DNA of 61,256 nt from NCBI GenBank assembly GCA_026418195.1, contig JAOABU010000054.1, forward strand, positions 1-61,256. The letters run 5' to 3'. Shown piece by piece: positions 1 through 61,256 of this stretch (the first letter of the stretch is position 1; each line of letters begins with the position of its first letter). Both the position numbers and the translations under genes were made by a program. The notes beneath the pieces are model-generated. The model did not search any database and was not told the DNA's origin. It saw only the letters and a program-made list of their open reading frames with translations. The stretch comes from Spirochaetota bacterium (GTDB taxonomy: Bacteria; Spirochaetota; Spirochaetia; DTKZ01).

Positions 1-44
1 CACTAGCACGCTCGTCGGCAGCGTCAGATGTGTATAAGAGACAG
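1..44. other. Illumina Nextera adapter and index sequence (artefact)
   Basis: Positions 12-44 match the 33-base Nextera read-1 adapter, and 26-44 within it are the 19-base Tn5 mosaic end (AGATGTGTATAAGAGACAG). The eight bases before it (4-11) sit where the i5 index lies in such a library, and positions 1-3 (CAC) match the end of the flow-cell primer. This is library sequence left on the contig end, so these bases should not be read as genome. Confidence 0.97.
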
Positions 45-244
45 ACCTTATAGGAGGCAATCTCCATGGAAACTTCCGGAGCAATGAGTTTGGCCGATAA
101 GGCTGAGGAAAACTCGATCCGCAAGTTCCCTGTACCGGTACTACTTTCCTCTCCTGAATGCAAGTTACAACCCTGCATGCTGAAGTAAGATAGAAAAAGC
201 ACACACCCGAACCCCAATACTGCGAGTATTCCACCTCGTTTCAT
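45..244 (-). CDS. Lipoprotein, N-terminal fragment cut by the contig end
   Basis: The reading frame starts at ATG 244 and stays open for 66 codons until the adapter at 44. A perfect AGGAGG lies at 255-260, ten bases upstream of the ATG. The product has a basic N-terminus (MKRGG), a hydrophobic stretch and a lipobox ending in Met-Gln-Gly-Cys (Cys 26), followed by a Ser/Glu/Thr/Gly-rich linker. This predicts an acylated lipoprotein anchored in the inner or outer membrane. The mature part after the linker (starting NLRIEFSSAL) is too short for me to assign a family. The C-terminal part is missing because the contig ends here; this is not a natural truncation. Confidence 0.8.
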
Positions 245-287
245 ACGGAAAAAACCTCCTGCACTATTTGATATTGATTTTTTATCA

Positions 288-315
288 AATATAGCCACTT
301 CCGTAGAGTTTTCAA
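288..315 (-). promoter_or_regulatory. Sigma70-type promoter of the truncated lipoprotein gene
   Basis: On the minus strand TTGAAA (310-315) and TATATT (288-293) are separated by 16 bases. They lie 44 bases upstream of the lipoprotein ATG, which leaves room for a short leader containing the AGGAGG. The match is by eye only. Confidence 0.5.
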
Positions 316-606
316 GGGCGTTGAACATTTTTTTCTACGCAAATCTAACTTCAACAAATCTTAAAACCTACTGTTAACCAATCAGCAACTTTCGGTATAG
401 TTCCATTGGGATGCTATCGCCGTTGAAAGTCTCATTCTCTTAGGAAGTAATAACCTTTAACAAGGTTTGCTCATTGCTTCTATACTAAGAGTTAATCGTC
501 CTTCCGTGAGCATTCCTTCTTATTTCCTGCTTGCTTTTATGAGCCGAACTCTTTCCGTGTTTACATTTACATTTTAGAACTAGGTGTAAATGGTGTTCCT
601 TCTATG
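316..606. other. Intergenic stretch without a recognisable gene
   Basis: Between the lipoprotein promoter and the tRNA terminator I see no reading frame with a start site and no RNA gene. The stretch is rather AT-rich and holds one small imperfect hairpin (AACCTT / AAGGTT near 452-467) that lacks a T tract. I could not assign a function to it. Confidence 0.6.
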
Positions 607-648
607 AAAAAAAAAAGGAGACTTGACCTTTTTAAAACCAACGTCTCC
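607..648 (-). terminator. Rho-independent terminator after the tRNA gene
   Basis: On the minus strand GGAGAC (643-648) and GTCTCC (617-622) form an inverted repeat around a 20-base loop, followed directly by a run of ten T (607-616). It sits 47 bases downstream of the tRNA 3' end. It would end both the tRNA transcript and any readthrough from the chemotaxis operon. Confidence 0.75.
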
Positions 649-695
649 CTCTCCTCTTTTTTATAATTCCCTTATCGTAAAAAGAATTATTGTTG

Positions 696-769
696 TGGGC
701 GATAGTGGACTCGAACCACCGACCCCCTGCGTGTCGAGCAGGTGCTCTAACCAACTGAGCTAACCGCCC
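696..769 (-). tRNA. tRNA-Val, anticodon GAC
   Basis: The 74 bases fold as a full cloverleaf. The acceptor stem pairs GGGCGGT with ATCGCCC, the D arm is GCTC/GAGC, the anticodon stem is CCTGC/GCAGG, the T arm is GGTGG/CCACT around TTCGAGT, and the discriminator base is A. The seven-base anticodon loop is TCGACAC, which places GAC at 34-36 and reads valine codons GUC/GUU. Position 33 is C where almost all tRNAs have U. The CCA end is not encoded, since the bases after the discriminator are CAACAA, so it would be added by the CCA enzyme. The gene follows cheY by about 100 bases on the same strand. Confidence 0.92.
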
Positions 770-868
770 CCAGTTTCCAGCTATCCGATCTTCCCCCGTT
801 CTTCCAAACACCACTGCCAGTTGGAACGAGGTAGATGAAAGCCTCTTAGAATTTCGTTGCCACTTATA

Positions 869-1306
869 TCATTTTTTCAAAGACATGACAATCCGTTCCA
901 GAACCTTCTTTCGGTCCAGAGGTTTCACGATGTAGTTTTTCGCCCCCAAAAGGAGAGATTTCTTTACCAGATCCTGCTTTCCCAGTGCACTGATCATCAC
1001 TACCTTGGCATTCTTGTCAAACTCCATGATCTTTTCTAGGGCAGTGACCCCGTCCATTTTGGGCATTGTGATATCCATTGTTACCAAATCCACATTCGGA
1101 TACAGTTCCTTATATTTATCGATGGCTTCCTGCCCATCCGAAGCAACTCCTGCAATTTCGAACCCTTCTGAGGTAAGAATCTGGCCAATCTGTTTAGTTA
1201 CGAACATGGAATCATCCACGATCAACACCCGATAGGGAGTACCATCCTCCTTTAATCCTTCAGGTCTTCGATCATTGATCGCGGGAAAATCCATCTTAGT
1301 TTTCAT
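869..1306 (-). CDS. cheY: Chemotaxis response regulator CheY
   Basis: Single-domain receiver of 145 residues. Phosphorylation by CheA lets it bind the flagellar switch and reverse the motor. The acidic pair is Asp31/Asp32 in IVDDS, the phospho-acceptor is Asp78 in VTMDITMPKMDG, the switch Ser106 is in MISALG, and the conserved Lys128 is in VKPLD. About 24 extra residues precede the domain, longer than the enteric protein. The start has an AGGAG eight bases upstream. It is the last gene of the cheA-cheWR-cheX-cheY operon, 12 bases after cheX, an order known from treponemes. Confidence 0.95.
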   Translation of the reverse strand: MKTKMDFPAINDRRPEGLKEDGTPYRVLIVDDSMFVTKQIGQILTSEGFEIAGVASDGQEAIDKYKELYPNVDLVTMDITMPKMDGVTALEKIMEFDKNAKVVMISALGKQDLVKKSLLLGAKNYIVKPLDRKKVLERIVMSLKK

Positions 1307-1318
1307 GGGGTCATCTCC

Positions 1319-1783
1319 TCATAGCCGTTCTCGAATGGCAACATTTATTTCCACTTTCCCATAAGGGATAACCATCGGAACGATCAGTGCTTCTACTTCT
1401 GCAGTAGTTACCTCCATATTATCACCCGTAAAAATTGCAGGTGGGGTGAGATCGAACTTAAAACCTAAATCATGCAGCTTCGTGACCGCTTGGGCAGTGA
1501 TCATGTTTGCTAGTTCGGTTATTGTTGCTTTTGCCAGATCGTCCAATTCTTTCAGTTCTTCTCCGTTCATTACCGAAGCGACCTTTATGGCTGTTTCCTT
1601 GCTCATATCGAAGAGGATTCTCCCTTCCACATCCCCTGCTAAACCTACCAGAGCCGCTACTCCTAACACGGGAGTCGAGGTGGACTTTAGATACAATTCT
1701 CCTCTGTTTACTTGACAGTTGAGAACTTCCTTGAGAACGTTGTACGCCGATTCTACAAAGGGATTGATGTACTCTACACGCAT
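1319..1783 (-). CDS. cheX: CheY-phosphate phosphatase CheX
   Basis: Protein of 154 residues of the CheC/CheX/FliY phosphatase family. In spirochetes CheX replaces CheZ as the enzyme that removes phosphate from CheY-P and ends the signal. The catalytic signature ExxN is present as Glu-Leu-Ala-Asn in ITELANMITAQA. The length and the single motif fit CheX rather than CheC, which has two. AAGGAGAGG upstream supports the ATG at 1783. It lies between cheWR and cheY, next to its substrate. Confidence 0.93.
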   Translation of the reverse strand: MRVEYINPFVESAYNVLKEVLNCQVNRGELYLKSTSTPVLGVAALVGLAGDVEGRILFDMSKETAIKVASVMNGEELKELDDLAKATITELANMITAQAVTKLHDLGFKFDLTPPAIFTGDNMEVTTAEVEALIVPMVIPYGKVEINVAIRERL

Positions 1784-1829
1784 CTAACCTCTCCTTTCTC
1801 ACCGTTCATACCCTCTCGAGACAAACGGT

Positions 1830-3167
1830 CTATTCGATATTTTTTCTATATGCAGAAAAACTCTTGTTTGATATACGTACCCACTTACCCGTTTCTATCG
1901 GTTCCTCGTGATTCCCCAAGATTAGTATACCGCTGGGCTTCAATTTATCATAGAATTCTTCAAGTATCTTTCCCTGATCAGCAGGGGAAAGGAAGGAGAC
2001 CAAATCCCGAGCAAGAATCAGGTCACACTCCGGTACCACATTTACATGAAGGATATCATGATATTCGAAAAAGATCCTGTCCTTCAATTGAGAAGTAATC
2101 CCAATGCCCTGTTTTCCTTTTATTGTGTAAGGAAGGAGGTAAGAAGGTATATTCTCGGGTGGTAACACAAGATTGGGCGCTGTACTTATGGCTAGCAGGT
2201 CGTTATCCATTGCCCAAACTTTTAAAATTGCATCGGGGAATTTCGATAGAAATAGTGCTGCCATGCTGTACGTTTCATACCCTTTTCCACAACCAGGATT
2301 CCAGACAGAAAACACTTTTCCAGAAAACTCCTGGATCAACTCCAAAAAGCTATTGGCAAAGTCTTCTGGCCACACCATATCGGTATAAGGAGAATAAAAG
2401 GTTCGCAAGAACTCGTCTGCTTCTTCTACGGATTTTATCTGAAGGTCCCTACCCTGTTTCCCTCGTTCGGCCCTCCATTGTTCGTACCGTTCTTCCAGCC
2501 ACTTTTCATTCACCGGAGTAACATGGAAAGATTTGAACGTCTTCAAGGTTTCCCGAATGAAGTCCTTCTCGGTTTGACCAACCAAAACGCTTTCCTTTAC
2601 GGTACTCCCTAAGCCCGGTTTCTCCCTTAAGGACCCTTCTAGGGCTTCCAAGGTGTGAGCCTTCTGAACAGTCTGTTCTTCTTTCCCGAAGAGTTTTTCC
2701 ACATCCAGAATCAAATACAGGGTACCCTTGTACTCCACCACTCCACTTATGTACTTTACGTTGATGTCGCCAAAAATGGGATGGGGTGGTTGAATATCTT
2801 CCGAAGCTATTCCCACGACTTTATCAATGGAATCCACAATGACACCAATGATGTAATCTTCCAGTCGAAGAATCAATCCATTTTCCACGCCATCCTTTCG
2901 TTTCTCTACAGGAAGATGGAAGAAGATCCGCAGGTCGATGATAGAGATGATCTCCCCCCGTAAGTTGTATACCCCTCGTACGAAGGGGGGGGTGTTGGGG
3001 ACATATGTGAATTGACTGAACTTGGCAATCTCTTTCACTTTCATGATGTCTATTCCATAGTCTTTCCCCCCAAGCGAGAAGGTCACCATTTTAAAGTCCT
3101 GTTTGATTTGCTTTACTGGAAGCTTCTCTTGATCCATCAGAAGGGTTTTTTCAATCGTATTCGGCAT
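1830..3167 (-). CDS. cheW: CheW coupling protein fused to a CheR-like methyltransferase domain
   Basis: 445-residue fusion. Residues about 20-165 are a CheW SH3-like adaptor (motif GVYNLRGEIISIIDLR) that links receptors to CheA. Residues about 225-445 look like the SAM-binding part of CheR. The CheR half is eroded. The glycine-rich motif reads NPGCGKGYETYSM where active CheR has SAGCSTGEE-like sequence. The acidic residue after strand two is Asp in AMDND. The usual 'CRNVLIYF' region is ARDLVSFL. The N-terminal CheR helical domain that touches receptors is not evident. I infer the CheW half works and that methylation is uncertain. GAGG six bases before ATG 3167 supports the start, 29 bases after cheA. 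Confidence 0.9.
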   Translation of the reverse strand: MPNTIEKTLLMDQEKLPVKQIKQDFKMVTFSLGGKDYGIDIMKVKEIAKFSQFTYVPNTPPFVRGVYNLRGEIISIIDLRIFFHLPVEKRKDGVENGLILRLEDYIIGVIVDSIDKVVGIASEDIQPPHPIFGDINVKYISGVVEYKGTLYLILDVEKLFGKEEQTVQKAHTLEALEGSLREKPGLGSTVKESVLVGQTEKDFIRETLKTFKSFHVTPVNEKWLEERYEQWRAERGKQGRDLQIKSVEEADEFLRTFYSPYTDMVWPEDFANSFLELIQEFSGKVFSVWNPGCGKGYETYSMAALFLSKFPDAILKVWAMDNDLLAISTAPNLVLPPENIPSYLLPYTIKGKQGIGITSQLKDRIFFEYHDILHVNVVPECDLILARDLVSFLSPADQGKILEEFYDKLKPSGILILGNHEEPIETGKWVRISNKSFSAYRKNIE

Positions 3168-3196
3168 AAATGTCCTCTTCCATTTATAGATTCGCG

Positions 3197-5650
3197 TTAT
3201 CGAATCACCGCTTCTCGTCTTCGTCTTTCCTCTAATTCTCGTTTCAACCCCAGTTCCAACAATTGGGGAACATCAATGATAAGAGAAACAGTACCATCGC
3301 CCGTAATGTTGGCGCCAGCTATACCAGGCACATTGGTGAATCCGTCTTTCAAGGGTTTGATTACCACATCCTCTTCTCCAATAAGACTGTCCACCACTAG
3401 ACCCATCTTGTTCTCTCCGCTACCCACGATTACCACAAAATAGTAATCCTGCTGTTCGTTCGAAGGGATTCGGAACAACCGATTCAATCGCAAGATGGAC
3501 ACTACTTCTTCTCGTACATTGAATACTTCATAGTTATCGATACTCTTGATATCGGAAGGCCGAATACGATGACTATCGATTACCGAGGTAATGGGTATAG
3601 CATACCGTTCGGTCCCTACGCGGACCAATAATCCCTGAATGATTGCCAGAGTGAGGGGGAGTTTAATGATGAATCGCGTTCCTTTCCCCCATTCCGAGGT
3701 GACGGTAACAGAACCGTTCAATTTTTCTATCTGTTTCCTTACTACATCCAAACCGACTCCCCTGCCCGAAATATTCGTGACGGTTTTGGCGGTAGAGAAT
3801 CCGGGTTCGAAGATCAGATTGTATGCCTCTACGTCGCTCAGACTCTTGTTAGGATGAATGATACCCCGTTCAATAGCCCGTTGACGTACTGCTTCTACAT
3901 CGATTCCTTTCCCATCGTCGGATACTTCGATCACGATCAAGTTCCCCTCATTACTCGCTCGAAGATGGATCGTTCCTTCCTCGGGTTTCCCCTTTGCTTT
4001 CCGTTCGTCGGGATCTTCTATTCCATGATCGATGGCGTTCCGAACACAGTGAATCAACGGATCCAGGAGATCTTCGATAACTGATTTATCTAGTTCGGTT
4101 TCTTCCCCTTCGATTACTAGATTGATCTTCTTCTGAAGGGATCGGGATAAATCGCGAACTAGTCGCGGGAAGCGAGAAAAAATCTGCGAGATGGGAACCA
4201 TTCGGATCCGCATCACTCCTTCCTGGAGTTCGCCAGCAATTCTCCCAAGGTTCTGAGATGTGCTCCGAAACCGAGCGACATTCCCTTTAAACTTTGTTTC
4301 AAAATCCTCGAAAAGGGTAAAAAGATCACCGTACTTGTCCATCAAGGAACTCTTCAGTTCTTTTGCTACCCCTCCCATGTTATGGGCCTGCAAGGTATTT
4401 ACGATATGATCGAAGAGAGCCTTGATTCGTTCTGTATATACCGCATGCAGGTTTTGAAACTCTGTCAGCGTCTCGGAAAATTGACTCACATGCTGATTGA
4501 AGGTTGCTTTGGAAATGACTACCTCGCTGACAAGATTCAATAGGTTATCGATTCGTCGGCTATCCACTCTCAGGATAGAACCTTGTGCAATCTTTCCAGC
4601 GGGCGGAGAAGAAGGTTTGGTCGGTTCTCTCCCTTCCGGAGATTCGATAGATCGCCCAACTCTAGACACTTCTTCGGCTGAAGGTTCCCCCGCTTCAGAC
4701 GGCTTGGAAGACTTTGCAAGGGAGAAGGGTACGGGTTCCGTGGCTACAGGGTGAGTTTTCGTTTGGGGTTCTGTTCCTACCCTCGAAGGAGCAATCGACT
4801 CGGGTGTCGTTCTCTCTCCTGCTTTTTTTGTTCCAATTTGAGGGACTGATTCTATCGTTGTTCCTAATACCACATCTGGAATAACTAATTTGTCTTGAAT
4901 CACTGTAATCGGTTGATTGGTTGCGAGATAATAGATCACTTCGGGATAAAAGTTATCTTCATAGAGTTTTTCGAAGTCAGGGTCGGTTTTAAGCACTTGA
5001 CCAAGATTCTTGAGAATGGCGAATACTTGGATTCCTCCCACCGTGTTCATGGGATTGGATTCATCGAACCGCACCTTGATCTGGTAGATCTCCTGATCCT
5101 TCCCTACTACCTCCCGCATTTCCAGAATCTCATACTCGGATAGCCCCTTCCCCAATTGAGAAGCAGGTTTTTTTTCTTCTACCTCTGACTTCTTCGATTC
5201 AATTTTGGATCCTATAGGTTTAGCTGACCCCACAGGGGTTTTTGCCCGACCTTTTGAAGGGAGAAATGACTCGAGGTCATTCTGAATCGAAGAAATATCT
5301 CCCGTGTATATAGATCCTTCCATACGACTCTTTAACATGGTCTTTATGACATCGATGGAAGAAAGTAATACATCGATGATGCGTTCATTCACCTGGACAG
5401 AACCATTTCGAATGGCGTCCATCACATCCTCGACGAGATGGGTAAAACTAGCCAGTTCTTTCATCTGAACGGTACCCGCTGCACCTTTTAACGTATGAGC
5501 AGCTCGGAACATTTCATCGATGGCATCTCTATTGGAAGGTTCATGTTCGAGAACCAAGATGTTTTGCTCTAGTTGGGCAACTTGTTGTTCTGCTTCTGAG
5601 AAAAAATCTTTTAAGAGTTCTTCGTTATTGGGATCTAAATAATCACTCAT
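3197..5650 (-). CDS. cheA: Chemotaxis histidine kinase CheA
   Basis: Cytoplasmic sensor kinase of 817 residues that phosphorylates CheY. Domains in order: HPt (about 1-115) with the phospho-His52 in AAHTLKGAAG; a Pro/Ser/Thr/Glu-rich linker (about 280-370) with a P2-like stretch before it; the P3 dimerisation helices; the HATPase domain with the N box HCVRNAIDHGIED near 537 and the glycine boxes GDGKGID and GRGVGLDVV; and a C-terminal CheW-like P5 domain. I chose ATG 5650 because the HPt helix starts there. An upstream in-frame start (5716) would add 22 unlike residues. No Shine-Dalgarno is evident before 5650. First gene of the chemotaxis operon, divergent from the beta-barrel gene at 5773. 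Confidence 0.94.
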   Translation of the reverse strand: MSDYLDPNNEELLKDFFSEAEQQVAQLEQNILVLEHEPSNRDAIDEMFRAAHTLKGAAGTVQMKELASFTHLVEDVMDAIRNGSVQVNERIIDVLLSSIDVIKTMLKSRMEGSIYTGDISSIQNDLESFLPSKGRAKTPVGSAKPIGSKIESKKSEVEEKKPASQLGKGLSEYEILEMREVVGKDQEIYQIKVRFDESNPMNTVGGIQVFAILKNLGQVLKTDPDFEKLYEDNFYPEVIYYLATNQPITVIQDKLVIPDVVLGTTIESVPQIGTKKAGERTTPESIAPSRVGTEPQTKTHPVATEPVPFSLAKSSKPSEAGEPSAEEVSRVGRSIESPEGREPTKPSSPPAGKIAQGSILRVDSRRIDNLLNLVSEVVISKATFNQHVSQFSETLTEFQNLHAVYTERIKALFDHIVNTLQAHNMGGVAKELKSSLMDKYGDLFTLFEDFETKFKGNVARFRSTSQNLGRIAGELQEGVMRIRMVPISQIFSRFPRLVRDLSRSLQKKINLVIEGEETELDKSVIEDLLDPLIHCVRNAIDHGIEDPDERKAKGKPEEGTIHLRASNEGNLIVIEVSDDGKGIDVEAVRQRAIERGIIHPNKSLSDVEAYNLIFEPGFSTAKTVTNISGRGVGLDVVRKQIEKLNGSVTVTSEWGKGTRFIIKLPLTLAIIQGLLVRVGTERYAIPITSVIDSHRIRPSDIKSIDNYEVFNVREEVVSILRLNRLFRIPSNEQQDYYFVVIVGSGENKMGLVVDSLIGEEDVVIKPLKDGFTNVPGIAGANITGDGTVSLIIDVPQLLELGLKRELEERRRREAVIR

Positions 5651-5760
5651 GGCAAATCTATCTTTATCTAGAATACTTTGAAAGTCAAGAGTTATCAATC
5701 TTTTTGGAGTTCCCAAGGATGTTTATCTTTTCCTTGAATTCGTTCGATACTTAGCTTAGA

Positions 5761-5772
5761 GGAGGGCCCTCC
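5761..5772 (+). promoter_or_regulatory. Palindrome containing the ribosome binding site of the barrel gene
   Basis: GGAGGGCCCTCC is a perfect 12-base palindrome that ends directly before the ATG at 5773 and includes the GGAGG Shine-Dalgarno. In RNA it could fold only as a short stem around GGCC, or pair between two transcripts. A regulatory role is possible but not shown. Confidence 0.35.
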
Positions 5773-6927
5773 ATGGAGAAAGGATTCTACCAGCATAGGA
5801 TAGGCATACTATTATTATTCTTTCTAGGTTCTTCTATACTTTCAGCCGTAGAAGTATCGATTCCTAATCTGGAATTGATGTCCTGGGGAAGACTAGAGGA
5901 AGGAACGTTTGGATTATACTCTCGAGGATATTTGGAGGTTGCTCTCTTAGGTGCTGAGCGAGGATTTGGTGGAAAGGCAGAGTTCCTATTCGAAGATTCC
6001 AATTTGGAAGAATCCGCTACGCTACCTTCCAGTTACGATCAATCCGCTTTAGAACAGGCTTTTCGTAAAACATTACGTGTTAAATCACTCAGTGTAGAGA
6101 TGAAACAGATCTTTCAACTCCCCGTTTCTATGGTCTATTTTACAGGAAGTACCGATGTGATTGGTTCTGGAAAGGTATTCACTTCGGTGTTTGGATTAGC
6201 TTCCCTTGCTTCCCCAGTTCATGGATACCTCTACTTCCCTAAAGGAATCCAGTACGAAGGGATACACACCATAGCGGGAACTGGCTTGAAATTATATACG
6301 GATAAGGCTTTCGAAACTCTCTTTCTATCCGCTTATACTTACCAGGATCAATACCTGGGTAAAGGGAAATATTCCTCCGACCTGTGGATAGCCTTCAACT
6401 TCGAAGGTTTGCAATTAGAGACTTTTATCGGTGCCAGTTATCCCATCTCTACATACGGCCTCTACCGGGCTGGTTTACTCTTCCATTATAAGACTCCCGA
6501 AGGAGGAGCATTCTTTACTCAGATCGGCGTTCCTCGTTGGGACCCAAAGGAAGATACTCGATTCACCGTAGATCTCTTCTATTTTCTTTTCGAACCTCGC
6601 GTACAGATAGGTCTCTTTGGGGTTTCCATCACCTTCTTTTGGCATCCATCCTATTACCTGCAAACGGCAACTGGGGAATCAGGCATTACAGACTTATATA
6701 TTCGGTTTTCCTACGGGAAACAACCTCAGACAAGCTGGGTAGGAGGGATCGAGAACGGAGTTACCTTACAAACCAATGCAGGGGAACAAATCACCTATCG
6801 ATTGACTCCCTACGTTTCCATCCTAACTTCGGGGGTTCAATGGGAATTCCGCATAAACTTCAATCTGTATCCCTACCACTGGAATAGTCTCATTCAAACG
6901 TTTGTAGGAGCAAAAACTTCCTTTTGA
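5773..6927 (+). CDS. Predicted outer-membrane beta-barrel protein
   Basis: Exported protein of 384 residues that I do not recognise as a named family. It has a signal peptide (basic start, GILLLFFLGSSILSA, cleavage near 24) followed by alternating aromatic and polar strands throughout, such as LYIRFSYG and WEFRINFNLYPY. Together these suggest a transmembrane beta-barrel. The final residue is Phe, common in barrel proteins. GGAGG lies seven bases before the ATG, inside a 12-base palindrome. It forms a two-gene unit with the next barrel gene and is divergent from cheA. A porin or structural role is inference. Confidence 0.7.
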   Translation: MEKGFYQHRIGILLLFFLGSSILSAVEVSIPNLELMSWGRLEEGTFGLYSRGYLEVALLGAERGFGGKAEFLFEDSNLEESATLPSSYDQSALEQAFRKTLRVKSLSVEMKQIFQLPVSMVYFTGSTDVIGSGKVFTSVFGLASLASPVHGYLYFPKGIQYEGIHTIAGTGLKLYTDKAFETLFLSAYTYQDQYLGKGKYSSDLWIAFNFEGLQLETFIGASYPISTYGLYRAGLLFHYKTPEGGAFFTQIGVPRWDPKEDTRFTVDLFYFLFEPRVQIGLFGVSITFFWHPSYYLQTATGESGITDLYIRFSYGKQPQTSWVGGIENGVTLQTNAGEQITYRLTPYVSILTSGVQWEFRINFNLYPYHWNSLIQTFVGAKTSF

Positions 6928-6957
6928 GAGCAGAGGAAATTACGTAGGAGTTTGAAC

Positions 6958-7872
6958 ATGAAAATAAGGGGTTGTGTCTACGTTTGTTTCGTCATTGTTT
7001 CTCTGATCCTTTCCAGCGTGCTATGTACGTATGGATGGGAAACCGGTGGAGAACTCATCGTCAGTTCCCTCAATTTTCATCCTGACCGCAAACCTGAAGA
7101 TACAACTTTTTCAGCCTACTACCTCCCTGTCCGTTATAGCGTGTTCGTATCTCATCGGTTGGATGAAAATATGTCCTTCGATCTTTCCTATGCGAAGGAC
7201 AATATTCTGCGAAATATCCTCTTTGGTACCTTTTCCTATGAAATGGACTATTTTTCTTTACAGGTAGGTCCCTTCTTTGGAATGGGGAACTCCACAGAGG
7301 TGCCGGTAAAGGCAGGAATTTTAGCTTCCATCGAGGTTAGAGCCCCCGGACAGGTGTTCGTTCTACTTCGTTCTGGAAGAAGCCTTAATCTATTAAACAT
7401 CTTCAAGGGGAATGCGCTGAGCGGGTCCGTTTCATCCGAGGGGGATTTCATTCAAGAAAACAATGAGGTACGATTCGGGGTATACCTCCGAAACACGATT
7501 CTCTCTTTTTTTATACACTCGAAGATTTTTACCGAGTATACCTCATTGTACGGTACGGTGAGTGATTCCCAAACAGACTATGGGACTCGTACAGAGGTAT
7601 TTCAGAAAAACATCCCTTTCCGAATCATCCTATCCTTCTTTTTTAGAAACATGACTCGATACTACGAAGACATTCCCACACCAGTGGAACATACTATCGG
7701 TTCTATTGTTTTTGGAAGTAGGTTGGAATACTCTTACAATTCCCGTTGGATAGCTTATTTGGATCTGGAAAGCAGTATCTACTCGTTCGGTTTAAACGAT
7801 CTGATTGGTGAATATGCGGGAACGACGTACCTATTTACATTAAAGACAGGATTTCGATATCGATTCCAATAA
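6958..7872 (+). CDS. Predicted outer-membrane beta-barrel protein
   Basis: Protein of 304 residues with a signal peptide (MKIRGC, then a hydrophobic run to about residue 25) and a mature part rich in aromatic, alternating strands (YFSLQVGPFFGMG, YLFTLKTGFRYRF). It ends in Phe-Gln, close to the terminal aromatic of barrel proteins. No family is recognised. TAGGAG seven bases upstream favours ATG 6958 over the TTG at 6952. It follows the first barrel gene by 30 bases and is probably co-transcribed. The signal peptide contains a Cys but no convincing lipobox. Confidence 0.65.
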   Translation: MKIRGCVYVCFVIVSLILSSVLCTYGWETGGELIVSSLNFHPDRKPEDTTFSAYYLPVRYSVFVSHRLDENMSFDLSYAKDNILRNILFGTFSYEMDYFSLQVGPFFGMGNSTEVPVKAGILASIEVRAPGQVFVLLRSGRSLNLLNIFKGNALSGSVSSEGDFIQENNEVRFGVYLRNTILSFFIHSKIFTEYTSLYGTVSDSQTDYGTRTEVFQKNIPFRIILSFFFRNMTRYYEDIPTPVEHTIGSIVFGSRLEYSYNSRWIAYLDLESSIYSFGLNDLIGEYAGTTYLFTLKTGFRYRFQ

Positions 7873-7898
7873 TTACAGAAAGATAACATACATTAAAT

Positions 7899-7926
7899 AG
7901 TAAGAGCCCCTTTCGGGGCTCTTACT
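7899..7926. terminator. Hairpin between convergent genes
   Basis: AGTAAGAGCCCC and GGGGCTCTTACT form a perfect 12-base-pair stem around the loop TTTC, between the barrel gene (stop at 7872) and flaA (stop at 7965). The T tract is weak on both strands. Placement and strength still suggest a shared bidirectional terminator. Confidence 0.8.
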
Positions 7927-7964
7927 GATTGTCTCTATGGATAGGATGGGTATTTAAGAATCCA

Positions 7965-8990
7965 TTACTTTCCTGCAGTAGGTGCCTTAGCTGGAGCAGA
8001 TTCTCCCGCATGCATCTTCTTGAGCTCTAGATACCGCAATACTTGTAGGTGCCCCAGCCTTCGGAGTTCCGCTGTGCGCCGAGCCTCTTCCCGTTTCTGG
8101 AGAATACCCCATGTAGCCTCGTCGTCGATATCCCGTTCCAGCGTGAGAACTGCTTTATCGTAGACTATGGAAATGTCCTTGATATAACCGATGAAATCCC
8201 CACCTTCATGAGCAGCATCTCGATAGATGCGTATACCTACGAGTTTCCGCATGGGTGCAGACTTGGGATACAGGGGGAACACTCGGAGATCTCTGTTTCG
8301 AACTTCTGCTACATAGTTGGGATTTTCCCAGGTGAGCTTCTTCCATCCATCGAATTGGAGGTTCCCCATGAAAATTTCCTGTTCTTCGTTGTTTTCATCC
8401 ATCAAGATGATACTGATGGAATGGGGGAAGTTCAAACCGTGAACATTCATGGAAACAGATTTCAGCACACCAACATTCTTCACTACCCCTAAATTGTCGA
8501 ACTTTCTTCCTTTACCAACTTCCTCTTGTGGTACCGATAGGGACCCGTCTGCATTTACGACAGTTTTATCCATATACGCAGGGATCTCGAAAGGTGGTCG
8601 AACAAGGGCCCAGGAGTTGAAGGGATCGGTAGGGAAATGTACCCGTATCCCGAGAACTGTAGCCCCTGCGAAATTCGCTGCTCCTTCCCGAACCTTTGCC
8701 GGCTTTGCCATGGATAAGGACTGGTTCAATACAAACCGGGAAGAAGATGCTAGAAGGACTTCCCAGTTCTTGATGGCCAAGGAAGTTTTCATCAGGGCTT
8801 TTTCTTCGGCAGTATAACTAGACCCAGCTACTACGCTGAAATCTACCATCGTTGCCTGGTTTTCCTTTGGATTATCTTTAGGATAATCGGCCGCCAATTG
8901 GGCGAAATCGATAAGCACAGATTCGTCCGCACTGAGCCCCATGCCTACTAGCATGAACGCTACGAAGAGAATGGTAAAATACCGTTTCAT
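7965..8990 (-). CDS. flaA: Flagellar filament outer-layer (sheath) protein FlaA
   Basis: FlaA coats the FlaB core of spirochete periplasmic flagella and affects filament stiffness. The product has 341 residues with a signal peptide (MKRYFTILFVAFMLVGMGLSA) and the FlaA-type body: LGIRVHFP, SWALVRPPFEIPAY, MNVHGLNFPHSI and RKLVGIRIYRDA. The tail is charged and ends in Ala/Pro/Lys residues. I chose ATG 8990 because AAAGGAG precedes it by six bases and the signal peptide begins there. The order amidase, GerMN-like protein, flaA is one I recall from T. pallidum. A near-consensus promoter lies just upstream, so flaA can be made at a higher level than the rest of the operon. Confidence 0.93.
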   Translation of the reverse strand: MKRYFTILFVAFMLVGMGLSADESVLIDFAQLAADYPKDNPKENQATMVDFSVVAGSSYTAEEKALMKTSLAIKNWEVLLASSSRFVLNQSLSMAKPAKVREGAANFAGATVLGIRVHFPTDPFNSWALVRPPFEIPAYMDKTVVNADGSLSVPQEEVGKGRKFDNLGVVKNVGVLKSVSMNVHGLNFPHSISIILMDENNEEQEIFMGNLQFDGWKKLTWENPNYVAEVRNRDLRVFPLYPKSAPMRKLVGIRIYRDAAHEGGDFIGYIKDISIVYDKAVLTLERDIDDEATWGILQKREEARRTAELRRLGHLQVLRYLELKKMHAGESAPAKAPTAGK

Positions 8991-9024
8991 TCCATGCTCC
9001 TTTACAATGACCGTGTCATATAAA

Positions 9025-9052
9025 ATTATACGGAAGCAAGCCTCTTTGTCAA
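9025..9052 (-). promoter_or_regulatory. Near-perfect sigma70 promoter of flaA
   Basis: TTGACA (9047-9052) and TATAAT (9025-9030) are both full consensus, 16 bases apart on the minus strand. The predicted start is about 28 bases upstream of the flaA ATG and leaves an AAAGGAG leader. The -35 overlaps the stop region of the preceding gene. Sigma70 control of flaA, unlike sigma28 control of flagellin cores, is known in treponemes. Confidence 0.85.
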
Positions 9053-9597
9053 CGAATTTTCTTTTGTTTTTCAGGATTTTGAGCCAAGAATGGAGGATTC
9101 CCAGGCAATTGACCATTCACGGTTAGAAAGATCTGTTTAAACCGAGGATAGTTAAAGCTTAAGGTTTTTCGAAGGATTCTGAACCGTTCGTCCCAGCCAA
9201 CCCGTATGTCTTCACTGGCGAACAGCACATCGGGAGATAGATCAACGTAGAGGTTCCCACTACGAATAAGAAGGGATTGTACCTTCGATCCTAATGGAAA
9301 TACCCGTTGAAATCTTGGATCCATGGGTCCCCATAGGAGCTCTTCCACTAATCCTAGCACGCGATCTTCCAAAGAAGATTTCCATGGGATGGAACGAATT
9401 TCCCCTCCCAGCGTCCCTTTTTGATATTCTAGAAAGAAAACCAGATGTTTCTCCCTAGAAAAGCGGGCTATTGAAAAAGAGAAAAAAGCAATTAGAAAGG
9501 AAAGAATGAAAAGAGAACCACTTAGGAGGATCATCTTGGGTGTTCTGTGATAGAAGGCCTCTATAGCTGATGTCAGATCCTTCCAATCAATACTCAT
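9049..9597 (-). CDS. GerMN-like membrane-anchored protein
   Basis: Protein of 182 residues with an N-terminal membrane anchor (about 20-45) and a C-terminal periplasmic domain. Residues about 85-165 show the GerMN pattern: VLGLVEELLWGPMDP, then LYVDLSPDVL and FKQIFLTVNGQLPG. GerMN domains occur in sporulation and envelope lipoproteins, often beside amidases; the ligand is not settled. The start ATG overlaps the amidase stop (ATGA), so translation is coupled. A role with the amidase in the cell wall around the flagella is inference. Confidence 0.7.
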   Translation of the reverse strand: MSIDWKDLTSAIEAFYHRTPKMILLSGSLFILSFLIAFFSFSIARFSREKHLVFFLEYQKGTLGGEIRSIPWKSSLEDRVLGLVEELLWGPMDPRFQRVFPLGSKVQSLLIRSGNLYVDLSPDVLFASEDIRVGWDERFRILRKTLSFNYPRFKQIFLTVNGQLPGNPPFLAQNPEKQKKIR

Positions 9598-10631
9598 GGT
9601 GCCTTTACCCGCCTTGTAGGTTGATCGATAGTTCCGATAAACCGGACAATTCCATTGTAGATTGCCTGGGCAATCTTCTGCAAGTATTCAGGCTGATTCA
9701 GAAGCTTCGCTTCTTCTTCGTGGGTAATGAAACCGATTTCTACAAGAACCGAAGGCATTTTTGCCTTACGGACTACAAACCAAATCTCCTCTTTAAGACC
9801 ACGATTCTCCGATAGGGAACCTACCGACTCTTCCATCGAATCGAGAATATGTTTGGCCAACAGGATGCTTTCAATCGTGTACTCTTCCTCCAACATCATA
9901 TTTAAAATGGGGACAATTTCTCTATTCTCCGCTCCCACCCGATCGCTATCAATTAGCTTCCTCCTGTATTGGGGAGGGAGGTACCAGACTTCAAATCCTC
10001 TAGCCTTGGGATTCAACGAGGCATTCACATGGATGGATACATAGATGACTGCATCCTCCGGATCCACAGAAATGGAATTCGCCATTTCGGTGCGTTCCTC
10101 GAGGGTCAGGTATCGATCATCGCTTCGGGAAAGAATTACCTTCTTTTCAGGATACCTTCGTTTTAAAAGGTCTGCGAGAAGGAGGGATGTTTTCAGATTG
10201 ATATCCTTTTCTTTCAATTCCAAGGTCTCCTTTCCGATCTGATGTCTTCCTACGGTTCCCGGATCCTTTCCTCCATGACCTGGATCAATGAAGATCGCTG
10301 CTACCCGCGGTCCCGATTTATTGGATCCTACCAAGGCTCCATAGATCGCTTCTTCGGTCTTCCTTGTCCACTGAAGGGTTCCCTCTTTCTCGATGATGGG
10401 GTCGATTTTCATTTTCTCCCGATAGTTGACCAGCACCCAAGGCTCATCCACCTTAAAGGAAACAACGGAGTATCCGATCCGGAATACGCCAATCTTCAAA
10501 AATGGATTCCACTGTAACTCCAGTTCAACCTTCGAAAGGAACTCGCCAATGTCCCGATACTCTCCTGCGAAAACGGAAACAGGAATTACTATCAGAATGA
10601 TGCCACTTAGAATCCAACGGCGCACGCCCAT
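9594..10631 (-). CDS. N-acetylmuramoyl-L-alanine amidase (Amidase_3)
   Basis: Exported zinc amidase of 345 residues that cuts the bond between muramic acid and the stem peptide of murein. A signal peptide (MGVRRW, hydrophobic to FAG at about 23) is followed by an uncharacterised 90-residue region and the Amidase_3 domain (about 108-335). Expected zinc ligands are His119 (DPGHGG), Glu141 (LKEKD) and His201 (SIHVNAS), with catalytic Glu298 in LVEIGF. All are present, so it should be active. The start overlaps the end of the ATP-grasp gene by 25 bases. The T. pallidum flaA locus has a similar gene. Confidence 0.9.
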   Translation of the reverse strand: MGVRRWILSGIILIVIPVSVFAGEYRDIGEFLSKVELELQWNPFLKIGVFRIGYSVVSFKVDEPWVLVNYREKMKIDPIIEKEGTLQWTRKTEEAIYGALVGSNKSGPRVAAIFIDPGHGGKDPGTVGRHQIGKETLELKEKDINLKTSLLLADLLKRRYPEKKVILSRSDDRYLTLEERTEMANSISVDPEDAVIYVSIHVNASLNPKARGFEVWYLPPQYRRKLIDSDRVGAENREIVPILNMMLEEEYTIESILLAKHILDSMEESVGSLSENRGLKEEIWFVVRKAKMPSVLVEIGFITHEEEAKLLNQPEYLQKIAQAIYNGIVRFIGTIDQPTRRVKAP

Positions 10632-12280
10632 TCTTTCACCTTCTCCTGTAATGCTTCCAGGTTAGAATATCCAGAGCAGTGGTCCAACATCCATACTACT
10701 CCCTGAAGTCCCCCCCGAAAGGCAACGTACCAGAAAAGAGCACCCGGTATCCATCTCCCAACCCAGGAAGCCCTTTTCCATTGTTCGGCCATCGTTCTCA
10801 ATCGCTCCATTAGTTTGGGTAAGGTCAGGTAATTCCATCCTATCCAATTGTCCAGAGCATGAACGCACTGAAAGGAGAGAATCGGTATCGGGAGGTTCGG
10901 AACACGAGAGAAGGATGTACGTTGACGATCTATCCTAGTTGATTCCATTGTCCTTTCTGCGACTACATCCCAACGAAGGGAACGTAATCGTTCTAGGAGG
11001 GAAGAGTCCAACGGATAACACGAACGTCCATCCATCCAATTAGGAGTAAACAGAAACTGTTCAGTATCCTCATTCATAGGGTCCAGTCGGATCAGGATGG
11101 AAGCTACCGCATCCTCTGCTGCTCGAACAGCCCTCGTCCGTTCCTCCGCTACCGCGATTACATTCCCACATTTCTCTACATTGTTAGTGGGAAACACTAC
11201 AGAATCTCCTGTTCGTACTCGCATGAATACTTCTTTCACTTCGGAAATCTTTCGCGCCTCCTCTACCCCTTCAATACGTAGGACCCTTCCGGGAATGGAG
11301 ATTAAAGCTCTCTCGGCGGCTGTACAGGATTGTTTGGGGGTCCGATCCCCTGGTTCTTCGCCAAGGGCGATCCGCAGAGCGCCTTCTGTGAGATTCACTC
11401 CGCTGGAGTACGGATAGGTCCACCCTGACATGTATCCTCCCGAGAGTCGAGCGGCAATTTCCCCTATCACCCCTCCTTTCCCAGGAGAGTAAAAAATGTC
11501 TCCTTTGGCAGCCCCTGGATCAATCCTCAAAGCCCTGATCCCCGCTTTAAAGGTTTCGATCACTTCCTCTTGTACCTCGATGGGGGCAGAGCTAGGGATA
11601 GTATGTCCCACCTCTACGAAATAGGGAGCAAACCGAATATGTCGATCCGCGATGCCACAAATCTGGATCTTTCCCTTATAAACCAAGGCATCGAGGCTGA
11701 ACTCAGGTCCCTCGATGAACTCCTCTACAATCACTTTTCCGGAACGAGAATACCGCAGGGATTCCTGAAGTTGAGTTTTCAATGCCTCCCAGCTCTCCAC
11801 TCTCACTACGCCCCGAGCTCCCATATTGTCCACTGGTTTCACTACCAGAGGGAATCTAAGCCCCTCCATCGGTAACTCGTTAAAATCCCTCCCTTCTATC
11901 TCCAAGAAGGAAGGAGACGGAACTCCACAGCTATAAAAGCGTTTCCGCATTCTGGCTTTGTTGGAGGCATCTATCGCAATCTGATAGGGAATTCCGGGCA
12001 GCTTTAGAGCTTCGGCCACATATGCCACCGAAGCAGAAAAATCAGTACCCGCTGTGAATACTCCATCTAAACCATACAAGTTCTGCCATTTTTGGGCCAC
12101 CTTCAATAGACCGTCGAGATCCTTCAGGTCTATGGGTTCGAACACATCGGCCTCTGATGCCCCAACAGCTTCTGGATCTCCATCCACCACCAGGGTCCTA
12201 CAGTTCAACTGTTTTGCTGTTCTAAGGGCGGGAATCTGAAGAAGTCCTGCCCCTAGAATCATGATCGATCTTTTGCGCAT
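10607..12280 (-). CDS. ATP-grasp ligase of the CarB/PurK-like type
   Basis: Cytoplasmic protein of 557 residues. Residues 1-110 form the N-terminal fold MILGAGLLQIPAL...TLVVDGDPEA. The ATP-grasp core (about 115-400) shows FPLVVKPVDNMGARGV, VIVEEFIEGPEFSLD and GEIAARLSGGYMSGW. Family members activate a carboxylate with ATP and join it to an amine or thiol. The last 160 residues are an extra domain I cannot place (it contains GGLQGVVWMLDH). The substrate is unknown. It sits between sugar-modifying genes and the amidase and overlaps both neighbours, which suggests it attaches an amino acid or acid group to the product of this operon; that is inference. Confidence 0.85.
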   Translation of the reverse strand: MRKRSIMILGAGLLQIPALRTAKQLNCRTLVVDGDPEAVGASEADVFEPIDLKDLDGLLKVAQKWQNLYGLDGVFTAGTDFSASVAYVAEALKLPGIPYQIAIDASNKARMRKRFYSCGVPSPSFLEIEGRDFNELPMEGLRFPLVVKPVDNMGARGVVRVESWEALKTQLQESLRYSRSGKVIVEEFIEGPEFSLDALVYKGKIQICGIADRHIRFAPYFVEVGHTIPSSAPIEVQEEVIETFKAGIRALRIDPGAAKGDIFYSPGKGGVIGEIAARLSGGYMSGWTYPYSSGVNLTEGALRIALGEEPGDRTPKQSCTAAERALISIPGRVLRIEGVEEARKISEVKEVFMRVRTGDSVVFPTNNVEKCGNVIAVAEERTRAVRAAEDAVASILIRLDPMNEDTEQFLFTPNWMDGRSCYPLDSSLLERLRSLRWDVVAERTMESTRIDRQRTSFSRVPNLPIPILSFQCVHALDNWIGWNYLTLPKLMERLRTMAEQWKRASWVGRWIPGALFWYVAFRGGLQGVVWMLDHCSGYSNLEALQEKVKEWACAVGF

Positions 12281-14030
12281 ATACCTCGAATGTGTCTCCT
12301 AAATGGAAAAGTGTTTCCATGGCACGACAACCTTTTGAACCGATGAGTACACGTACCAGAGAGGGAAACCGTTCTGGATGATGGGAAGGGGTTCGTACAG
12401 CGAAAACCCTGAAACCGAACTTGGGTAACACGTTTTTTGCTTGGGCTACATTCCAAATCGTCACATGATCGATGGGACTCTGTTCCCTAAAAGACCTCGG
12501 ATTTCGAAGGGAAGAAATTCCCTTACCGTTAGGAGTAGAAAAAATCAGCCACCCTCCCTCGCTAAGCATGTCTCGTACCCTTTCCAAAACCAAGCCTAAT
12601 TTGGGAAGATGTTCTATTACATACCAGAGGGAAATTACATCGAAGGCCCGGACTCCAAAGGATACCAAAGGATCGAAGGTTTCAATGTCGGCTACCATGG
12701 CAGGAATTCCTAACTTCTCTCGAACATACCGAATGGCATCTTCCGACAGATCGATGCCATAGGGAATCATTCCCTCTTCCCGAGCAGCATCAAGAAACGG
12801 TCCCAACGCACACCCTACATCGAGTACGGTTTTCCCTTTCAGAGAACCCAACCCTCGGGCAGATAGACCTTTTGTTAGAAACGCAAGCCGTTTTTTCCCT
12901 TGTTCTTTGATCTTAGAAAAATCTTCCACATAGGTCTTCCCATACTGTCTACGATACTCTTCGAAAAAGTATTCGGAGGTATACTCCTTCTTCTGTCCGC
13001 CAAAGTATACCCTATACTCGGTTCTACACTCCCCACACCGAAAAAAAGAACGATCGTAAACCCTGTAGAATACTCGATTTTCCAGTCCTTTACAGAGGGG
13101 GCATTGAGGAAGGATATCGGCCTGAATTGTGGAGAGAAACTCTCCGAAAGAAGCCTTATTCCCTGAAACCATCCTCCACCCTTTCACCCAAATGGGGAGA
13201 ACCAGTTCGGGATGTTCCAAAGCAAAGCGAAGCCGACTACGCGATACCCTACGAACCCCTAAGCTATAAAAACCAGCCCGTTTTGAGAGGTCTTCGTGGT
13301 ATTGCGTAGGATTCACTAAAAGGGGTGTAGATCCCTCTAAGATCGCTTCATAGGGGGTGAGCCCAAAGGAGGTAACTACCCATCGGTAACGGGAAAAATG
13401 TTTTCTCGAATCCCAACCTCCGGAAAGAATATTACCACACGGTTTTTGAAAAGGATGTGATCTAGCAGGACCTAGAAGGACATCAATTTCTTCTGGTCGT
13501 ACTCCGCTGGACACCAAACCATCGAAGGATCGTTCACTCAAGCGGTATGGATCCTCTCCCCCAAAAGCAAGGAGAAAGGGTCGATAAGAATCAGAATACC
13601 TTCTCTCTAGCGAAAAATCGATCATGGGGGCAAAGAGAGGTTCCCTCTTGTTGGGTTCCCACGACTTTCTGATACGTGGAAAGGTATCTAAAAGGTACGT
13701 GCAAACCAACCGAGCCTCTCCTCCTTCATCCAATCCAAGGGTTGGCGCTCCAAAATGTAACCGTCCATACTCCTCGAGGGATGTACTCTTGCGGTCGAAA
13801 ATCACCCAATCCCAAGGGCGGGAATCAGGTTTACGCTCTAGGAACCGGTCCCACGGAAAGGCGGGGAAAAAGGAACGTACCTCCTCTTCCTTCCAGTGAA
13901 GAGGATTCCCGGGCTCAAGTAAGATGGATGCATTTCCCTTCCAGGAAAGTGCCAAACGCATCATCCGTACCAGATGGCCCAATCCGCCTTTCCGTCGAAT
14001 AGAAGGGATCAGGAGAATCGACCCGTTCAT
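12222..14030 (-). CDS. PseG-like sugar-nucleotide hydrolase fused to a zinc-finger methyltransferase
   Basis: 602-residue fusion. The first part (about 1-310) resembles PseG/GT28-fold enzymes that release UDP from acetamido sugars: GGLGHLVRMMRLA near the N-terminus, LLAFGGEDPY, and SFGLTPYEAILEGSTPLLV. The second part begins with a CxxC pair set (CPLC and CGEC, near 318-340) and continues as a class I SAM methyltransferase (about 390-560) with VLDVGCALGPFLDAAREEG and GIDLS. PseG acts in pseudaminic-acid synthesis, which glycosylates flagellins in other bacteria. The start overlaps the cytidylyltransferase stop (ATGA). Substrate and methyl acceptor are unknown. A glycosyltransferase role for the first half is the main alternative. 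Confidence 0.75.
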   Translation of the reverse strand: MNGSILLIPSIRRKGGLGHLVRMMRLALSWKGNASILLEPGNPLHWKEEEVRSFFPAFPWDRFLERKPDSRPWDWVIFDRKSTSLEEYGRLHFGAPTLGLDEGGEARLVCTYLLDTFPRIRKSWEPNKREPLFAPMIDFSLERRYSDSYRPFLLAFGGEDPYRLSERSFDGLVSSGVRPEEIDVLLGPARSHPFQKPCGNILSGGWDSRKHFSRYRWVVTSFGLTPYEAILEGSTPLLVNPTQYHEDLSKRAGFYSLGVRRVSRSRLRFALEHPELVLPIWVKGWRMVSGNKASFGEFLSTIQADILPQCPLCKGLENRVFYRVYDRSFFRCGECRTEYRVYFGGQKKEYTSEYFFEEYRRQYGKTYVEDFSKIKEQGKKRLAFLTKGLSARGLGSLKGKTVLDVGCALGPFLDAAREEGMIPYGIDLSEDAIRYVREKLGIPAMVADIETFDPLVSFGVRAFDVISLWYVIEHLPKLGLVLERVRDMLSEGGWLIFSTPNGKGISSLRNPRSFREQSPIDHVTIWNVAQAKNVLPKFGFRVFAVRTPSHHPERFPSLVRVLIGSKGCRAMETLFHLGDTFEVYAQKIDHDSRGRTSSDSRP

Positions 14031-14698
14031 GATCCTTCTATACCTCGAAGAAGAGGTATAAGGTCCTCCAGACTAGGGAGTTCTACAGACTCCAGTTGCT
14101 GATAAATCCATTCAACCTTTCGAAAATCGGTCTCGGTATCTACCGTAACCCGGAATCTACCTCGGTATTCTGGTTCGACCAGAGGACGATGCAGGTAGAA
14201 CTTATCAGGATTTCGGTATACATAAGGGGTTACATGCTCATGATCGTAGGGATCCTCCGTCTCTTTCTCTGCTTTAAGAAGAATGGAGGCTTCCACTACT
14301 TCTACCCCCAACCCAAGAGGCATTCCCTGGAAGGCGCTATAATCAGAGGAAAGGAGTAAATGTTCAGATAGGATTCGTTGGGCCAACTCCCAGGAGACCA
14401 ATGGATTGTCTCCGGTAGCCCGAATCACGGTTTTAGGTTTAAACGTTTCGATGGCTCTGCAGAACCTACCTAGCACATCTTCCTTGGAACCTTCATATAC
14501 AGTAAACCCTACTTTCTCTGCGAAAGGAGTAAAGCTCTGTTTCCCGTTCCGATCCGTCACCAGGACATAGAGGTCCGCAGAGATTTTTCGAAGCCGCTCC
14601 ATCACTATCTGAACCATAGGTTTACCCCCTAAGGTCAGCAGCGCCTTTCCCGGTAGGCGGGTGGAATCCACACGAGCCTGCAGAAAAACGGCGATCAT
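14027..14698 (-). CDS. SpsF/NeuA-type sugar cytidylyltransferase
   Basis: Nucleotidyltransferase of 223 residues that activates an acidic sugar with CTP. It opens with the family signature IAVFLQARVDSTRLPGKALL (about 2-21) and has RATGDNPLVSWELA, which carries the metal-binding Asp, and HEHVTPYVYRNPDKF. SpsF-type proteins occur with PseG-like hydrolases in pseudaminic and legionaminic acid clusters. ATG 14698 overlaps the stop of the upstream glycosyltransferase (ATGA). A GTG at 14716 is a less likely start. The exact sugar cannot be told from sequence. Confidence 0.85.
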   Translation of the reverse strand: MIAVFLQARVDSTRLPGKALLTLGGKPMVQIVMERLRKISADLYVLVTDRNGKQSFTPFAEKVGFTVYEGSKEDVLGRFCRAIETFKPKTVIRATGDNPLVSWELAQRILSEHLLLSSDYSAFQGMPLGLGVEVVEASILLKAEKETEDPYDHEHVTPYVYRNPDKFYLHRPLVEPEYRGRFRVTVDTETDFRKVEWIYQQLESVELPSLEDLIPLLRGIEGS

Positions 14699-15657
14699 TC
14701 CTCCGGATCCTCCCACAACTCAGTGATGGTGCGACTGTCCATCTTGAACCGGTACGCATTTACCTTTACCCATTTGCGGACTGCGTTGAACTCTTTCATA
14801 GAAACAAAGACTCCCCCCTTAGATCGGAAATAGAAAGGGAGGAATTTTCTAAAGGGTAGTTCTCCCCTGTCTCCCGTATATACGATACTTAAATTTTTTA
14901 AAAAGAATAACCGGTAACTGTCATCGGGTGTAGTATCTTCCATCGGGTTTCCATCGAAGTGAATTCCCTGCACATGCTTCCGGCAAACGATCCTCTCCCC
15001 CCAGAGGAAGGAACGAAACCCAAAATCCAACTTTTGCCAGTACGGATTGGTGAGATTATAATCATACCCACCCATACGGATAAAGGTTTCTTTGTGGTAG
15101 ATCCCACAGTAATCGAAGGGAAAAAGATCGAGGGCTTCCTCTTTCTGGGGAACTACAGATAGTACTTTTAACCGTGCTTTGTGAAAAGCGGGGATGTGAA
15201 GGACAGGAAGGGGAGAATGCCGGGAGGTAAATATCCAGGGGGTTACACAGAGTTGTATGGAACCTTTCTCCACTGATTCGATTCCAGCTTGAAACGCGTG
15301 TGGATCGATCTGGTAGTCGGCCCAGAGAATGATACAGAGAGAGAACGATGCTTCATGAATCCCAATATTAATCTGCTGTCCCACATTCACCGGTTCATGC
15401 AAGAGCACAAATCGTACCTTGGGGAACTGTCCAACCAGCGATTCTAACTGATAACTCTCCCTTGAAGGCTCGATAGAGAGGATCTCCCCCACATCCATCC
15501 CATGGAACGTCTCCAGTAACGAAACCCTGTCAACCACACCTCCCCGATACAGGAGAATTAGAGAAACTCCCCGCTCCCGTTTCTTGCTTTTCCCTACCCC
15601 TCCAACCACAGTATAGGATGAGAGGAGAGGATTAAAAGTTGTAGGTATAGTATTCAT
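14695..15657 (-). CDS. Family 2-like (GT-A) glycosyltransferase
   Basis: Cytoplasmic protein of 320 residues with GT-A fold features: VSLILLYRGG near the start, EPVNVGQQINIGIHEAS, an acidic LWADYQID in place of a clean DxD, and MGGYDYNLTNPYWQKLDFGFR, the acceptor-side pattern typical of GT2 enzymes. It probably moves a sugar from a nucleotide donor to an acceptor made by its neighbours. The ATG at 15657 lies 26 bases inside the spiro-SPASM gene, so the two are translationally coupled. A longer frame reaches 15738 but would overlap further without gain. Confidence 0.7.
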   Translation of the reverse strand: MNTIPTTFNPLLSSYTVVGGVGKSKKRERGVSLILLYRGGVVDRVSLLETFHGMDVGEILSIEPSRESYQLESLVGQFPKVRFVLLHEPVNVGQQINIGIHEASFSLCIILWADYQIDPHAFQAGIESVEKGSIQLCVTPWIFTSRHSPLPVLHIPAFHKARLKVLSVVPQKEEALDLFPFDYCGIYHKETFIRMGGYDYNLTNPYWQKLDFGFRSFLWGERIVCRKHVQGIHFDGNPMEDTTPDDSYRLFFLKNLSIVYTGDRGELPFRKFLPFYFRSKGGVFVSMKEFNAVRKWVKVNAYRFKMDSRTITELWEDPEE

Positions 15658-17131
15658 CACATTTCTCGCACAGAGCTGGGTACGCACCCCTAGTATGGTC
15701 CAGATACACCTTCCCCATCCGATCCCAGATCTCTTCAATGGATTGTTGGAACAGGTTCCCTAGGAGGTGTTCTCTTTTCAAATCTTCCCTACAGAGGGGT
15801 ACTGATCCATCCAGAAGGACTGTTAGGTCCCGTTTCAAGTGCCAACAGGGAAATCGGTGGAGAGGAGAAAGATCGGTAACCTTTCTCTGGGGGAGAAGTC
15901 CAGAGAACCAATCGTACTTCTGGATAATGATGTGAGGGGTTCTTGCCTTCCAACTTCGATAGAACTCTTCCAATCCCTCCTCTGTCTCTTCCATCCTAAC
16001 AGCTTGTACATAACTCGTTTGGGGGAAGAGGGAAAAGAGAATCTCCATATTCCTACGAGATTCTTGAAACCCTTCTCCTCGAAGGGATCTGTACCATTCT
16101 TGCTGATCCGTTACAAGATCCACGATCCAAGTGATCCGATCCCCCAGAATATCCTTGGCCTTGTTCAGGTCTTCCTCTTTCCACCCAATTCCCGAAGTCT
16201 CTACTACAAACCGCGTTTCGGGATAGGAAGCTACCAATTCACAGAGAGCCGGGAAATTAGGATAGTAGGAAGGTTCTCCCCAAAGGGATACCCCTACAAC
16301 TAGATCCCCGCAGAATCGAACCCCCTCGTCTAAAACCCTGGAAAAGGATTCGATAGGCATGAACCCCTCTGCCTGTAGGATATCCATTCCCATAAGGGGG
16401 TACGGACAAAAGGTACAGCGATGGGGGCACTTCTCGGTGATCTGGACTGAGAGGTACGCAGGAACTGTCCTAAGTATTTCCGGTTTGGTTTGAAGAATCG
16501 TAAGGATGTCTTGAGCGCTGGTAGGATTCTCCTGATCCAAGGCCAAGCAAAGGAGCCGGTTCCGCTTCGTGTCAGTGGTAAGGGAAATACGCAGGTACCG
16601 AAGATCCACAGGGGAAAGTTCGGTTTCTAAATCAAAACTGTTGATATCCTTGCTGATGAGGGTGAAAAGAGTATCCCTTTGTATCGGCCCCTGTGGATTG
16701 TCTACCAATCTTTCCAAAGCTTCTAGAATCCGAGTTTCTAGGATTTCCGGAGTCAAACCGTATGGGTATCCATCCGCGAAGGTATAGTCGGCGAAGTACC
16801 GGTCATGGTTTTGAAGCATCTTACGGGTAAGGGATAGATCGAGAAAGGGGCAATCCCCGTACACGTACACTAACGTATCGTATCCTGCGGATACGTCCCG
16901 TAATACGTGTAGGAAATCCCTCAACGTCCAGTTCGGCCGAAGAATCCACCGGAATCCGTTTAAGGGTTCTGGGAGAGGTTCTGTTCCTAGGAGGATAAGG
17001 GATTCTTTTGAAACGATTTGTAGAGCGTATTCCAGAACTCGCTCAAGGGCAGTGCGATTCTTGGAGCGATAGGGAGAAGCTTCTGGTGTGCTAGAGGATG
17101 GGATAGAATTGATGACTAGGAGAAGTTTCAT
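15632..17131 (-). CDS. Spiro-SPASM protein: nucleotidyltransferase-like domain plus radical SAM/SPASM enzyme
   Basis: 499 residues in two parts. Residues 1-200 look like a sugar-nucleotidyltransferase fold (MKLLLVINSIPSSSTPEASP; VYVYGDCPFLD carries an acidic metal site). Residues about 220-499 are a radical SAM enzyme with the iron-sulfur cluster motif CPHRCTFC near 235 and a C-terminal SPASM region (PCWHL, VPLCRED, CEKCDEYY) that would hold auxiliary clusters. As I recall, this pairing is a spirochete-restricted family without known reaction. SPASM enzymes modify peptides, proteins or sugars. Start chosen at ATG 17131, with GAGGA six bases upstream. First gene of the operon ending in flaA. 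Confidence 0.85.
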   Translation of the reverse strand: MKLLLVINSIPSSSTPEASPYRSKNRTALERVLEYALQIVSKESLILLGTEPLPEPLNGFRWILRPNWTLRDFLHVLRDVSAGYDTLVYVYGDCPFLDLSLTRKMLQNHDRYFADYTFADGYPYGLTPEILETRILEALERLVDNPQGPIQRDTLFTLISKDINSFDLETELSPVDLRYLRISLTTDTKRNRLLCLALDQENPTSAQDILTILQTKPEILRTVPAYLSVQITEKCPHRCTFCPYPLMGMDILQAEGFMPIESFSRVLDEGVRFCGDLVVGVSLWGEPSYYPNFPALCELVASYPETRFVVETSGIGWKEEDLNKAKDILGDRITWIVDLVTDQQEWYRSLRGEGFQESRRNMEILFSLFPQTSYVQAVRMEETEEGLEEFYRSWKARTPHIIIQKYDWFSGLLPQRKVTDLSPLHRFPCWHLKRDLTVLLDGSVPLCREDLKREHLLGNLFQQSIEEIWDRMGKVYLDHTRGAYPALCEKCDEYYTYNF

Positions 17132-17203
17132 ATTCTTCCTCATTATCGACAGAAACAAAAAGGCCCTGAAGGCATAGAAGGATCATCGAGAAGGGGGAAA
17201 CTA

Positions 17204-18469
17204 TTGTCAAGGGAAGTACAACAGGGTATGTTTCAATTAATGACGACTGTAGATAACCCATCCGAACATGTCTATCGGGTTTCGGAAATCACGTCTCACA
17301 TCAAACTACTCCTCGAGTCTTCCTACCCTTACATCCGTGTGGAAGGAGAAATCTCTAACTTTCGTCCTTCCAGCACAGGGCATTACTATTTCACCCTTAA
17401 AGACGCGGATGCAGTCCTCTCGGCAGTGCTATTCCGGAACCGAATCCCTCAACTGACGTTCAAGCCTCAGGACGGGATGAGGGTCATTGCGGGTGGACAG
17501 ATTTCTGTATACCCTCAAAGAGGAAGTTACCAGCTAATTTGCGAAACCCTCGAACGGTCCGGAGAAGGGGATATCCTAGCCATGTTGGAAGAGAGGAAGC
17601 GAAAGCTGGCAGCGGAAGGTTTGTTCGATGCGAGCCGAAAAAAACCTCTTCCCCTCTTTCCGAGACGAATTGCCATCGTTACCTCCCCTACAGGAGCGGC
17701 TCTTCGAGACATTCTCCAAGTACTGAGACGACGTAACGCAGGGATCGATATTGTGATTCTTCCCACACCTGTGCAAGGGGAAGGAGCTGATCTGTCTATT
17801 GCAGCCCAGATCCACCGGGCAAACGTATTCCGCCTTGGAGAAGTGATTATCGTCGGTCGAGGGGGAGGAAGTCTGGAAGACTTGCTCCCCTTCTCTAGCG
17901 AAGCTGTAGTGAGAGCAATCGCAGCCTCGGAAATTCCTGTCATCTCCGCTGTAGGGCATGAAATCGATACTTCTTTAGCGGATTTTGCTGCTGACGTTCG
18001 CGCACCTACCCCCTCGGCTGCTGCAGAGTTAGTGTCTAAGGGACGAGAAGAATTGCTCCATAGGATCATCTCCTTGAAAGAGTCCCTCATCCAGGAGATG
18101 GATCACCGGATCGAGAAAATTAGGGTACTTCTACGACAGTTCAGTCTAGAGAGCCTTGAACGACAAATAAAGAACATCCTTCAGCCTTACTACTTCCGGT
18201 TGGATGATGCGAAGGAACGATTCATTCTGGAGTTTCGAAACAAACTAGATACCTATAAACATCGATTCGAACTTGCCTATGCCCAGATTCAAACTAGCTC
18301 GCCCTACGAAGTCCTGAAGAAAGGATACTCCATTGTGCGAGCTAAGACTTCTGGCCAGATCCTACGATCTGCCGAATCATGCACGTTGGGAGAGCCCCTC
18401 TCCATCCAATTCTATCAAGGAGCGGTAGATGCCACAGTCGAAAAAATCATCCCCACCCAAAACTTTTGA
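17204..18469 (+). CDS. xseA: Exodeoxyribonuclease VII large subunit
   Basis: Catalytic subunit of ExoVII (421 residues), which degrades single-stranded DNA from both ends during repair and recombination. It has the N-terminal OB fold (IRVEGEISNFRPSSTGHYYFTLKD), the catalytic core (IAIVTSPTGAALRDI, VIVGRGGGSLEDL, ISAVGHEIDTSLADFAADVRAPTPSAAAEL) and a coiled-coil tail. The start is taken as TTG 17204, seven bases after GGGGG; ATG 17228 is the alternative and lacks a better site. It overlaps xseB by 41 bases and is divergent from the spiro-SPASM operon. Confidence 0.95.
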   Translation: MSREVQQGMFQLMTTVDNPSEHVYRVSEITSHIKLLLESSYPYIRVEGEISNFRPSSTGHYYFTLKDADAVLSAVLFRNRIPQLTFKPQDGMRVIAGGQISVYPQRGSYQLICETLERSGEGDILAMLEERKRKLAAEGLFDASRKKPLPLFPRRIAIVTSPTGAALRDILQVLRRRNAGIDIVILPTPVQGEGADLSIAAQIHRANVFRLGEVIIVGRGGGSLEDLLPFSSEAVVRAIAASEIPVISAVGHEIDTSLADFAADVRAPTPSAAAELVSKGREELLHRIISLKESLIQEMDHRIEKIRVLLRQFSLESLERQIKNILQPYYFRLDDAKERFILEFRNKLDTYKHRFELAYAQIQTSSPYEVLKKGYSIVRAKTSGQILRSAESCTLGEPLSIQFYQGAVDATVEKIIPTQNF

Positions 18470-18704
18470 AGAACGTCTCCGTCGATTGGAGGAAATAAGC
18501 ACCCTCATGCGGGAGGGATCCTGCACCTTGGAAGAAGCTGCAGGATTTTTCGAAGAGGGAATTCGCTTGGCCAAGAGTCTGGAAAAGGATCTCAGCAGGA
18601 TTGAACGGAAAATAGAAATCTTGGTGAATACCCCCAATAGCCCAGAGGAGTCTCCAGAACTAGAATTATTTCCCGAATACAACGAAGAAGAGGAGAACAA
18701 GTAG
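18429..18704 (+). CDS. xseB: Exodeoxyribonuclease VII small subunit
   Basis: Small subunit (91 residues) that binds the coiled coil of XseA and is needed for activity. It has the family pattern FEERLRRLEEISTLMREGSC, then LEEAAGFFEEGIRLAKSLEKDL. The C-terminus adds an acidic tail (NEEEENK). The gene begins within the end of xseA, which points to coupled translation. Confidence 0.92.
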   Translation: MPQSKKSSPPKTFEERLRRLEEISTLMREGSCTLEEAAGFFEEGIRLAKSLEKDLSRIERKIEILVNTPNSPEESPELELFPEYNEEEENK

Positions 18705-18713
18705 TCCTATCTT

Positions 18714-19148
18714 TCATTTCACGTATCGGAGAACTTCCGGAGGCATTTCAATTCGATACCCCACATCCACACCAACCCGCCTGAACGCCCCTTGGGGAAC
18801 TTCCAAGGCAAACCGTACTTCATAAGTAGACTCGATCGGCCTTAAGGAACCGGGAGTCATATCGTAGATTTCTCGAATCGTTCCATCTTTTGCGATAAAA
18901 GCGATGGAAAGAGGAACCAACGTATTTTTCATCCAGAAAGAAGGTTTCTGATCTGTTTCAAACACAAAGAGCATGCCCCGATTAGGGGGTAGTTCAGTTC
19001 GGTACATAAGTCCTTTAGACCGGCTTTCTGGAGAAATCGCCAATTCCACTCGAAAGATCTCCTGCCCCAATCGAAGGGGCACCTCCTGCAACGAAGATGA
19101 ACAAGACAACACAGTCGAGATGAGGGAAATACTAAGCAATACCATCAT
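18714..19148 (-). CDS. DUF192 lipoprotein
   Basis: 144 residues with a signal peptide and lipobox (Thr-Val-Leu-Ser-Cys, Cys at 16) and the DUF192 fold (about 25-140): ELAISPESRSKGLMYRTELP, GMLFVFE, PSFWMKNTLVPLSIAFI and VRFALEVPQG. DUF192 proteins are small envelope proteins of unknown function found widely in bacteria and archaea. It lies 15 bases after the preceding exported-protein gene on the same strand and converges with xseB. Confidence 0.85.
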   Translation of the reverse strand: MMVLLSISLISTVLSCSSSLQEVPLRLGQEIFRVELAISPESRSKGLMYRTELPPNRGMLFVFETDQKPSFWMKNTLVPLSIAFIAKDGTIREIYDMTPGSLRPIESTYEVRFALEVPQGAFRRVGVDVGYRIEMPPEVLRYVK

Positions 19149-19163
19149 CGATTTGTCTCCAAG

Positions 19164-19718
19164 TTAAAAGAGTTCCAGAAACGATCGTCTTCCCATCTCT
19201 TCAGGAGAAGGGGGAAGAGTAGCTTTCCCATCCTTACTAGAAGATAGCGCATTCCGTTCCACGAACTTAATCATGAGGGGCTTTTCCAACGCCAATCGTG
19301 TCTCCCCATCTTCCCAGTAACAGGATCGAGGATCCAGGTACTGGGGTGAACCATACCGTGAAACAAAATGCTGGAAAAGGGTAGGATAGTCGAGGTACTT
19401 GGGATTCACATAGAGGCTCATGGCCACCAGTCTACCTTCCCGAAACTGAAATATGCCCCTCTGAAAGTACCGCACCCCTTCTATATCGATTACGGGCTCC
19501 GAACGGAGGGGAAGAAAAGACACATCCTTGGGTCCTCGATACTTAAAATAGGGGGACTTCTTCAATGCCTCTTGGATTTCTTCCAAGGGTTTACCTAGCT
19601 GTAGTTCCTCGATCCCCTTTCTTAGGGCTGGAGTATTCCTTGGTTCGGGATCTTCTGAATGAAGAAAGGATCCGAGGGAGAGGATTCCTAGGGCTACCAA
19701 CATCAGTATCCGATCCAT
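19164..19718 (-). CDS. Exported protein of unknown function
   Basis: 184 residues with an N-terminal hydrophobic signal (MDRILMLVALGILSLGSFLHSE). The body resembles envelope proteins that use the substrate-length idea 'LGKPLEEIQEALKKSPYF' and the pattern RYGSPQYLDPRSCYWEDGETRLAL, but I do not recognise a named family. It is followed by the DUF192 lipoprotein and probably co-transcribed with it. No Shine-Dalgarno precedes ATG 19718; a sigma28-like element ends nine bases upstream, so the transcript could begin at or near the start codon. ATG 19703 is an alternative. Confidence 0.6.
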   Translation of the reverse strand: MDRILMLVALGILSLGSFLHSEDPEPRNTPALRKGIEELQLGKPLEEIQEALKKSPYFKYRGPKDVSFLPLRSEPVIDIEGVRYFQRGIFQFREGRLVAMSLYVNPKYLDYPTLFQHFVSRYGSPQYLDPRSCYWEDGETRLALEKPLMIKFVERNALSSSKDGKATLPPSPEEMGRRSFLELF

Positions 19719-19727
19719 ACGATTCTA

Positions 19728-19741
19728 TCATCGGCAGAAAC
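19728..19741 (-). promoter_or_regulatory. Sigma28-like -10 element
   Basis: The minus strand reads GTTTCTGCCGATGA, close to the FliA -10 consensus GCCGATAA and almost identical to elements at 17143-17156 and 30352-30365. It ends nine bases before the ATG of the exported-protein gene. The -35 region (TCGA at the expected spacing) is a poor match. Confidence 0.4.
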
Positions 19742-19798
19742 GGGTGTACATCGAAGAGGGAGCTTGATTTTTTACCCCCTCGATACCAGTATGATGCT

Positions 19799-21370
19799 AT
19801 GGGAATTTTCCGACCCATTACTAACACTCTGAGCATTCTGAGCTTACTTATCCTATCCTCCCCTCTCTCTCCCTCACCCATTCAGATCGTCGAAGAACAA
19901 ATCTCTGTCCGGGTAAACGAACCTATCCCATGGCCCCAATTGGAAATCCAATCCACTCCATCTGATGCGTGGGTATACATTGAAGGGAACCATTCAGGAT
20001 ACACCCCTCTGTTATTGAAAGACCTCTCCCCATCCTTATATGTGGTTCAGATTCAGAAATCGGGGTATCGTCCCCTATCCTTTCTGGTAACCCTGAAAAC
20101 AGGGATCCGTACCCGAGTTCAGCTAGAACTTATGCCCTTGTATGGAACACTCTCCCTGGAAGACTTGCCTCCTGAATCTCAGGTGTATGTAGCGGGAACT
20201 CTTGTTTCGGGTAGGAACATACTCCTACCAGTAGGTACGTATAGGGTGGTAGTACGGCGGTTTGGGTATGAGGATATCGTGACTCAGGTTCATATTCATG
20301 AAGGGCAACTGACCAAGATTCCTCTTTCCTGGAAACAAGTTTCCTTCTCCGTTTCCCGTGTGACAGTGATACCCCAGAGGATAAACCCAGAGAAGCGGGT
20401 CGTTCCTGCTCGGATCAGTTTCGTCATCTCTGCTCCAGCAGAAATAACCCTTCTTATCCAGGATGGATTGGAACGGACAGTCTGGGAAAAACGAATCGCA
20501 GAACCCATAGCTCCCATCCAACAGGTAGAATGGGATGGAAGAGATCAGAGGGGTAATCCTCTCCCAGATGGAATCTACCGATTGATCCTGCAGTTTAAAA
20601 GCACCGATGCTTCGACGGAACTTATCCGAGAGATAATCCTGGACAGAAAGGTTCGGAATACTCTTACGACCACGTATTCAGGCAATTCTGGACTCTTATT
20701 CACACCGATTGTCCCTATCCTGAATCCAGGATCTTTCCGGATTTCATCATGGATCCTTGGACAGGTAGGAAATTCCTCTCAAGAAGCCTCTCCTGCCCTC
20801 GTACACGCAGGGATTTCTTTTCCCCTGGATGAAGGGTGGGAATTGTCTTCCACCCTTTCTAGCTTTATGGATGCTACTGATTCACCTCCTGATGGGATGG
20901 CAGGTTTAGGGGTTCAATACCGTTGGAAAGAAACGGAAACCTTCGTGTTAGGGATTACGGGAAGAGGAGCCTACATGAATCGCCCACGAGAATACGGATT
21001 TTCCCAATTGGGAGGACTTTCTCTGGGAGCGATCGTAGAGTTTCGGTATGGTGTCATGGGATTCCTCCTATCCCCTGAACTCACCCTCTCCCCATATGAA
21101 CGACAGAATCCGGGTGATCTCTTCAATCTGTACGGGAGCCTTCGAGGGGGATGGTATCTAGATTTAGGTGAGGTGCGGATAGGTATCTCTTCTATTCTAA
21201 CAGCACACCTCCCAGCATTCGATCCTCTCCCTAGTTACCATACAGGGATCGAAGTTCACTGGAAACGGGCAACCTTACCCTTTGTGTTCTCACTCGGTAC
21301 CATCCTGATTCGATCTGCAGAGGGGAGTTTGATCGTTTATACGGGAGGAGGAATGGGAGCAATGTATTAA
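19799..21370 (+). CDS. PEGA-domain envelope protein with predicted C-terminal beta-barrel
   Basis: 523 residues. After a signal peptide (to about 26) come two PEGA repeats (about 45-105 and 112-165: PSDAWVYIEGNHSGYTPL, then PESQVYVAGTLVSGRNILL). A FlgD-like Ig domain follows (about 195-285, VEWDGRDQRGNPLPDGIYRL), and then a strand-rich C-terminal half (about 300-523) that looks like an outer-membrane barrel. PEGA domains are often found in surface proteins of spirochetes; no function is assigned. The frame extends upstream, but that part is antisense to the gene at 19718 and the signal peptide begins at 19799. No Shine-Dalgarno is seen. Confidence 0.75.
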   Translation: MGIFRPITNTLSILSLLILSSPLSPSPIQIVEEQISVRVNEPIPWPQLEIQSTPSDAWVYIEGNHSGYTPLLLKDLSPSLYVVQIQKSGYRPLSFLVTLKTGIRTRVQLELMPLYGTLSLEDLPPESQVYVAGTLVSGRNILLPVGTYRVVVRRFGYEDIVTQVHIHEGQLTKIPLSWKQVSFSVSRVTVIPQRINPEKRVVPARISFVISAPAEITLLIQDGLERTVWEKRIAEPIAPIQQVEWDGRDQRGNPLPDGIYRLILQFKSTDASTELIREIILDRKVRNTLTTTYSGNSGLLFTPIVPILNPGSFRISSWILGQVGNSSQEASPALVHAGISFPLDEGWELSSTLSSFMDATDSPPDGMAGLGVQYRWKETETFVLGITGRGAYMNRPREYGFSQLGGLSLGAIVEFRYGVMGFLLSPELTLSPYERQNPGDLFNLYGSLRGGWYLDLGEVRIGISSILTAHLPAFDPLPSYHTGIEVHWKRATLPFVFSLGTILIRSAEGSLIVYTGGGMGAMY

Positions 21371-21412
21371 ACCTATCACCGTCCTCACCCGGGAAAATTA
21401 GCACGAGAAGCC

Positions 21413-21790
21413 CTACTGGATGGAAAGGAAAATATACACTAGCATTCCTAGAATCAAAGCAAGAGTAATGGTAATGATGAGGAAGGTCCAAAGAGAAGGA
21501 CTTTTACTTGCCGAAGGAGGTTTGGAGGAGGGGCTCAGTAAACTATCCTTCTCCTCTAGAGCAGATAAATCTAAAAACTCCAAACCCGGCGATCCTGCAA
21601 CAGGGGCACCCTTTGATTTCGAACTCAGATACCCGCAGTTTGGACAGCCATCGTAGAATAGTTTCCCCTCCCCCGTAAACCCACACCGGGGACATCGTAC
21701 TTCACTGAAAAATCGACCGCAATGGGGACAGACCTTGTCTCGAGCTGAGACTTCCTGCTTGCAATGTTCGCAGAAAAATCTTGGCTTCAT
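21413..21790 (-). CDS. Zinc-ribbon protein with C-terminal membrane anchor
   Basis: 125 residues. Three Cys-pair ribbons fill the first 55 residues (CEHCKQ, CPHCGRFF, CPRCGFTG, CPNCGY), followed by a Ser/Pro/Lys-rich linker and one transmembrane helix (about 101-122). Such tail-anchored ribbon proteins usually face the cytoplasm; their role is unknown. Its ATG overlaps the stop of the upstream gene (ATGA), the last junction of a four-gene operon. Confidence 0.8.
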   Translation of the reverse strand: MKPRFFCEHCKQEVSARDKVCPHCGRFFSEVRCPRCGFTGEGKLFYDGCPNCGYLSSKSKGAPVAGSPGLEFLDLSALEEKDSLLSPSSKPPSASKSPSLWTFLIITITLALILGMLVYIFLSIQ

Positions 21791-22812
21791 GGAGAAATAC
21801 CGGACTCATACGGTATATCCTGAAGGTCAAATTCTGTCAAATAGAATTCCTCTGTTCCATCGGAAGTGGGAACAGACACGCTCATCCAAACTTTCGAGGT
21901 TTGCTGTACTAAAGGTACTGCTTCTGGAGGCAAGTAACGTGATAACAGATCTCCCTCCAGCACGAATAAATCGGAAACGAACGTACCTATCTGAACCGGT
22001 TTTTCTATTGAACTTGTCCAGAGAAGGATCGGTCCTCCCTTTCCGACAATCGGTATTTCTATCGCTAGAGTACTGGGAGAAGATGGGGAGATAAGGTAAA
22101 ACCAGTAGGAAGTACCAAGTTCCATTGGAGAAAAAGAAGAGATCATAAGGTATACTGCATCTTCTCCTCGAAGCAATTTCAATCCTTCCACGGCTGTCCC
22201 CTTGGAAGGCCAGGTTTTTGCCTTTTCGAATGGGATTGTCTCTGCAGTACCTCCCTTATGTCTTACTACCTTCTGGGGTACGAATTGGGTGGGAAACTGC
22301 TTCAACTCCCCAATCTTTCTCCAATCTAAGTATCGATTATCAATTTGAATAGGCACTTTAGGTAACTGAATATCCCACGGGTACAGAAAGAGACTTTCCC
22401 CTGCACTACTCTTCCATACATCCGATTCGCCTATCGTGAATGCAGGTTCTCCAGGCATAGAAGGAACTTTTACCCGGATAAGGGGAAAGGCGGGCCGTTC
22501 CGGAGATACATAGAAGCCAAGTATGAGGTAGGGAGAAGGATCCTTCTTGACCTTCAGAAACGCTTCGGGTGGAATCTTTTCCAGGTCTTTCCAGTGATCC
22601 TTCAGATACGCTTTAGCTTCTTCCCCGTTGGTACCTAAAGAAATCTTCCCTTCTACTCCTATAGGAAGGAGAAGAAAATATAAGATTCCTCTCGTATTAT
22701 TTCTTATGACCAAATCTGCATGGAGGATTCCCTCGACAAGAAGGAGTATGAAGAGAAGTATCCTCCGAAGGTTCTTATTTTTTTCGAATCGCCAGGAGAG
22801 TAAGGTCATCAT
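21787..22812 (-). CDS. Exported protein of unknown function
   Basis: 341 residues with a basic N-terminus (RFEKNKNLRR) and a hydrophobic signal (ILLFILLLVEGILHA, cleavage near 30). The mature part is strand-rich and shows no motif I can name. Residues about 180-215 (KVVRHKGGTAETIPFEKAK) are basic. I took ATG 22812 because GGAGG stands nine bases upstream; ATGs at 22821 and 22809 are in frame. It overlaps the end of the SpoIIE phosphatase gene by 38 bases, so expression is linked to that regulator. Confidence 0.65.
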   Translation of the reverse strand: MMTLLSWRFEKNKNLRRILLFILLLVEGILHADLVIRNNTRGILYFLLLPIGVEGKISLGTNGEEAKAYLKDHWKDLEKIPPEAFLKVKKDPSPYLILGFYVSPERPAFPLIRVKVPSMPGEPAFTIGESDVWKSSAGESLFLYPWDIQLPKVPIQIDNRYLDWRKIGELKQFPTQFVPQKVVRHKGGTAETIPFEKAKTWPSKGTAVEGLKLLRGEDAVYLMISSFSPMELGTSYWFYLISPSSPSTLAIEIPIVGKGGPILLWTSSIEKPVQIGTFVSDLFVLEGDLLSRYLPPEAVPLVQQTSKVWMSVSVPTSDGTEEFYLTEFDLQDIPYESGISP

Positions 22813-25800
22813 ACTGATCATCCTCCATTATATGGGTATAAAAATTGTAATTAGGGAAATCCAGCTGTCTGGGGTTTGGGATGGGATGATGGAAATATCT
22901 GTCATACTGTAAAAAAGTTTTTTTCAAAAAAGCATCTACCTTCTCATCCACCATCACCCTGTTTTCGGCTCCCGCTCGTGGGTCTGGATACATGCGAAAG
23001 ATCTTTTCTACGGCAACAAGGGCAAGAACTGTGGACTCTGCGGTAGGTTCGCAGGAAGAAAAATCAAAGATCAACTCTTCGTTAGGAACAGGTGAATAGA
23101 GCTTTTCCAATCGAAATGTTCCTTTGGACATCACAGCTTCAACGATCCCTTTGATCCGTTCAAATCCCATCATTTCATCTTCGACCGGTTCCTCCCCTTC
23201 TTTCTGGGGGGGAAGTTGTAGTATCGAGAAATCTGGCTTTCTTAGTTTCCGATGCGCCTCTTCCACACCGTCGGTGAACAGGAGTAGGATATCTCCGGCT
23301 TTCATGGGCACCAAAATCTGCTGGAATGGGGATTTCATCTCCAGCATGAAGTTGGGGAACACACCCGTAGCAGGACAGTCCGCCATCATACGTTGAACCA
23401 GTTGTCTCTGTTCCGCATCGTAGAGGTTCAGAATCCGGTCTCCCGCATGGGTAACGTGAGCACGCCCTTTCTGCATTTCCACCACACCTAAGGTCATGGC
23501 TGCAAAGCGTCCTCGAAACCCTTGGGATTCCACCACATCATTGATCTGGTACAGAAGAGGGACCATATTCAATCCTTTGGAAGCGCTCCACTGTCTAAAA
23601 TACGTGCTGAATACCGTGGCAACCTGCACCATGATCAAGGCAGCAGGGACTCCCTTTCCCGCCACATCGCATTTGATGAAAGCGTACGTTTCAGGCGCCA
23701 GTTTCCGGAAATCGAAGTAGTCCCCTGATACTCCCTTGGCACCTTCATAGTACCCGAAAAACTCCCCTTCGGGAGTTTCTTCCTTGCCCGTAGTGAGTTT
23801 TTTCCCGCCAGGCCCTACCTCCAAAGGAATGAACATTTTCTGGACCTCTTTTCCAACAGTAAGGTCTTTACTAGCTGCGGCTGCCTTCACAAGACCCTGC
23901 GTCATCTGGTTTATGGTAGCTGCCAGCTCTGCGATTTCATCCCTCGTCTTTATTTCTATCACGTGATCCTTGAGTTGTTCCTTGTCTTCCGTATCTCGAA
24001 TCACCTCTACCCCTTTCACCAGCCTACGAATCGGTATAATGATGATACTGGCGAGAATGAGAGCTCCCACGATCCCTAGCACCAACGCAACGAGGGCTAT
24101 CCCTCCCGTAATGAGAATTAGGTAGTTCCTCGAGTCTTTCACTTGCTTTAGAATCGATTCTGTACTGACTCCTAATCGGACCATACCCCGAAAGTACCGA
24201 TTTTCTCCCCGCACCCGATACAGCACGGGCTTGTAAAAGGTATAGAAGTTTCTGTCAAAATCAAGAAGGGTCGTTTGGAACTCTGGTTCACTGTAGATCT
24301 TGGCTCCTATCTCTAGAAGGCGAGCGTTTAACCGATTGTCCAGAGTCCGTATTCCCTCCTGTAGATCCTGTAGCCTTCTTCGAGATGTTTCATCGGTCCG
24401 CACTGCCAAGCCTATAGCCTCATTCGCTAAGACATCCAATTCCTTCGCTAGGGTACCTACCGCAGCTTCAGCAGCTGTATTGATCTCTACTGCCAGCAAT
24501 CCTTCCTTTTCGGTTATCTCATCCTTAAGCTTGGATACCCCTGGATTCAAGATAGGACTATCGATCTTATTGAGAATTTCGGGATCGTTACTGGCCCAAA
24601 CGTACCCAAAGTAGTTCAAATCCGTTTGCCCCCGTCCTGTAATGGTAGCAAACCGAGCCTCTTTCATGGCGGAAATCTGAGCAGGCAATACTCCTAACTC
24701 AAGGGTGTTTCCACTAGGTAGGTAGGTTCGGGCTCCCGAGGCCAAACTTTCCATCAGTACCGAAACACGCTGCACCAACCCTTCAGCTAGGTTCCGTTCC
24801 TGATTCCGGGTCATGTAGTACCCTAACGGAATGGACACCATTAGTACCACGGCTATGATCAGCACCGTTATGAAAAAGGTAAACTTTAACCGTAACCCAA
24901 ACCCTCTTCGTTTCATTGCCCGTAGCCTCTCCCGCTTCACTTCCCAAGGGGTTCCCACACCGGTAAGGAGTGCTAGTGCCTCCAACCGTAATCGTTTTCC
25001 CTCCTGAAGAATAGCACCGATTCGATAGGTAGAAAATAGAGCCACTATCCCTAGGAACATTACAATTGTCCAGATCACCACTCCATTGAGGGTGATGGAG
25101 AATGGCGGACGTTGCAGTATTTTCTGGATCGGTTGGTACAGGAGGCTGTAGTCTCCAAACTTGAGGGTTCCCCCGCGTTCTAACTTGAGGAGATCTCGGG
25201 CAAAGGCGATCCCTCGTAAGGGATGTTCTACCGCAACCCGATACTCTCCGCCCTGCACTTCCTGGATCACAGGACCTACAATGGTTCGGTCATTTCGGAC
25301 AGTGAATCCTCCCTCCGCTAGGGTGAATTGGTAATCGTAGGGCTCCCTTCCATCCCGATCTAGGATTACCCTGCGCACTAGTCCGTCTTCGGCAAATCCC
25401 CTTCCCAACAGGGAAAGCCGAATCCGACCTGTATCATCGCGACTAGCCTCTACGAAACTAATATAGGTGACCGGTACGTATTTGTTCAGATGAACCACAA
25501 GGGTTTCATCTGGACCCACATTCCCTACCGAATCCACTGCGGAGACCCGTATAGCCCAAACACCATTGTCATAGTTGCGGAATTGAAGGTTGGGGACGGT
25601 AGTCGTGAAGGTCCTGCGGAGAGGACCAAAGGAAACAGGTATGGGCATTAGAGGATCCTTTGTTTCTCCTACAAATATGACTTCATACCGGTATTCGACT
25701 ACGTCCTCGTCCTTAGGAGGATCCCATTCGATCGTAAAGGTATTGGAAACTAAAAATCCTAGTTCATCCCTAGGGGGACGACGGAATACCACCTTTCCTG

Positions 25801-27298
25801 GCGGAGTAGTATCTCGATAGAACCGAAGAGTAGTTGGGCTAGACCAGTTTCCCGCATAATCTTGGGCGGAAACATGAACGTACCATTCTCCATCCTCACT
25901 CGCTTTGAACTCTACGGTCCGTACGTTTTCGAGAACCATCAGCCTCCGTTCTGGGGAAGGGGTAGGGGAACGAGTCCATTCATACCAGAATCCTGCAATC
26001 CCAGATGAATCCCGAGGTGGAACAAGCTGGAATCGAGCCGTATCCAACCGCGTTCGGACATGGGCTTGAAAATTTAGGGGAACGACTCCGGGAGGTTGGA
26101 CAGTAGTATCTGGCTTCAACAGGACAATTCGAGAGGTGTCCCCTCGCTTATTTTCCCAGAACACAAACAGTTCCTTTCCAAGCACTATAGGACGAGGGAA
26201 GGTAGAAACTCCTGCAATGGGACTCAGATCTTTTTCTATCCAGAGAGCTCCCTGTTTCTGCGCCAGAATGACATGATCATCCCCTTTTCGGTTATCGAAC
26301 CAAAGGAGGAACAGGGTTCCTTTAAAGGGTACGATCTGGGGGAAATTGCAAGACTTGAATCCTGTAGTGATCCGTTCGGGGAGGGTTTTATACGTTCCAT
26401 CCGGATTGAGTTCCCCATAGTAGATCTGCTTGGATTCTCGCCCAAAGCGGCGTTCCCAAGCAATTCCTATCACTCCATTGATGGAAGCTAGATGAGGACG
26501 TTGGTTGTCGAACAGTCCGGGACGGGTAGTTCTACCCGGAATCGGTTCTTCGAATCCTGTCAGCCATCGTAAAGGCCCCCAAGTCCTTCCCCCATCTCGG
26601 CTAGTTTTAAGGTACAATTGGTAAGCTCCCCCTTCCCCTGCCTGTAAAGCCTGGAACACTACATATTCCATTCCCTTGTAGGATAAGTGGTAGGGAAGAA
26701 AGCTTAAGGTAACCTCGGGCTCTGGAGCTAGGGGTGCGAGTTCAGTCCAACCAAGGCCGTTTTCTGAAACCGCATAGAGAATCGATAGTATATCTCCCCG
26801 TTCCTGGGTTACGAACAGGATGAATCCCCCATCTTCCTTTGCGAACAAACGGGGAGCTAGGGTGGTCCGTTCGGTGATCTTGGAGGAGGCGTTCTGAAAG
26901 GTTCCTCCCCCATCCTTGGAGACAAAAAAGTCGATCTTATTCTCCGATGCAAGGACTGCCACCGTGATGATCCCTGTATGGGTGACGGCAAAGGAAAAGA
27001 TAGAGGTTTCGTTTCCGAAGAATCTGTAAGGACCGGCAAACCGGGAGTGTTCTTTCCAGTCTCTCCCATTCTTCGAAACTCGTAGGGATAGAAAGATCTG
27101 ATACTCTCCCTCTCGAGTAGGAACAAACTCCTGGTACATGAGAACGATCATCTCTCCCCCAGCTCGTACTTGAGGGAATCTGCCCCCTACGGCAGGAATG
27201 AACTCTGGATCCTCCCAATAGAGATCCTGGGCTTGGAGAGGGTGTGGTATCGATAGGAGCAATCCCAGGAAGAGAATGGCTATCGTTAGATCCTTGAT
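22775..27298 (-). CDS. Transmembrane SpoIIE/PP2C phosphatase with beta-propeller sensor
   Basis: About 1507 residues. A signal peptide (ends HPLQA) leads to a sialidase-like propeller (about 20-400) with Asp-box repeats such as SRDGGRTWGP. Ig/FN3-like domains follow (about 400-700), then a helix near 730, a helix near 820, a helical extracytoplasmic segment, a helix near 1070 with HAMP, and a PP2C/SpoIIE domain (about 1170-1507). Catalytic metal motifs are intact: SGDYFDF, DVAGKGVPAA, HAGDR, FTDGVEEA and DDLTLLA. Such proteins dephosphorylate anti-anti-sigma factors. No ATG, GTG or TTG precedes the signal peptide in frame. ATC at 27298, five bases after GGAGG, fits; TTG 27262 would remove half the signal. 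Confidence 0.85.
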   Translation of the reverse strand: MKDLTIAILFLGLLLSIPHPLQAQDLYWEDPEFIPAVGGRFPQVRAGGEMIVLMYQEFVPTREGEYQIFLSLRVSKNGRDWKEHSRFAGPYRFFGNETSIFSFAVTHTGIITVAVLASENKIDFFVSKDGGGTFQNASSKITERTTLAPRLFAKEDGGFILFVTQERGDILSILYAVSENGLGWTELAPLAPEPEVTLSFLPYHLSYKGMEYVVFQALQAGEGGAYQLYLKTSRDGGRTWGPLRWLTGFEEPIPGRTTRPGLFDNQRPHLASINGVIGIAWERRFGRESKQIYYGELNPDGTYKTLPERITTGFKSCNFPQIVPFKGTLFLLWFDNRKGDDHVILAQKQGALWIEKDLSPIAGVSTFPRPIVLGKELFVFWENKRGDTSRIVLLKPDTTVQPPGVVPLNFQAHVRTRLDTARFQLVPPRDSSGIAGFWYEWTRSPTPSPERRLMVLENVRTVEFKASEDGEWYVHVSAQDYAGNWSSPTTLRFYRDTTPPGKVVFRRPPRDELGFLVSNTFTIEWDPPKDEDVVEYRYEVIFVGETKDPLMPIPVSFGPLRRTFTTTVPNLQFRNYDNGVWAIRVSAVDSVGNVGPDETLVVHLNKYVPVTYISFVEASRDDTGRIRLSLLGRGFAEDGLVRRVILDRDGREPYDYQFTLAEGGFTVRNDRTIVGPVIQEVQGGEYRVAVEHPLRGIAFARDLLKLERGGTLKFGDYSLLYQPIQKILQRPPFSITLNGVVIWTIVMFLGIVALFSTYRIGAILQEGKRLRLEALALLTGVGTPWEVKRERLRAMKRRGFGLRLKFTFFITVLIIAVVLMVSIPLGYYMTRNQERNLAEGLVQRVSVLMESLASGARTYLPSGNTLELGVLPAQISAMKEARFATITGRGQTDLNYFGYVWASNDPEILNKIDSPILNPGVSKLKDEITEKEGLLAVEINTAAEAAVGTLAKELDVLANEAIGLAVRTDETSRRRLQDLQEGIRTLDNRLNARLLEIGAKIYSEPEFQTTLLDFDRNFYTFYKPVLYRVRGENRYFRGMVRLGVSTESILKQVKDSRNYLILITGGIALVALVLGIVGALILASIIIIPIRRLVKGVEVIRDTEDKEQLKDHVIEIKTRDEIAELAATINQMTQGLVKAAAASKDLTVGKEVQKMFIPLEVGPGGKKLTTGKEETPEGEFFGYYEGAKGVSGDYFDFRKLAPETYAFIKCDVAGKGVPAALIMVQVATVFSTYFRQWSASKGLNMVPLLYQINDVVESQGFRGRFAAMTLGVVEMQKGRAHVTHAGDRILNLYDAEQRQLVQRMMADCPATGVFPNFMLEMKSPFQQILVPMKAGDILLLFTDGVEEAHRKLRKPDFSILQLPPQKEGEEPVEDEMMGFERIKGIVEAVMSKGTFRLEKLYSPVPNEELIFDFSSCEPTAESTVLALVAVEKIFRMYPDPRAGAENRVMVDEKVDAFLKKTFLQYDRYFHHPIPNPRQLDFPNYNFYTHIMEDDQYDDLTLLAIRKK

Positions 27299-30282
27299 TC
27301 GATCCTCCTTTTCAATTCCAGCAATGGGGGATAGTTCTTACTTTCTTTATTCTGAAGAAGACGTTGTACGATGGCAAGGGCTTCGAAATAGTTTCCCTCA
27401 ATGTACCGTTTTTCGGCCAACCGGTACTGTTCTTCCGCTACACTGGAAAGTACGATGGAGGTCTGCCCCCCGGTATCGATCTGGATTCTATCCTTCAATT
27501 CTATGGCTTTCGTGTTTTCAGGGTTCAGTTCGATGGCTCGGTTCAACTGCTCTAACGCAATAGGGAACTGTGCACGAACATTCCCCGTAACGATCCGTAA
27601 GGCTGCTCGATACAACTCTTCAGACTCAGCCAGAGCTTTTGGATCCGGTGGAGGGATACGAATCCCTAACCTGATCTCTGCGTTGTAGATCGCTTCTTTT
27701 AGTCCTGTAAAATTGGGATCGATCTGTTCCAAGTCCTTTAAATCAATGTAGGCTTCCTGGGGGTTCGAGGCCATTTTCGCCTGGGCTTCCCGAAACTTAG
27801 TACGGAATAGGGTTGCAAACCCATCCCTATCCTTTAACTGGGCTATCCGAAGGGAGAGAACGCTGGCTTGCTGATTGAAGGGGAATGCAAGGAGTACTGT
27901 TCGAATCTTCTCCTCTGCAGCAGTGAACGCATCGAGAGCTTCCCTTCGATTTCCCCTTTCCAAGAGGGATCGTCCTGTTTCGAAGTCTTTCCGAGCTAAA
28001 CTTAACAATTGGCTCATCTCCACATAGAGGGGATCGGTTGGAAGGAGCTCTCTACTGGATTTCACGAATAGAGCAGCTCGAACGAAACCCAACCAGTAGG
28101 TAATTTCCGGGTTATCCTCTGGTTGGGTAGCTCTCCAGCGGGTCTGTGCCCGAAGGAGGATGTTTTCCGAATCATCGAAAGCATTCAGATAGTATAGCCT
28201 CTTTGCTTCATTGATCAGTTGCCGAACCTCGGCTACTACAAGCTTGTTCTCTGCATCTTGGATAGCAGCGTTCAGACTTAGAAGCAGAGCATCGCTTTCC
28301 CTACGAAACCTGGGATCCTCCTGATAGGACAGAGAAAGAGAAAACCGTTGCCGTGCCGCTCCTAAATTTTCTCGCGCCTGCTCAAATCGGTTCTGAGCTA
28401 TAGCTGCCTGGGCCTCTTGAACTCGGCGGTTTCCTTCGTTTCGATACCTTTCGGCCAATAGGATATTTTCTCGAGCCTTTGTTCCTAGGGTAACAGCCCC
28501 GGGTAGGATAGTTCCCTGCAATGAACTTCGGATACTATCTGCCCGATCTATCTTCTGACGAATCCGGGGATCGGAACGGGCCGGTGGAATCTCGTTCCGA
28601 TACTGGGAAAGGTATCGACCTACCGCTTCTAACAAAGCCTCAGCAGTCGGAGAGAGATTTTGAAGAAGAGCAATCGTTCGATCCGGGTACTTTACCAGTA
28701 GCTTTTCTTCTTGTCCTTCTGCAATCTGCACCACCTCCTCCACCCCTTCGAACCATTCGGTCGCTTTGCGGTATGCTGCCAGGATTTCCCGGTGTTTATC
28801 CTCTAGGGGGAATAGATCCAACATCGCTAACCTATCCACTATCTCCACTTCATTCCGTTCCCAAAAAGTCAGGCGATCAGAAAGTTTTATGGCAATTCGA
28901 TCCAACGCTACCCAACTCTCCTGGGGAATAAACGGATTTCCCCGTATCTCCTTCTGAAATAGTTCCCATTCCCTTCTATCCTCCTGGGTTCGTTCCTTGC
29001 TTGTACGGAGTGAACTCCTCAGGATCTCCAATGCAGCTCGATCATTGGGCATAGAATCCAGATCAGATTTCAATGCAAGGTATTCCCCTACCAATCGTTG
29101 GTACTGATTGATCCCCTTGGTACGTACCATCTGATCGATCCATAGAGGGAAGTAATCCTCTACCAAGTCCCAATACACTGAAACAGGTCTGCTTCCAACG
29201 AGGGGAAGTGCCTCGAAGTAGATCCGTTCAAGCCGATCTGCAATCTGTTTTAAGGTTTGTACGCGTTGAAAGGCTAGGGAAGCTTGTTCCCATTGGGCCT
29301 GATCATAGAACGTTTCTCCTTCCAGGTATACGGTCCGGATACGATCGGAAAGGGTAACGAGTATGGGGAAAAATCTATCCCAAAGAAGTTGCATTGCTGC
29401 CCCCCGAATTCCCTCTGGGGTTTTCGATGTACTTCGTCCACCGATGATTCGATGCAGGAACCCTAGAAAGATATCCTCATTGGTCACTCTTCTTATCTGG
29501 ATAAGTTTTTCATTCTGATCTTTCAACTCTTCCACTGATTCGGCGGCAACCTTGAATAAGACAGAGGCTCGCGAGAAGGTTTCAAGGAAAGCTCCAAGAG
29601 CAGCTCTCACTTCCTCATCCTTCCCTTGACGGATCCTATCCTGAAGACTGTTTGCTAAAGATATGTACTGATTCCGAAACCGTAGGAACTGTTCCGATGT
29701 TCGCCGTACGGTATCCAGAATGGAATAGACCCTTGTTTCTACGATGTTGCCATACTTGGCATCTGTGAAAAACTCTCTTCCGATATCGAATCCTCCCACA
29801 TAGAGTTCAACAGCGCTACCGTAATCCTTCCGCTCTAACGCCATCGCTGCTTGGGCCATCAAATCGTTGAACCGATTCTGGTTATAGACGAACTGGGCAG
29901 ATTCTTTTGCTTTCTTTAAAGCGACTCGGGTTGTTTCATTGGGAGCTGCGTCCAGAGATTCCAGTTCCCTGATAATAGAAAGAGCTTTCTCAACATCCTT
30001 CTGTTCATACAGGACCTTGATTAGATCCTCGTATTTATCATAGTACTCGCCGCGGATGGCGCGGATTCGTCGAATCAGGTTCTCTGCTTCTTCGATCCGC
30101 TCAGGATCCTTTCTAGCAGCCTCTGCCAGTACCACCAGGGCTTCGTTGTACCGCTTTTCGATGATCAAACTACGGGCCAATGCAATCGGGTCTTCCTTGA
30201 CTCCTCCCGCAACAAGGAGATAGGAAGGGAAAAAACATAGGAGTGTATAGAGGATGAAAAACCGAACTATCCCCCCCATCAT
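27286..30282 (-). CDS. Large exported helical (TPR-like) protein
   Basis: About 998 residues with a signal peptide (VRFFILYTLLCFFPSYLLVAGG) and an almost wholly helical mature part. TPR-like repeats occur at both ends (PIALARSLIIEKRYNEALVV near the start; LEQLNRAIELNPENTKAIEL and YIEGNYFEALAIVQRLLQN near the end), with long charged helices between. It is probably a periplasmic scaffold. The start is uncertain among ATG 30282, ATG 30279 and TTG 30315. It is the first gene of the operon with the SpoIIE phosphatase, whose predicted ATC start and ribosome site lie in its last codons. Confidence 0.75.
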   Translation of the reverse strand: MMGGIVRFFILYTLLCFFPSYLLVAGGVKEDPIALARSLIIEKRYNEALVVLAEAARKDPERIEEAENLIRRIRAIRGEYYDKYEDLIKVLYEQKDVEKALSIIRELESLDAAPNETTRVALKKAKESAQFVYNQNRFNDLMAQAAMALERKDYGSAVELYVGGFDIGREFFTDAKYGNIVETRVYSILDTVRRTSEQFLRFRNQYISLANSLQDRIRQGKDEEVRAALGAFLETFSRASVLFKVAAESVEELKDQNEKLIQIRRVTNEDIFLGFLHRIIGGRSTSKTPEGIRGAAMQLLWDRFFPILVTLSDRIRTVYLEGETFYDQAQWEQASLAFQRVQTLKQIADRLERIYFEALPLVGSRPVSVYWDLVEDYFPLWIDQMVRTKGINQYQRLVGEYLALKSDLDSMPNDRAALEILRSSLRTSKERTQEDRREWELFQKEIRGNPFIPQESWVALDRIAIKLSDRLTFWERNEVEIVDRLAMLDLFPLEDKHREILAAYRKATEWFEGVEEVVQIAEGQEEKLLVKYPDRTIALLQNLSPTAEALLEAVGRYLSQYRNEIPPARSDPRIRQKIDRADSIRSSLQGTILPGAVTLGTKARENILLAERYRNEGNRRVQEAQAAIAQNRFEQARENLGAARQRFSLSLSYQEDPRFRRESDALLLSLNAAIQDAENKLVVAEVRQLINEAKRLYYLNAFDDSENILLRAQTRWRATQPEDNPEITYWLGFVRAALFVKSSRELLPTDPLYVEMSQLLSLARKDFETGRSLLERGNRREALDAFTAAEEKIRTVLLAFPFNQQASVLSLRIAQLKDRDGFATLFRTKFREAQAKMASNPQEAYIDLKDLEQIDPNFTGLKEAIYNAEIRLGIRIPPPDPKALAESEELYRAALRIVTGNVRAQFPIALEQLNRAIELNPENTKAIELKDRIQIDTGGQTSIVLSSVAEEQYRLAEKRYIEGNYFEALAIVQRLLQNKESKNYPPLLELKRRIESRI

Positions 30283-30351
30283 ACGACTAAACAGTTCCTC
30301 TTTAAATAATAACAACTTTTTATTGCCCTATCATCTAAGTATTCTATCTAG

Positions 30352-30378
30352 TTATCGGCAGAAACATAAGAGGTTGTA
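30352..30378 (-). promoter_or_regulatory. Sigma28-type promoter of the SpoIIE operon
   Basis: On the minus strand TACA (30375-30378), 15 bases, then the full FliA -10 GCCGATAA (30352-30359). The consensus is TAAA-N15-GCCGATAA, so only one base differs in the -35 core. It points to the operon starting at 30282, about 70 bases downstream, and suggests control by the flagellar sigma factor. Confidence 0.6.
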
Positions 30379-30387
30379 TCAGTCTGT

Positions 30388-30395
30388 GCCGATAA
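30388..30395 (+). promoter_or_regulatory. Possible sigma28 -10 element of the UPF0164 gene
   Basis: GCCGATAA stands on the plus strand, 34 bases before ATG 30430. The best -35 (TAAG at 30367-30370) is 17 bases away rather than 15, so this is weaker than the divergent element on the other strand. Confidence 0.35.
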
Positions 30396-30429
30396 TAGAT
30401 TTTGGGTGTTTCTAGGTGTATATTCTTAT

Positions 30430-31698
30430 ATGGTAAAGATGAAAAAGGTACCCGCTTTTGTAAAGGAATCTCTCATTCTCGCGATACTGGGATGGGGGCT
30501 TGTCCTAATTCCAGGTCTCATGGCTTCCGAGTTCCAGGACCTCTATGGGGATACCAGCAAGTTTTTCGAATTCATTCAGGATCCCAACACAGGTTTGACC
30601 ATCTTCCCAATCCTCACAATTCCTGTGGGTGGGGAGTATGAAGGGATGGGAACCGCCTATACTGCCATTGCCAGAGATTCCAGCTTCTTCGATGCCAACC
30701 CTGCGGCATCATCTTTTCTAGAATACACGGAACTAGGATTCCTACACAACAATTGGATCGCCGATACCAACATTGAGGGTCTGGTATACACAAAGCGTAC
30801 GGATACTTCGGGGTATGCGATCGCAGCAAAGTTCCTCTATGTTCCCTTTACAGGGTACAACATCTGGGGCGAACGCACTTCCGCTGGATACTATTCAGAG
30901 ACCATCGGAATTTTCAACTATTCGCGAAATTTTTTCCGGAGTTACGAATTCAACGGCCTCGCAGTAGGGACCAACCTAAAGGTAGCCCTCCGACATATTC
31001 CTGAATCCATCGCTTCTGGTCAATCCGCTGTTGGCGTCATGACCGATATCGGTGTGCTAACTCGGTTCAACTTCCTCAAATTCTATCCGTCCCGCAGTAA
31101 AAATGCATCCTTAGGGGTTGTGGTAAAAAATGTAGGCCCCTATGTGTTAGGAGAACCTCTTCCGACCTCGGTTACAGTAGGTTTCGGGTATTGGCCACTT
31201 CGTCCCTGGGCTATTGCCTTTGACTTAAACATTCCTTTCAGTTTTGACCCTTCCAAGTATCCAGCTGAGCGGATGAGCTATGCATGGGGGACTAGTGTAG
31301 CAATCACGAATTTTTTCTCCCTTCAGAGCGGTTTTCTGCTGAAAGGAGGAAATCCTAGATTCAGCTTAGGAAGTATGGTAGGACTGGATACCATCTCTTT
31401 CGTAGCCAATTACACCCTCGATATGACCACCCAGTTCACAAACTTGGACCGGTTCAGCATCCAATTAAAGATCAATCTAGGGGATGAAGGAAGAAAGGCA
31501 AAAGCCCAGAAAGTAGAGGATCTGTACCTTTCTGCGGTAGAAGCTTTTGCCCGAGGGGAGTTCCAGAAATCCCTTGAACTCTGTGATCAAGCTCTAGCCA
31601 TAGATCCCACCTTTACCCCCGCAAGAGAAACGATCCAAAGTATAGAGCGCTCTCTGAAGCTGCAAAAGGAAATCGAAGCAAGGCAAAGAATCGAATAA
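30430..31698 (+). CDS. UPF0164 outer-membrane protein with C-terminal TPR segment
   Basis: 422 residues. The signal peptide (to about MAS) is followed by the UPF0164 pattern EYEGMGTAYTAIARDSSFFDANPAASS, then alternating strands of a FadL-like barrel to about residue 355. The last 70 residues are helical with one TPR-like unit (AVEAFARGEFQKSLELCDQALAIDP, split over two helices). UPF0164 proteins form a treponeme family thought to be FadL-like porins for long-chain hydrophobic substrates. The start is uncertain: ATG 30430 has AGGTG 11 bases upstream, and ATG 30439 and GTG 30406 are in frame. Divergent from the SpoIIE operon. Confidence 0.8.
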   Translation: MVKMKKVPAFVKESLILAILGWGLVLIPGLMASEFQDLYGDTSKFFEFIQDPNTGLTIFPILTIPVGGEYEGMGTAYTAIARDSSFFDANPAASSFLEYTELGFLHNNWIADTNIEGLVYTKRTDTSGYAIAAKFLYVPFTGYNIWGERTSAGYYSETIGIFNYSRNFFRSYEFNGLAVGTNLKVALRHIPESIASGQSAVGVMTDIGVLTRFNFLKFYPSRSKNASLGVVVKNVGPYVLGEPLPTSVTVGFGYWPLRPWAIAFDLNIPFSFDPSKYPAERMSYAWGTSVAITNFFSLQSGFLLKGGNPRFSLGSMVGLDTISFVANYTLDMTTQFTNLDRFSIQLKINLGDEGRKAKAQKVEDLYLSAVEAFARGEFQKSLELCDQALAIDPTFTPARETIQSIERSLKLQKEIEARQRIE

Positions 31699-31702
31699 GC
31701 TT

Positions 31703-32458
31703 TTAAGAGAGACTCCGAAGGAGGAAATGATAGAGAAAAAGATACACTCGATCCCTAGCTTGTCCCTTCTGTTTCTTTCCTATACTGCCTTTTTCCAACT
31801 CCTTTAAGAACCGCTTACGCTTCTTTTCGGTAAATCGACATTCCAGCGCCAACAAAAGACCTTGAGCCTCCTCGACATCCTCCGGATTCAGAGCGAGTTT
31901 CTCTCCCCTTCTCCATCGATCCAACAGTGCATCAAAGGGTACTTCTTCCCATTCTTCCAATAAGGTTTCCAGGTTCCGTATCAGAGAACTTTCCTTGAAA
32001 TGGATATGATCTAGTTTTTCCTGCAAGCTTCGTGTGAGAGTAGTAACCTCTTCCCGTGCATAGTATCGCTTAGCCAATCCCCGAAAGGTAAGGATACCTG
32101 CCAGGAAGGAAAGAACTATTTCATCGATCACGGGAACAGGATCTCGAATCACATAGGAGAAAAAAAAGTACGCTAAGAGAAATGAGACTGCCGCAAGGAC
32201 AAACCGTTCTGGGAACCATCGGTCCGCTACCCAGCGCTGAATAGCTTTTTTTAGAATTCCTTGCAACTCTTCCTTAAAAAGATTGATGGATTCGATACGC
32301 GGTTCTGCACCATACCGCCCCTCTAGGGAACTTTTTTTAAGTCGCTCAATCCATTCCAATGTCCCTTCCAGAGGATGGAGGAACTGCGGCACACCGTCTT
32401 GAATCCGAAGATGGAAGAGGAAAATCGTTTCGTCCTTCATCGCCCCATCTTCAACCAT
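31703..32458 (-). CDS. Membrane protein of unknown function
   Basis: 251 residues with two likely membrane helices near 75-120 (FVLAAVSFLLAYFFFSYV and IDEIVLSFLAGILTFRGLA) between charged helical regions. The C-terminus is strongly basic (FTEKKRKRFLKELEKG). No family is recognised. ATG 32458 has GAGG five bases upstream. It converges with the UPF0164 gene, with four bases between the stops, and is divergent from the RNA methyltransferase. Confidence 0.6.
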   Translation of the reverse strand: MVEDGAMKDETIFLFHLRIQDGVPQFLHPLEGTLEWIERLKKSSLEGRYGAEPRIESINLFKEELQGILKKAIQRWVADRWFPERFVLAAVSFLLAYFFFSYVIRDPVPVIDEIVLSFLAGILTFRGLAKRYYAREEVTTLTRSLQEKLDHIHFKESSLIRNLETLLEEWEEVPFDALLDRWRRGEKLALNPEDVEEAQGLLLALECRFTEKKRKRFLKELEKGSIGKKQKGQARDRVYLFLYHFLLRSLS

Positions 32459-32470
32459 GAGCACCTCTAC

Positions 32471-32500
32471 TTGTCAAGGTCTTTCCCTTTTCATTACTGT
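32471..32500 (+). promoter_or_regulatory. Promoter placing the start at the GTG codon (leaderless)
   Basis: TTGTCA (32471-32476), 18 bases, then TACTGT (32495-32500). Six bases (AAAAAA) separate the -10 from the GTG at 32507, so the expected transcript start is the first base of that codon. No Shine-Dalgarno is present. Confidence 0.55.
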
Positions 32501-32506
32501 AAAAAA

Positions 32507-33319
32507 GTGAAAGCGAACGTACTATTTGACGAGTTTTACAGGTCCTTTTACTCCGATCGTTGGCTCCCATTGAAAGCCTCGATGTTAAGTCCGGTTTTTT
32601 TCATACCCTTTCAGCAAGAACTGAAGAAACCCTACTTCCTGAACCTCGCCTCTTACCTTGCCGTACGATCTCTGGGAGAGGTAGGGAACCAAGAAGTCCT
32701 CGATCTCTGTGCTGCTCCAGGAGGTAAAACTCTGGTGCTCGCTAGCTCTCTGGGCCCTGAAGGATTCATTGTAGCCAACGAGAGATCCAGTGCTCGAAGA
32801 AGTCGGTTGAAGCGGGTTCTGGAAGAATACCTGTCTCCAGAGAAACTGTCTCGGATTAAAATCACGGGTCACGATGCAGGAAGGTGGGGATTATACGAAC
32901 AGGATCGGTATGACCTCATCTTATTAGACGTCCCCTGTTCCTCTGAACGCCACTTATTGGAAAGACCTTCCCATCTAAAGAAATGGTCTACAAACCGTAC
33001 CCGACAATTGGCTCAACAGGCCTATGCAATGGTTCTTTCTGCCCTCATGGCCCTTAAACCCGGTGGAAAGCTTTTGTACTGCACCTGCGCCCTTTCTCCC
33101 CTGGAAAATGATGGGGTGATGGAACGGGTATGGAGGAAAAAGGGGAAGGAAGTAAAAATCCTTCCCATAGAGATACAGGATCCTCAAGTGGTCGTTGAAC
33201 CCACTAAGTTCGGGGTACAGATCTTGCCCGATCTGTCCCACGGAGCAGGCCCTTTATACTTGAGTCTCCTTACCAAACAGGGACCCAACCGGGTTGATCA
33301 AGAAGAAAGGTTCGGGTAA
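32507..33319 (+). CDS. NSUN4-like RNA cytosine-C5 methyltransferase
   Basis: 270 residues of the RsmB/NOP2/NSUN family, which methylates cytosine in rRNA with SAM. SAM site: VLDLCAAPGGKTL. Both catalytic cysteines are present: Cys in LDVPCSSERHLLE (motif IV) and in YCTCALSPLEND (motif VI). It lacks the NusB-like domain of E. coli RsmB. The motif VPCSSERH is unlike the usual bacterial VPCSGxG and resembles NSUN3/NSUN4 (VPCTTDRH), as does the N-terminal FDEFYRSFYSDRW. GTG 32507 is chosen from the promoter spacing; TTG 32471 is possible. Target inferred: small-subunit rRNA. Confidence 0.82.
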   Translation: MKANVLFDEFYRSFYSDRWLPLKASMLSPVFFIPFQQELKKPYFLNLASYLAVRSLGEVGNQEVLDLCAAPGGKTLVLASSLGPEGFIVANERSSARRSRLKRVLEEYLSPEKLSRIKITGHDAGRWGLYEQDRYDLILLDVPCSSERHLLERPSHLKKWSTNRTRQLAQQAYAMVLSALMALKPGGKLLYCTCALSPLENDGVMERVWRKKGKEVKILPIEIQDPQVVVEPTKFGVQILPDLSHGAGPLYLSLLTKQGPNRVDQEERFG

Positions 33320-33331
33320 GTATCATTCACC

Positions 33332-35338
33332 ATGCATCAGGATCTGCTGTCCACCTTGAATCTACCTCAACGGGAAGCGGTAACTACATTAGAAGGTCCT
33401 CTTTTAATTCTTGCGGGAGCTGGATCGGGGAAAACCCGGGTCATCACCTACCGAATCGCTTTTATGTTACAGAAAGGGATCCCTCAACAGGCGATCCTTG
33501 CCATGACCTTCACCAATAAAGCTGCTCGAGAAATGCAGGATCGATTGAAATCCCTCACTCAACGCAAATTGTCCAACCTTGTTGTATCCACCTTTCATGC
33601 TTTTGGGGTGATGGTCCTTCGTAAGCATATACCTCTATTGGGGTACCGGGAAAATTTCAGTATCTACGATACCGCAGACCAGATGGCACTGGTAAAAGAA
33701 ACGGCTCGTGAACTGAAACTCGATCCAGATTCTCTGGAACTAGGAAAAGCCCTACGAATATTCTCCAGCATCAAGACCCATAGAGCATCCTGGGATTCTT
33801 CAAACGAGCACTTCAGACCCCTCTACCAGGAGTATCTATCCCATCTGAAAGCCTACAATGCAGTGGATTTCGATGATCTGATCCTTCTCCCTATCGAAAT
33901 CTTCACTGGATACCCGGAAGTATTAGAGGAATACAGAAAACGATTCCGATACATCCTGGTAGATGAGTTCCAGGATACATCCATGCAGCAGTACGAACTG
34001 CTGAAACTGATTGCAGACGGCAGCCGCAACGTCTGTGTAGTAGGTGACGATGATCAGTCCATCTACTCCTGGAGAGGAGCCAACTATAAGAACATTGAAC
34101 GATTCGAACAGGATTACCCAGAACGAAAGGAAATAAAACTGGAGCAGAACTACCGATCCACCAACACGATTCTTGAAGCTGCCAATCGAGTCATCGCCAA
34201 TAACAGGAACCGCAAACACAAAAATCTTTGGTCCAGAGTAGATGGAGGTAGACCGATCGAAGTTCAGTATCCAGAGAACGAACGAGAGGAAGGAGCGTTC
34301 ATTTCCCGAACGATCAAATCCCTCCTGTTCACCGACCGGATTACCTACGAGGACATTGGGGTTCTCGTTCGGACGAATGCTCTATTACGAGACTTGGAAG
34401 AAGCTTTTCTTTCTGAAAACATCCCTTATAGGATCTCGGGCGGAGACTCTTTCTACCAACGCAAAGAGATCAAGGATATCCTGGCCTATCTCAGGCTGAT
34501 GGGGAACCCTGATGACGATGTAAGCTTCCTTCGAATTATCAATACTCCTCGCAGAGGAATTGGGCGGAAAAGTCTTGAGCTTCTCGGAGAGGCTGCACGG
34601 CAGCATGAGTGCTCGCTCTATTCCATCGCTACCCTCATGTGCCAAAGTACGGATGCACCTCTTTCAGGAAAGGTTAAGGAAGAGCTCGGGTCCTTTCTTT
34701 CGCTCATCGAGACTTATCGGGAGAAAGCTTTGCATCCTAGGCAGTTGGCACTTACAGTCCAATCCCTTATTACAGAACTCGATTACTGGGGATACCTAGT
34801 ACAAGAATACCAGAAGAACGACCAGATTGCCAAATGGAAATTCCATAATTTGGAGATTCTTGTACAATCCATCGGGGATTGGGAGAAGGATCCCGAGAAC
34901 CTCTCCCCAGGCCTCTACAGTTATCTTAATCGAATCAGCTTGCTCACCCGGGATGACATCGAGGAGGAGACAGAGAAAGGAAAGGTCAACCTGATGACCA
35001 TCCACGCTGCAAAGGGGTTGGAGTTCCGAGTCGTGTTCCTAGCTGGAGTAGAGGATGGAATCCTGCCTCATGCACGTTCATTGGAAGAAAACGAGGTAAA
35101 CCTTGAAGAAGAGCGGAGGCTTTTCTATGTTGCCCTCACCCGGGCAAAGGAAAAGCTATACATTACTGCATGTAAGAAACGAAGAATCCTTCGGGACATT
35201 CAGGAGATGATTCCCTCTCCCTTTCTAGAAGAAATCCCCCCGGACCTCTTGATTCTTCACACCGAGGAATCACCCCTTACGAGGGAGGAAGCAAAAAATG
35301 CCCTGGCTTCGTTGAAACAGCGGTTTGCAGAGAGATAG
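33332..35338 (+). CDS. UvrD/Rep/PcrA-type DNA helicase
   Basis: Superfamily 1A 3'-5' helicase of 668 residues. Motifs in order: I ILAGAGSGKTRVITYR (about 26-41), Ia TFTNKAAREM, II ILVDEFQDTS, III VVGDDDQSIYSWRGA, IV LEQNYRST, V MTIHAAKGLEFRVVFLAGVE and VI FYVALTRAKEKLYI. It unwinds DNA during repair or replication restart. It is slightly shorter at the C-terminus than PcrA, so UvrD, Rep and PcrA cannot be told apart here. It starts 12 bases after the methyltransferase stop and is likely co-transcribed. Confidence 0.94.
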   Translation: MHQDLLSTLNLPQREAVTTLEGPLLILAGAGSGKTRVITYRIAFMLQKGIPQQAILAMTFTNKAAREMQDRLKSLTQRKLSNLVVSTFHAFGVMVLRKHIPLLGYRENFSIYDTADQMALVKETARELKLDPDSLELGKALRIFSSIKTHRASWDSSNEHFRPLYQEYLSHLKAYNAVDFDDLILLPIEIFTGYPEVLEEYRKRFRYILVDEFQDTSMQQYELLKLIADGSRNVCVVGDDDQSIYSWRGANYKNIERFEQDYPERKEIKLEQNYRSTNTILEAANRVIANNRNRKHKNLWSRVDGGRPIEVQYPENEREEGAFISRTIKSLLFTDRITYEDIGVLVRTNALLRDLEEAFLSENIPYRISGGDSFYQRKEIKDILAYLRLMGNPDDDVSFLRIINTPRRGIGRKSLELLGEAARQHECSLYSIATLMCQSTDAPLSGKVKEELGSFLSLIETYREKALHPRQLALTVQSLITELDYWGYLVQEYQKNDQIAKWKFHNLEILVQSIGDWEKDPENLSPGLYSYLNRISLLTRDDIEEETEKGKVNLMTIHAAKGLEFRVVFLAGVEDGILPHARSLEENEVNLEEERRLFYVALTRAKEKLYITACKKRRILRDIQEMIPSPFLEEIPPDLLILHTEESPLTREEAKNALASLKQRFAER

Positions 35339-35365
35339 ACCACGAAGGGGCTTTTCCGATACAAT
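35336..35365 (+). promoter_or_regulatory. Promoter of the oligopeptide transporter operon (leaderless)
   Basis: TAGACC (35336-35341), 18 bases, then TACAAT (35360-35365). The -10 is separated from the ATG at 35372 by ATTCTT, so transcription should begin at the A of the ATG. No Shine-Dalgarno is seen. A sigma28-like reading (TCCGATAC) overlaps it but is weaker. Confidence 0.55.
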
Positions 35366-35371
35366 ATTCTT

Positions 35372-37189
35372 ATGATCCAGGTAAGAAAAATCCCTTACTA
35401 TCTCTTGGTATTGGGATGGGTCTTCTTTTCCTGTTCTGAGCCCGAAACTTTGAAAGGGACAGGGTCTTCCACGATCGAACCTGTTTCTGTGAAAGACATC
35501 CCTGGCACGGTCCGTATTAAAAAGCCTCTGGTGTGGAAAATAGGTAAACCAGGAGGCACTTGGTACGACACCTACAAGGAAGACCCAAAGAGTTACAATC
35601 CATTTTCGAACCTCGACGGAACCCATACAATCGTGACGAATTTTCTCCTGGACTACCTATTCGATTACGATACGGATACCCGCACTTGGAAGGGTTTTCT
35701 CATCGACTCTTTCGAGGTAAAAGTAGACAAGGAACACGATAAAATGGAACTGATCTGTACCTTGCGAAAAGATGTGTACTGGAGTGATGGGGTACAGATG
35801 ACAGTGGATGATATCATTTTCTGGTACAACGAACTGGAGGGGGATCCCGAGATCTACCCTGTTGGAACACAGGGACAGTACGTGCAAATGAATGATGGCC
35901 GAAAAGAAAGAATCCTGGTGGAAAAGGTCGACACCTTTACCTACAAGTACAAATTTCCCCGTATTGTTCAGAACCCTGTACTGATGGTGAACGCTTCTAA
36001 CATCGTACCCAAGCATATTTGGGAACCAGTGAAAAAACAAGGGAAAAAGGCCACCCTGGACTTCTGGGGCTTGAACACTCCTCCAGAGAGACTGGTCGGT
36101 AATGGACCTTTCCTGCTAGAGAAGTACGTTCCAGGCGAGCGATTAGTGTTTCGCCGGAATCCTCGCTATTGGATGAAGGATGAGCAGGGAAATCCCCTTC
36201 CCTATCTGGAACGAATTGTATTGACCCTTACCCCGGACACGAATGCCGAGCTCCTTAAGTTCCAGAAGGGAGAAATTGAGTCATATGCCCTGCGGGGGAA
36301 GGACTTAGCTACCCTTTTGCCGGGTGCTGAAACCAGGAAATACACCATCTACAATGGGGGACCCGCAGAAGGGTATCCCGCACTCATCTTTAACCAGAAT
36401 CCCAATACGCTGCCGCCGGAAAAGTTCCGATGGTTCACCAATCCCAATTTTAGAAGAGCCATCAGTTGTCTAATCGACCGCGAAACCATTATCAACCAAA
36501 CCATCAATGGATTGGCCGAACCTCTATACCACATCATTTCAGAATACAACCGTTTCTATGCACCCGAACTATCGATCCCCTATACATACAACCCTGACAA
36601 AGCTCGAGAGCTCTTGAACAAGGCCGGTTTCAAAGATCAGAATGGAGACGGCATGCTAGAGGATTCGGAGGGGAAAACCGTATCCTTCGAAATCATGACT
36701 CACAGTCAGGATACGGTGCTCCACGATTACCTCAACATTATCATCACCGACTTAGGAAAAGTGGGGATTCGGGCAAAACTCCAAGTTGTAGACTTTAACG
36801 TGGTGGCTCAAAAACTGTTAAATACGTATGATTGGGATTGCTGGTTAGCGAGCTTTGGATTTCCTACCTTTCCTGAACAGTGGTACAATGTGTGGCGCTC
36901 GGATGGGAATCTACATTACTGGCATCCTAAGCAGAAAACCCCCACTGCTGAATGGGAAAAGAAGGTGGATGCTTTATACGAGCAACTTATTTTTACCTAC
37001 GACGAGGAGAAAGTCCGGGAACTGTATTACCAATTCCAGAAAGTACTCCTGGATGAAATGGTGATCATTCCTATCTTCCGACGGTACACTTTTACCGCTG
37101 TATATAACAAATGGGGCAACATAAATTGGGACATTCGACATCCGATCGGAGATGGATATCGAAAAGTATTTCTGATGGGAAATGAGTAA
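35372..37189 (+). CDS. Peptide ABC transporter substrate-binding lipoprotein
   Basis: Family 5 solute-binding protein of 605 residues. The signal peptide ends in a lipobox Phe-Phe-Ser-Cys (Cys 21), so it should be lipid-anchored and capture peptides in the periplasm. Family motifs include LRKDVYWSDGVQMTVDDIIFW, written here across strand and helix, GNGPFLLEKYVPGERLVFRRNP, and FRRAISCLIDRETI. The longer-than-usual N-terminal and middle parts fit the larger spirochete and thermophile members. First gene of a five-gene transporter operon; it overlaps the permease by eight bases. Confidence 0.9.
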   Translation: MIQVRKIPYYLLVLGWVFFSCSEPETLKGTGSSTIEPVSVKDIPGTVRIKKPLVWKIGKPGGTWYDTYKEDPKSYNPFSNLDGTHTIVTNFLLDYLFDYDTDTRTWKGFLIDSFEVKVDKEHDKMELICTLRKDVYWSDGVQMTVDDIIFWYNELEGDPEIYPVGTQGQYVQMNDGRKERILVEKVDTFTYKYKFPRIVQNPVLMVNASNIVPKHIWEPVKKQGKKATLDFWGLNTPPERLVGNGPFLLEKYVPGERLVFRRNPRYWMKDEQGNPLPYLERIVLTLTPDTNAELLKFQKGEIESYALRGKDLATLLPGAETRKYTIYNGGPAEGYPALIFNQNPNTLPPEKFRWFTNPNFRRAISCLIDRETIINQTINGLAEPLYHIISEYNRFYAPELSIPYTYNPDKARELLNKAGFKDQNGDGMLEDSEGKTVSFEIMTHSQDTVLHDYLNIIITDLGKVGIRAKLQVVDFNVVAQKLLNTYDWDCWLASFGFPTFPEQWYNVWRSDGNLHYWHPKQKTPTAEWEKKVDALYEQLIFTYDEEKVRELYYQFQKVLLDEMVIIPIFRRYTFTAVYNKWGNINWDIRHPIGDGYRKVFLMGNE

Positions 37190-38186
37190 AAGGATTCTTT
37201 CATTCTTCAACGACCATCCCCTTCTCACCTTCATTCTGCGTCGAGTATCCGCAATGATTCCCATCCTGCTGGTGACAATCTTCTTTTTCTTCTTCTTCAT
37301 GAGTCTTGCCCCAGGGGACTTTTTCTCAACGTACTATCAGAATCCGGAGATCGATCCTAAAATCATCGACCATTACCGCAAGGAATTTGGATTGGATCAA
37401 CCGTTCTACATTCAGTTCCTTCACTGGTTGAAGAAGGTACTGATCGATCACGATCTAGGGATGAGCTTTTCCTACCGACAACCGATTTTAGACCTCATAA
37501 GGCCTCGGATGGCGAACACGATCCTCTTAAACAGCTTTTCCCTCCTCTTCACGTTCCTGCTGGCTTATCCGATATCCTTCTACTTTGCGTATAGACCTAA
37601 GAAAGGTATCGAACGGGGAGTAAACTTTGTCACATTGATCCTCTACTCTACCCCTTCTTTTTTCCTCGCCCTTTTGGGTCTTATCATCGCTGCAGCAACC
37701 GGGATCTTTCCCTTAGGAGGAGCTACTAGTGTAGAGTACGATACTCTCTCGTGGATAGGCAAAGTTTGGGATCGAATTCACCATCTTCTTCTACCCGTTC
37801 TAATTGGCTTTTTAGGCGGGCTAGCGGGAAGCATTCGGAGCATGAAGGTTCTCTTGCAGGAAGAGTTCCGCAAACCTTACATAACAGCTGTACGAGCCCG
37901 GGGAATCGACGACGTGGGAGTGATCAAACATGCGTTTCGAAATGCTCTCATACCCTTTATCACCGGGATGTCGGACATCCTGGCAGGTCTTATCTCTGGC
38001 TCCCTCTTTGTAGAAATCATCTTTGGATATCCAGGCATCGGGAAACTCATGTACGAGGCTACGTTAAGACAGGATTACTATCTCGTCTTGACCAATATGA
38101 TCTTGGGGGATGTCCTTGTCCTTTTTGGGATCCTTCTCTCCGATATCCTGCTGGCAGTAGCAGATCCGAGGGTGAGAATCAAATGA
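37182..38186 (+). CDS. Peptide ABC transporter permease (OppB/DppB type)
   Basis: Inner-membrane permease of 334 residues with about six helices. It has the BPD_transp_1 loop that contacts the ATPases (YITAVRARGIDDVGVIKHAFRNAL, split here as the EAA-like region near 227-250) and the N-terminal pattern LLVTIFFFFFFMSLAPGD. The periplasmic segment after the first helix (YYQNPEIDP, FGLDQPFYIQFLHW) is typical of OppB. It overlaps its neighbours by eight and four bases. Confidence 0.9.
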   Translation: MSKRILSFFNDHPLLTFILRRVSAMIPILLVTIFFFFFFMSLAPGDFFSTYYQNPEIDPKIIDHYRKEFGLDQPFYIQFLHWLKKVLIDHDLGMSFSYRQPILDLIRPRMANTILLNSFSLLFTFLLAYPISFYFAYRPKKGIERGVNFVTLILYSTPSFFLALLGLIIAAATGIFPLGGATSVEYDTLSWIGKVWDRIHHLLLPVLIGFLGGLAGSIRSMKVLLQEEFRKPYITAVRARGIDDVGVIKHAFRNALIPFITGMSDILAGLISGSLFVEIIFGYPGIGKLMYEATLRQDYYLVLTNMILGDVLVLFGILLSDILLAVADPRVRIK

Positions 38187-39250
38187 AACTCTTTGTAGGA
38201 ACTCCGTTAGAAATTCCTTACCTCAAGTTTAAGAAACAAAAACTCGGCGTATTTAGTCTAGGGATACTGCTACTACTCTATACAGCCCTTTTGTTCGAGG
38301 GATTCCTAGCACCCTACGGTCCTAACACCAAATTTCGGGACAAATCGTACCACCCTCCCCACCGGGTCCGATTTTTCAAAGAGGGAAAGTTCATTGGTCC
38401 GTACGTGCACGAGTACGTGCTGGTAAATCCCATTTTTAAATCCTACCAGGTAGACCGTTCCAAGGTGCATCGAATTCGGTTCTTTGTACCCGGTGAACCG
38501 TATAAACTACTCTTTTTTATTCCCTCAACCCTACATCTCTTTGGCACTACAGATGGCGCTCCAGTTTTCCTCTTGGGGACGGACAATCTGGGAAGAGACC
38601 TTCTCTCCCGGATGATCTACGGCGCAAAGATATCTCTCACGATAGGGTTTGTCAGTATCTTTCTAGCCCTGTTTGGAGGAATCCTCATTGGAGGGCTCTC
38701 TGGATACATTGGGGGTATCACTGATTGGCTCATTATGCGGTTAGCAGAAATCATTATTCTTCTACCCACCTTCTACTTCTTTCTATTCCTGCGGTCTGTC
38801 ATGCCTTCCGATATTTCTCCGGGACAGCGTTTCTTCTACATTACAGCTATACTAGCCATTCCCAGTTGGGCAGGAAGTGCCCGGGGTATACGAAACTGGG
38901 TTCTATCCCTGAAGAATGCCGATTTCGTAGTCGCTGCCGTGATTGCGGGGGCTTCCAAAGTAACGATCCTTCTCCGTCATATCATTCCCCAGATCCGTCA
39001 CATCCTAATTCTGAACATCACCTTGAGCGTTCCAGGAATCATCCTTGGGGAGGCAGGATTGAGTTTCCTTAATTTGGGAATCACCGAACCCTCGGTGAGT
39101 TGGGGCATGTTGATGAATGCAGCGATGGACATCAATATCTTACTTCGGTATCCCTGGTTACTGAGTCCTGCCCTCATCATCATTGTAACGGTTTTTTCTT
39201 TTTTTGCCTTTGGGTATGCCCTAAAGGATGCGTTAGATCCCAGATCGTAA
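38183..39250 (+). CDS. Peptide ABC transporter permease (OppC/DppC type)
   Basis: 355 residues. Partner permease with the OppC core FLLGTDNLGRDLLSRMIYGA, then SLTIGF, and the EAA-like loop DFVVAAVIAGASKVTILLRH. About 95 residues of soluble sequence lie between the first helix (about 21-40) and that core, rich in charged and aromatic residues; this insert is longer than in enteric OppC. The ATG overlaps the OppB stop (ATGA). A frame opens upstream at 37751, but that part only shadows oppB. Confidence 0.9.
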   Translation: MKLFVGTPLEIPYLKFKKQKLGVFSLGILLLLYTALLFEGFLAPYGPNTKFRDKSYHPPHRVRFFKEGKFIGPYVHEYVLVNPIFKSYQVDRSKVHRIRFFVPGEPYKLLFFIPSTLHLFGTTDGAPVFLLGTDNLGRDLLSRMIYGAKISLTIGFVSIFLALFGGILIGGLSGYIGGITDWLIMRLAEIIILLPTFYFFLFLRSVMPSDISPGQRFFYITAILAIPSWAGSARGIRNWVLSLKNADFVVAAVIAGASKVTILLRHIIPQIRHILILNITLSVPGIILGEAGLSFLNLGITEPSVSWGMLMNAAMDINILLRYPWLLSPALIIIVTVFSFFAFGYALKDALDPRS

Positions 39251-39259
39251 GGTTGCACC

Positions 39260-40243
39260 ATGAACCCTTTGCTCCTACAGATAGAGAACCTCACCACTGA
39301 GTTTCAAACTGTTACGCACAGAACTCCTGCGGTCGAAAAGTTGAACCTTACCCTGCAGGAGAACGAGATCCTCGGAGTAGCAGGTGAGTCAGGCTGTGGA
39401 AAGAGTGTCACGATTCTTTCTGTTCTCAGGTTATTACCCCCGAATGGGACGATCCACAAGGAGTCTAAAATCTTATACCAAGAGAGAAATCTCCTCCAAC
39501 TTTCAGAAAAAGAGATGAACTCCCTTCGAGGGAAGGACCTATCTATCGTATTCCAGGAACCCATAGGCAGTTTTAATCCTCTCTTTCCTGTGGGAAAACA
39601 GATCATGGAGGTAATCCGAACCCATGAACCTGAGGTACCCGTGAAACAAGCATGGGAACGGGCTATCGAACTTTTTCGACAGGTTAGGATCCCACATCCT
39701 GAGCTGAGGATCCAGGATTACCCCTTTCAATTTTCCGGAGGAATGCTACAACGGGCCCTCATCGCCCTTGCTCTAGCCTGCTCTCCCCGTATTTTATTTG
39801 CCGATGAACCTACTACTGCATTAGATGCCTCAACCCAGATCGGAATCCTTGATCTTCTGTTAGAACGGAAAGAAGCAACGGGCATGTCGATCTTCTTCGT
39901 ATCTCATGATTTATCCCTCCTAGAAGGAATCAGCGATCGAATCTGCGTGCTCTATGCCGGACGAATGGTGGAAGCTTGCACAGCCAAGGAACTCCACACC
40001 CATCCTCTTCATCCGTACACCCAGGATCTGCTGGAAGCCGTTCCTAGAAAAGGAACCTTCAAGAAGGAAAAACGTCTTTACTCCATCCAAGGGAAAGTAC
40101 CCGACCCCCAGAATCGACCTACGGGGTGCAAGTACCACCCCCGCTGCTCCAAAGCTTTTGATCGATGCAGAAAAGAAGAACCCGAACTATTTGGAAACGA
40201 ATCCCATCTTGTAAGGTGTTGGTTGTATGTCGATGCACATTGA
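39260..40243 (+). CDS. Peptide ABC transporter ATPase (OppD/DppD type)
   Basis: 327 residues. Walker A GESGCGKS (about 47-54), Q loop IVFQEP, signature FSGGMLQRALIA, Walker B ILFADEPTTALD and switch His in VSHD. The C-terminal oligopeptide-transporter region has the Cys motif CKYHPRCSKAFDRCRKEEP, which may bind an iron-sulfur cluster as in other DppD-type ATPases. It drives uptake together with the next gene, which it overlaps by 17 bases. Confidence 0.93.
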   Translation: MNPLLLQIENLTTEFQTVTHRTPAVEKLNLTLQENEILGVAGESGCGKSVTILSVLRLLPPNGTIHKESKILYQERNLLQLSEKEMNSLRGKDLSIVFQEPIGSFNPLFPVGKQIMEVIRTHEPEVPVKQAWERAIELFRQVRIPHPELRIQDYPFQFSGGMLQRALIALALACSPRILFADEPTTALDASTQIGILDLLLERKEATGMSIFFVSHDLSLLEGISDRICVLYAGRMVEACTAKELHTHPLHPYTQDLLEAVPRKGTFKKEKRLYSIQGKVPDPQNRPTGCKYHPRCSKAFDRCRKEEPELFGNESHLVRCWLYVDAH

Positions 40244-41252
40244 AGTTACAGGATTGGTAAAACAGTACTCCCTTAAAGCAGGGTTATTTGCCCGTAGTAA
40301 AGACCGGGTTCATGCGGTTAACGGAGTATCCTTTTCTATTCCTAGAGGGCAGACCCTAGGAATCGTGGGTGAGTCGGGGTGCGGAAAAACTACTACAGCT
40401 AGGCTTCTTCTTAGAGTGGTGGAACCGGATGCGGGAGTATTCAAGTTTGAAGAGGTGGAAAACGTCTTCTCACTACCAGAGGAAGAATTGAAAACTGTAC
40501 GATCCCGAATGCAGTACATCTTCCAAGATCCCTACAATTCTTTGAACCCTAAGATGCTCGTTCGCGATATTGTAACAGAACCCATTCGGTACCGAGGGAA
40601 CTACACCCGCAGGGAATTGGAGAGGAAAGCAGCAGAACTGCTAGAGCACGTGGGGCTCTCTCCTATGGACTCAAGAAAGTATCCCCATGAGTTCTCTGGA
40701 GGACAACGTCAACGAATCAGCATAGCTCGGGCCCTCTCGTCCAAACCCTCTTTCATTGTATGTGATGAACCCGTTTCCTCCCTCGATGTATCCATCCAAT
40801 CCCAAATCCTGAATCTACTGATCGATCTACAAAAGGAATTAGGGATTACCTACCTGTTCATTGCCCATAATTTGGCCGTAGTATTCTATATGAGCGATAC
40901 GATGGCCGTCATGTATACAGGCAAGATTGTGGAAATGGGACCTTCGGAAGAACTATATCGGAATCCCCTGCATCCGTATACCCAACTTTTAATTAAGACT
41001 CTTGATTCAGAAGCTCGAAAAGATCCCTTAGTCAAAAATGATTCCGGGGAAGTACCTAGTTTGATCCATTACCCTACCGGTTGCACCTTTTTCCCTCGCT
41101 GTCCCCGAAGGCAACCGAACTGTCTGGAAGCATTTCCACCATTGGAAAAAAAGGGATTGGAGCATCAGGTAGCCTGTTACTTTGCCTCTCCGGAATCTTC
41201 GAATTCTAAAGCTGGCGGTAAGTACTCAGAAAATCTCTCAGACGATTCATAG
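40227..41252 (+). CDS. Peptide ABC transporter ATPase (OppF/DppF type)
   Basis: 341 residues. Walker A GESGCGKTTTARLLL, signature FSGGQRQRISIARAL, Walker B FIVCDEPVSSLD and switch His in IAHN. It has the C-terminal Cys region (CTFFPRCPRRQPNC). Last gene of the operon. Its final 47 bases overlap the end of the convergent aminotransferase gene, so the two transcripts are antisense there. Confidence 0.93.
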   Translation: MSMHIEVTGLVKQYSLKAGLFARSKDRVHAVNGVSFSIPRGQTLGIVGESGCGKTTTARLLLRVVEPDAGVFKFEEVENVFSLPEEELKTVRSRMQYIFQDPYNSLNPKMLVRDIVTEPIRYRGNYTRRELERKAAELLEHVGLSPMDSRKYPHEFSGGQRQRISIARALSSKPSFIVCDEPVSSLDVSIQSQILNLLIDLQKELGITYLFIAHNLAVVFYMSDTMAVMYTGKIVEMGPSEELYRNPLHPYTQLLIKTLDSEARKDPLVKNDSGEVPSLIHYPTGCTFFPRCPRRQPNCLEAFPPLEKKGLEHQVACYFASPESSNSKAGGKYSENLSDDS

Positions 41253-42429
41253 CTTCCCGAAGGGAATCCTTGTTAGGAAGGAACACCACCCGAAAATGAT
41301 CCGGTTCTGGCCAGTTAAATCCGGTGCCCTGAACAAGGAGGATCTTCTTCTCCAACAGTAAATCAAGGATAAACTGTTGATCATTCTTTATGTTGTACTT
41401 CTTTACATCGATCTTAGGGAAACAGTAGAGTGCCCCTTTAGGTTTCGTGGTGGAAATTCCCGGAATACTATTTAGAAGCTCATAGCAAAGGTCTCGCTGT
41501 TCTCGTAGCCTTCCCCCTGGAAGTACGAGATCATTGATACTCTGGTATCCTCCTAAAGCCGTCTGAATGGCATACTGAGCAGGTACATTAGAGCACAACC
41601 GCATGTTACTCAGGATATCTAGACCTTCCCGATAATCTTTTGCAATTGCCTTGTTCCCGCTTAGGACCATCCAACCTGCCCGGAATCCTGCAGCGCGGTA
41701 AGCCTTGGACAACCCGTTCATAGTAATACAGAAGATGTCGGAAGACAAAGAGGCAATGGAAACATGTTCCACCCCATCGTACACGATCTTATCGTAGATT
41801 TCATCGGCAAATACGATCAGCTGATGTTCGGCTGCAATGTCATGGATCTTCTGTAAAACTTCTCTAGGATATACGCTTCCTGTAGGGTTGTTGGGGTTGA
41901 TCACCACTATCGCTTTCGTATTCGGTGTGATCTTCCCGTGGATATCTTCGATATCGGGAATCCAATCCTGTGATTCGTCACACCGATAGTGGACCGCTCT
42001 TCCACCCGCTAGATTGGCGGCTGCTGTCCAAAGGGGGTAATCAGGGGAAGGAATTAGAACCTCATCCCCATTGTTCAGCAACCCCTGCATCACCATAACG
42101 ATCAGTTCGCTCACTCCGTTCCCAATATAGATGTCTTCTACCCCTACACCAGGAATCCCTTTCTGCTGACAGTACTGCATGATGGCCTTCCGAGCGGGGA
42201 AAATACCCTTACTGTCAGAGTATCCCTGAGCATTGTGCAAATTGATGATAATATCGTGAATGATCTCATCGGGTGCATCGAATCCAAACGGCGCAGGATT
42301 CCCGATATTCAGTTTGAGGATCGTGTACCCTTCCTCCTCCATCCGTTTTGCCTGCTCCAATACTGGTCCACGAATGTCATAGCAAACATTCTCTAACTTT
42401 TCGGACTTACGGAAGAATCTAACTTCCAT
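41206..42429 (-). CDS. AlaA-type alanine aminotransferase
   Basis: Fold-type I PLP enzyme of 407 residues that swaps the amino group between glutamate and pyruvate. Family features: LNIGNPAPFGFDAPDEI, YSDSKGIFPARKAI, NPNNPTGSVYP, FADEIYDKIVYD, the PLP Lys in NGLSKAYRAAGFRAGW, and FRVVFLP near the end. It matches the E. coli AlaA (YfbQ) group rather than AspC. The gene overlaps the membrane-protein gene upstream by 11 bases and converges on the oppF gene. Confidence 0.88.
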   Translation of the reverse strand: MEVRFFRKSEKLENVCYDIRGPVLEQAKRMEEEGYTILKLNIGNPAPFGFDAPDEIIHDIIINLHNAQGYSDSKGIFPARKAIMQYCQQKGIPGVGVEDIYIGNGVSELIVMVMQGLLNNGDEVLIPSPDYPLWTAAANLAGGRAVHYRCDESQDWIPDIEDIHGKITPNTKAIVVINPNNPTGSVYPREVLQKIHDIAAEHQLIVFADEIYDKIVYDGVEHVSIASLSSDIFCITMNGLSKAYRAAGFRAGWMVLSGNKAIAKDYREGLDILSNMRLCSNVPAQYAIQTALGGYQSINDLVLPGGRLREQRDLCYELLNSIPGISTTKPKGALYCFPKIDVKKYNIKNDQQFILDLLLEKKILLVQGTGFNWPEPDHFRVVFLPNKDSLREAMNRLRDFLSTYRQL

Positions 42430-43243
42430 GGGTAACCTCCGACTTACTATACATCCATGCAGTAGCGTCTTGAATGAATTTTGAAAGTACCAACACCATC
42501 AGATTTTCTTTGAACCCATCTACGTATCGAGCCCATTGCTTTGGAGAGTACTTGGACCGGAACCAGTCGCATTGTTCATGCAAAACTCTCTGTTCTGCAG
42601 CGTCTTCTCCTTTGAGAGTAGAAAGCAGATACGCAGAAAGGAGGAACAGAATTGGTTCTTCCGAGGGAACTTGAAACGTTTCCAGTTCTACTCGAGCTTC
42701 GGAGAACCGATGAGCAAAGAGAAGCGCTAATGCCCATGAGAATCGAGCCCAATTCTGCTTTTTTACCTGTTTTTCTGTATAGAGGGGCTTGTAATAGTTC
42801 GCCAACCCTTCAGGGTCACTACGAAGCAAATACGGTACTCCTAATTCAACGGCTAGATTCCGGAAAAGCCTAGGAGAAGATGTCTGTAAAACCTTCGATA
42901 GTTCCAGAAGCTTTTCTGCTTGCCCCAGAACCATGTAGGTATTCATCAGAATCCTGGCTTCCTGTTCGCTGATTCGTTTTCCTTCGTTTATTTTTTCTTC
43001 CAGATATTTCTGGATTCCCTTCCAGTTTTCCTCCTCCATTAAAGAAAAAAGCTTCCAGTTCCTAAGAAAATACCCATTCATGCCTCCTACTACAATCAGA
43101 AAGAGCAGGGCGATGTACCAATTCTGATTCCAGAACTGTAAAGCGTATTCCTGACCAATGATAAAAAAAGGCATGAAAAAGATGAAAAAGAAAGAAAAAA
43201 TTAGTATACTATTGAAAAAGATGAAAATAGTTTTAAATTTCAC
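42419..43243 (-). CDS. Membrane protein with helical cytoplasmic or periplasmic domain
   Basis: About 274 residues. Two hydrophobic helices at the N-terminus (FKTIFIFFNSILIFSFFFIF and WYIALLFLIVVGGMNGYFL) are followed by a helical repeat region (about 75-274) with TPR-like spacing. No family is recognised. GTG 43243 is preceded by TTGGAG eight bases upstream; a frame open to 43345 would cross the promoter. Co-transcribed with the aminotransferase. Confidence 0.6.
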   Translation of the reverse strand: MKFKTIFIFFNSILIFSFFFIFFMPFFIIGQEYALQFWNQNWYIALLFLIVVGGMNGYFLRNWKLFSLMEEENWKGIQKYLEEKINEGKRISEQEARILMNTYMVLGQAEKLLELSKVLQTSSPRLFRNLAVELGVPYLLRSDPEGLANYYKPLYTEKQVKKQNWARFSWALALLFAHRFSEARVELETFQVPSEEPILFLLSAYLLSTLKGEDAAEQRVLHEQCDWFRSKYSPKQWARYVDGFKENLMVLVLSKFIQDATAWMYSKSEVTHGS

Positions 43244-43270
43244 TGTAAAAACTCCAATAATTAAGATAGA

Positions 43271-43299
43271 AGTGTAATGGAAACAGATCATTGGGTCAA
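43271..43299 (-). promoter_or_regulatory. Sigma70 promoter of the membrane-protein/aminotransferase unit
   Basis: TTGACC (43294-43299), 17 bases, TACACT (43271-43276) on the minus strand. It would give a leader of about 21 bases carrying the TTGGAG before GTG 43243. It lies in the 67-base gap shared with the divergent HD-GYP gene. Confidence 0.6.
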
Positions 43300-43310
43300 C
43301 GGGAGTCCTC

Positions 43311-44477
43311 ATGAATAAAATACTCATTTCCTCTATTCCTCCCAATGCCTATTTCTCCTCTCCTGTCTATCTGGACGATAAGTACATACTCCTATCTCAA
43401 GACACTCCTGTACGGGAATCTCTATTGAAACGTCTCCGTACTTGGGGCTATTCGTACGTGTTTTCTGATGGTCAACCTACCGCTGCCCCTGTAATGCCTA
43501 CCATTACGGGCGTGCCAGAACCTATTACCTTGGATGATGATGTAAAAGATCAGGACCAGTTCAAGACAGCCCAACAATTCTTCAAAGAATTGTTGGATTT
43601 CATCGAACGGATTTTCACTGACTTCATTACGAAGAATGAACTGTCCATTCCTAGAATCACAGAAAAGGTAAAGGACCTTATTGTTCAGGTGAAGGAACAG
43701 AGGAACTATATCCTTCGATTAGCAGATCTATCATCTCAGGAAAAAAACTACATCGTGATCCATACAGCAAAGACCGCCATCCTTTCCGTAGCCATTGGCA
43801 TGCAGATGAAATTGCCACCCCACAAACTGATAGAATTGGGACTCGCTGCCCTTCTACACGAAATCGGGATGATTCGCCTCCCCCCCCAACTGTACATGTC
43901 CAATCGCATCCTGACTCCCGAAGAGAAAAGAGCCATCACAGCCCATCCGATCATTGGTTATAAGATCCTGAAAACCTTCTCTTTCCCTGTATCCGTTTGT
44001 CTAACGGTGCTAGAACACCATGAACACCTGGACGGTACAGGATACCCCCGACAATTATCGGGTGACCGGATCTCCCTTCCCGCGAGAATCCTAGCAGTTG
44101 CGGGTTCCTACGCTGCGTTGGTTTCCAAACGACCGTACAGACCGGGAAAAGATGGACACACTAGCCTGTTAGACCTTTTACGCGGGAAGGGAACCCAATA
44201 CGATGAAAATGTTCTGAAAGCGTTAATCTTTGTCGTGTCCCTCTATCCGATTGGAACGTACGTACAGTTGGCTAATGGTTCAAAGGGTGTTGTGGTAGAA
44301 CCAAACATCGAGAATCCTAGATTCCCACTCGTGAAGGTATACATCGCCGATACGGGAGATCCTCTGAAAGAACCGATCCTAGTAAAGACAGACACGGAAG
44401 CTACTAAAATCGCCCGTGCTCTCACGAAGGAAGAAATCTTACAGATCCATCCCAATTCAGTGCAGATTTCCAATTGA
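43311..44477 (+). CDS. HD-GYP domain protein with a changed metal site
   Basis: 388 residues. The N-terminal 140 residues are an uncharacterised regulatory part. The HD-GYP domain spans about 145-315. HD-GYP enzymes break down cyclic di-GMP, a switch for motility in spirochetes. His236-His237-Glu238 and Asp241-Gly-Thr-Gly-Tyr-Pro246 are typical. The key metal pair reads His183-Glu184 (LLHEIGM) instead of HD, and the usual Lys after IG is Met. Activity could be altered or lost. GGGAG five bases before ATG 43311 supports the start. A C-terminal 60-residue tail is extra. Confidence 0.85.
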   Translation: MNKILISSIPPNAYFSSPVYLDDKYILLSQDTPVRESLLKRLRTWGYSYVFSDGQPTAAPVMPTITGVPEPITLDDDVKDQDQFKTAQQFFKELLDFIERIFTDFITKNELSIPRITEKVKDLIVQVKEQRNYILRLADLSSQEKNYIVIHTAKTAILSVAIGMQMKLPPHKLIELGLAALLHEIGMIRLPPQLYMSNRILTPEEKRAITAHPIIGYKILKTFSFPVSVCLTVLEHHEHLDGTGYPRQLSGDRISLPARILAVAGSYAALVSKRPYRPGKDGHTSLLDLLRGKGTQYDENVLKALIFVVSLYPIGTYVQLANGSKGVVVEPNIENPRFPLVKVYIADTGDPLKEPILVKTDTEATKIARALTKEEILQIHPNSVQISN

Positions 44478-44542
44478 CAGGCGTTCTATTCCGGGCTACT
44501 TTTTACCTCTATCCATGAAGGATCCTAGAACTGAGGGAGTGT

Positions 44543-45499
44543 ATGGTATTTCCCAAAGAATTGCAGCCTTTACTATACACCTCCGATCCGGAGCGAATAG
44601 TAACCATCCTAGATGCATTAGAGTCTGTTACCAATGGAATGGAAAACCCTGGATTGTTGGAACAGATCAAACAGATTTCCATTGATTCCCCCTTGCGCCC
44701 CTACGTAGATCTTATATTTGCCTTACAAGCGTATTATAGGAAAGATCCAAACACGGTAGACCGATTCCTGAAATCGATTCCTGATTCCACTCCACCCGCC
44801 CGATTGAAACCCCTTCTCTCTTTCCTATCTGGGCTTTCAAAAAATCCCCCCGAAGGTATAGTAGAAAAGGAGATCGTAAAAGCCATCCTGAATCGGAAGA
44901 GTCATCTCGAAACCGCGTTGGAGGAGGCAGAACTGTTTCTCCAACAGAACCATGAAGAATCCTTTTCCGATAGCATCGCCTACTTAATCAGGGAACTGTA
45001 CGGAAAGTTCCCTGAATCCTCCAAACAACTTACCTTGTGGGCACTGGAAAAAGCACGGGAAAAAGGATGGGAAGGAATCTTGCTGGATGGGCATCTCAAG
45101 ATGATTTTTGGAGACTTAGAGGCCCACCGATTGAAGGCCGTATCTCTTTTTCTCTCGGGTCATCGGGGGGCTTTCCAAGCCTGGTCCTCTTTTCTGATGA
45201 AACTCCTTCTTGCAGGGACAACAAACGTGCAAGTGGTCGAAGCTTCCCTACTGATATGGGCTTATGCAGGAATACAGGAACAGAGGGATCCTCAATTATT
45301 GAACGGGATCCTCGATGTACTGGAGAAGAAGTATCCTTCTGTGAAGGAAACATACAGGAAGGTATTGGAGGATGTCATCTACTCTCGGGGTGTACATAAT
45401 CATTGTAGTACCCCTCACCCTGTTTCTACCCCAACAACCCATGCCAACTCAAGTAGAAAGAAATCTTCCATTGTGCAGTTGGAACTATTTCCGACTTGA
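44543..45499 (+). CDS. Helical-repeat protein of unknown function
   Basis: 318 residues, soluble, almost entirely helical with HEAT-like spacing (DPERIVTILDALESV, LKPLLSFLSGL, SDSIAYLIREL). No signal peptide and no known motif. The C-terminal 30 residues are Thr/Ser/His-rich. AGGG five bases before ATG 44543. It starts 65 bases after the HD-GYP gene and leads into the next two genes. Confidence 0.6.
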   Translation: MVFPKELQPLLYTSDPERIVTILDALESVTNGMENPGLLEQIKQISIDSPLRPYVDLIFALQAYYRKDPNTVDRFLKSIPDSTPPARLKPLLSFLSGLSKNPPEGIVEKEIVKAILNRKSHLETALEEAELFLQQNHEESFSDSIAYLIRELYGKFPESSKQLTLWALEKAREKGWEGILLDGHLKMIFGDLEAHRLKAVSLFLSGHRGAFQAWSSFLMKLLLAGTTNVQVVEASLLIWAYAGIQEQRDPQLLNGILDVLEKKYPSVKETYRKVLEDVIYSRGVHNHCSTPHPVSTPTTHANSSRKKSSIVQLELFPT

Positions 45500-45518
45500 G
45501 GGATCTAACGAGGAGCAG

Positions 45519-45743
45519 ATGATGGAACGAGATTTTCCGGATACGGTTATCGACTGGATAAAAAGTACTTCCCTCCCTGTAGAAAAGGAACTGGAACAAC
45601 AGATACGGAAGCTTCTTTCTCCCCATCCCCTGGGATCCCTTACAGAACTTACCCAGATCCTGAAACCCAGCCCCCCTTACCTAGGGCCAGGAATTTGGCT
45701 TCGGGCCATCGGTTCACCCCGAAAAGGAGAAGATCATGCATGA
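45519..45743 (+). CDS. Small protein of unknown function
   Basis: 74 residues, acidic and helical, with no family recognised (begins MMERDFPDTVIDWIKS). The frame is open from 45372, but that part overlaps the previous gene and GAGGAG stands just before ATG 45519. The end overlaps the next gene by eight bases. It may be a short partner of the TGS/kinase protein; this is a guess from position. Confidence 0.55.
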   Translation: MMERDFPDTVIDWIKSTSLPVEKELEQQIRKLLSPHPLGSLTELTQILKPSPPYLGPGIWLRAIGSPRKGEDHA

Positions 45744-47400
45744 GGTTGTAGTTACCCTGCAAAACGGAAAAAAAATTGCAGTACCTTACGGAACTCCCGT
45801 CGGGACGCTGATGACACATTTTTGTGAGGAATCCCAAGCCTGTCCTGTAGTAGCCTGTTATGTGAATAACGAACTCACTAGTCTTTCCTACAAGTTAAAG
45901 TTCAACGCCACTTTGCTTCCCGTAACTCTTGATTCACCTACAGGGGTAATTGTGTACAGGCGTTCCCTCTGTTTTCTATTAACCGTCGCTGCCCGAGAAC
46001 TGTTTCCGAGCAAAACCTTAACCATAGGGAACTCGATTTCTGATGGTTACTTCTACTTTTTTCCCGAACAAGACGTTGTTTCTCCAGAAGAACTTTCCGC
46101 GCTGGATAAGAGAATGAGAGAAATCGTAGACCTAGATGTACCTATCCGACGAACCGTCATGTCGTATCACGATGCTCTTCAGTACTTTACGCAGAATGAT
46201 CAGGAGGCTACAGCTGAACTGCTAGAGACGAGAAATGAGATGAAGATTCCTGTGCACGAATGCCGAAATTTCTTGGACCTAGCGCATGGTCCGTTGGTTC
46301 CTTCAACTGGATACTTAAAACATTTTCTCCTTCAACCCTACGAAACGGGTTTCATTCTACGCTTTCCCAAGCCAGGGAAAACCCCAGGAGTATTCGAAGC
46401 TTTCAAGGATAGCCCCCTTCTATTCTCTATCTACCGGGAATACAAGAACTGGGGGAAAGTGTTGAACGTTGCCACCGTTGGGCAATTGAATAAGATCATT
46501 TCTTCCAATGGAATCCAGGAGTTCATCCGAGTAGCGGAAGCTCTACACAATAAAAAGATCTCTCAAATCGCTGATCGCATTGGGGAACGAAGAGATCAGG
46601 TAAAGGTAATTCTAATAGCAGGTCCTTCTTCCTCTGGGAAAACTACCTTCACGAAGAAACTCGCCATAGAACTCCGAGTCCTTGGTTTTTCCCCTGTCAT
46701 GGTATCATTAGATGACTACTTCGTTCCACGGGAGCGAACCCCTAAAGACGAGGAGGGAAACTACGATTTCGAAGCTCTCGAAGCCATCGATATTCCACTC
46801 TTGAACGAACATCTCCTTGATCTTTTCCGTGGGAAGGAAGTAGAAGTACCTATCTTCGACTTCAAGACGGGGAGTCGTAAAGAAAAGGGACGAACCTTGA
46901 AGATCCCTCCCAATGGAATCCTTCTAATGGAGGGAATCCATGGATTGAACGACCGACTCACACCCCAGATCGATCCAACCTGGAAGTTCAAGATCTATGT
47001 TTCTGCCCTGACCCAGTTAAATATCGATGAACACACCCGAATTCCTACTACGGATAACCGTCTCATTCGCAGGATCGTGCGGGACTACCAGTTCCGGGGA
47101 CACTCCGCATACAAAACGCTGACCATGTGGCCTTCCGTACGAAGAGGGGAAGATCGAAACATCTTTCCCTTCCAGGAATCTGCTGATATAGCCTTTAATT
47201 CCGCATTGGATTACGAACTAGGGGTTTTGAAACCCATTGCAGAGCCCATTTTGAAGGCTGTGAAACCCCACCATGAAGTGTACTCCGAAGCAATTCGACT
47301 CCTTTCCTTTTTGAACAACTTTCTTTCTATACCGGTGAAGTTTGTACCAGAAACCTCGATCCTTCGGGAGTTCGTTGGAGATAGTGGGTTTAAGTATTAG
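45736..47400 (+). CDS. TGS-domain nucleoside (uridine) kinase-like protein
   Basis: 554 residues. Residues 1-65 are a TGS domain (VVVTLQNGKKIAVPYGTPVGTL). About 70-260 resembles the second additional domain of threonyl-tRNA synthetase. About 280-500 is a uridine-kinase-type P-loop NTPase with IAGPSSSGKTTFTKKLAIEL, VSLDDYFVPRERTPKDEEG, and LLMEGIHGLND. The family is known in treponemes and Firmicutes as a putative nucleoside kinase; the TGS and synthetase-like parts suggest RNA or nucleotide sensing. Its end overlaps aat by 11 bases on the opposite strand. Confidence 0.88.
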   Translation: MHEVVVTLQNGKKIAVPYGTPVGTLMTHFCEESQACPVVACYVNNELTSLSYKLKFNATLLPVTLDSPTGVIVYRRSLCFLLTVAARELFPSKTLTIGNSISDGYFYFFPEQDVVSPEELSALDKRMREIVDLDVPIRRTVMSYHDALQYFTQNDQEATAELLETRNEMKIPVHECRNFLDLAHGPLVPSTGYLKHFLLQPYETGFILRFPKPGKTPGVFEAFKDSPLLFSIYREYKNWGKVLNVATVGQLNKIISSNGIQEFIRVAEALHNKKISQIADRIGERRDQVKVILIAGPSSSGKTTFTKKLAIELRVLGFSPVMVSLDDYFVPRERTPKDEEGNYDFEALEAIDIPLLNEHLLDLFRGKEVEVPIFDFKTGSRKEKGRTLKIPPNGILLMEGIHGLNDRLTPQIDPTWKFKIYVSALTQLNIDEHTRIPTTDNRLIRRIVRDYQFRGHSAYKTLTMWPSVRRGEDRNIFPFQESADIAFNSALDYELGVLKPIAEPILKAVKPHHEVYSEAIRLLSFLNNFLSIPVKFVPETSILREFVGDSGFKY

Positions 47401-48121
47401 GGAAATCTGGAAACAGGATATTCCAGGATCCTTTGAGTGTTGGTTTTTTCAAGGCCTCCCTAAGAAGGGTAAGATACTGTAGACGGGAAATATTTCTAGC
47501 ACCGAACCTTGCAAGGTGTTGGGTGTACACCTGACTATCGATCAGTCGGAATCCTTTTCTGTTCAGGAACCTCACTAGGACCACCAATCCCGATTTCGAA
47601 GCATTCGGTTCCCAACTGAACATAGACTCTCCGAAAAAGGCACTGCCAAGAGATACCCCGTATAGACCGCCGACTAGTTCCCCCCCCTTGTACACTTCCA
47701 ACGAATGCGCATATCCTAATCGATAAAGCTCTGTGTATGCATCGATCATCTCATCGGTAATCCAGGTGCCATCCTGATTCGGTCGAGGAGTACGGGAACA
47801 AGCAGTAATCACATCAAGGAACCGAGTATCCCATGTAAAGGTAAAGATCCCTTTTCGGAAGACTTTTTCCAAGGATTGGGGGACATGGAGTTCTTCTGGG
47901 AAAAGGACGAACCGGGGGTCCGGACTCCACCACAGAATTGGGGAATCTTCTGAATACCACGGGAATATCCCTTGAGAATAAGCAGAAATCAGCATACCGG
48001 GAGATAGGTTCCCACCCATCGCCACAATCCCCTCTTTAGTTGCTGTGAGAGGGGATGGAAATTGGAAAGCCTCATCCTCCGTAAGGTATGGAAACGTAAC
48101 TTCTTTCTTTCGTCGACTCAT
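47390..48121 (-). CDS. aat: Leucyl/phenylalanyl-tRNA-protein transferase
   Basis: 243 residues. It adds Leu or Phe from tRNA to the N-terminus of proteins that begin with Lys or Arg and so marks them for ClpS/ClpAP. Signatures: ILWWSPDPRFVLFPEELHV, GTWITDEMIDAYTELYRLGYAHSLEVY, LVGGLYGVSLGSAFFGESMFS. ATG 48121 is assumed; a TTG at 48136 overlaps the clpA stop (TTGA) and may instead be used. The gene is downstream of clpA and clpS, so the whole N-degron pathway sits in one operon. Confidence 0.95.
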   Translation of the reverse strand: MSRRKKEVTFPYLTEDEAFQFPSPLTATKEGIVAMGGNLSPGMLISAYSQGIFPWYSEDSPILWWSPDPRFVLFPEELHVPQSLEKVFRKGIFTFTWDTRFLDVITACSRTPRPNQDGTWITDEMIDAYTELYRLGYAHSLEVYKGGELVGGLYGVSLGSAFFGESMFSWEPNASKSGLVVLVRFLNRKGFRLIDSQVYTQHLARFGARNISRLQYLTLLREALKKPTLKGSWNILFPDFPNT

Positions 48122-48132
48122 AGCGAATAGAA

Positions 48133-50436
48133 TCAAGATAGTTGCTGGAACAGGAGCTTACCATCCCCGAGAGAGATCTGTACTTCCCCACCATCCTTCA
48201 AACTCCCGAAGAGGACCTCGTCGATGAAGTAAGCCTTTACCTTTTCTTCCACGATCCGAGCAACGTTCCGAGCACCAAACTCCTTGGAGTAGCCAAGATC
48301 CAGGAGGTAATCCACCACCTCCTCCTCTACTTTCAGCTGGATATTCTTCTCGGCCAATTGTTCCTGGAAGATCTTCAGCTCCTTCCATACGATTTCCCGC
48401 ACTACCGGACGGTCTAGTCCCCGAAATACCACCACTTTGTCCAGACGATTTCGGAACTCAGGACTGAAGGTTTTTTCCACTGCATCGGAAACCACGGTTT
48501 CGTTCATGATCCGCTCTCCAAACCCAATAAGGGGTTTCCCAATATCCCTCGCCCCCGCATTGGAGGTCATGATGAGAATCACGTTTCGGAAATCGGCTTT
48601 TTTCCCACTGTTATCTGTGAGGGTGGCATAATCCATGATCTGCAATAACACGTTGAAAATGTCCTGATGGGCCTTTTCGATTTCATCCAACAGGAGTACT
48701 GCATGGGGAGTTTTCCGAATCGCTTCGGATAGCAAACCTCCTTCTTCATATCCCACATACCCGGGTGGGGAACCGATCAGCCTAGAAACGGTGTGACGTT
48801 CCTGGTATTCACTCATATCGAAACGGATCAGGGTAATCCCCAGGATATCTGCCAAACTTCTGGCGAGTTCTGTTTTACCTACCCCTGTAGGACCCACGAA
48901 GAGAAAGGAGGCAATAGGTTTATTGGGATTTCGGAATCCAGCTCTAGAGCGTTTCACCGCTTCCGTTACCGCTACTAAAGCCTCATCTTGACCGAAGATC
49001 CGCTTCTTCAATTCTGGCAATAGGCTCTTCAACCGATCCCGTTCCGAATAGGAAACACTTCGCTCCGGGACCTTGGCAATCTTTGCCACCACTTTTTCGA
49101 TATCTGCTTCGGTTACTTCGGGGATCACCGTTTCCTGCCCTTCCCGGTACGTGTTCATCCGCATCCAGGCGCCAGCTTCATCCATCACATCAATTGCTTT
49201 GTCAGGAAGGAACCGGTCGTTGATCAGTTTAGCGGATAACTCTACAGCAGCTCGGAGAGCTTCCTTCGTATACTTCACCGAATGGTGGGTTTCGTACTTT
49301 TCCTGCAAACCCTCCAGGATCTTGACCGTATCATCTATGGATGGTTCGGGTACCTCGATCTTCTGGAATCTTCGAGCTAGGGCACGATCCTTCTCAAAAA
49401 ACTTTCTGTATTCCTCGTATGTGGTCGATCCAATACAGCGAAGAGTTCCCGATTGGAGGGCCGGTTTTAACAGGTTAGAAGCGTCCATTGCCCCACCCGA
49501 AACAGCTCCTGCTCCCACGATCGTGTGGATTTCATCGATGAAAAGGATCACTTTTTCTTCTTGCTGGAGACGGGAGATCACCGCCTTCATCCGCTCCTCG
49601 AAGTCCCCACGATAACGGGTTCCTGCAATCATTGCACCCATATCCAGAGCAAAGATTCGATAACCCTTTAAAATATCAGGAACCTTTCCCTCCACGATTC
49701 GACTAGCTAACCCTTCAGTAATAGCAGTTTTCCCTACTCCCGGTTCTCCTACCAGAATAGGATTGTTTTTGAGTCGTCGAACCAGCACCTGGATCGTTCG
49801 TTCAAGGATATCATCCCTTCCAATCAAGGGTTCCAACTTTCCCTGCGCAGCTAAGGCGGTGAGTTCTACCGTAAACTCCCTAAGAATGTCCCGTTTGAGG
49901 GATGAACTGCTACGGGGACCCGATTCTCTCCGATCTTCGCTCCTGCCCTCTTCCAACGATTCTTCCTCCTCCCCATCGATAGGATTCTTCCCAGATAGGG
50001 TTCTTCCTTTACTTTGATAGGAACCGTGGGAAACCACCTCAAGGAGCACCAATCTTTCTAGGCCAGCTTTTTTCAACAAATAGGATCCATAGGACTGTTC
50101 TTCATCGTAGAGGGATACGAGGACATCCCCAATATCAACTTCCCCTTTGCTGGAAAACTCCGTATGAAGTATAGCCCGCTCTAATACATGTTGAAATCCA
50201 AGAGACTGAATAGGTTCTTTTTTCTTCGTCTTGGGAATCTTGTCGTTCAGATAGGAATCCACTTCTTCCCGGATAGCATCCGGTTCCAAGCCACATTCGA
50301 ACAGAATCGTCCGAGCTCCATCGAAGTGAAGAGCCGCAAACAGTACATGCTCAGCTGTTAAATACTCATGGTTCCGCTGTTTGGCCTCTTGATATGCCGC
50401 ATTGAGAATGTCCTGCAATTCTTGGTTAATGGTCAT
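48133..50436 (-). CDS. clpA: ATP-dependent Clp protease ATPase subunit ClpA
   Basis: Hsp100 unfoldase of 767 residues that feeds substrates to ClpP. It has an N-terminal Clp repeat domain (1-145), an acidic Ser/Arg/Glu linker (about 150-185), and two AAA+ modules with Walker A GEPGVGKT (about 230) and GPTGVGKT (about 510), Walker B ILFIDEIHT and LLLDEIEKAH. The ClpP-binding loop IGF appears as IGFGER. It is of the ClpA type, not ClpB, as there is no long middle coiled coil. It starts six bases after the clpS stop. Confidence 0.95.
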   Translation of the reverse strand: MTINQELQDILNAAYQEAKQRNHEYLTAEHVLFAALHFDGARTILFECGLEPDAIREEVDSYLNDKIPKTKKKEPIQSLGFQHVLERAILHTEFSSKGEVDIGDVLVSLYDEEQSYGSYLLKKAGLERLVLLEVVSHGSYQSKGRTLSGKNPIDGEEEESLEEGRSEDRRESGPRSSSSLKRDILREFTVELTALAAQGKLEPLIGRDDILERTIQVLVRRLKNNPILVGEPGVGKTAITEGLASRIVEGKVPDILKGYRIFALDMGAMIAGTRYRGDFEERMKAVISRLQQEEKVILFIDEIHTIVGAGAVSGGAMDASNLLKPALQSGTLRCIGSTTYEEYRKFFEKDRALARRFQKIEVPEPSIDDTVKILEGLQEKYETHHSVKYTKEALRAAVELSAKLINDRFLPDKAIDVMDEAGAWMRMNTYREGQETVIPEVTEADIEKVVAKIAKVPERSVSYSERDRLKSLLPELKKRIFGQDEALVAVTEAVKRSRAGFRNPNKPIASFLFVGPTGVGKTELARSLADILGITLIRFDMSEYQERHTVSRLIGSPPGYVGYEEGGLLSEAIRKTPHAVLLLDEIEKAHQDIFNVLLQIMDYATLTDNSGKKADFRNVILIMTSNAGARDIGKPLIGFGERIMNETVVSDAVEKTFSPEFRNRLDKVVVFRGLDRPVVREIVWKELKIFQEQLAEKNIQLKVEEEVVDYLLDLGYSKEFGARNVARIVEEKVKAYFIDEVLFGSLKDGGEVQISLGDGKLLFQQLS

Positions 50437-50442
50437 AATTCT

Positions 50443-50766
50443 TTACGCCTTTTCTACTGTACACTTCAAGGGGAACTCCTTAGCCTTTGCGAGTTGCCTT
50501 ACCTGATACGCTTTCGTTGCTGCAATGTCGTATGGGTAGACCCCGATAGTGCCCTTTCCCTTCCGATGCACATCCAACATGATCTTGGTAGCTTCCGCAG
50601 CACTCTTGTTGAAAACCGTCATAATCACACTGACCACGAACTCCTGTGTGGTGTAATGGTCATTGTGTAGAACTACCCGATACATATCGGGTTCCTTCAA
50701 CCGGTCCTTCAGAAGTTCCTGGGTATAAGAATCGTTCCGAACGGAAAAATCATCCTTCCCTGCCAC
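50443..50766 (-). CDS. clpS: ClpS adaptor for N-degron substrates
   Basis: 107 residues. It recognises N-terminal Leu, Phe, Tyr and Trp and delivers them to ClpA. Signatures are YRVVLHNDHYTTQEFVVSVI and the histidine/metal-binding region AATKIMLDVHRKGKG. A 25-residue flexible N-terminus precedes the domain. GTG 50766 has GGGAGG eight bases upstream; an upstream frame to 50823 lacks a site. First gene of the clpS-clpA-aat operon. Confidence 0.94.
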   Translation of the reverse strand: MAGKDDFSVRNDSYTQELLKDRLKEPDMYRVVLHNDHYTTQEFVVSVIMTVFNKSAAEATKIMLDVHRKGKGTIGVYPYDIAATKAYQVRQLAKAKEFPLKCTVEKA

Positions 50767-50794
50767 GGTTGATTCCCTCCCTTTCTGAGAGTAT

Positions 50795-50823
50795 ATAGTA
50801 TGCAAAAATGCGCTTGGAGGCAA
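50795..50823 (-). promoter_or_regulatory. Sigma70 promoter of clpS-clpA-aat
   Basis: TTGCCT (50818-50823), 17 bases, TACTAT (50795-50800) on the minus strand. The predicted leader of about 20 bases carries GGGAGG before GTG 50766. Confidence 0.55.
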
Positions 50824-50834
50824 CTATAACTGTA

Positions 50835-50863
50835 TTGACCGAGGATTGGCATACCGATACTGT
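50835..50863 (+). promoter_or_regulatory. Promoter of the DUF362 gene (leaderless)
   Basis: TTGACC (50835-50840), 17 bases, TACTGT (50858-50863). TACCCC separates it from the ATG at 50870, so the expected start is the A of ATG. No Shine-Dalgarno is present. Confidence 0.6.
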
Positions 50864-50869
50864 TACCCC

Positions 50870-52093
50870 ATGAAATCGCGGGTAGTTCTTCTCCATTGCC
50901 CTACGTACGATCTCACAACGGTTCAAAGCACTTTACAACGCGGGATAGATTTATTAGGGGGACTTTCCACCCTCTTTCGAAAGGGGGAAAAGATCCTTTT
51001 GAAACCTAACCTCCTGTACGGTCAGAGTCCTCAGCGTTGCGTCACCACGCATCCGGTCGTGTTCGAAGGGATCATTCGGATCCTTCAGGATTATGGAGTA
51101 GTCCTTTCCTTTGGAGATTCTCCGGGTTACGGCAAACTATCTGCAGTGGCTAGAAAGGCGGGCCTGCACCAAATAGCGGAACAATACCATGTATCATTGG
51201 CTGATTTTGAATCCGCTCACTGGCATGAGATTGAACTCGGTTCCAATACGATTCGAATCCCCCTTTCCAGCGGTTCTTTGGAAGCGGATGGAATCGTGAG
51301 TCTTCCTAAAATGAAAACCCATGGACTAACCCGGATTACTGGAGCGGTAAAAAATCAGCTAGGATGCGTTCCAGGTTTTCATAAAGCAGAGTTCCACGTC
51401 CGATTCCCTAACACAGAATCCTTTGCATCGCTGCTGGTGAAGATCAATCTTCTGCTGAAACCTAGGCTTTACATTATGGACGGGATTATGGCAATGGAGG
51501 GAGAAGGTCCGGGAAGCGGTGATCCTGTTCAGATGGAGTGTCTTCTCTTGTCCCAAGACCCTGTGGCGTTGGATGCTACCTTCTGTAAACTCATTGACCT
51601 GGATCCCCTCTTTGTCCCTACGATTCCAGCTGGAGAACGATTGGGTCTAGGAACAGCTCAGGAGGATAAGATTGAACTTCTAGGGGATCCCTTAGAAAAA
51701 TTGAAACGATCGAGTTTTAACGTAAAACGGAACCCGCCTGTAAAGGATGTTACCTTCCGAGCTCTACACCCTTTCCGGAACTTAGTTCTTCCTCAACCCC
51801 GCATCGATCCTGAACGATGCAAGCGTTGCGGAATCTGTGTCGAAGCATGCCCTGTCCCAGGAAAAGCCCTTGCCTTCGCGAACAGGAAGACCAACCATCC
51901 TGTGTACGTTTATAAACGTTGCATTCGTTGCTTCTGCTGTCATGAAATGTGCCCCCATAAAGCGATTTACATTTATACCCCTTGGTTGGGGAGACAAGTC
52001 ATCCAATTCTTAGGAGGAGGACACACGCTTTCGGAAAAAGGAAGAATTTCTCCAGAATCTGAATCGGCGAACGTATCCGCAAGTGGAAGGTAA
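50870..52093 (+). CDS. DUF362 protein with two 4Fe-4S clusters
   Basis: 407 residues. Residues 1-290 are DUF362 (LLKPNLLYGQSPQRCVTTHP, SLPKMKTHGLTRITGAVKNQ, LSQDPVALDATFC). The C-terminal ferredoxin part has two CxxCxxCxxxC-type sets (CKRCGICVEACPVP and CIRCFCCHEMCPHKA). Such proteins are probably electron carriers; the partner is unknown. ATG 50870 is preferred over 50846, which lacks a site and overlaps the promoter. Its last 84 bases overlap the convergent YkgJ-type gene. Confidence 0.88.
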   Translation: MKSRVVLLHCPTYDLTTVQSTLQRGIDLLGGLSTLFRKGEKILLKPNLLYGQSPQRCVTTHPVVFEGIIRILQDYGVVLSFGDSPGYGKLSAVARKAGLHQIAEQYHVSLADFESAHWHEIELGSNTIRIPLSSGSLEADGIVSLPKMKTHGLTRITGAVKNQLGCVPGFHKAEFHVRFPNTESFASLLVKINLLLKPRLYIMDGIMAMEGEGPGSGDPVQMECLLLSQDPVALDATFCKLIDLDPLFVPTIPAGERLGLGTAQEDKIELLGDPLEKLKRSSFNVKRNPPVKDVTFRALHPFRNLVLPQPRIDPERCKRCGICVEACPVPGKALAFANRKTNHPVYVYKRCIRCFCCHEMCPHKAIYIYTPWLGRQVIQFLGGGHTLSEKGRISPESESANVSASGR

Positions 52094-52300
52094 GTAAGGT
52101 GAAAATAGAGCTTGGTATAAAGTCACTTTTCTACAATCCTGGCAAACGTTTAATCTAGATTCATACACCGAGCAGAGATGAGTTTCTAAATCCAGGTACT
52201 CACAGGGAGAACTAAACTCCACAATTACTTCCCCCTTCCTTCCTCGGTGACGAACGAAGCAGCAAAGACCACAACGATTACAGTAATCTTCCCAACCCAA
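52010..52300 (-). CDS. YkgJ-type cysteine-cluster protein
   Basis: 96 residues with the CxxCGxCC opening (CNRCGLCC), then Cys at CEYLDLETHLC and CQDC, a pattern of zinc- or iron-chelating proteins of unknown role. Start taken as TTG 52300, five to six bases after GGAG; there is no nearby ATG. Downstream of the NHL/VWA gene and probably in that operon. It overlaps the DUF362 gene by 84 bases on the opposite strand. Confidence 0.7.
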   Translation of the reverse strand: MGWEDYCNRCGLCCFVRHRGRKGEVIVEFSSPCEYLDLETHLCSVYESRLNVCQDCRKVTLYQALFSPYLPSTCGYVRRFRFWRNSSFFRKRVSSS

Positions 52301-52315
52301 AACTACTCCTTTCCT

Positions 52316-54346
52316 TCAGTACTTTAAAGGCCCAAAGTAGCCAATTTCATCCTTACCGCTGCGTTGAATCAACCGAGCTTCCACCTCCACTGGGATATAA
52401 CGCTTTCCAAAATCGGTATCCTCCCGAGAAGTGTATCTCAACACATACAGTCCCTCTTTTTGTCGAGCGAGATCTTCCCAGAGACTTACAACACCTTTAG
52501 GATCTGTATAACGGTAGGATTTCCCTCCTGTCTCCCGAGCTAGGTATTCCAATTCTCGGCTTGCACCCTCGGAGGTTACATAGATGGGATAGAATACAAT
52601 CCCATTGTTCCTCATGTACATGAGGGACTCATTCAAACCAAAGTTCCTGAATGCAAAAGTAGGTAGATCTCCAGGGGTGAGGAACAAGATGGCCTTCCGT
52701 AATCGACTATTCAACAATTCCGTAGTAGCCAACCGTAACCCCAGATCGAAAGCCCACAAATTGGAGTACGCGCTAGGAGCATCCATCACCCGTTGAGGAA
52801 GCATATTCAATCGGTTCTGAGGGCCAAAGACTATAGCGGGTGTTGTGGAAGCGGAAACGACTCGAATATCTGCCTTTTCTCCAAGAATCCGGATTAATTC
52901 TTCACTCACTCTTCCGAAGGTTTCCCTGAGCTCTCGCGCTTTTAAAGAACGGTCCACGAGAAGTACCGTATCCAACCGGTCCGAACGGTGGGATGCAAAG
53001 ATAAGATCCGTTTTCCCTACCCTGATCCTCTGTTCAGTAACGATGAAGTTAGATTCCCTTAATCCTACAATGGGATTCCCGAATCGATCGGTTACCCTTA
53101 CTTCTAGGGACACTTCTGGATGGGAGGAAGAATCCACCCGTTGCACCCGAACCGTCAGGCCTGTGTACAATTCGGAAAGTTCCGTAAGGATATGGATAGA
53201 ATGAGCATCGAAATCAGCCGCCACAAGATTCCCATTCATGTCTAAAGAGGCCAGCAGAATCCGCTTGGCCTGTGATCCATACTCCACGAAGGTATACAGG
53301 GCATCGGATTCCACATCGTAGCCGAGGAGACGATTCCCATCGGAGATGAGAATCAAGCTTCCCATCCGTTCGAGCCCTTCCGGTGCATGAAGTTTGCCTT
53401 TCAGAAGAGAGGTAAGATAGTTTCCGTTCAAATCGAATACAGCGATGAGTTTTCGATCTCGGTCGGCAACAAAGACCTTTTCCTCCTTCACCAGTATTCC
53501 CGTAGGGGTTATGAACCCTTCGAAGTATTCGGATCGCTCCCCGAAAGTAGTAAGGAACTTCCCTTCCCGATCGAACTTGGATACCCGACGATTTCCTACC
53601 TCACTCACGAAGATATTTTCTGCGCCATCTAGGGCCAGGTACTGAGGTCCCAAAAGTGAACCTGGACTTCTTCCTCTTTGACCTATGACTCTCACCTTGT
53701 TTCCAAAAGCATTGCATACCGCGATCCGATCTCCACGAAACTCCGATACATATACCAATCCATCTCGCCCTTCCACTGCATCAAACGGATGATCTAGTCC
53801 CTGGATTCCACCTCTGAGGGAACGCAGAGGTATACCGTTCACATCCAACAGGATCACTTCGTTCTTCACATAGGAAACGACATAGTATGAACCATCTGAA
53901 CGGGGCCTCACCACTGTGGGTCCCTTGAAAAATACATTTTCTCCCCTGACCCCTTCGATTTCGGTAGTAAACACCCATTTAGCTTGAGGCCGCAGTTCTC
54001 GACGTAATCCCCTGCTGGACTCCAGAAGTTCTACCCAATTTTGTAGGAATAGATTCTTATATCCACTATTCAATACCCCCTTCAATTCCGACAACCCTGC
54101 ATCTTCAAACCCAGCTTGCAGATACGCTCTACCTAACCAGATACGGGTCAGTGATTCATCGGATCGATACGAGAGGGATCGTTTGAAAGAAAGGATCGAT
54201 TCGTTCAGGTATCCTTTATGAAAGGCTTCCACTCCCCATCGGAACTCCTCATTAGCTTTTACCGTTATTAAGTCAATCTGTTGGGAGAAGGCAAGCAGGC
54301 CGCACACACTGGCTAAGAGGAGAATGAGAAGGGGAGTATGGTTCAC
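52316..54346 (-). CDS. Exported TPR, NHL-propeller and VWA protein
   Basis: 676 residues. Signal peptide (LLILLLASVCGLLAFSQQ), TPR-like helices (about 30-115), NHL repeats (about 125-395: DRIAVCNAFGNKVRVIGQRG, NIFVSEVGNRRVSKFDREG, VFVADRDRKLIAVFDLNGNY) and a von Willebrand A domain (about 455-640) whose metal site reads DRSLK rather than DxSxS. This is likely a periplasmic binding or scaffold protein. GTG 54346 overlaps the upstream stop (GTGA) and has GGAGG seven bases before. Confidence 0.8.
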   Translation of the reverse strand: MNHTPLLILLLASVCGLLAFSQQIDLITVKANEEFRWGVEAFHKGYLNESILSFKRSLSYRSDESLTRIWLGRAYLQAGFEDAGLSELKGVLNSGYKNLFLQNWVELLESSRGLRRELRPQAKWVFTTEIEGVRGENVFFKGPTVVRPRSDGSYYVVSYVKNEVILLDVNGIPLRSLRGGIQGLDHPFDAVEGRDGLVYVSEFRGDRIAVCNAFGNKVRVIGQRGRSPGSLLGPQYLALDGAENIFVSEVGNRRVSKFDREGKFLTTFGERSEYFEGFITPTGILVKEEKVFVADRDRKLIAVFDLNGNYLTSLLKGKLHAPEGLERMGSLILISDGNRLLGYDVESDALYTFVEYGSQAKRILLASLDMNGNLVAADFDAHSIHILTELSELYTGLTVRVQRVDSSSHPEVSLEVRVTDRFGNPIVGLRESNFIVTEQRIRVGKTDLIFASHRSDRLDTVLLVDRSLKARELRETFGRVSEELIRILGEKADIRVVSASTTPAIVFGPQNRLNMLPQRVMDAPSAYSNLWAFDLGLRLATTELLNSRLRKAILFLTPGDLPTFAFRNFGLNESLMYMRNNGIVFYPIYVTSEGASRELEYLARETGGKSYRYTDPKGVVSLWEDLARQKEGLYVLRYTSREDTDFGKRYIPVEVEARLIQRSGKDEIGYFGPLKY

Positions 54347-55020
54347 TTTTCCGCCTCCATCACGCTTTTGAGATGTTGTAAGATATCTCTATTTTTGGGA
54401 GCGTATTCCAATGCTTTTCGGAGAAAAAGTCGCGCTTCTTTCAAGTTGCCTAGTTTAAAATGAACCCAGCCCAAGGAGTCCAAGTATGCTGGATTCTTCC
54501 CATTTTTTGCAACTGCTCGTTCGCATAGACTCAATGCAGTCCCCAACCTCTTGTTCTGTTCTGATAGAATATACCCTAAGGAGTTCATGGCATTCGTATT
54601 TTCAGGTTCTAGTTCCAGAGCTCGTTCCAACAGTTGAATACTTTCCTCAGGTTTACCCTGCATATAGAGTACGTAAGCGAGAGCACTGTACACTTTTGCA
54701 GATTCAAAGCCTTCTTCTAAAAGCTTACGGAACTCGAACTCCGATAATCGATACCGTTTAGTTACTGCATAGATGAAGCCAAGGATCATCCGACTCTGGT
54801 ACAGATGGATCAAACCAGATTCAGAAGATACTACCTGTTCCAGGTACAGGAGAGCCTCATCATATTTTTCCAGTTTCGTGTAACATAACCCTAGATAGTA
54901 TGAGAGTTCCGGATGGGCCATCGATCCAGATCGGATACTCAAGAATTCCTTCAAAGCTGCTTCGTACCGTTTATTCCGGTACAACCGGACTCCCTCTAAA
55001 AAACCATCTTTACTCTTCAT
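54343..55020 (-). CDS. TPR-repeat protein
   Basis: 225 residues of about five TPR units (ALKEFLSIRSGSMAHPELSY; EESIQLLERALELEPENTNA; NLKEARLFLRKALEYAPKN). No signal peptide, so cytoplasmic. ATG 55020 lies 11 bases inside the end of surE; a frame to 55053 exists. It may act as a partner for the downstream NHL/VWA protein, by position only. Confidence 0.82.
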   Translation of the reverse strand: MKSKDGFLEGVRLYRNKRYEAALKEFLSIRSGSMAHPELSYYLGLCYTKLEKYDEALLYLEQVVSSESGLIHLYQSRMILGFIYAVTKRYRLSEFEFRKLLEEGFESAKVYSALAYVLYMQGKPEESIQLLERALELEPENTNAMNSLGYILSEQNKRLGTALSLCERAVAKNGKNPAYLDSLGWVHFKLGNLKEARLFLRKALEYAPKNRDILQHLKSVMEAEK

Positions 55021-55759
55021 GTAGTTTGAACGGTGCTTTTCTGTACCGTTCATCCTCCTTCTCCGTCACAGGATGAATGAAAATCGGAGAAATGGAAAGG
55101 TACCCTTCCCGTACTGCTTCCCAATCAGAACCATCCATAGAAAGAGTTTCCACTTCCATCCCTTCAATAAAGAAATATAGATGACGATCTGGAGCTTGAA
55201 ATTCAACCAGTTTATCATGGTAAATTCTTCGACAGGGACGGGTAGTACGAATCCCTTTATAAGTAGGTCGATTAGGAGCATTGATATTGGCAAAATGATT
55301 TTTATCCCACAATTGCAGGAAGGTTTCTAGATTTTCCCTGATAAAACGGCTCAATGGATCGAAATGAAAGGGATCTTTCATACTATCTACCGATAAGGCT
55401 AAGGCAGGTTTTCCCATTAGAACTGCCTGCCTGGCTGCAGCGGCAGTCCCTGAATAGATGAGATCTGTTCCTAGGTTGGGGCCTATATTGATTCCGGAAA
55501 TCACGATATCCGGTGAAGGGATCTTACCACTCAATAAGCCTACGATGACACAATCGGCAGGGGAACCACTGCAGGAGAATACTCCGTCTTCAATTTTCTT
55601 CAGTTGTATAGGCCCCTTCAATGTAATTCGATGGGACGTTCCACTCCGTTCGCCATCGGGGGCCACTATAAATACGGTATGACGGATCCCAAGTATATTC
55701 TTTAAACTCTGCAATCCAGGACTCTTAATACCGTCGTCGTTGGTCAATAGGATGTTCAT
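55010..55759 (-). CDS. surE: 5'/3'-nucleotidase SurE
   Basis: 249 residues. A metal-dependent phosphatase that acts on nucleoside monophosphates in stationary-phase metabolism. Metal and active-site motifs: LTNDDGIKSPG (Asp8, Asp9), GERSGTSHRIT, CSGSPADCV, and SGINIGPNLGTDLIYSGTAAAARQA. It lies five bases after galK and overlaps the TPR gene. Confidence 0.94.
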   Translation of the reverse strand: MNILLTNDDGIKSPGLQSLKNILGIRHTVFIVAPDGERSGTSHRITLKGPIQLKKIEDGVFSCSGSPADCVIVGLLSGKIPSPDIVISGINIGPNLGTDLIYSGTAAAARQAVLMGKPALALSVDSMKDPFHFDPLSRFIRENLETFLQLWDKNHFANINAPNRPTYKGIRTTRPCRRIYHDKLVEFQAPDRHLYFFIEGMEVETLSMDGSDWEAVREGYLSISPIFIHPVTEKEDERYRKAPFKLHEE

Positions 55760-55764
55760 AGAGT

Positions 55765-56913
55765 TTACAGAATCTGGGCTCCTGTGGAAGGGGTACAGAG
55801 AAAGGATACAGCTTTGAATCCGAAGATCCGTTCATACTCTTCCAGATGCTTTTTAAACTCCTCTAAGGCATGTTCATAGAGTAAGGTAATGATACAACCC
55901 CCGAAGCCTGATCCAATCAACTTGGATCCCAACACTCCTTCAGTTTCCAACGAACGTTTCACTAACCAGTCTATCTCGGGGCAGGATACTTCGAACAGAT
56001 CTCGAAGGCTTTCATGAGAACGATTCAATAATTTACTTAATCCCAGAAGATTTCCGTTTCTCCTAAGGATTTCTTCCGCTTCCTTCACCCGATAGTTTTC
56101 TTCTACAATGTGAAGGCACCTTCTTCGGATGCTCTCGGGTATTAACCCCATACTTTCACGAATATCCCTCGGGGAAAAATCGCGCAACGTTGCTCCCGGC
56201 TTCTTTCGCTGCAGCAACTCCAGACATTTCTCACAATCCTCCCATCGTTGGGATAGCTCTTCTTCCACTACCGATCGAGGAACCTGCGAATTCGTTATCA
56301 GAAACTTCACGGCCTCCATGGGAATGGGAACATACCTCCATTCAAGAAACTTCGTATCTAGAATGATTCCATGGTTTTCTTTGCCAAGAAGAGAAGCGAC
56401 GATCTGCACATATCCACCCTTCTTTTCCAGAAACGTGCTTTCCGCATAATGAATAAAATCAATAAGTCTCCGATCCGTCACTGAAAAGTGGAACAGGTGT
56501 TGTAATCCTACCGCCATTGCGGTCGCCATAGCGGTAGAAGCCCCCAATCCGATTCCGGAAGGAATATCTCCCGAGATGGTTACATTCAACCCCTTAATGC
56601 CAGAAAAACCCGACTCTAGAAAGGCTTGAATAACTCCTTTCAGATAATTCGCCCAACGATCTTCCTTTTTAAATTTCAAATTGATCAGGCTGGTGCGTTT
56701 GCGTTCTCCTAGATCCAATGCATAGAAGCGTAAGGAACTATCCTTTCGAGTAGAGATAGCCATTGAGATGGTTCGGTCCATGGCAAAGGGGAGGGCAAAC
56801 CCTCCGGTTGATTCCGTGTGCTCTCCCAAGAGAGTTACGACTCCCGGTGCCTTGACGATAATATTCGGTGGGTTGCCGTATTCTTCGGAGTGTACAGAAA
56901 CAAGGTCTTTCAT
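55765..56913 (-). CDS. galK: Galactokinase (GHMP kinase)
   Basis: 382 residues. It phosphorylates galactose at C1 with ATP. GHMP motifs: APGVVTLLGEHTESTGGFALP (motif 1, residues about 22-42, usual R replaced by V at GRV), PSGIGLGASTAMATA (ATP site) and LIGSGFGGCIITL (motif 3). Other GHMP sugar kinases are possible. Start ATG 56913. The divergent lnt gene shares the AT-rich gap upstream. No other Leloir genes are in the window. Confidence 0.88.
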   Translation of the reverse strand: MKDLVSVHSEEYGNPPNIIVKAPGVVTLLGEHTESTGGFALPFAMDRTISMAISTRKDSSLRFYALDLGERKRTSLINLKFKKEDRWANYLKGVIQAFLESGFSGIKGLNVTISGDIPSGIGLGASTAMATAMAVGLQHLFHFSVTDRRLIDFIHYAESTFLEKKGGYVQIVASLLGKENHGIILDTKFLEWRYVPIPMEAVKFLITNSQVPRSVVEEELSQRWEDCEKCLELLQRKKPGATLRDFSPRDIRESMGLIPESIRRRCLHIVEENYRVKEAEEILRRNGNLLGLSKLLNRSHESLRDLFEVSCPEIDWLVKRSLETEGVLGSKLIGSGFGGCIITLLYEHALEEFKKHLEEYERIFGFKAVSFLCTPSTGAQIL

Positions 56914-56955
56914 GTATGCACAACCCCCTACTATCTATAAAAATAGAATAGTACT

Positions 56956-56984
56956 ATATTATAGGAAATTCTAAAACAATTCAA
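56956..56984 (-). promoter_or_regulatory. Promoter of galK-surE
   Basis: On the minus strand TTGAAT (56979-56984) is followed by TAATAT (56956-56961) at 17 bases, or TATAAT (56958-56963) at 15. It drives the minus-strand galK operon. Confidence 0.55.
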
Positions 56985-57000
56985 TGAAAATGTAGGTTCT

Positions 57001-58557
57001 ATGAAGGCGGTTCTATCTATACTGTCTGGCGTTCTTCTTCCTTTAGCCCTACCCAATGACTATTTTCTCTACGGGAACCCATGGATTGGCACCATCTGTT
57101 TAGTTCCTGTATTTTTCGCTCTATACCAAACAAGGTCGTTAAAAGAAGGAATGGGCCTCACGGCCCTCTTTGGGGGGATCTCCACCTTCCTATCCAACTA
57201 CTGGCTCATGTATTTCAAAGATTACGCATTTCTAACTATTGGTTCCGTTACGTTGGCCTACTGTGGTGTCTATGCAGTGTGGGGCGGCTTTTTCTGGCGG
57301 TTTTCTAGACCCCACCCCTATCGTCCCCTCTATATGGCCGCAATTTGGACCCTGTTCGAATTTTTCAAATCCATTGGATACCTTGCGTACCCCTGGGGAC
57401 TAATCGTGTATCCCTTCAATGAACTGCTGCCCATCCTTCAGATTGCAGATCTCGGTGGTATCTGGCCCCTTTCGTTCCTCTTTGCCTTTGGAAACTCCTT
57501 CGTCGCTGAACTCATGATCGGGAACAGCAATCAGGATCTAATAAGGGCACCGCGGTACGGAATCTGCTTGATAGCCACTATCCTTCTATATGTAGGGTAC
57601 GGATACTATCGCATGGGGACACCCATACCCGAGACATCCCGAATACGGGTAGTGTTGGTCCAGCAGAACATGGATCCATGGGAAATGGGTAAAGAGATTG
57701 AAAACCTTCGAACCTTGTTGGAACTCTCCCGAAAAGGTATCCAACAGTTAAATGGGATGGTTGACCTGGTTGTGTGGAGCGAATCGAGTCTGCCCCGCCC
57801 TATACAGGAAAACCGACAATACTACCAGCGAGTACCCCCAGAAGAATCCTTCCTCTCGTTTCTGAAACAGTGGAAGTCGTATTTTCTCATTGGGAACCCG
57901 GTAGTACGCCGTACACAAGACCGGAAAGAAGTTCAGAACGGTGTCGTTCTCCTGGATAGCACCGGAATGATTCTGGACACCTACGGGAAACGTCATCCCG
58001 TTCCCATGGCAGAACATGTTCCCTTCTACGAAATACCCTTGGTACAAGCTTTTTTCACAAAGGTGATCGGATTGGGCGGAATCTGGGCTCTCGGGGATAA
58101 AGATACGATTTTTAGAATCAAAGATGCAGGTGGAAAGGAAATTCGATTCGGAGCTCCCATCTGTTTCGAGGATGCCTTCCCATACCTCTGTCGACGATTC
58201 ATCCTGGCCGGGGCAGACCTATTGATCAACATTACTAACGACGCTTGGTCTCGAAGAATGTCGGCTCAAGTGCAACATTTCGTAGTTGCCCGATTTCGAT
58301 CCATTGAAATGAAACGGACCCTGATTCGTGCCACAAATGGAGGGGTTACCTGCGTGATAGGCCCCTTTGGGGAGGTTATCGCCTCATTACCGATGTTCCA
58401 GAAAGAGGTGCTTTCCATAGAGGTACCGATACAAAAAGAGAGTACCTCTACCTTTTATACCAAATGGGGAGACTGGTTTCCCCTTCTCTTATTTGGCCTT
58501 CTTTTGGTAACCCTGCTCCGGGAAAAGAAGACTTTTGGGGAAATACAATCTTTGTAG
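57001..58557 (+). CDS. lnt: Apolipoprotein N-acyltransferase
   Basis: 518 residues. It attaches the third acyl chain to lipoproteins in the inner membrane. An N-terminal part of several helices (1-195) precedes a periplasmic carbon-nitrogen hydrolase domain (about 215-480). The catalytic Glu-Lys-Cys triad fits VVWSESSLP (Glu), the Lys of YGKRHPVPMAEHVPF, and PICFEDAFP (Cys). A C-terminal helix follows. The gene fits the many lipoproteins seen here. It ends six bases before rpmE on the opposite strand. Confidence 0.93.
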   Translation: MKAVLSILSGVLLPLALPNDYFLYGNPWIGTICLVPVFFALYQTRSLKEGMGLTALFGGISTFLSNYWLMYFKDYAFLTIGSVTLAYCGVYAVWGGFFWRFSRPHPYRPLYMAAIWTLFEFFKSIGYLAYPWGLIVYPFNELLPILQIADLGGIWPLSFLFAFGNSFVAELMIGNSNQDLIRAPRYGICLIATILLYVGYGYYRMGTPIPETSRIRVVLVQQNMDPWEMGKEIENLRTLLELSRKGIQQLNGMVDLVVWSESSLPRPIQENRQYYQRVPPEESFLSFLKQWKSYFLIGNPVVRRTQDRKEVQNGVVLLDSTGMILDTYGKRHPVPMAEHVPFYEIPLVQAFFTKVIGLGGIWALGDKDTIFRIKDAGGKEIRFGAPICFEDAFPYLCRRFILAGADLLINITNDAWSRRMSAQVQHFVVARFRSIEMKRTLIRATNGGVTCVIGPFGEVIASLPMFQKEVLSIEVPIQKESTSTFYTKWGDWFPLLLFGLLLVTLLREKKTFGEIQSL

Positions 58558-58563
58558 GGATAA

Positions 58564-58767
58564 TCAATCCTTGATATTGTATTTTTTCTTAAAACGATCC
58601 ACCCGACCCGCTGTATCCACCAGTTTCTGCTTTCCGGTGAAAAAGGGATGACATTGAGAACAGATTTCCACTCGTAAATCCCCAATGGTAGTTCGGGTTT
58701 CAATTACGTTTCCACAGGCACAAGTTATCTTTGCAGGTACATACTTCGGATGAATATCCGGTTTCAT
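58564..58767 (-). CDS. rpmE: Ribosomal protein L31, zinc form
   Basis: 67 residues with the C+ zinc ligands: CACG and CSQC. Start at ATG 58767 (MKPDIHPKY); an ATG two codons earlier is also in frame. It follows rho by 28 bases, an order I recall from treponemes. Confidence 0.95.
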
Positions 58768-58795
58768 GATCACCTCTCTGCTTTTGTATGATTTA

Positions 58796-60661
58796 TTACA
58801 TATCCGTTACGGTCGAAGTATTCATCGATCGCAGGAATGCCTCATTATTCTTAGTTTTCTTCATCCTGTCAATCAGGAGCTCTATGATCTCAACATCATC
58901 CATCGGGTTTATTACCTTTCGAAGGATCCACATCTTGTTCAATTCTTCCTCTGTCAAGAGGAGTTCTTCCTTTCGGGTACCCGATTTCTTGATGTTGATG
59001 GCCGGGAATAATCTTCGATCTGCCAGACGTCGATCCAGAATCACCTCCATGTTTCCCGTTCCCTTGAACTCTTCGAAGATTACTTCGTCCATCCGGCTTC
59101 CAGTTTCAATAAGAGCAGTGGCTACAATAGTAAGGCTTCCCCCTCCCTCTATATTTCGCGCAGCGCCAAAGAACCGTTTGGGTTTATGGAGGGCATTGGA
59201 GTCCACACCACCGGAGAGAATCTTTCCGGAAGTAGGGACCGTCTGGTTATAAGCACGGGCCAACCGCGTGATTGAATCCAGGAGAATCACCACATCCCTT
59301 CTATGCTCTACCAGCCTCTTCGCTTTCTCCAATACCATTTCCGCTACCTGTACATGCCGGGATGCTTGCTCGTCAAAAGTGGAGGAGATAACCTCTGCCT
59401 TTACGTTTCGCTGCATGTCGGTCACTTCTTCTGGTCGCTCGTCAATCAGTAACACGATCAAGTACACCTCGGGATGGTTCAAGGTGATGGCATTGGCGAT
59501 CTTCTGAAGCAGGATCGTCTTTCCTGTACGAGGAGGTGATACGATCAATCCTCGTTGCCCTTTTCCAATGGGGCAAAAAAGGTTGATCATTCGGGTAGAA
59601 ATATCCCCATCAGGGGTTTCCAAGTTGAGCCGAACATTGGGATACAGAGGAGTCAAGTTGTCGAAAGGAATCCTCTGTTGAGCTACCGCAGGGTCATCAA
59701 AGTTTACCGTTTCTACCCGGAGCATGGCAAAGAACCGTTCCCCTTCCTTCGGAGGTCGGATTTGCCCATACACTGTATCACCCGTTTTCAGGTTGAACAG
59801 CCGTATCTGCGATGGGGATATGTAAATATCGTCAGGTCCTGGAAGGTAACTATTCTGGGGTGATCGGAGGAACCCGTATCCATCGGGAAGGATTTCCAGG
59901 CTTCCATACGCATAGATTGCTCCACCCCGTTCCGTATGAGCCTTGAGAATAGAGAAGATCACTTCTTGTTTTTTCAAGGATAGGAGATTTTCCTGTGGGA
60001 CGCCTAAATTAGAAGCCAACTCCCTTAAGTCTTTCATGCTCATGGTAGTTAAGTCATTGATACTCAGGACAGGCGCCCCACTTTCCACAGAACTATTCGT
60101 CTGTAGTTCCCGGTTGTTATTGTTTTCTACGTTCCGATGGGAGTGTTTCTTTCGGTCGAAGAACTTTCCCTTTCGATTTGCGTCTTCCCCCTCACTCATT
60201 GTGGATTCTACTGTTCCTACATTGGAAGAACTAGTCGGTATGGGTGGAATTTCCTTATTATATTCATTCACAGGTTTCATCGGTTCCAGTATCTCGACCG
60301 TTCCATTGGGTACGGTTTCCCCATTATCTCTATCGGAAGCCTCCTTCATCGAGTCCTTGATCAACTCTACCCGTATCTTCTTCTTTTTGTTGTGTTCTTT
60401 CCGGGCCAGTAAAAGAGTTTTAGCGGGATCATGTTCCTGTTTTTCATCAGGAGACATTTCCATGTCTAGGGGTCTTTGATCCATCTCCAGATTGTTCTGT
60501 GAGGGGGTTTCCAGGTTAGAAGGGAAAGATTTCTGTTCTTCACCGTTGTCGTTCAAGTTTGCCCCTAGATCTAGCTCAGTTTGCCCTTGTTGTGTGGGGG
60601 AAGGTACACTCGTCCCATTGTCTCCATTGGTGGGATTCCGTTTTTTACGGAAAATTGCCAT
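58796..60661 (-). CDS. rho: Transcription termination factor Rho
   Basis: 621 residues. It unwinds RNA to end transcription. Residues 1-200 are a low-complexity, Asn/Glu/Lys/Ser-rich extension absent from E. coli Rho (419 residues). The core begins near 205 ([20 protein letters not shown]) with the RNA-binding fold, then Walker A SPPRTGKT (about 390), Walker [14 protein letters not shown] and the Q/R loops [12 protein letters not shown] and [12 protein letters not shown] lies six bases before ATG 60661. Confidence 0.95.
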
Positions 60662-60764
60662 GTATTTCTCCGATTAGATTAGGATTTATGTAATATTAGA
60701 TGCATGAAGCATTGTCCGATTGAATGATCTAAATAGGCCTATATCGGAAAAACAACTGTTCAAT

Positions 60765-61256
60765 TCAAATATAGGCATTCAAACGTTCAATGTCAATATC
60801 GAACTCCTGGCATACACAGCTTTCTAAAAGCAGCAAAGAGAGTAAGGATGCTTTGATTCGGATTTCTTGTCTTGCCCCTTTAAAATGGAACCGCTCTACC
60901 CGAAGGTAACCGTTAGTCCCTGCAAGAGCGATATATACCGTACCTACTGGTTTTTCTGTAGAGCCGCCCATCGGCCCCGCTATTCCTGATACGCCAATAC
61001 CCCAATGGGTATTCCCCATCTCCCTCATTCGTTGTGCCATCAACGTTACAGTTTCCTTTGAAACAGCACCTTTTTCTAAAAGCACGCGCTCGGGTACTCC
61101 AAGCAGTTTCACTTTCGCTTCGTTGCTGTAGGTGATTACCCCTCCCCAGTAGGTCTTTGAACTTCCTGAGATCTCCGTTATAAGGGAACCGATCAATCCC
61201 CCTGTACAAGATTCCGCAGTGCCAATCGTCTCCTTCCGATCGATCAGTTGATTCAC
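60765..61256 (-). CDS. CinA C-terminal domain / PncC amidase, reaches the window edge
   Basis: At least 163 residues of the CinA C-terminal family, which deamidates nicotinamide mononucleotide. Motifs are GTAESCTGGLIGSLITEISG and GIAGPMGGSTEKPVGTVYI. A GTG falls on the last bases of the window, so whether this is a complete stand-alone PncC or the end of a full CinA cannot be told. It is upstream of rho. Confidence 0.88.
   Translation of the reverse strand: MNQLIDRKETIGTAESCTGGLIGSLITEISGSSKTYWGGVITYSNEAKVKLLGVPERVLLEKGAVSKETVTLMAQRMREMGNTHWGIGVSGIAGPMGGSTEKPVGTVYIALAGTNGYLRVERFHFKGARQEIRIKASLLSLLLLESCVCQEFDIDIERLNAYI

Follow-up and report, generated by a model that had tools for sequence, protein, structure and literature searches.

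In Treponema denticola the core flagellin FlaB carries a 450.2 Da glycan that is needed for assembly and motility, according to the account in PMC9481697, which cites Kurniyati et al. 2017, and in Leptospira FlaB1 glycans are located at the interface between core and sheath (PMC13144727). T. denticola requires flagellin glycosylation for motility, and the Leptospira glycans mediate the binding of sheath and core. The acyl group of the T. denticola glycan is reportedly 2-methoxy-4,5,6-trihydroxyhexanoyl on N7. In the literature searched we found no genes assigned to its acyl or methyl steps. An earlier note on the locus studied here had proposed an undescribed glycan or peptidyl modification. 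As to the glycan this was overstated, as an acylated nonulosonic acid (NulO) on T. denticola FlaB has already been described; what looks undescribed is the set of genes making it.

Layout and conservation of the operon

The window, which is the whole stretch of 61,256 nucleotides analysed (contig JAOABU010000054.1, Spirochaetota bacterium), carries eight minus-strand genes at the positions given in the earlier note. The first encodes spiro-SPASM (15632..17131; 499 aa), composed of a degenerate cytidylyltransferase-like N-domain, a radical SAM domain and a SPASM-like C-terminal end. It is followed by genes for a GT-A-fold glycosyltransferase-like protein (14695..15657; 320 aa from the conserved ATG, longest ORF start 15738), an SpsF-type cytidylyltransferase (14027..14698; 223 aa), a fusion of a PseG-like hydrolase domain (residues ~1-305), a Zn-ribbon and a class I SAM methyltransferase (~306-602) at 12222..14030, and an ATP-grasp ligase with an L-amino-acid-ligase C-terminal domain (10607..12280; 557 aa). 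The last three genes encode an N-acetylmuramoyl-L-alanine amidase (Amidase_3; 9594..10631; PF01520, E 2.5e-51), a membrane-anchored GerMN (Germane) domain protein (9049..9597; PF10646, E 2.8e-6) and the flagellar filament outer-layer (sheath) protein FlaA (7965..8990; PF04620, E 3e-77), for which the signal peptide ATG at 8990 was taken as start (longest ORF 9116). With conserved start codons the first seven genes overlap by 26, 4, 4, 59, 25 and 4 bases, in agreement with the range of 4 to 59 noted before.

A sigma-70-like promoter candidate for the operon lies on the minus strand at 17182..17210 (TTGACA-17-GATGAT, 10/12), a consensus match only, at a chance rate of 10.7 sites in the region. 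The candidate directly before flaA (9025..9052, minus strand) is likewise a consensus match only and agrees in 12/12 positions (TTGACA-16-TATAAT). Since flaA begins 58 bases beyond the GerMN gene and behind this match, it may be transcribed separately as well. A 12-13 bp stem-loop after flaA (7898..7927, no strand assigned) is a bidirectional terminator candidate.

The operon is genuine and well conserved. Ten spirochete families, that of the window among them, keep the eight genes in one order, and the complete set in this order was present at 67 of the 90 loci with enough flanking DNA, which excludes a chance arrangement and clearly contradicts a lack of conservation outside this genome. Of 296 genomes, 281 have flagellin, 259 NeuB, 250 spiro-SPASM and 238 ATP-grasp. 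Across this set the operon marker genes track the joint presence of flagellin and NeuB, a signal that amounts to about three independent losses. NeuB, spiro-SPASM and ATP-grasp are absent from the Borrelia-like genomes (30/30), in which flagella are present; ATP-grasp and any real spiro-SPASM are absent from the flagellin-less genomes (15/15), two of which have kept a strong NeuB without the operon markers. In the T. pallidum-like genome the whole set is retained together with Maf, despite reduction to 1.14 Mb.

The host genome encodes NeuB (L073:9498-10697; NeuB_NnaB, E 3.5e-72, below the equivalog cut-off) and four flagellin glycosyltransferases of the Maf type (PF01973). A second NeuB match in this genome (C68) turned out on inspection to be a DAHP-synthase-like protein. 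Maf is present in 3-4 copies in 13/13 flagellated NeuB+ genomes tested and in none in the Borrelia-like G076 and the flagellin-less G281. The pairing of a CapD-like dehydratase with a DegT aminotransferase was seen in five relatives examined. Relatives that conserve it include the T. pallidum-like genome, and in a genome of the window's genus (G296, L232) the two genes adjoin. The pair is missing from the window's own assembly, where CapD was searched for and not found; because two genomes of the same genus have CapD, an assembly gap is the likely explanation.

A proposed route to a tailored nonulosonic acid

The markers follow flagellin and NeuB, and the host possesses NeuB and four Maf genes, which argues for a role in the late steps of NulO glycosylation of flagellin. 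We consider it likely that the operon serves to build and tailor a NulO glycan carried by FlaB, the core of the periplasmic flagella, with the sheath protein FlaA expressed alongside; the tie between a nonulosonic-acid type pathway and these flagella drawn previously is thereby upheld. In the scheme that we infer for its enzymatic activities, a UDP-amino-deoxy sugar would be produced by the CapD-like dehydratase and the DegT aminotransferase, both encoded elsewhere. UDP would be removed by the PseG-like domain of the operon, NeuB, also encoded elsewhere, would condense the sugar with PEP, and the SpsF-type enzyme would yield the CMP-NulO. The ATP-grasp ligase, a candidate N-acyl (amide) ligase, would activate a carboxylic acid, probably of the alpha-hydroxy or aldonic type, as acyl phosphate and link it as an amide to the sugar amino group, while the fused methyltransferase would methylate the acyl group or the sugar. 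This tailoring is the least certain step, with roughly even chances of being correct, and both reactions would fit the acylated, methoxylated 450-Da glycan of T. denticola FlaB. Attachment of the product to Ser/Thr residues of FlaB would follow in the cytoplasm, catalysed by Maf transferases. For the GT-A protein we suppose either an addition to the glycan or help with transfer, and spiro-SPASM would act chiefly via its conserved cysteine-rich C terminus, in a binding or scaffolding role or as a non-radical enzyme.

The SpsF-type protein (PF02348, E 5e-32) is a candidate CMP-NulO synthetase: the nucleotide-binding motif R..S.R...K is present in 138/138 members of its family and in 0/138 spiro-SPASM N-domains. 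The PseG-like domain has kept the GxGHxxR motif in 100/101 proteins. The window protein had no NCBIfam match in this domain, and in relatives the operon-encoded domain is the best TIGR03590 match of the genome, at E 1e-5 to 1.3e-13 and below the cut-off; no canonical PseG was detected elsewhere in any genome tested. PDB sequence searches with this domain and with the GT protein gave weak glycosyltransferase matches or nothing. In a structure search with the predicted model of the fusion (pLDDT 89.3) the best 50 matches were methyltransferases only, which has no bearing on PseG identity either way. The methyltransferase part (PF13489) resembles in its predicted structure the sugar C-methyltransferases KijD1/MtmC/TcaB9, to a degree at least equal to its resemblance to an O-methyltransferase in the structure search, a point against the proposed scheme. 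For the GT protein, described earlier as a GT2-like transferase, no Pfam or NCBIfam family matched; its AlphaFold model (pLDDT 83.7) has a GT-A fold, and the closest Foldseek relatives were GT27 polypeptide GalNAc-transferases (E 1.7e-11, TM about 0.55).

The ATP-grasp ligase matched PF13535 and PF18603 (LAL_C2), both over their cut-offs, and its PDB relatives include 4dim, 3vot BL00235 and BacD. No other pathway for flagellin sugars is known to use an acyl-attaching enzyme of this kind. As the nearest relatives of known function are L-amino acid ligases and BacD, the NulO pathway might be right and the ligase might attach an amino acid, not a hydroxy acid, to the sugar. We regard this as rather unlikely, given that the ligase of six families from other classes is fused to a domain of FMN-dependent 2-hydroxy-acid dehydrogenases (FMN_dh), a family acting on 2-hydroxy acids, and that the acyl group known in T. 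denticola is a hydroxy acid. In the T. pallidum-like genome the corresponding FMN_dh gene stands alone beside the sugar cluster. Fusion and standalone neighbour together suggest that the acyl donor is an alpha-hydroxy acid.

Split operons and the motif loss in spiro-SPASM

The same sugar genes might serve a surface polysaccharide or a lipid-linked NulO glycan, the neighbourhood of flaA being incidental. NulO genes frequently contribute to O-antigens, separate NulO clusters exist in Leptospira (PMC3438082), and CapD and DegT occur in polysaccharide loci too. However, the absence of the set from all 15 flagellin-less genomes, even the two with a strong NeuB, and its retention with Maf in the 1.14-Mb genome make such a role quite improbable.

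Loci in which the operon is split allowed the sugar genes to be separated from the wall-related ones. The T. denticola genome (G165) was identified by exact matches of 10/10 published flaA-operon primers; a MAG titled T. denticola (L142) has the full operon, differs from G165 and was treated as mislabelled. Primer mapping ruled out sugar genes inside the T. denticola flaA operon (TDE1716-1712) and placed the amidase, GerMN and flaA genes last in it; its first two ORFs we take from their sequences to encode a small glyoxalase-like protein and phosphoglycerate kinase. The sugar genes map away from flaA, to positions 1.94 and 2.25 Mb. In T. denticola, the T. pallidum-like genome and G276, amidase and GerMN stay with flaA and not with the sugar genes. 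This speaks against the cell-wall role raised earlier. In one such reading, cell-wall or peptide modification, muropeptides close to the basal body of the flagellum would be the substrates of the ATP-grasp ligase and the amidase; it is suggested by the overlap of the ATP-grasp, amidase and GerMN genes within one operon and by the amino-acid ligases among the ATP-grasp relatives. In both T. denticola and the T. pallidum-like genome, however, a long distance separates the ATP-grasp gene from the amidase gene. The ATP-grasp gene is also absent from walled Borrelia-like and flagellin-less spirochetes and is fused to FMN_dh elsewhere, and we hold a cell-wall function to be very improbable.

The window protein is a full member of the spiro-SPASM family TIGR04321 (530 bits, cut-off 250), also matches PF04055 and PF13186, and has an intact CxxxCxxC motif (CPHRCTFC). 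A literature search for spiro-SPASM by name yielded no papers. Among 138 homologues, 35 have lost CxxxCxxC, in about ten independent events that left the remainder of the protein conserved, while the four cysteines of the SPASM-like C-terminal end are invariant in 138/138. As the T. denticola protein, from a species with a known glycan, is among those that lost the motif, radical chemistry cannot be the common function of spiro-SPASM. The family name implies radical-SAM chemistry, and about a quarter of the sampled members are without the SAM-cluster cysteines, a caution against inferring such chemistry from annotation. The radical-SAM peptidyl modification entertained before is not supported, and a RiPP- or enzyme-maturase-like peptide maturation with the sugar genes as passengers is hardly credible despite the intact CxxxCxxC and SPASM domains of the window protein, as the motif is dispensable and the overlaps of 4-59 bases leave no intergenic room for a precursor-peptide gene between the operon genes.

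Within the preferred pathway to glycosylated FlaB we tentatively propose a phylum-specific form of NulO tailoring, in which the ATP-grasp ligase and the FMN-dependent 2-hydroxy-acid dehydrogenase might attach a hydroxy-acid side chain to the sugar on flagellin, and spiro-SPASM, possibly a double pseudoenzyme (a dead cytidylyltransferase and, in many lineages, a dead radical SAM enzyme), might be an essential scaffold or regulator via its cysteine-rich C-terminus. The operon offers a short list of candidate genes for an unusual acylated sugar throughout the phylum, the T. pallidum-like genome included.

Comparison with known systems

T. denticola, of the same phylum and with the same filament, likewise carries spiro-SPASM, the GT-A protein, the cytidylyltransferase/PseG/methyltransferase fusion and the ATP-grasp ligase; it differs in that its operon is split, the cytidylyltransferase is fused to the PseG-methyltransferase protein and spiro-SPASM is without the radical-SAM motif. 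The legionaminic-acid pathway of Bacillus subtilis (SpsC, D, E, F, G; PMC7439481) shares with the proposed route the SpsF-type cytidylyltransferase, a PseG/SpsG-type hydrolase, NeuB/SpsE, DegT/SpsC and UDP-linked precursors, but lacks an ATP-grasp ligase, a fused methyltransferase and any protein resembling radical SAM enzymes, and its product goes to the spore crust. The Pse-Leg systems of Campylobacter, Helicobacter and Aeromonas resemble the proposed pathway in placing NulO on flagellin through Maf transferases, with filament function depending on it, whereas their tailoring proceeds by CoA-dependent N-acylation (PseH) and acetamidino or other modifications instead of an ATP-grasp/FMN_dh system.

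Layout, conservation and splitting of the operon

The eight minus-strand genes that the earlier note read at 7965-17131 are present in the window (contig C152 of a 3.13-Mb spirochete assembly). With the starts conserved in relatives, the first seven overlap by 26, 4, 4, 59, 25 and 4 bases, in line with the 4 to 59 bases claimed, and flaA starts 58 bases past the GerMN gene. A perfect TTGACA-16-TATAAT match at 9052-9025, on the flaA strand just upstream of flaA and recognised by consensus match alone, suggests a second promoter for flaA only. Two plus-strand genes at 5773-7872 converge on flaA; their products (384 and 306 aa) are apparently exported and possibly beta-barrel. The second operon protein matched no sequence family, and its AlphaFold model is a GT-A fold with GT27 GalNAc-transferases as nearest structures. 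The PseG-like reading is weak in the window protein but was recovered in relatives: apart from MurG-sized matches, the best TIGR03590 matches in G284, G194, G276, G203 and G253 were the operon's PseG-methyltransferase fusion gene. No PseG exceeded the TIGR03590 cut-off in the 12 genomes searched.

The gene-order survey proposed earlier used profiles grown from the window proteins. Run on regions from 40 genomes chosen for spread over families and on 80 named contigs, a sample skewed to query-like sequences, they placed all eight genes in order at 67 of the 90 loci that had 9.8 kb or more of downstream sequence, usually accompanied by a divergent xseA. The complete order occurs in ten families of class Spirochaetia (f1, f2, f3, f4, f7, f8, f10, f11, f15, f17). 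Treponema-like genomes fuse the cytidylyltransferase to PseG-methyltransferase, other classes retain only cytidylyltransferase and PseG beside spiro-SPASM, and family f25, Brachyspira-like by composition and gene content among other traits, has neither adjoining it.

Exact matches to published flaA-operon primers (PMC9481697) led us to infer that G165 is T. denticola. Here amidase-GerMN-flaA lies at 1.77 Mb, preceded by phosphoglycerate kinase and a small ORF as located by these primers, spiro-SPASM-GT-cytidylyltransferase/PseG/methyltransferase at 1.94 Mb and the ATP-grasp ligase at 2.25 Mb. G276 carries ligase-amidase-GerMN-flaA in one block, apart from the operon's first block. These splits demonstrate two separable modules, sugar and sheath/wall. 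L142, a MAG titled Treponema denticola, has an unsplit operon, contrary to the primer-identified genome; its title is probably wrong.

Co-occurrence with flagellin and the nonulosonic acid pathway

In one set of 296 genomes, with membership outside the printed lists obtained by subtraction, flagellin was not found in 15 (families f9 and f12). Spiro-SPASM was unmatched in 46, namely 30 of f5 (Borrelia-like, judged as for f25), 13 of the 15 flagellin-less genomes and three with a completeness of 76-84%; the remaining two without flagellin gave weak matches only (E 3e-5, 5e-7). NeuB was not found in 37 (30 f5, one f12, six incomplete), nor the ATP-grasp ligase at E<=1e-70 in 58, comprising all 45 of f5, f9 and f12 and 13 others, four from f32, in which the ligase family is divergent, and the rest mostly incomplete. 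Maf transferases show the same presence/absence pattern (15 genomes). This co-occurrence represents about three independent losses, so its statistics call for caution; its direction, however, is unambiguous.

The window assembly holds four Maf genes and the NeuB that the earlier note proposed to look for elsewhere, an orphan at L073:9498-10697 between serS-like and feoB-like genes, apart from all other nonulosonic acid genes. Relatives share a cluster of CapD-like dehydratase, DegT aminotransferase and three xanthine-dehydrogenase-family (molybdenum-hydroxylase) genes, with a NusG-like gene in several (L185:9264-15592, L190:8486-14640, L191:8032-14767, L192:8895-15877, L193:4873-10851, L232:849-6972). 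The relatives with this cluster include G056, T. pallidum-like by gene content among other traits, and, in the window's genus, G296. The trio follows CapD and DegT in all relatives examined, the 1.14-Mb T. pallidum-like genome among them, and possibly oxidises an aldehyde to an acid within the same glycan pathway. Neither a strong CapD nor the CapD-DegT pair was found in the whole window assembly; since two genomes of its genus carry CapD, this is probably an assembly gap and less likely a real loss. The Zn-ribbon methyltransferase of the operon has a paralogue in the window's own genome, encoded as a separate gene (L181:3078-3929) with a DegT aminotransferase on the same contig.

Spiro-SPASM and the probable acyl donor

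Radical-SAM chemistry as the shared role of spiro-SPASM did not hold: CxxxCxxC is kept in 103 of 138 distinct homologues and lost in 35, whereas all 138 share four cysteines in the C-terminal part. With the motif columns left out of the tree, the pattern takes 10 changes, or 11 losses if regain is disallowed. The motif is gone in T. denticola (L006), in the T. pallidum-like genome (L052) and in the Brachyspira-like genomes (L044, L069), among others. At its N-terminus the protein has a domain homologous to the operon cytidylyltransferase, whose nucleotide-binding motif is present in 138/138 cytidylyltransferases but absent from 138/138 spiro-SPASM N-domains. Judged from these motifs, neither nominal catalytic activity can therefore be the common function. 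T. denticola, whose spiro-SPASM is motif-less, reportedly makes the acylated glycan characterised by Kurniyati in 2017.

The operon ligase resembles amino-acid ligases and carries a C-terminal FMN_dh domain in f21, f25, f34, f45, f46 and f52 (E 1e-16 to 1e-69). In the T. pallidum-like genome, an FMN_dh of this subfamily (150 bits, E 5e-44) stands as a protein of its own, 293 aa long and encoded two genes past the cytidylyltransferase/PseG/methyltransferase gene, with the ligase 460 kb away. Enzymes of the FMN_dh family use 2-hydroxy acids as substrates, which makes an acid of this kind the likely acyl donor. The T. denticola acyl group is reportedly 2-methoxy-4,5,6-trihydroxyhexanoyl, a methylated alpha-hydroxy acid. 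By mass arithmetic with this acyl structure, 274.1 + 176.1 = 450.2 Da fits an amide link to a mono-acetylated diamino-nonulosonic acid. The published T. denticola glycan mass is 450.2 Da (PMC9481697).

Linkage to flaA

In Leptospira, FlaB1 glycans occupy the core-sheath gap and were proposed to mediate sheath binding (PMC13144727). Joint expression of the sugar-making enzymes and of FlaA, which forms the sheath around the glycosylated core, could plausibly explain why the genes are linked. Altogether, the gene observation of the earlier note is confirmed and its interpretation supported in part. Spiro-SPASM is, from its motifs, an unusual radical-SAM-like protein that appears repeatedly de-catalysed, and the system is most likely a form of the known nonulosonic acid glycosylation of flagellin, with a phylum-specific tailoring set.
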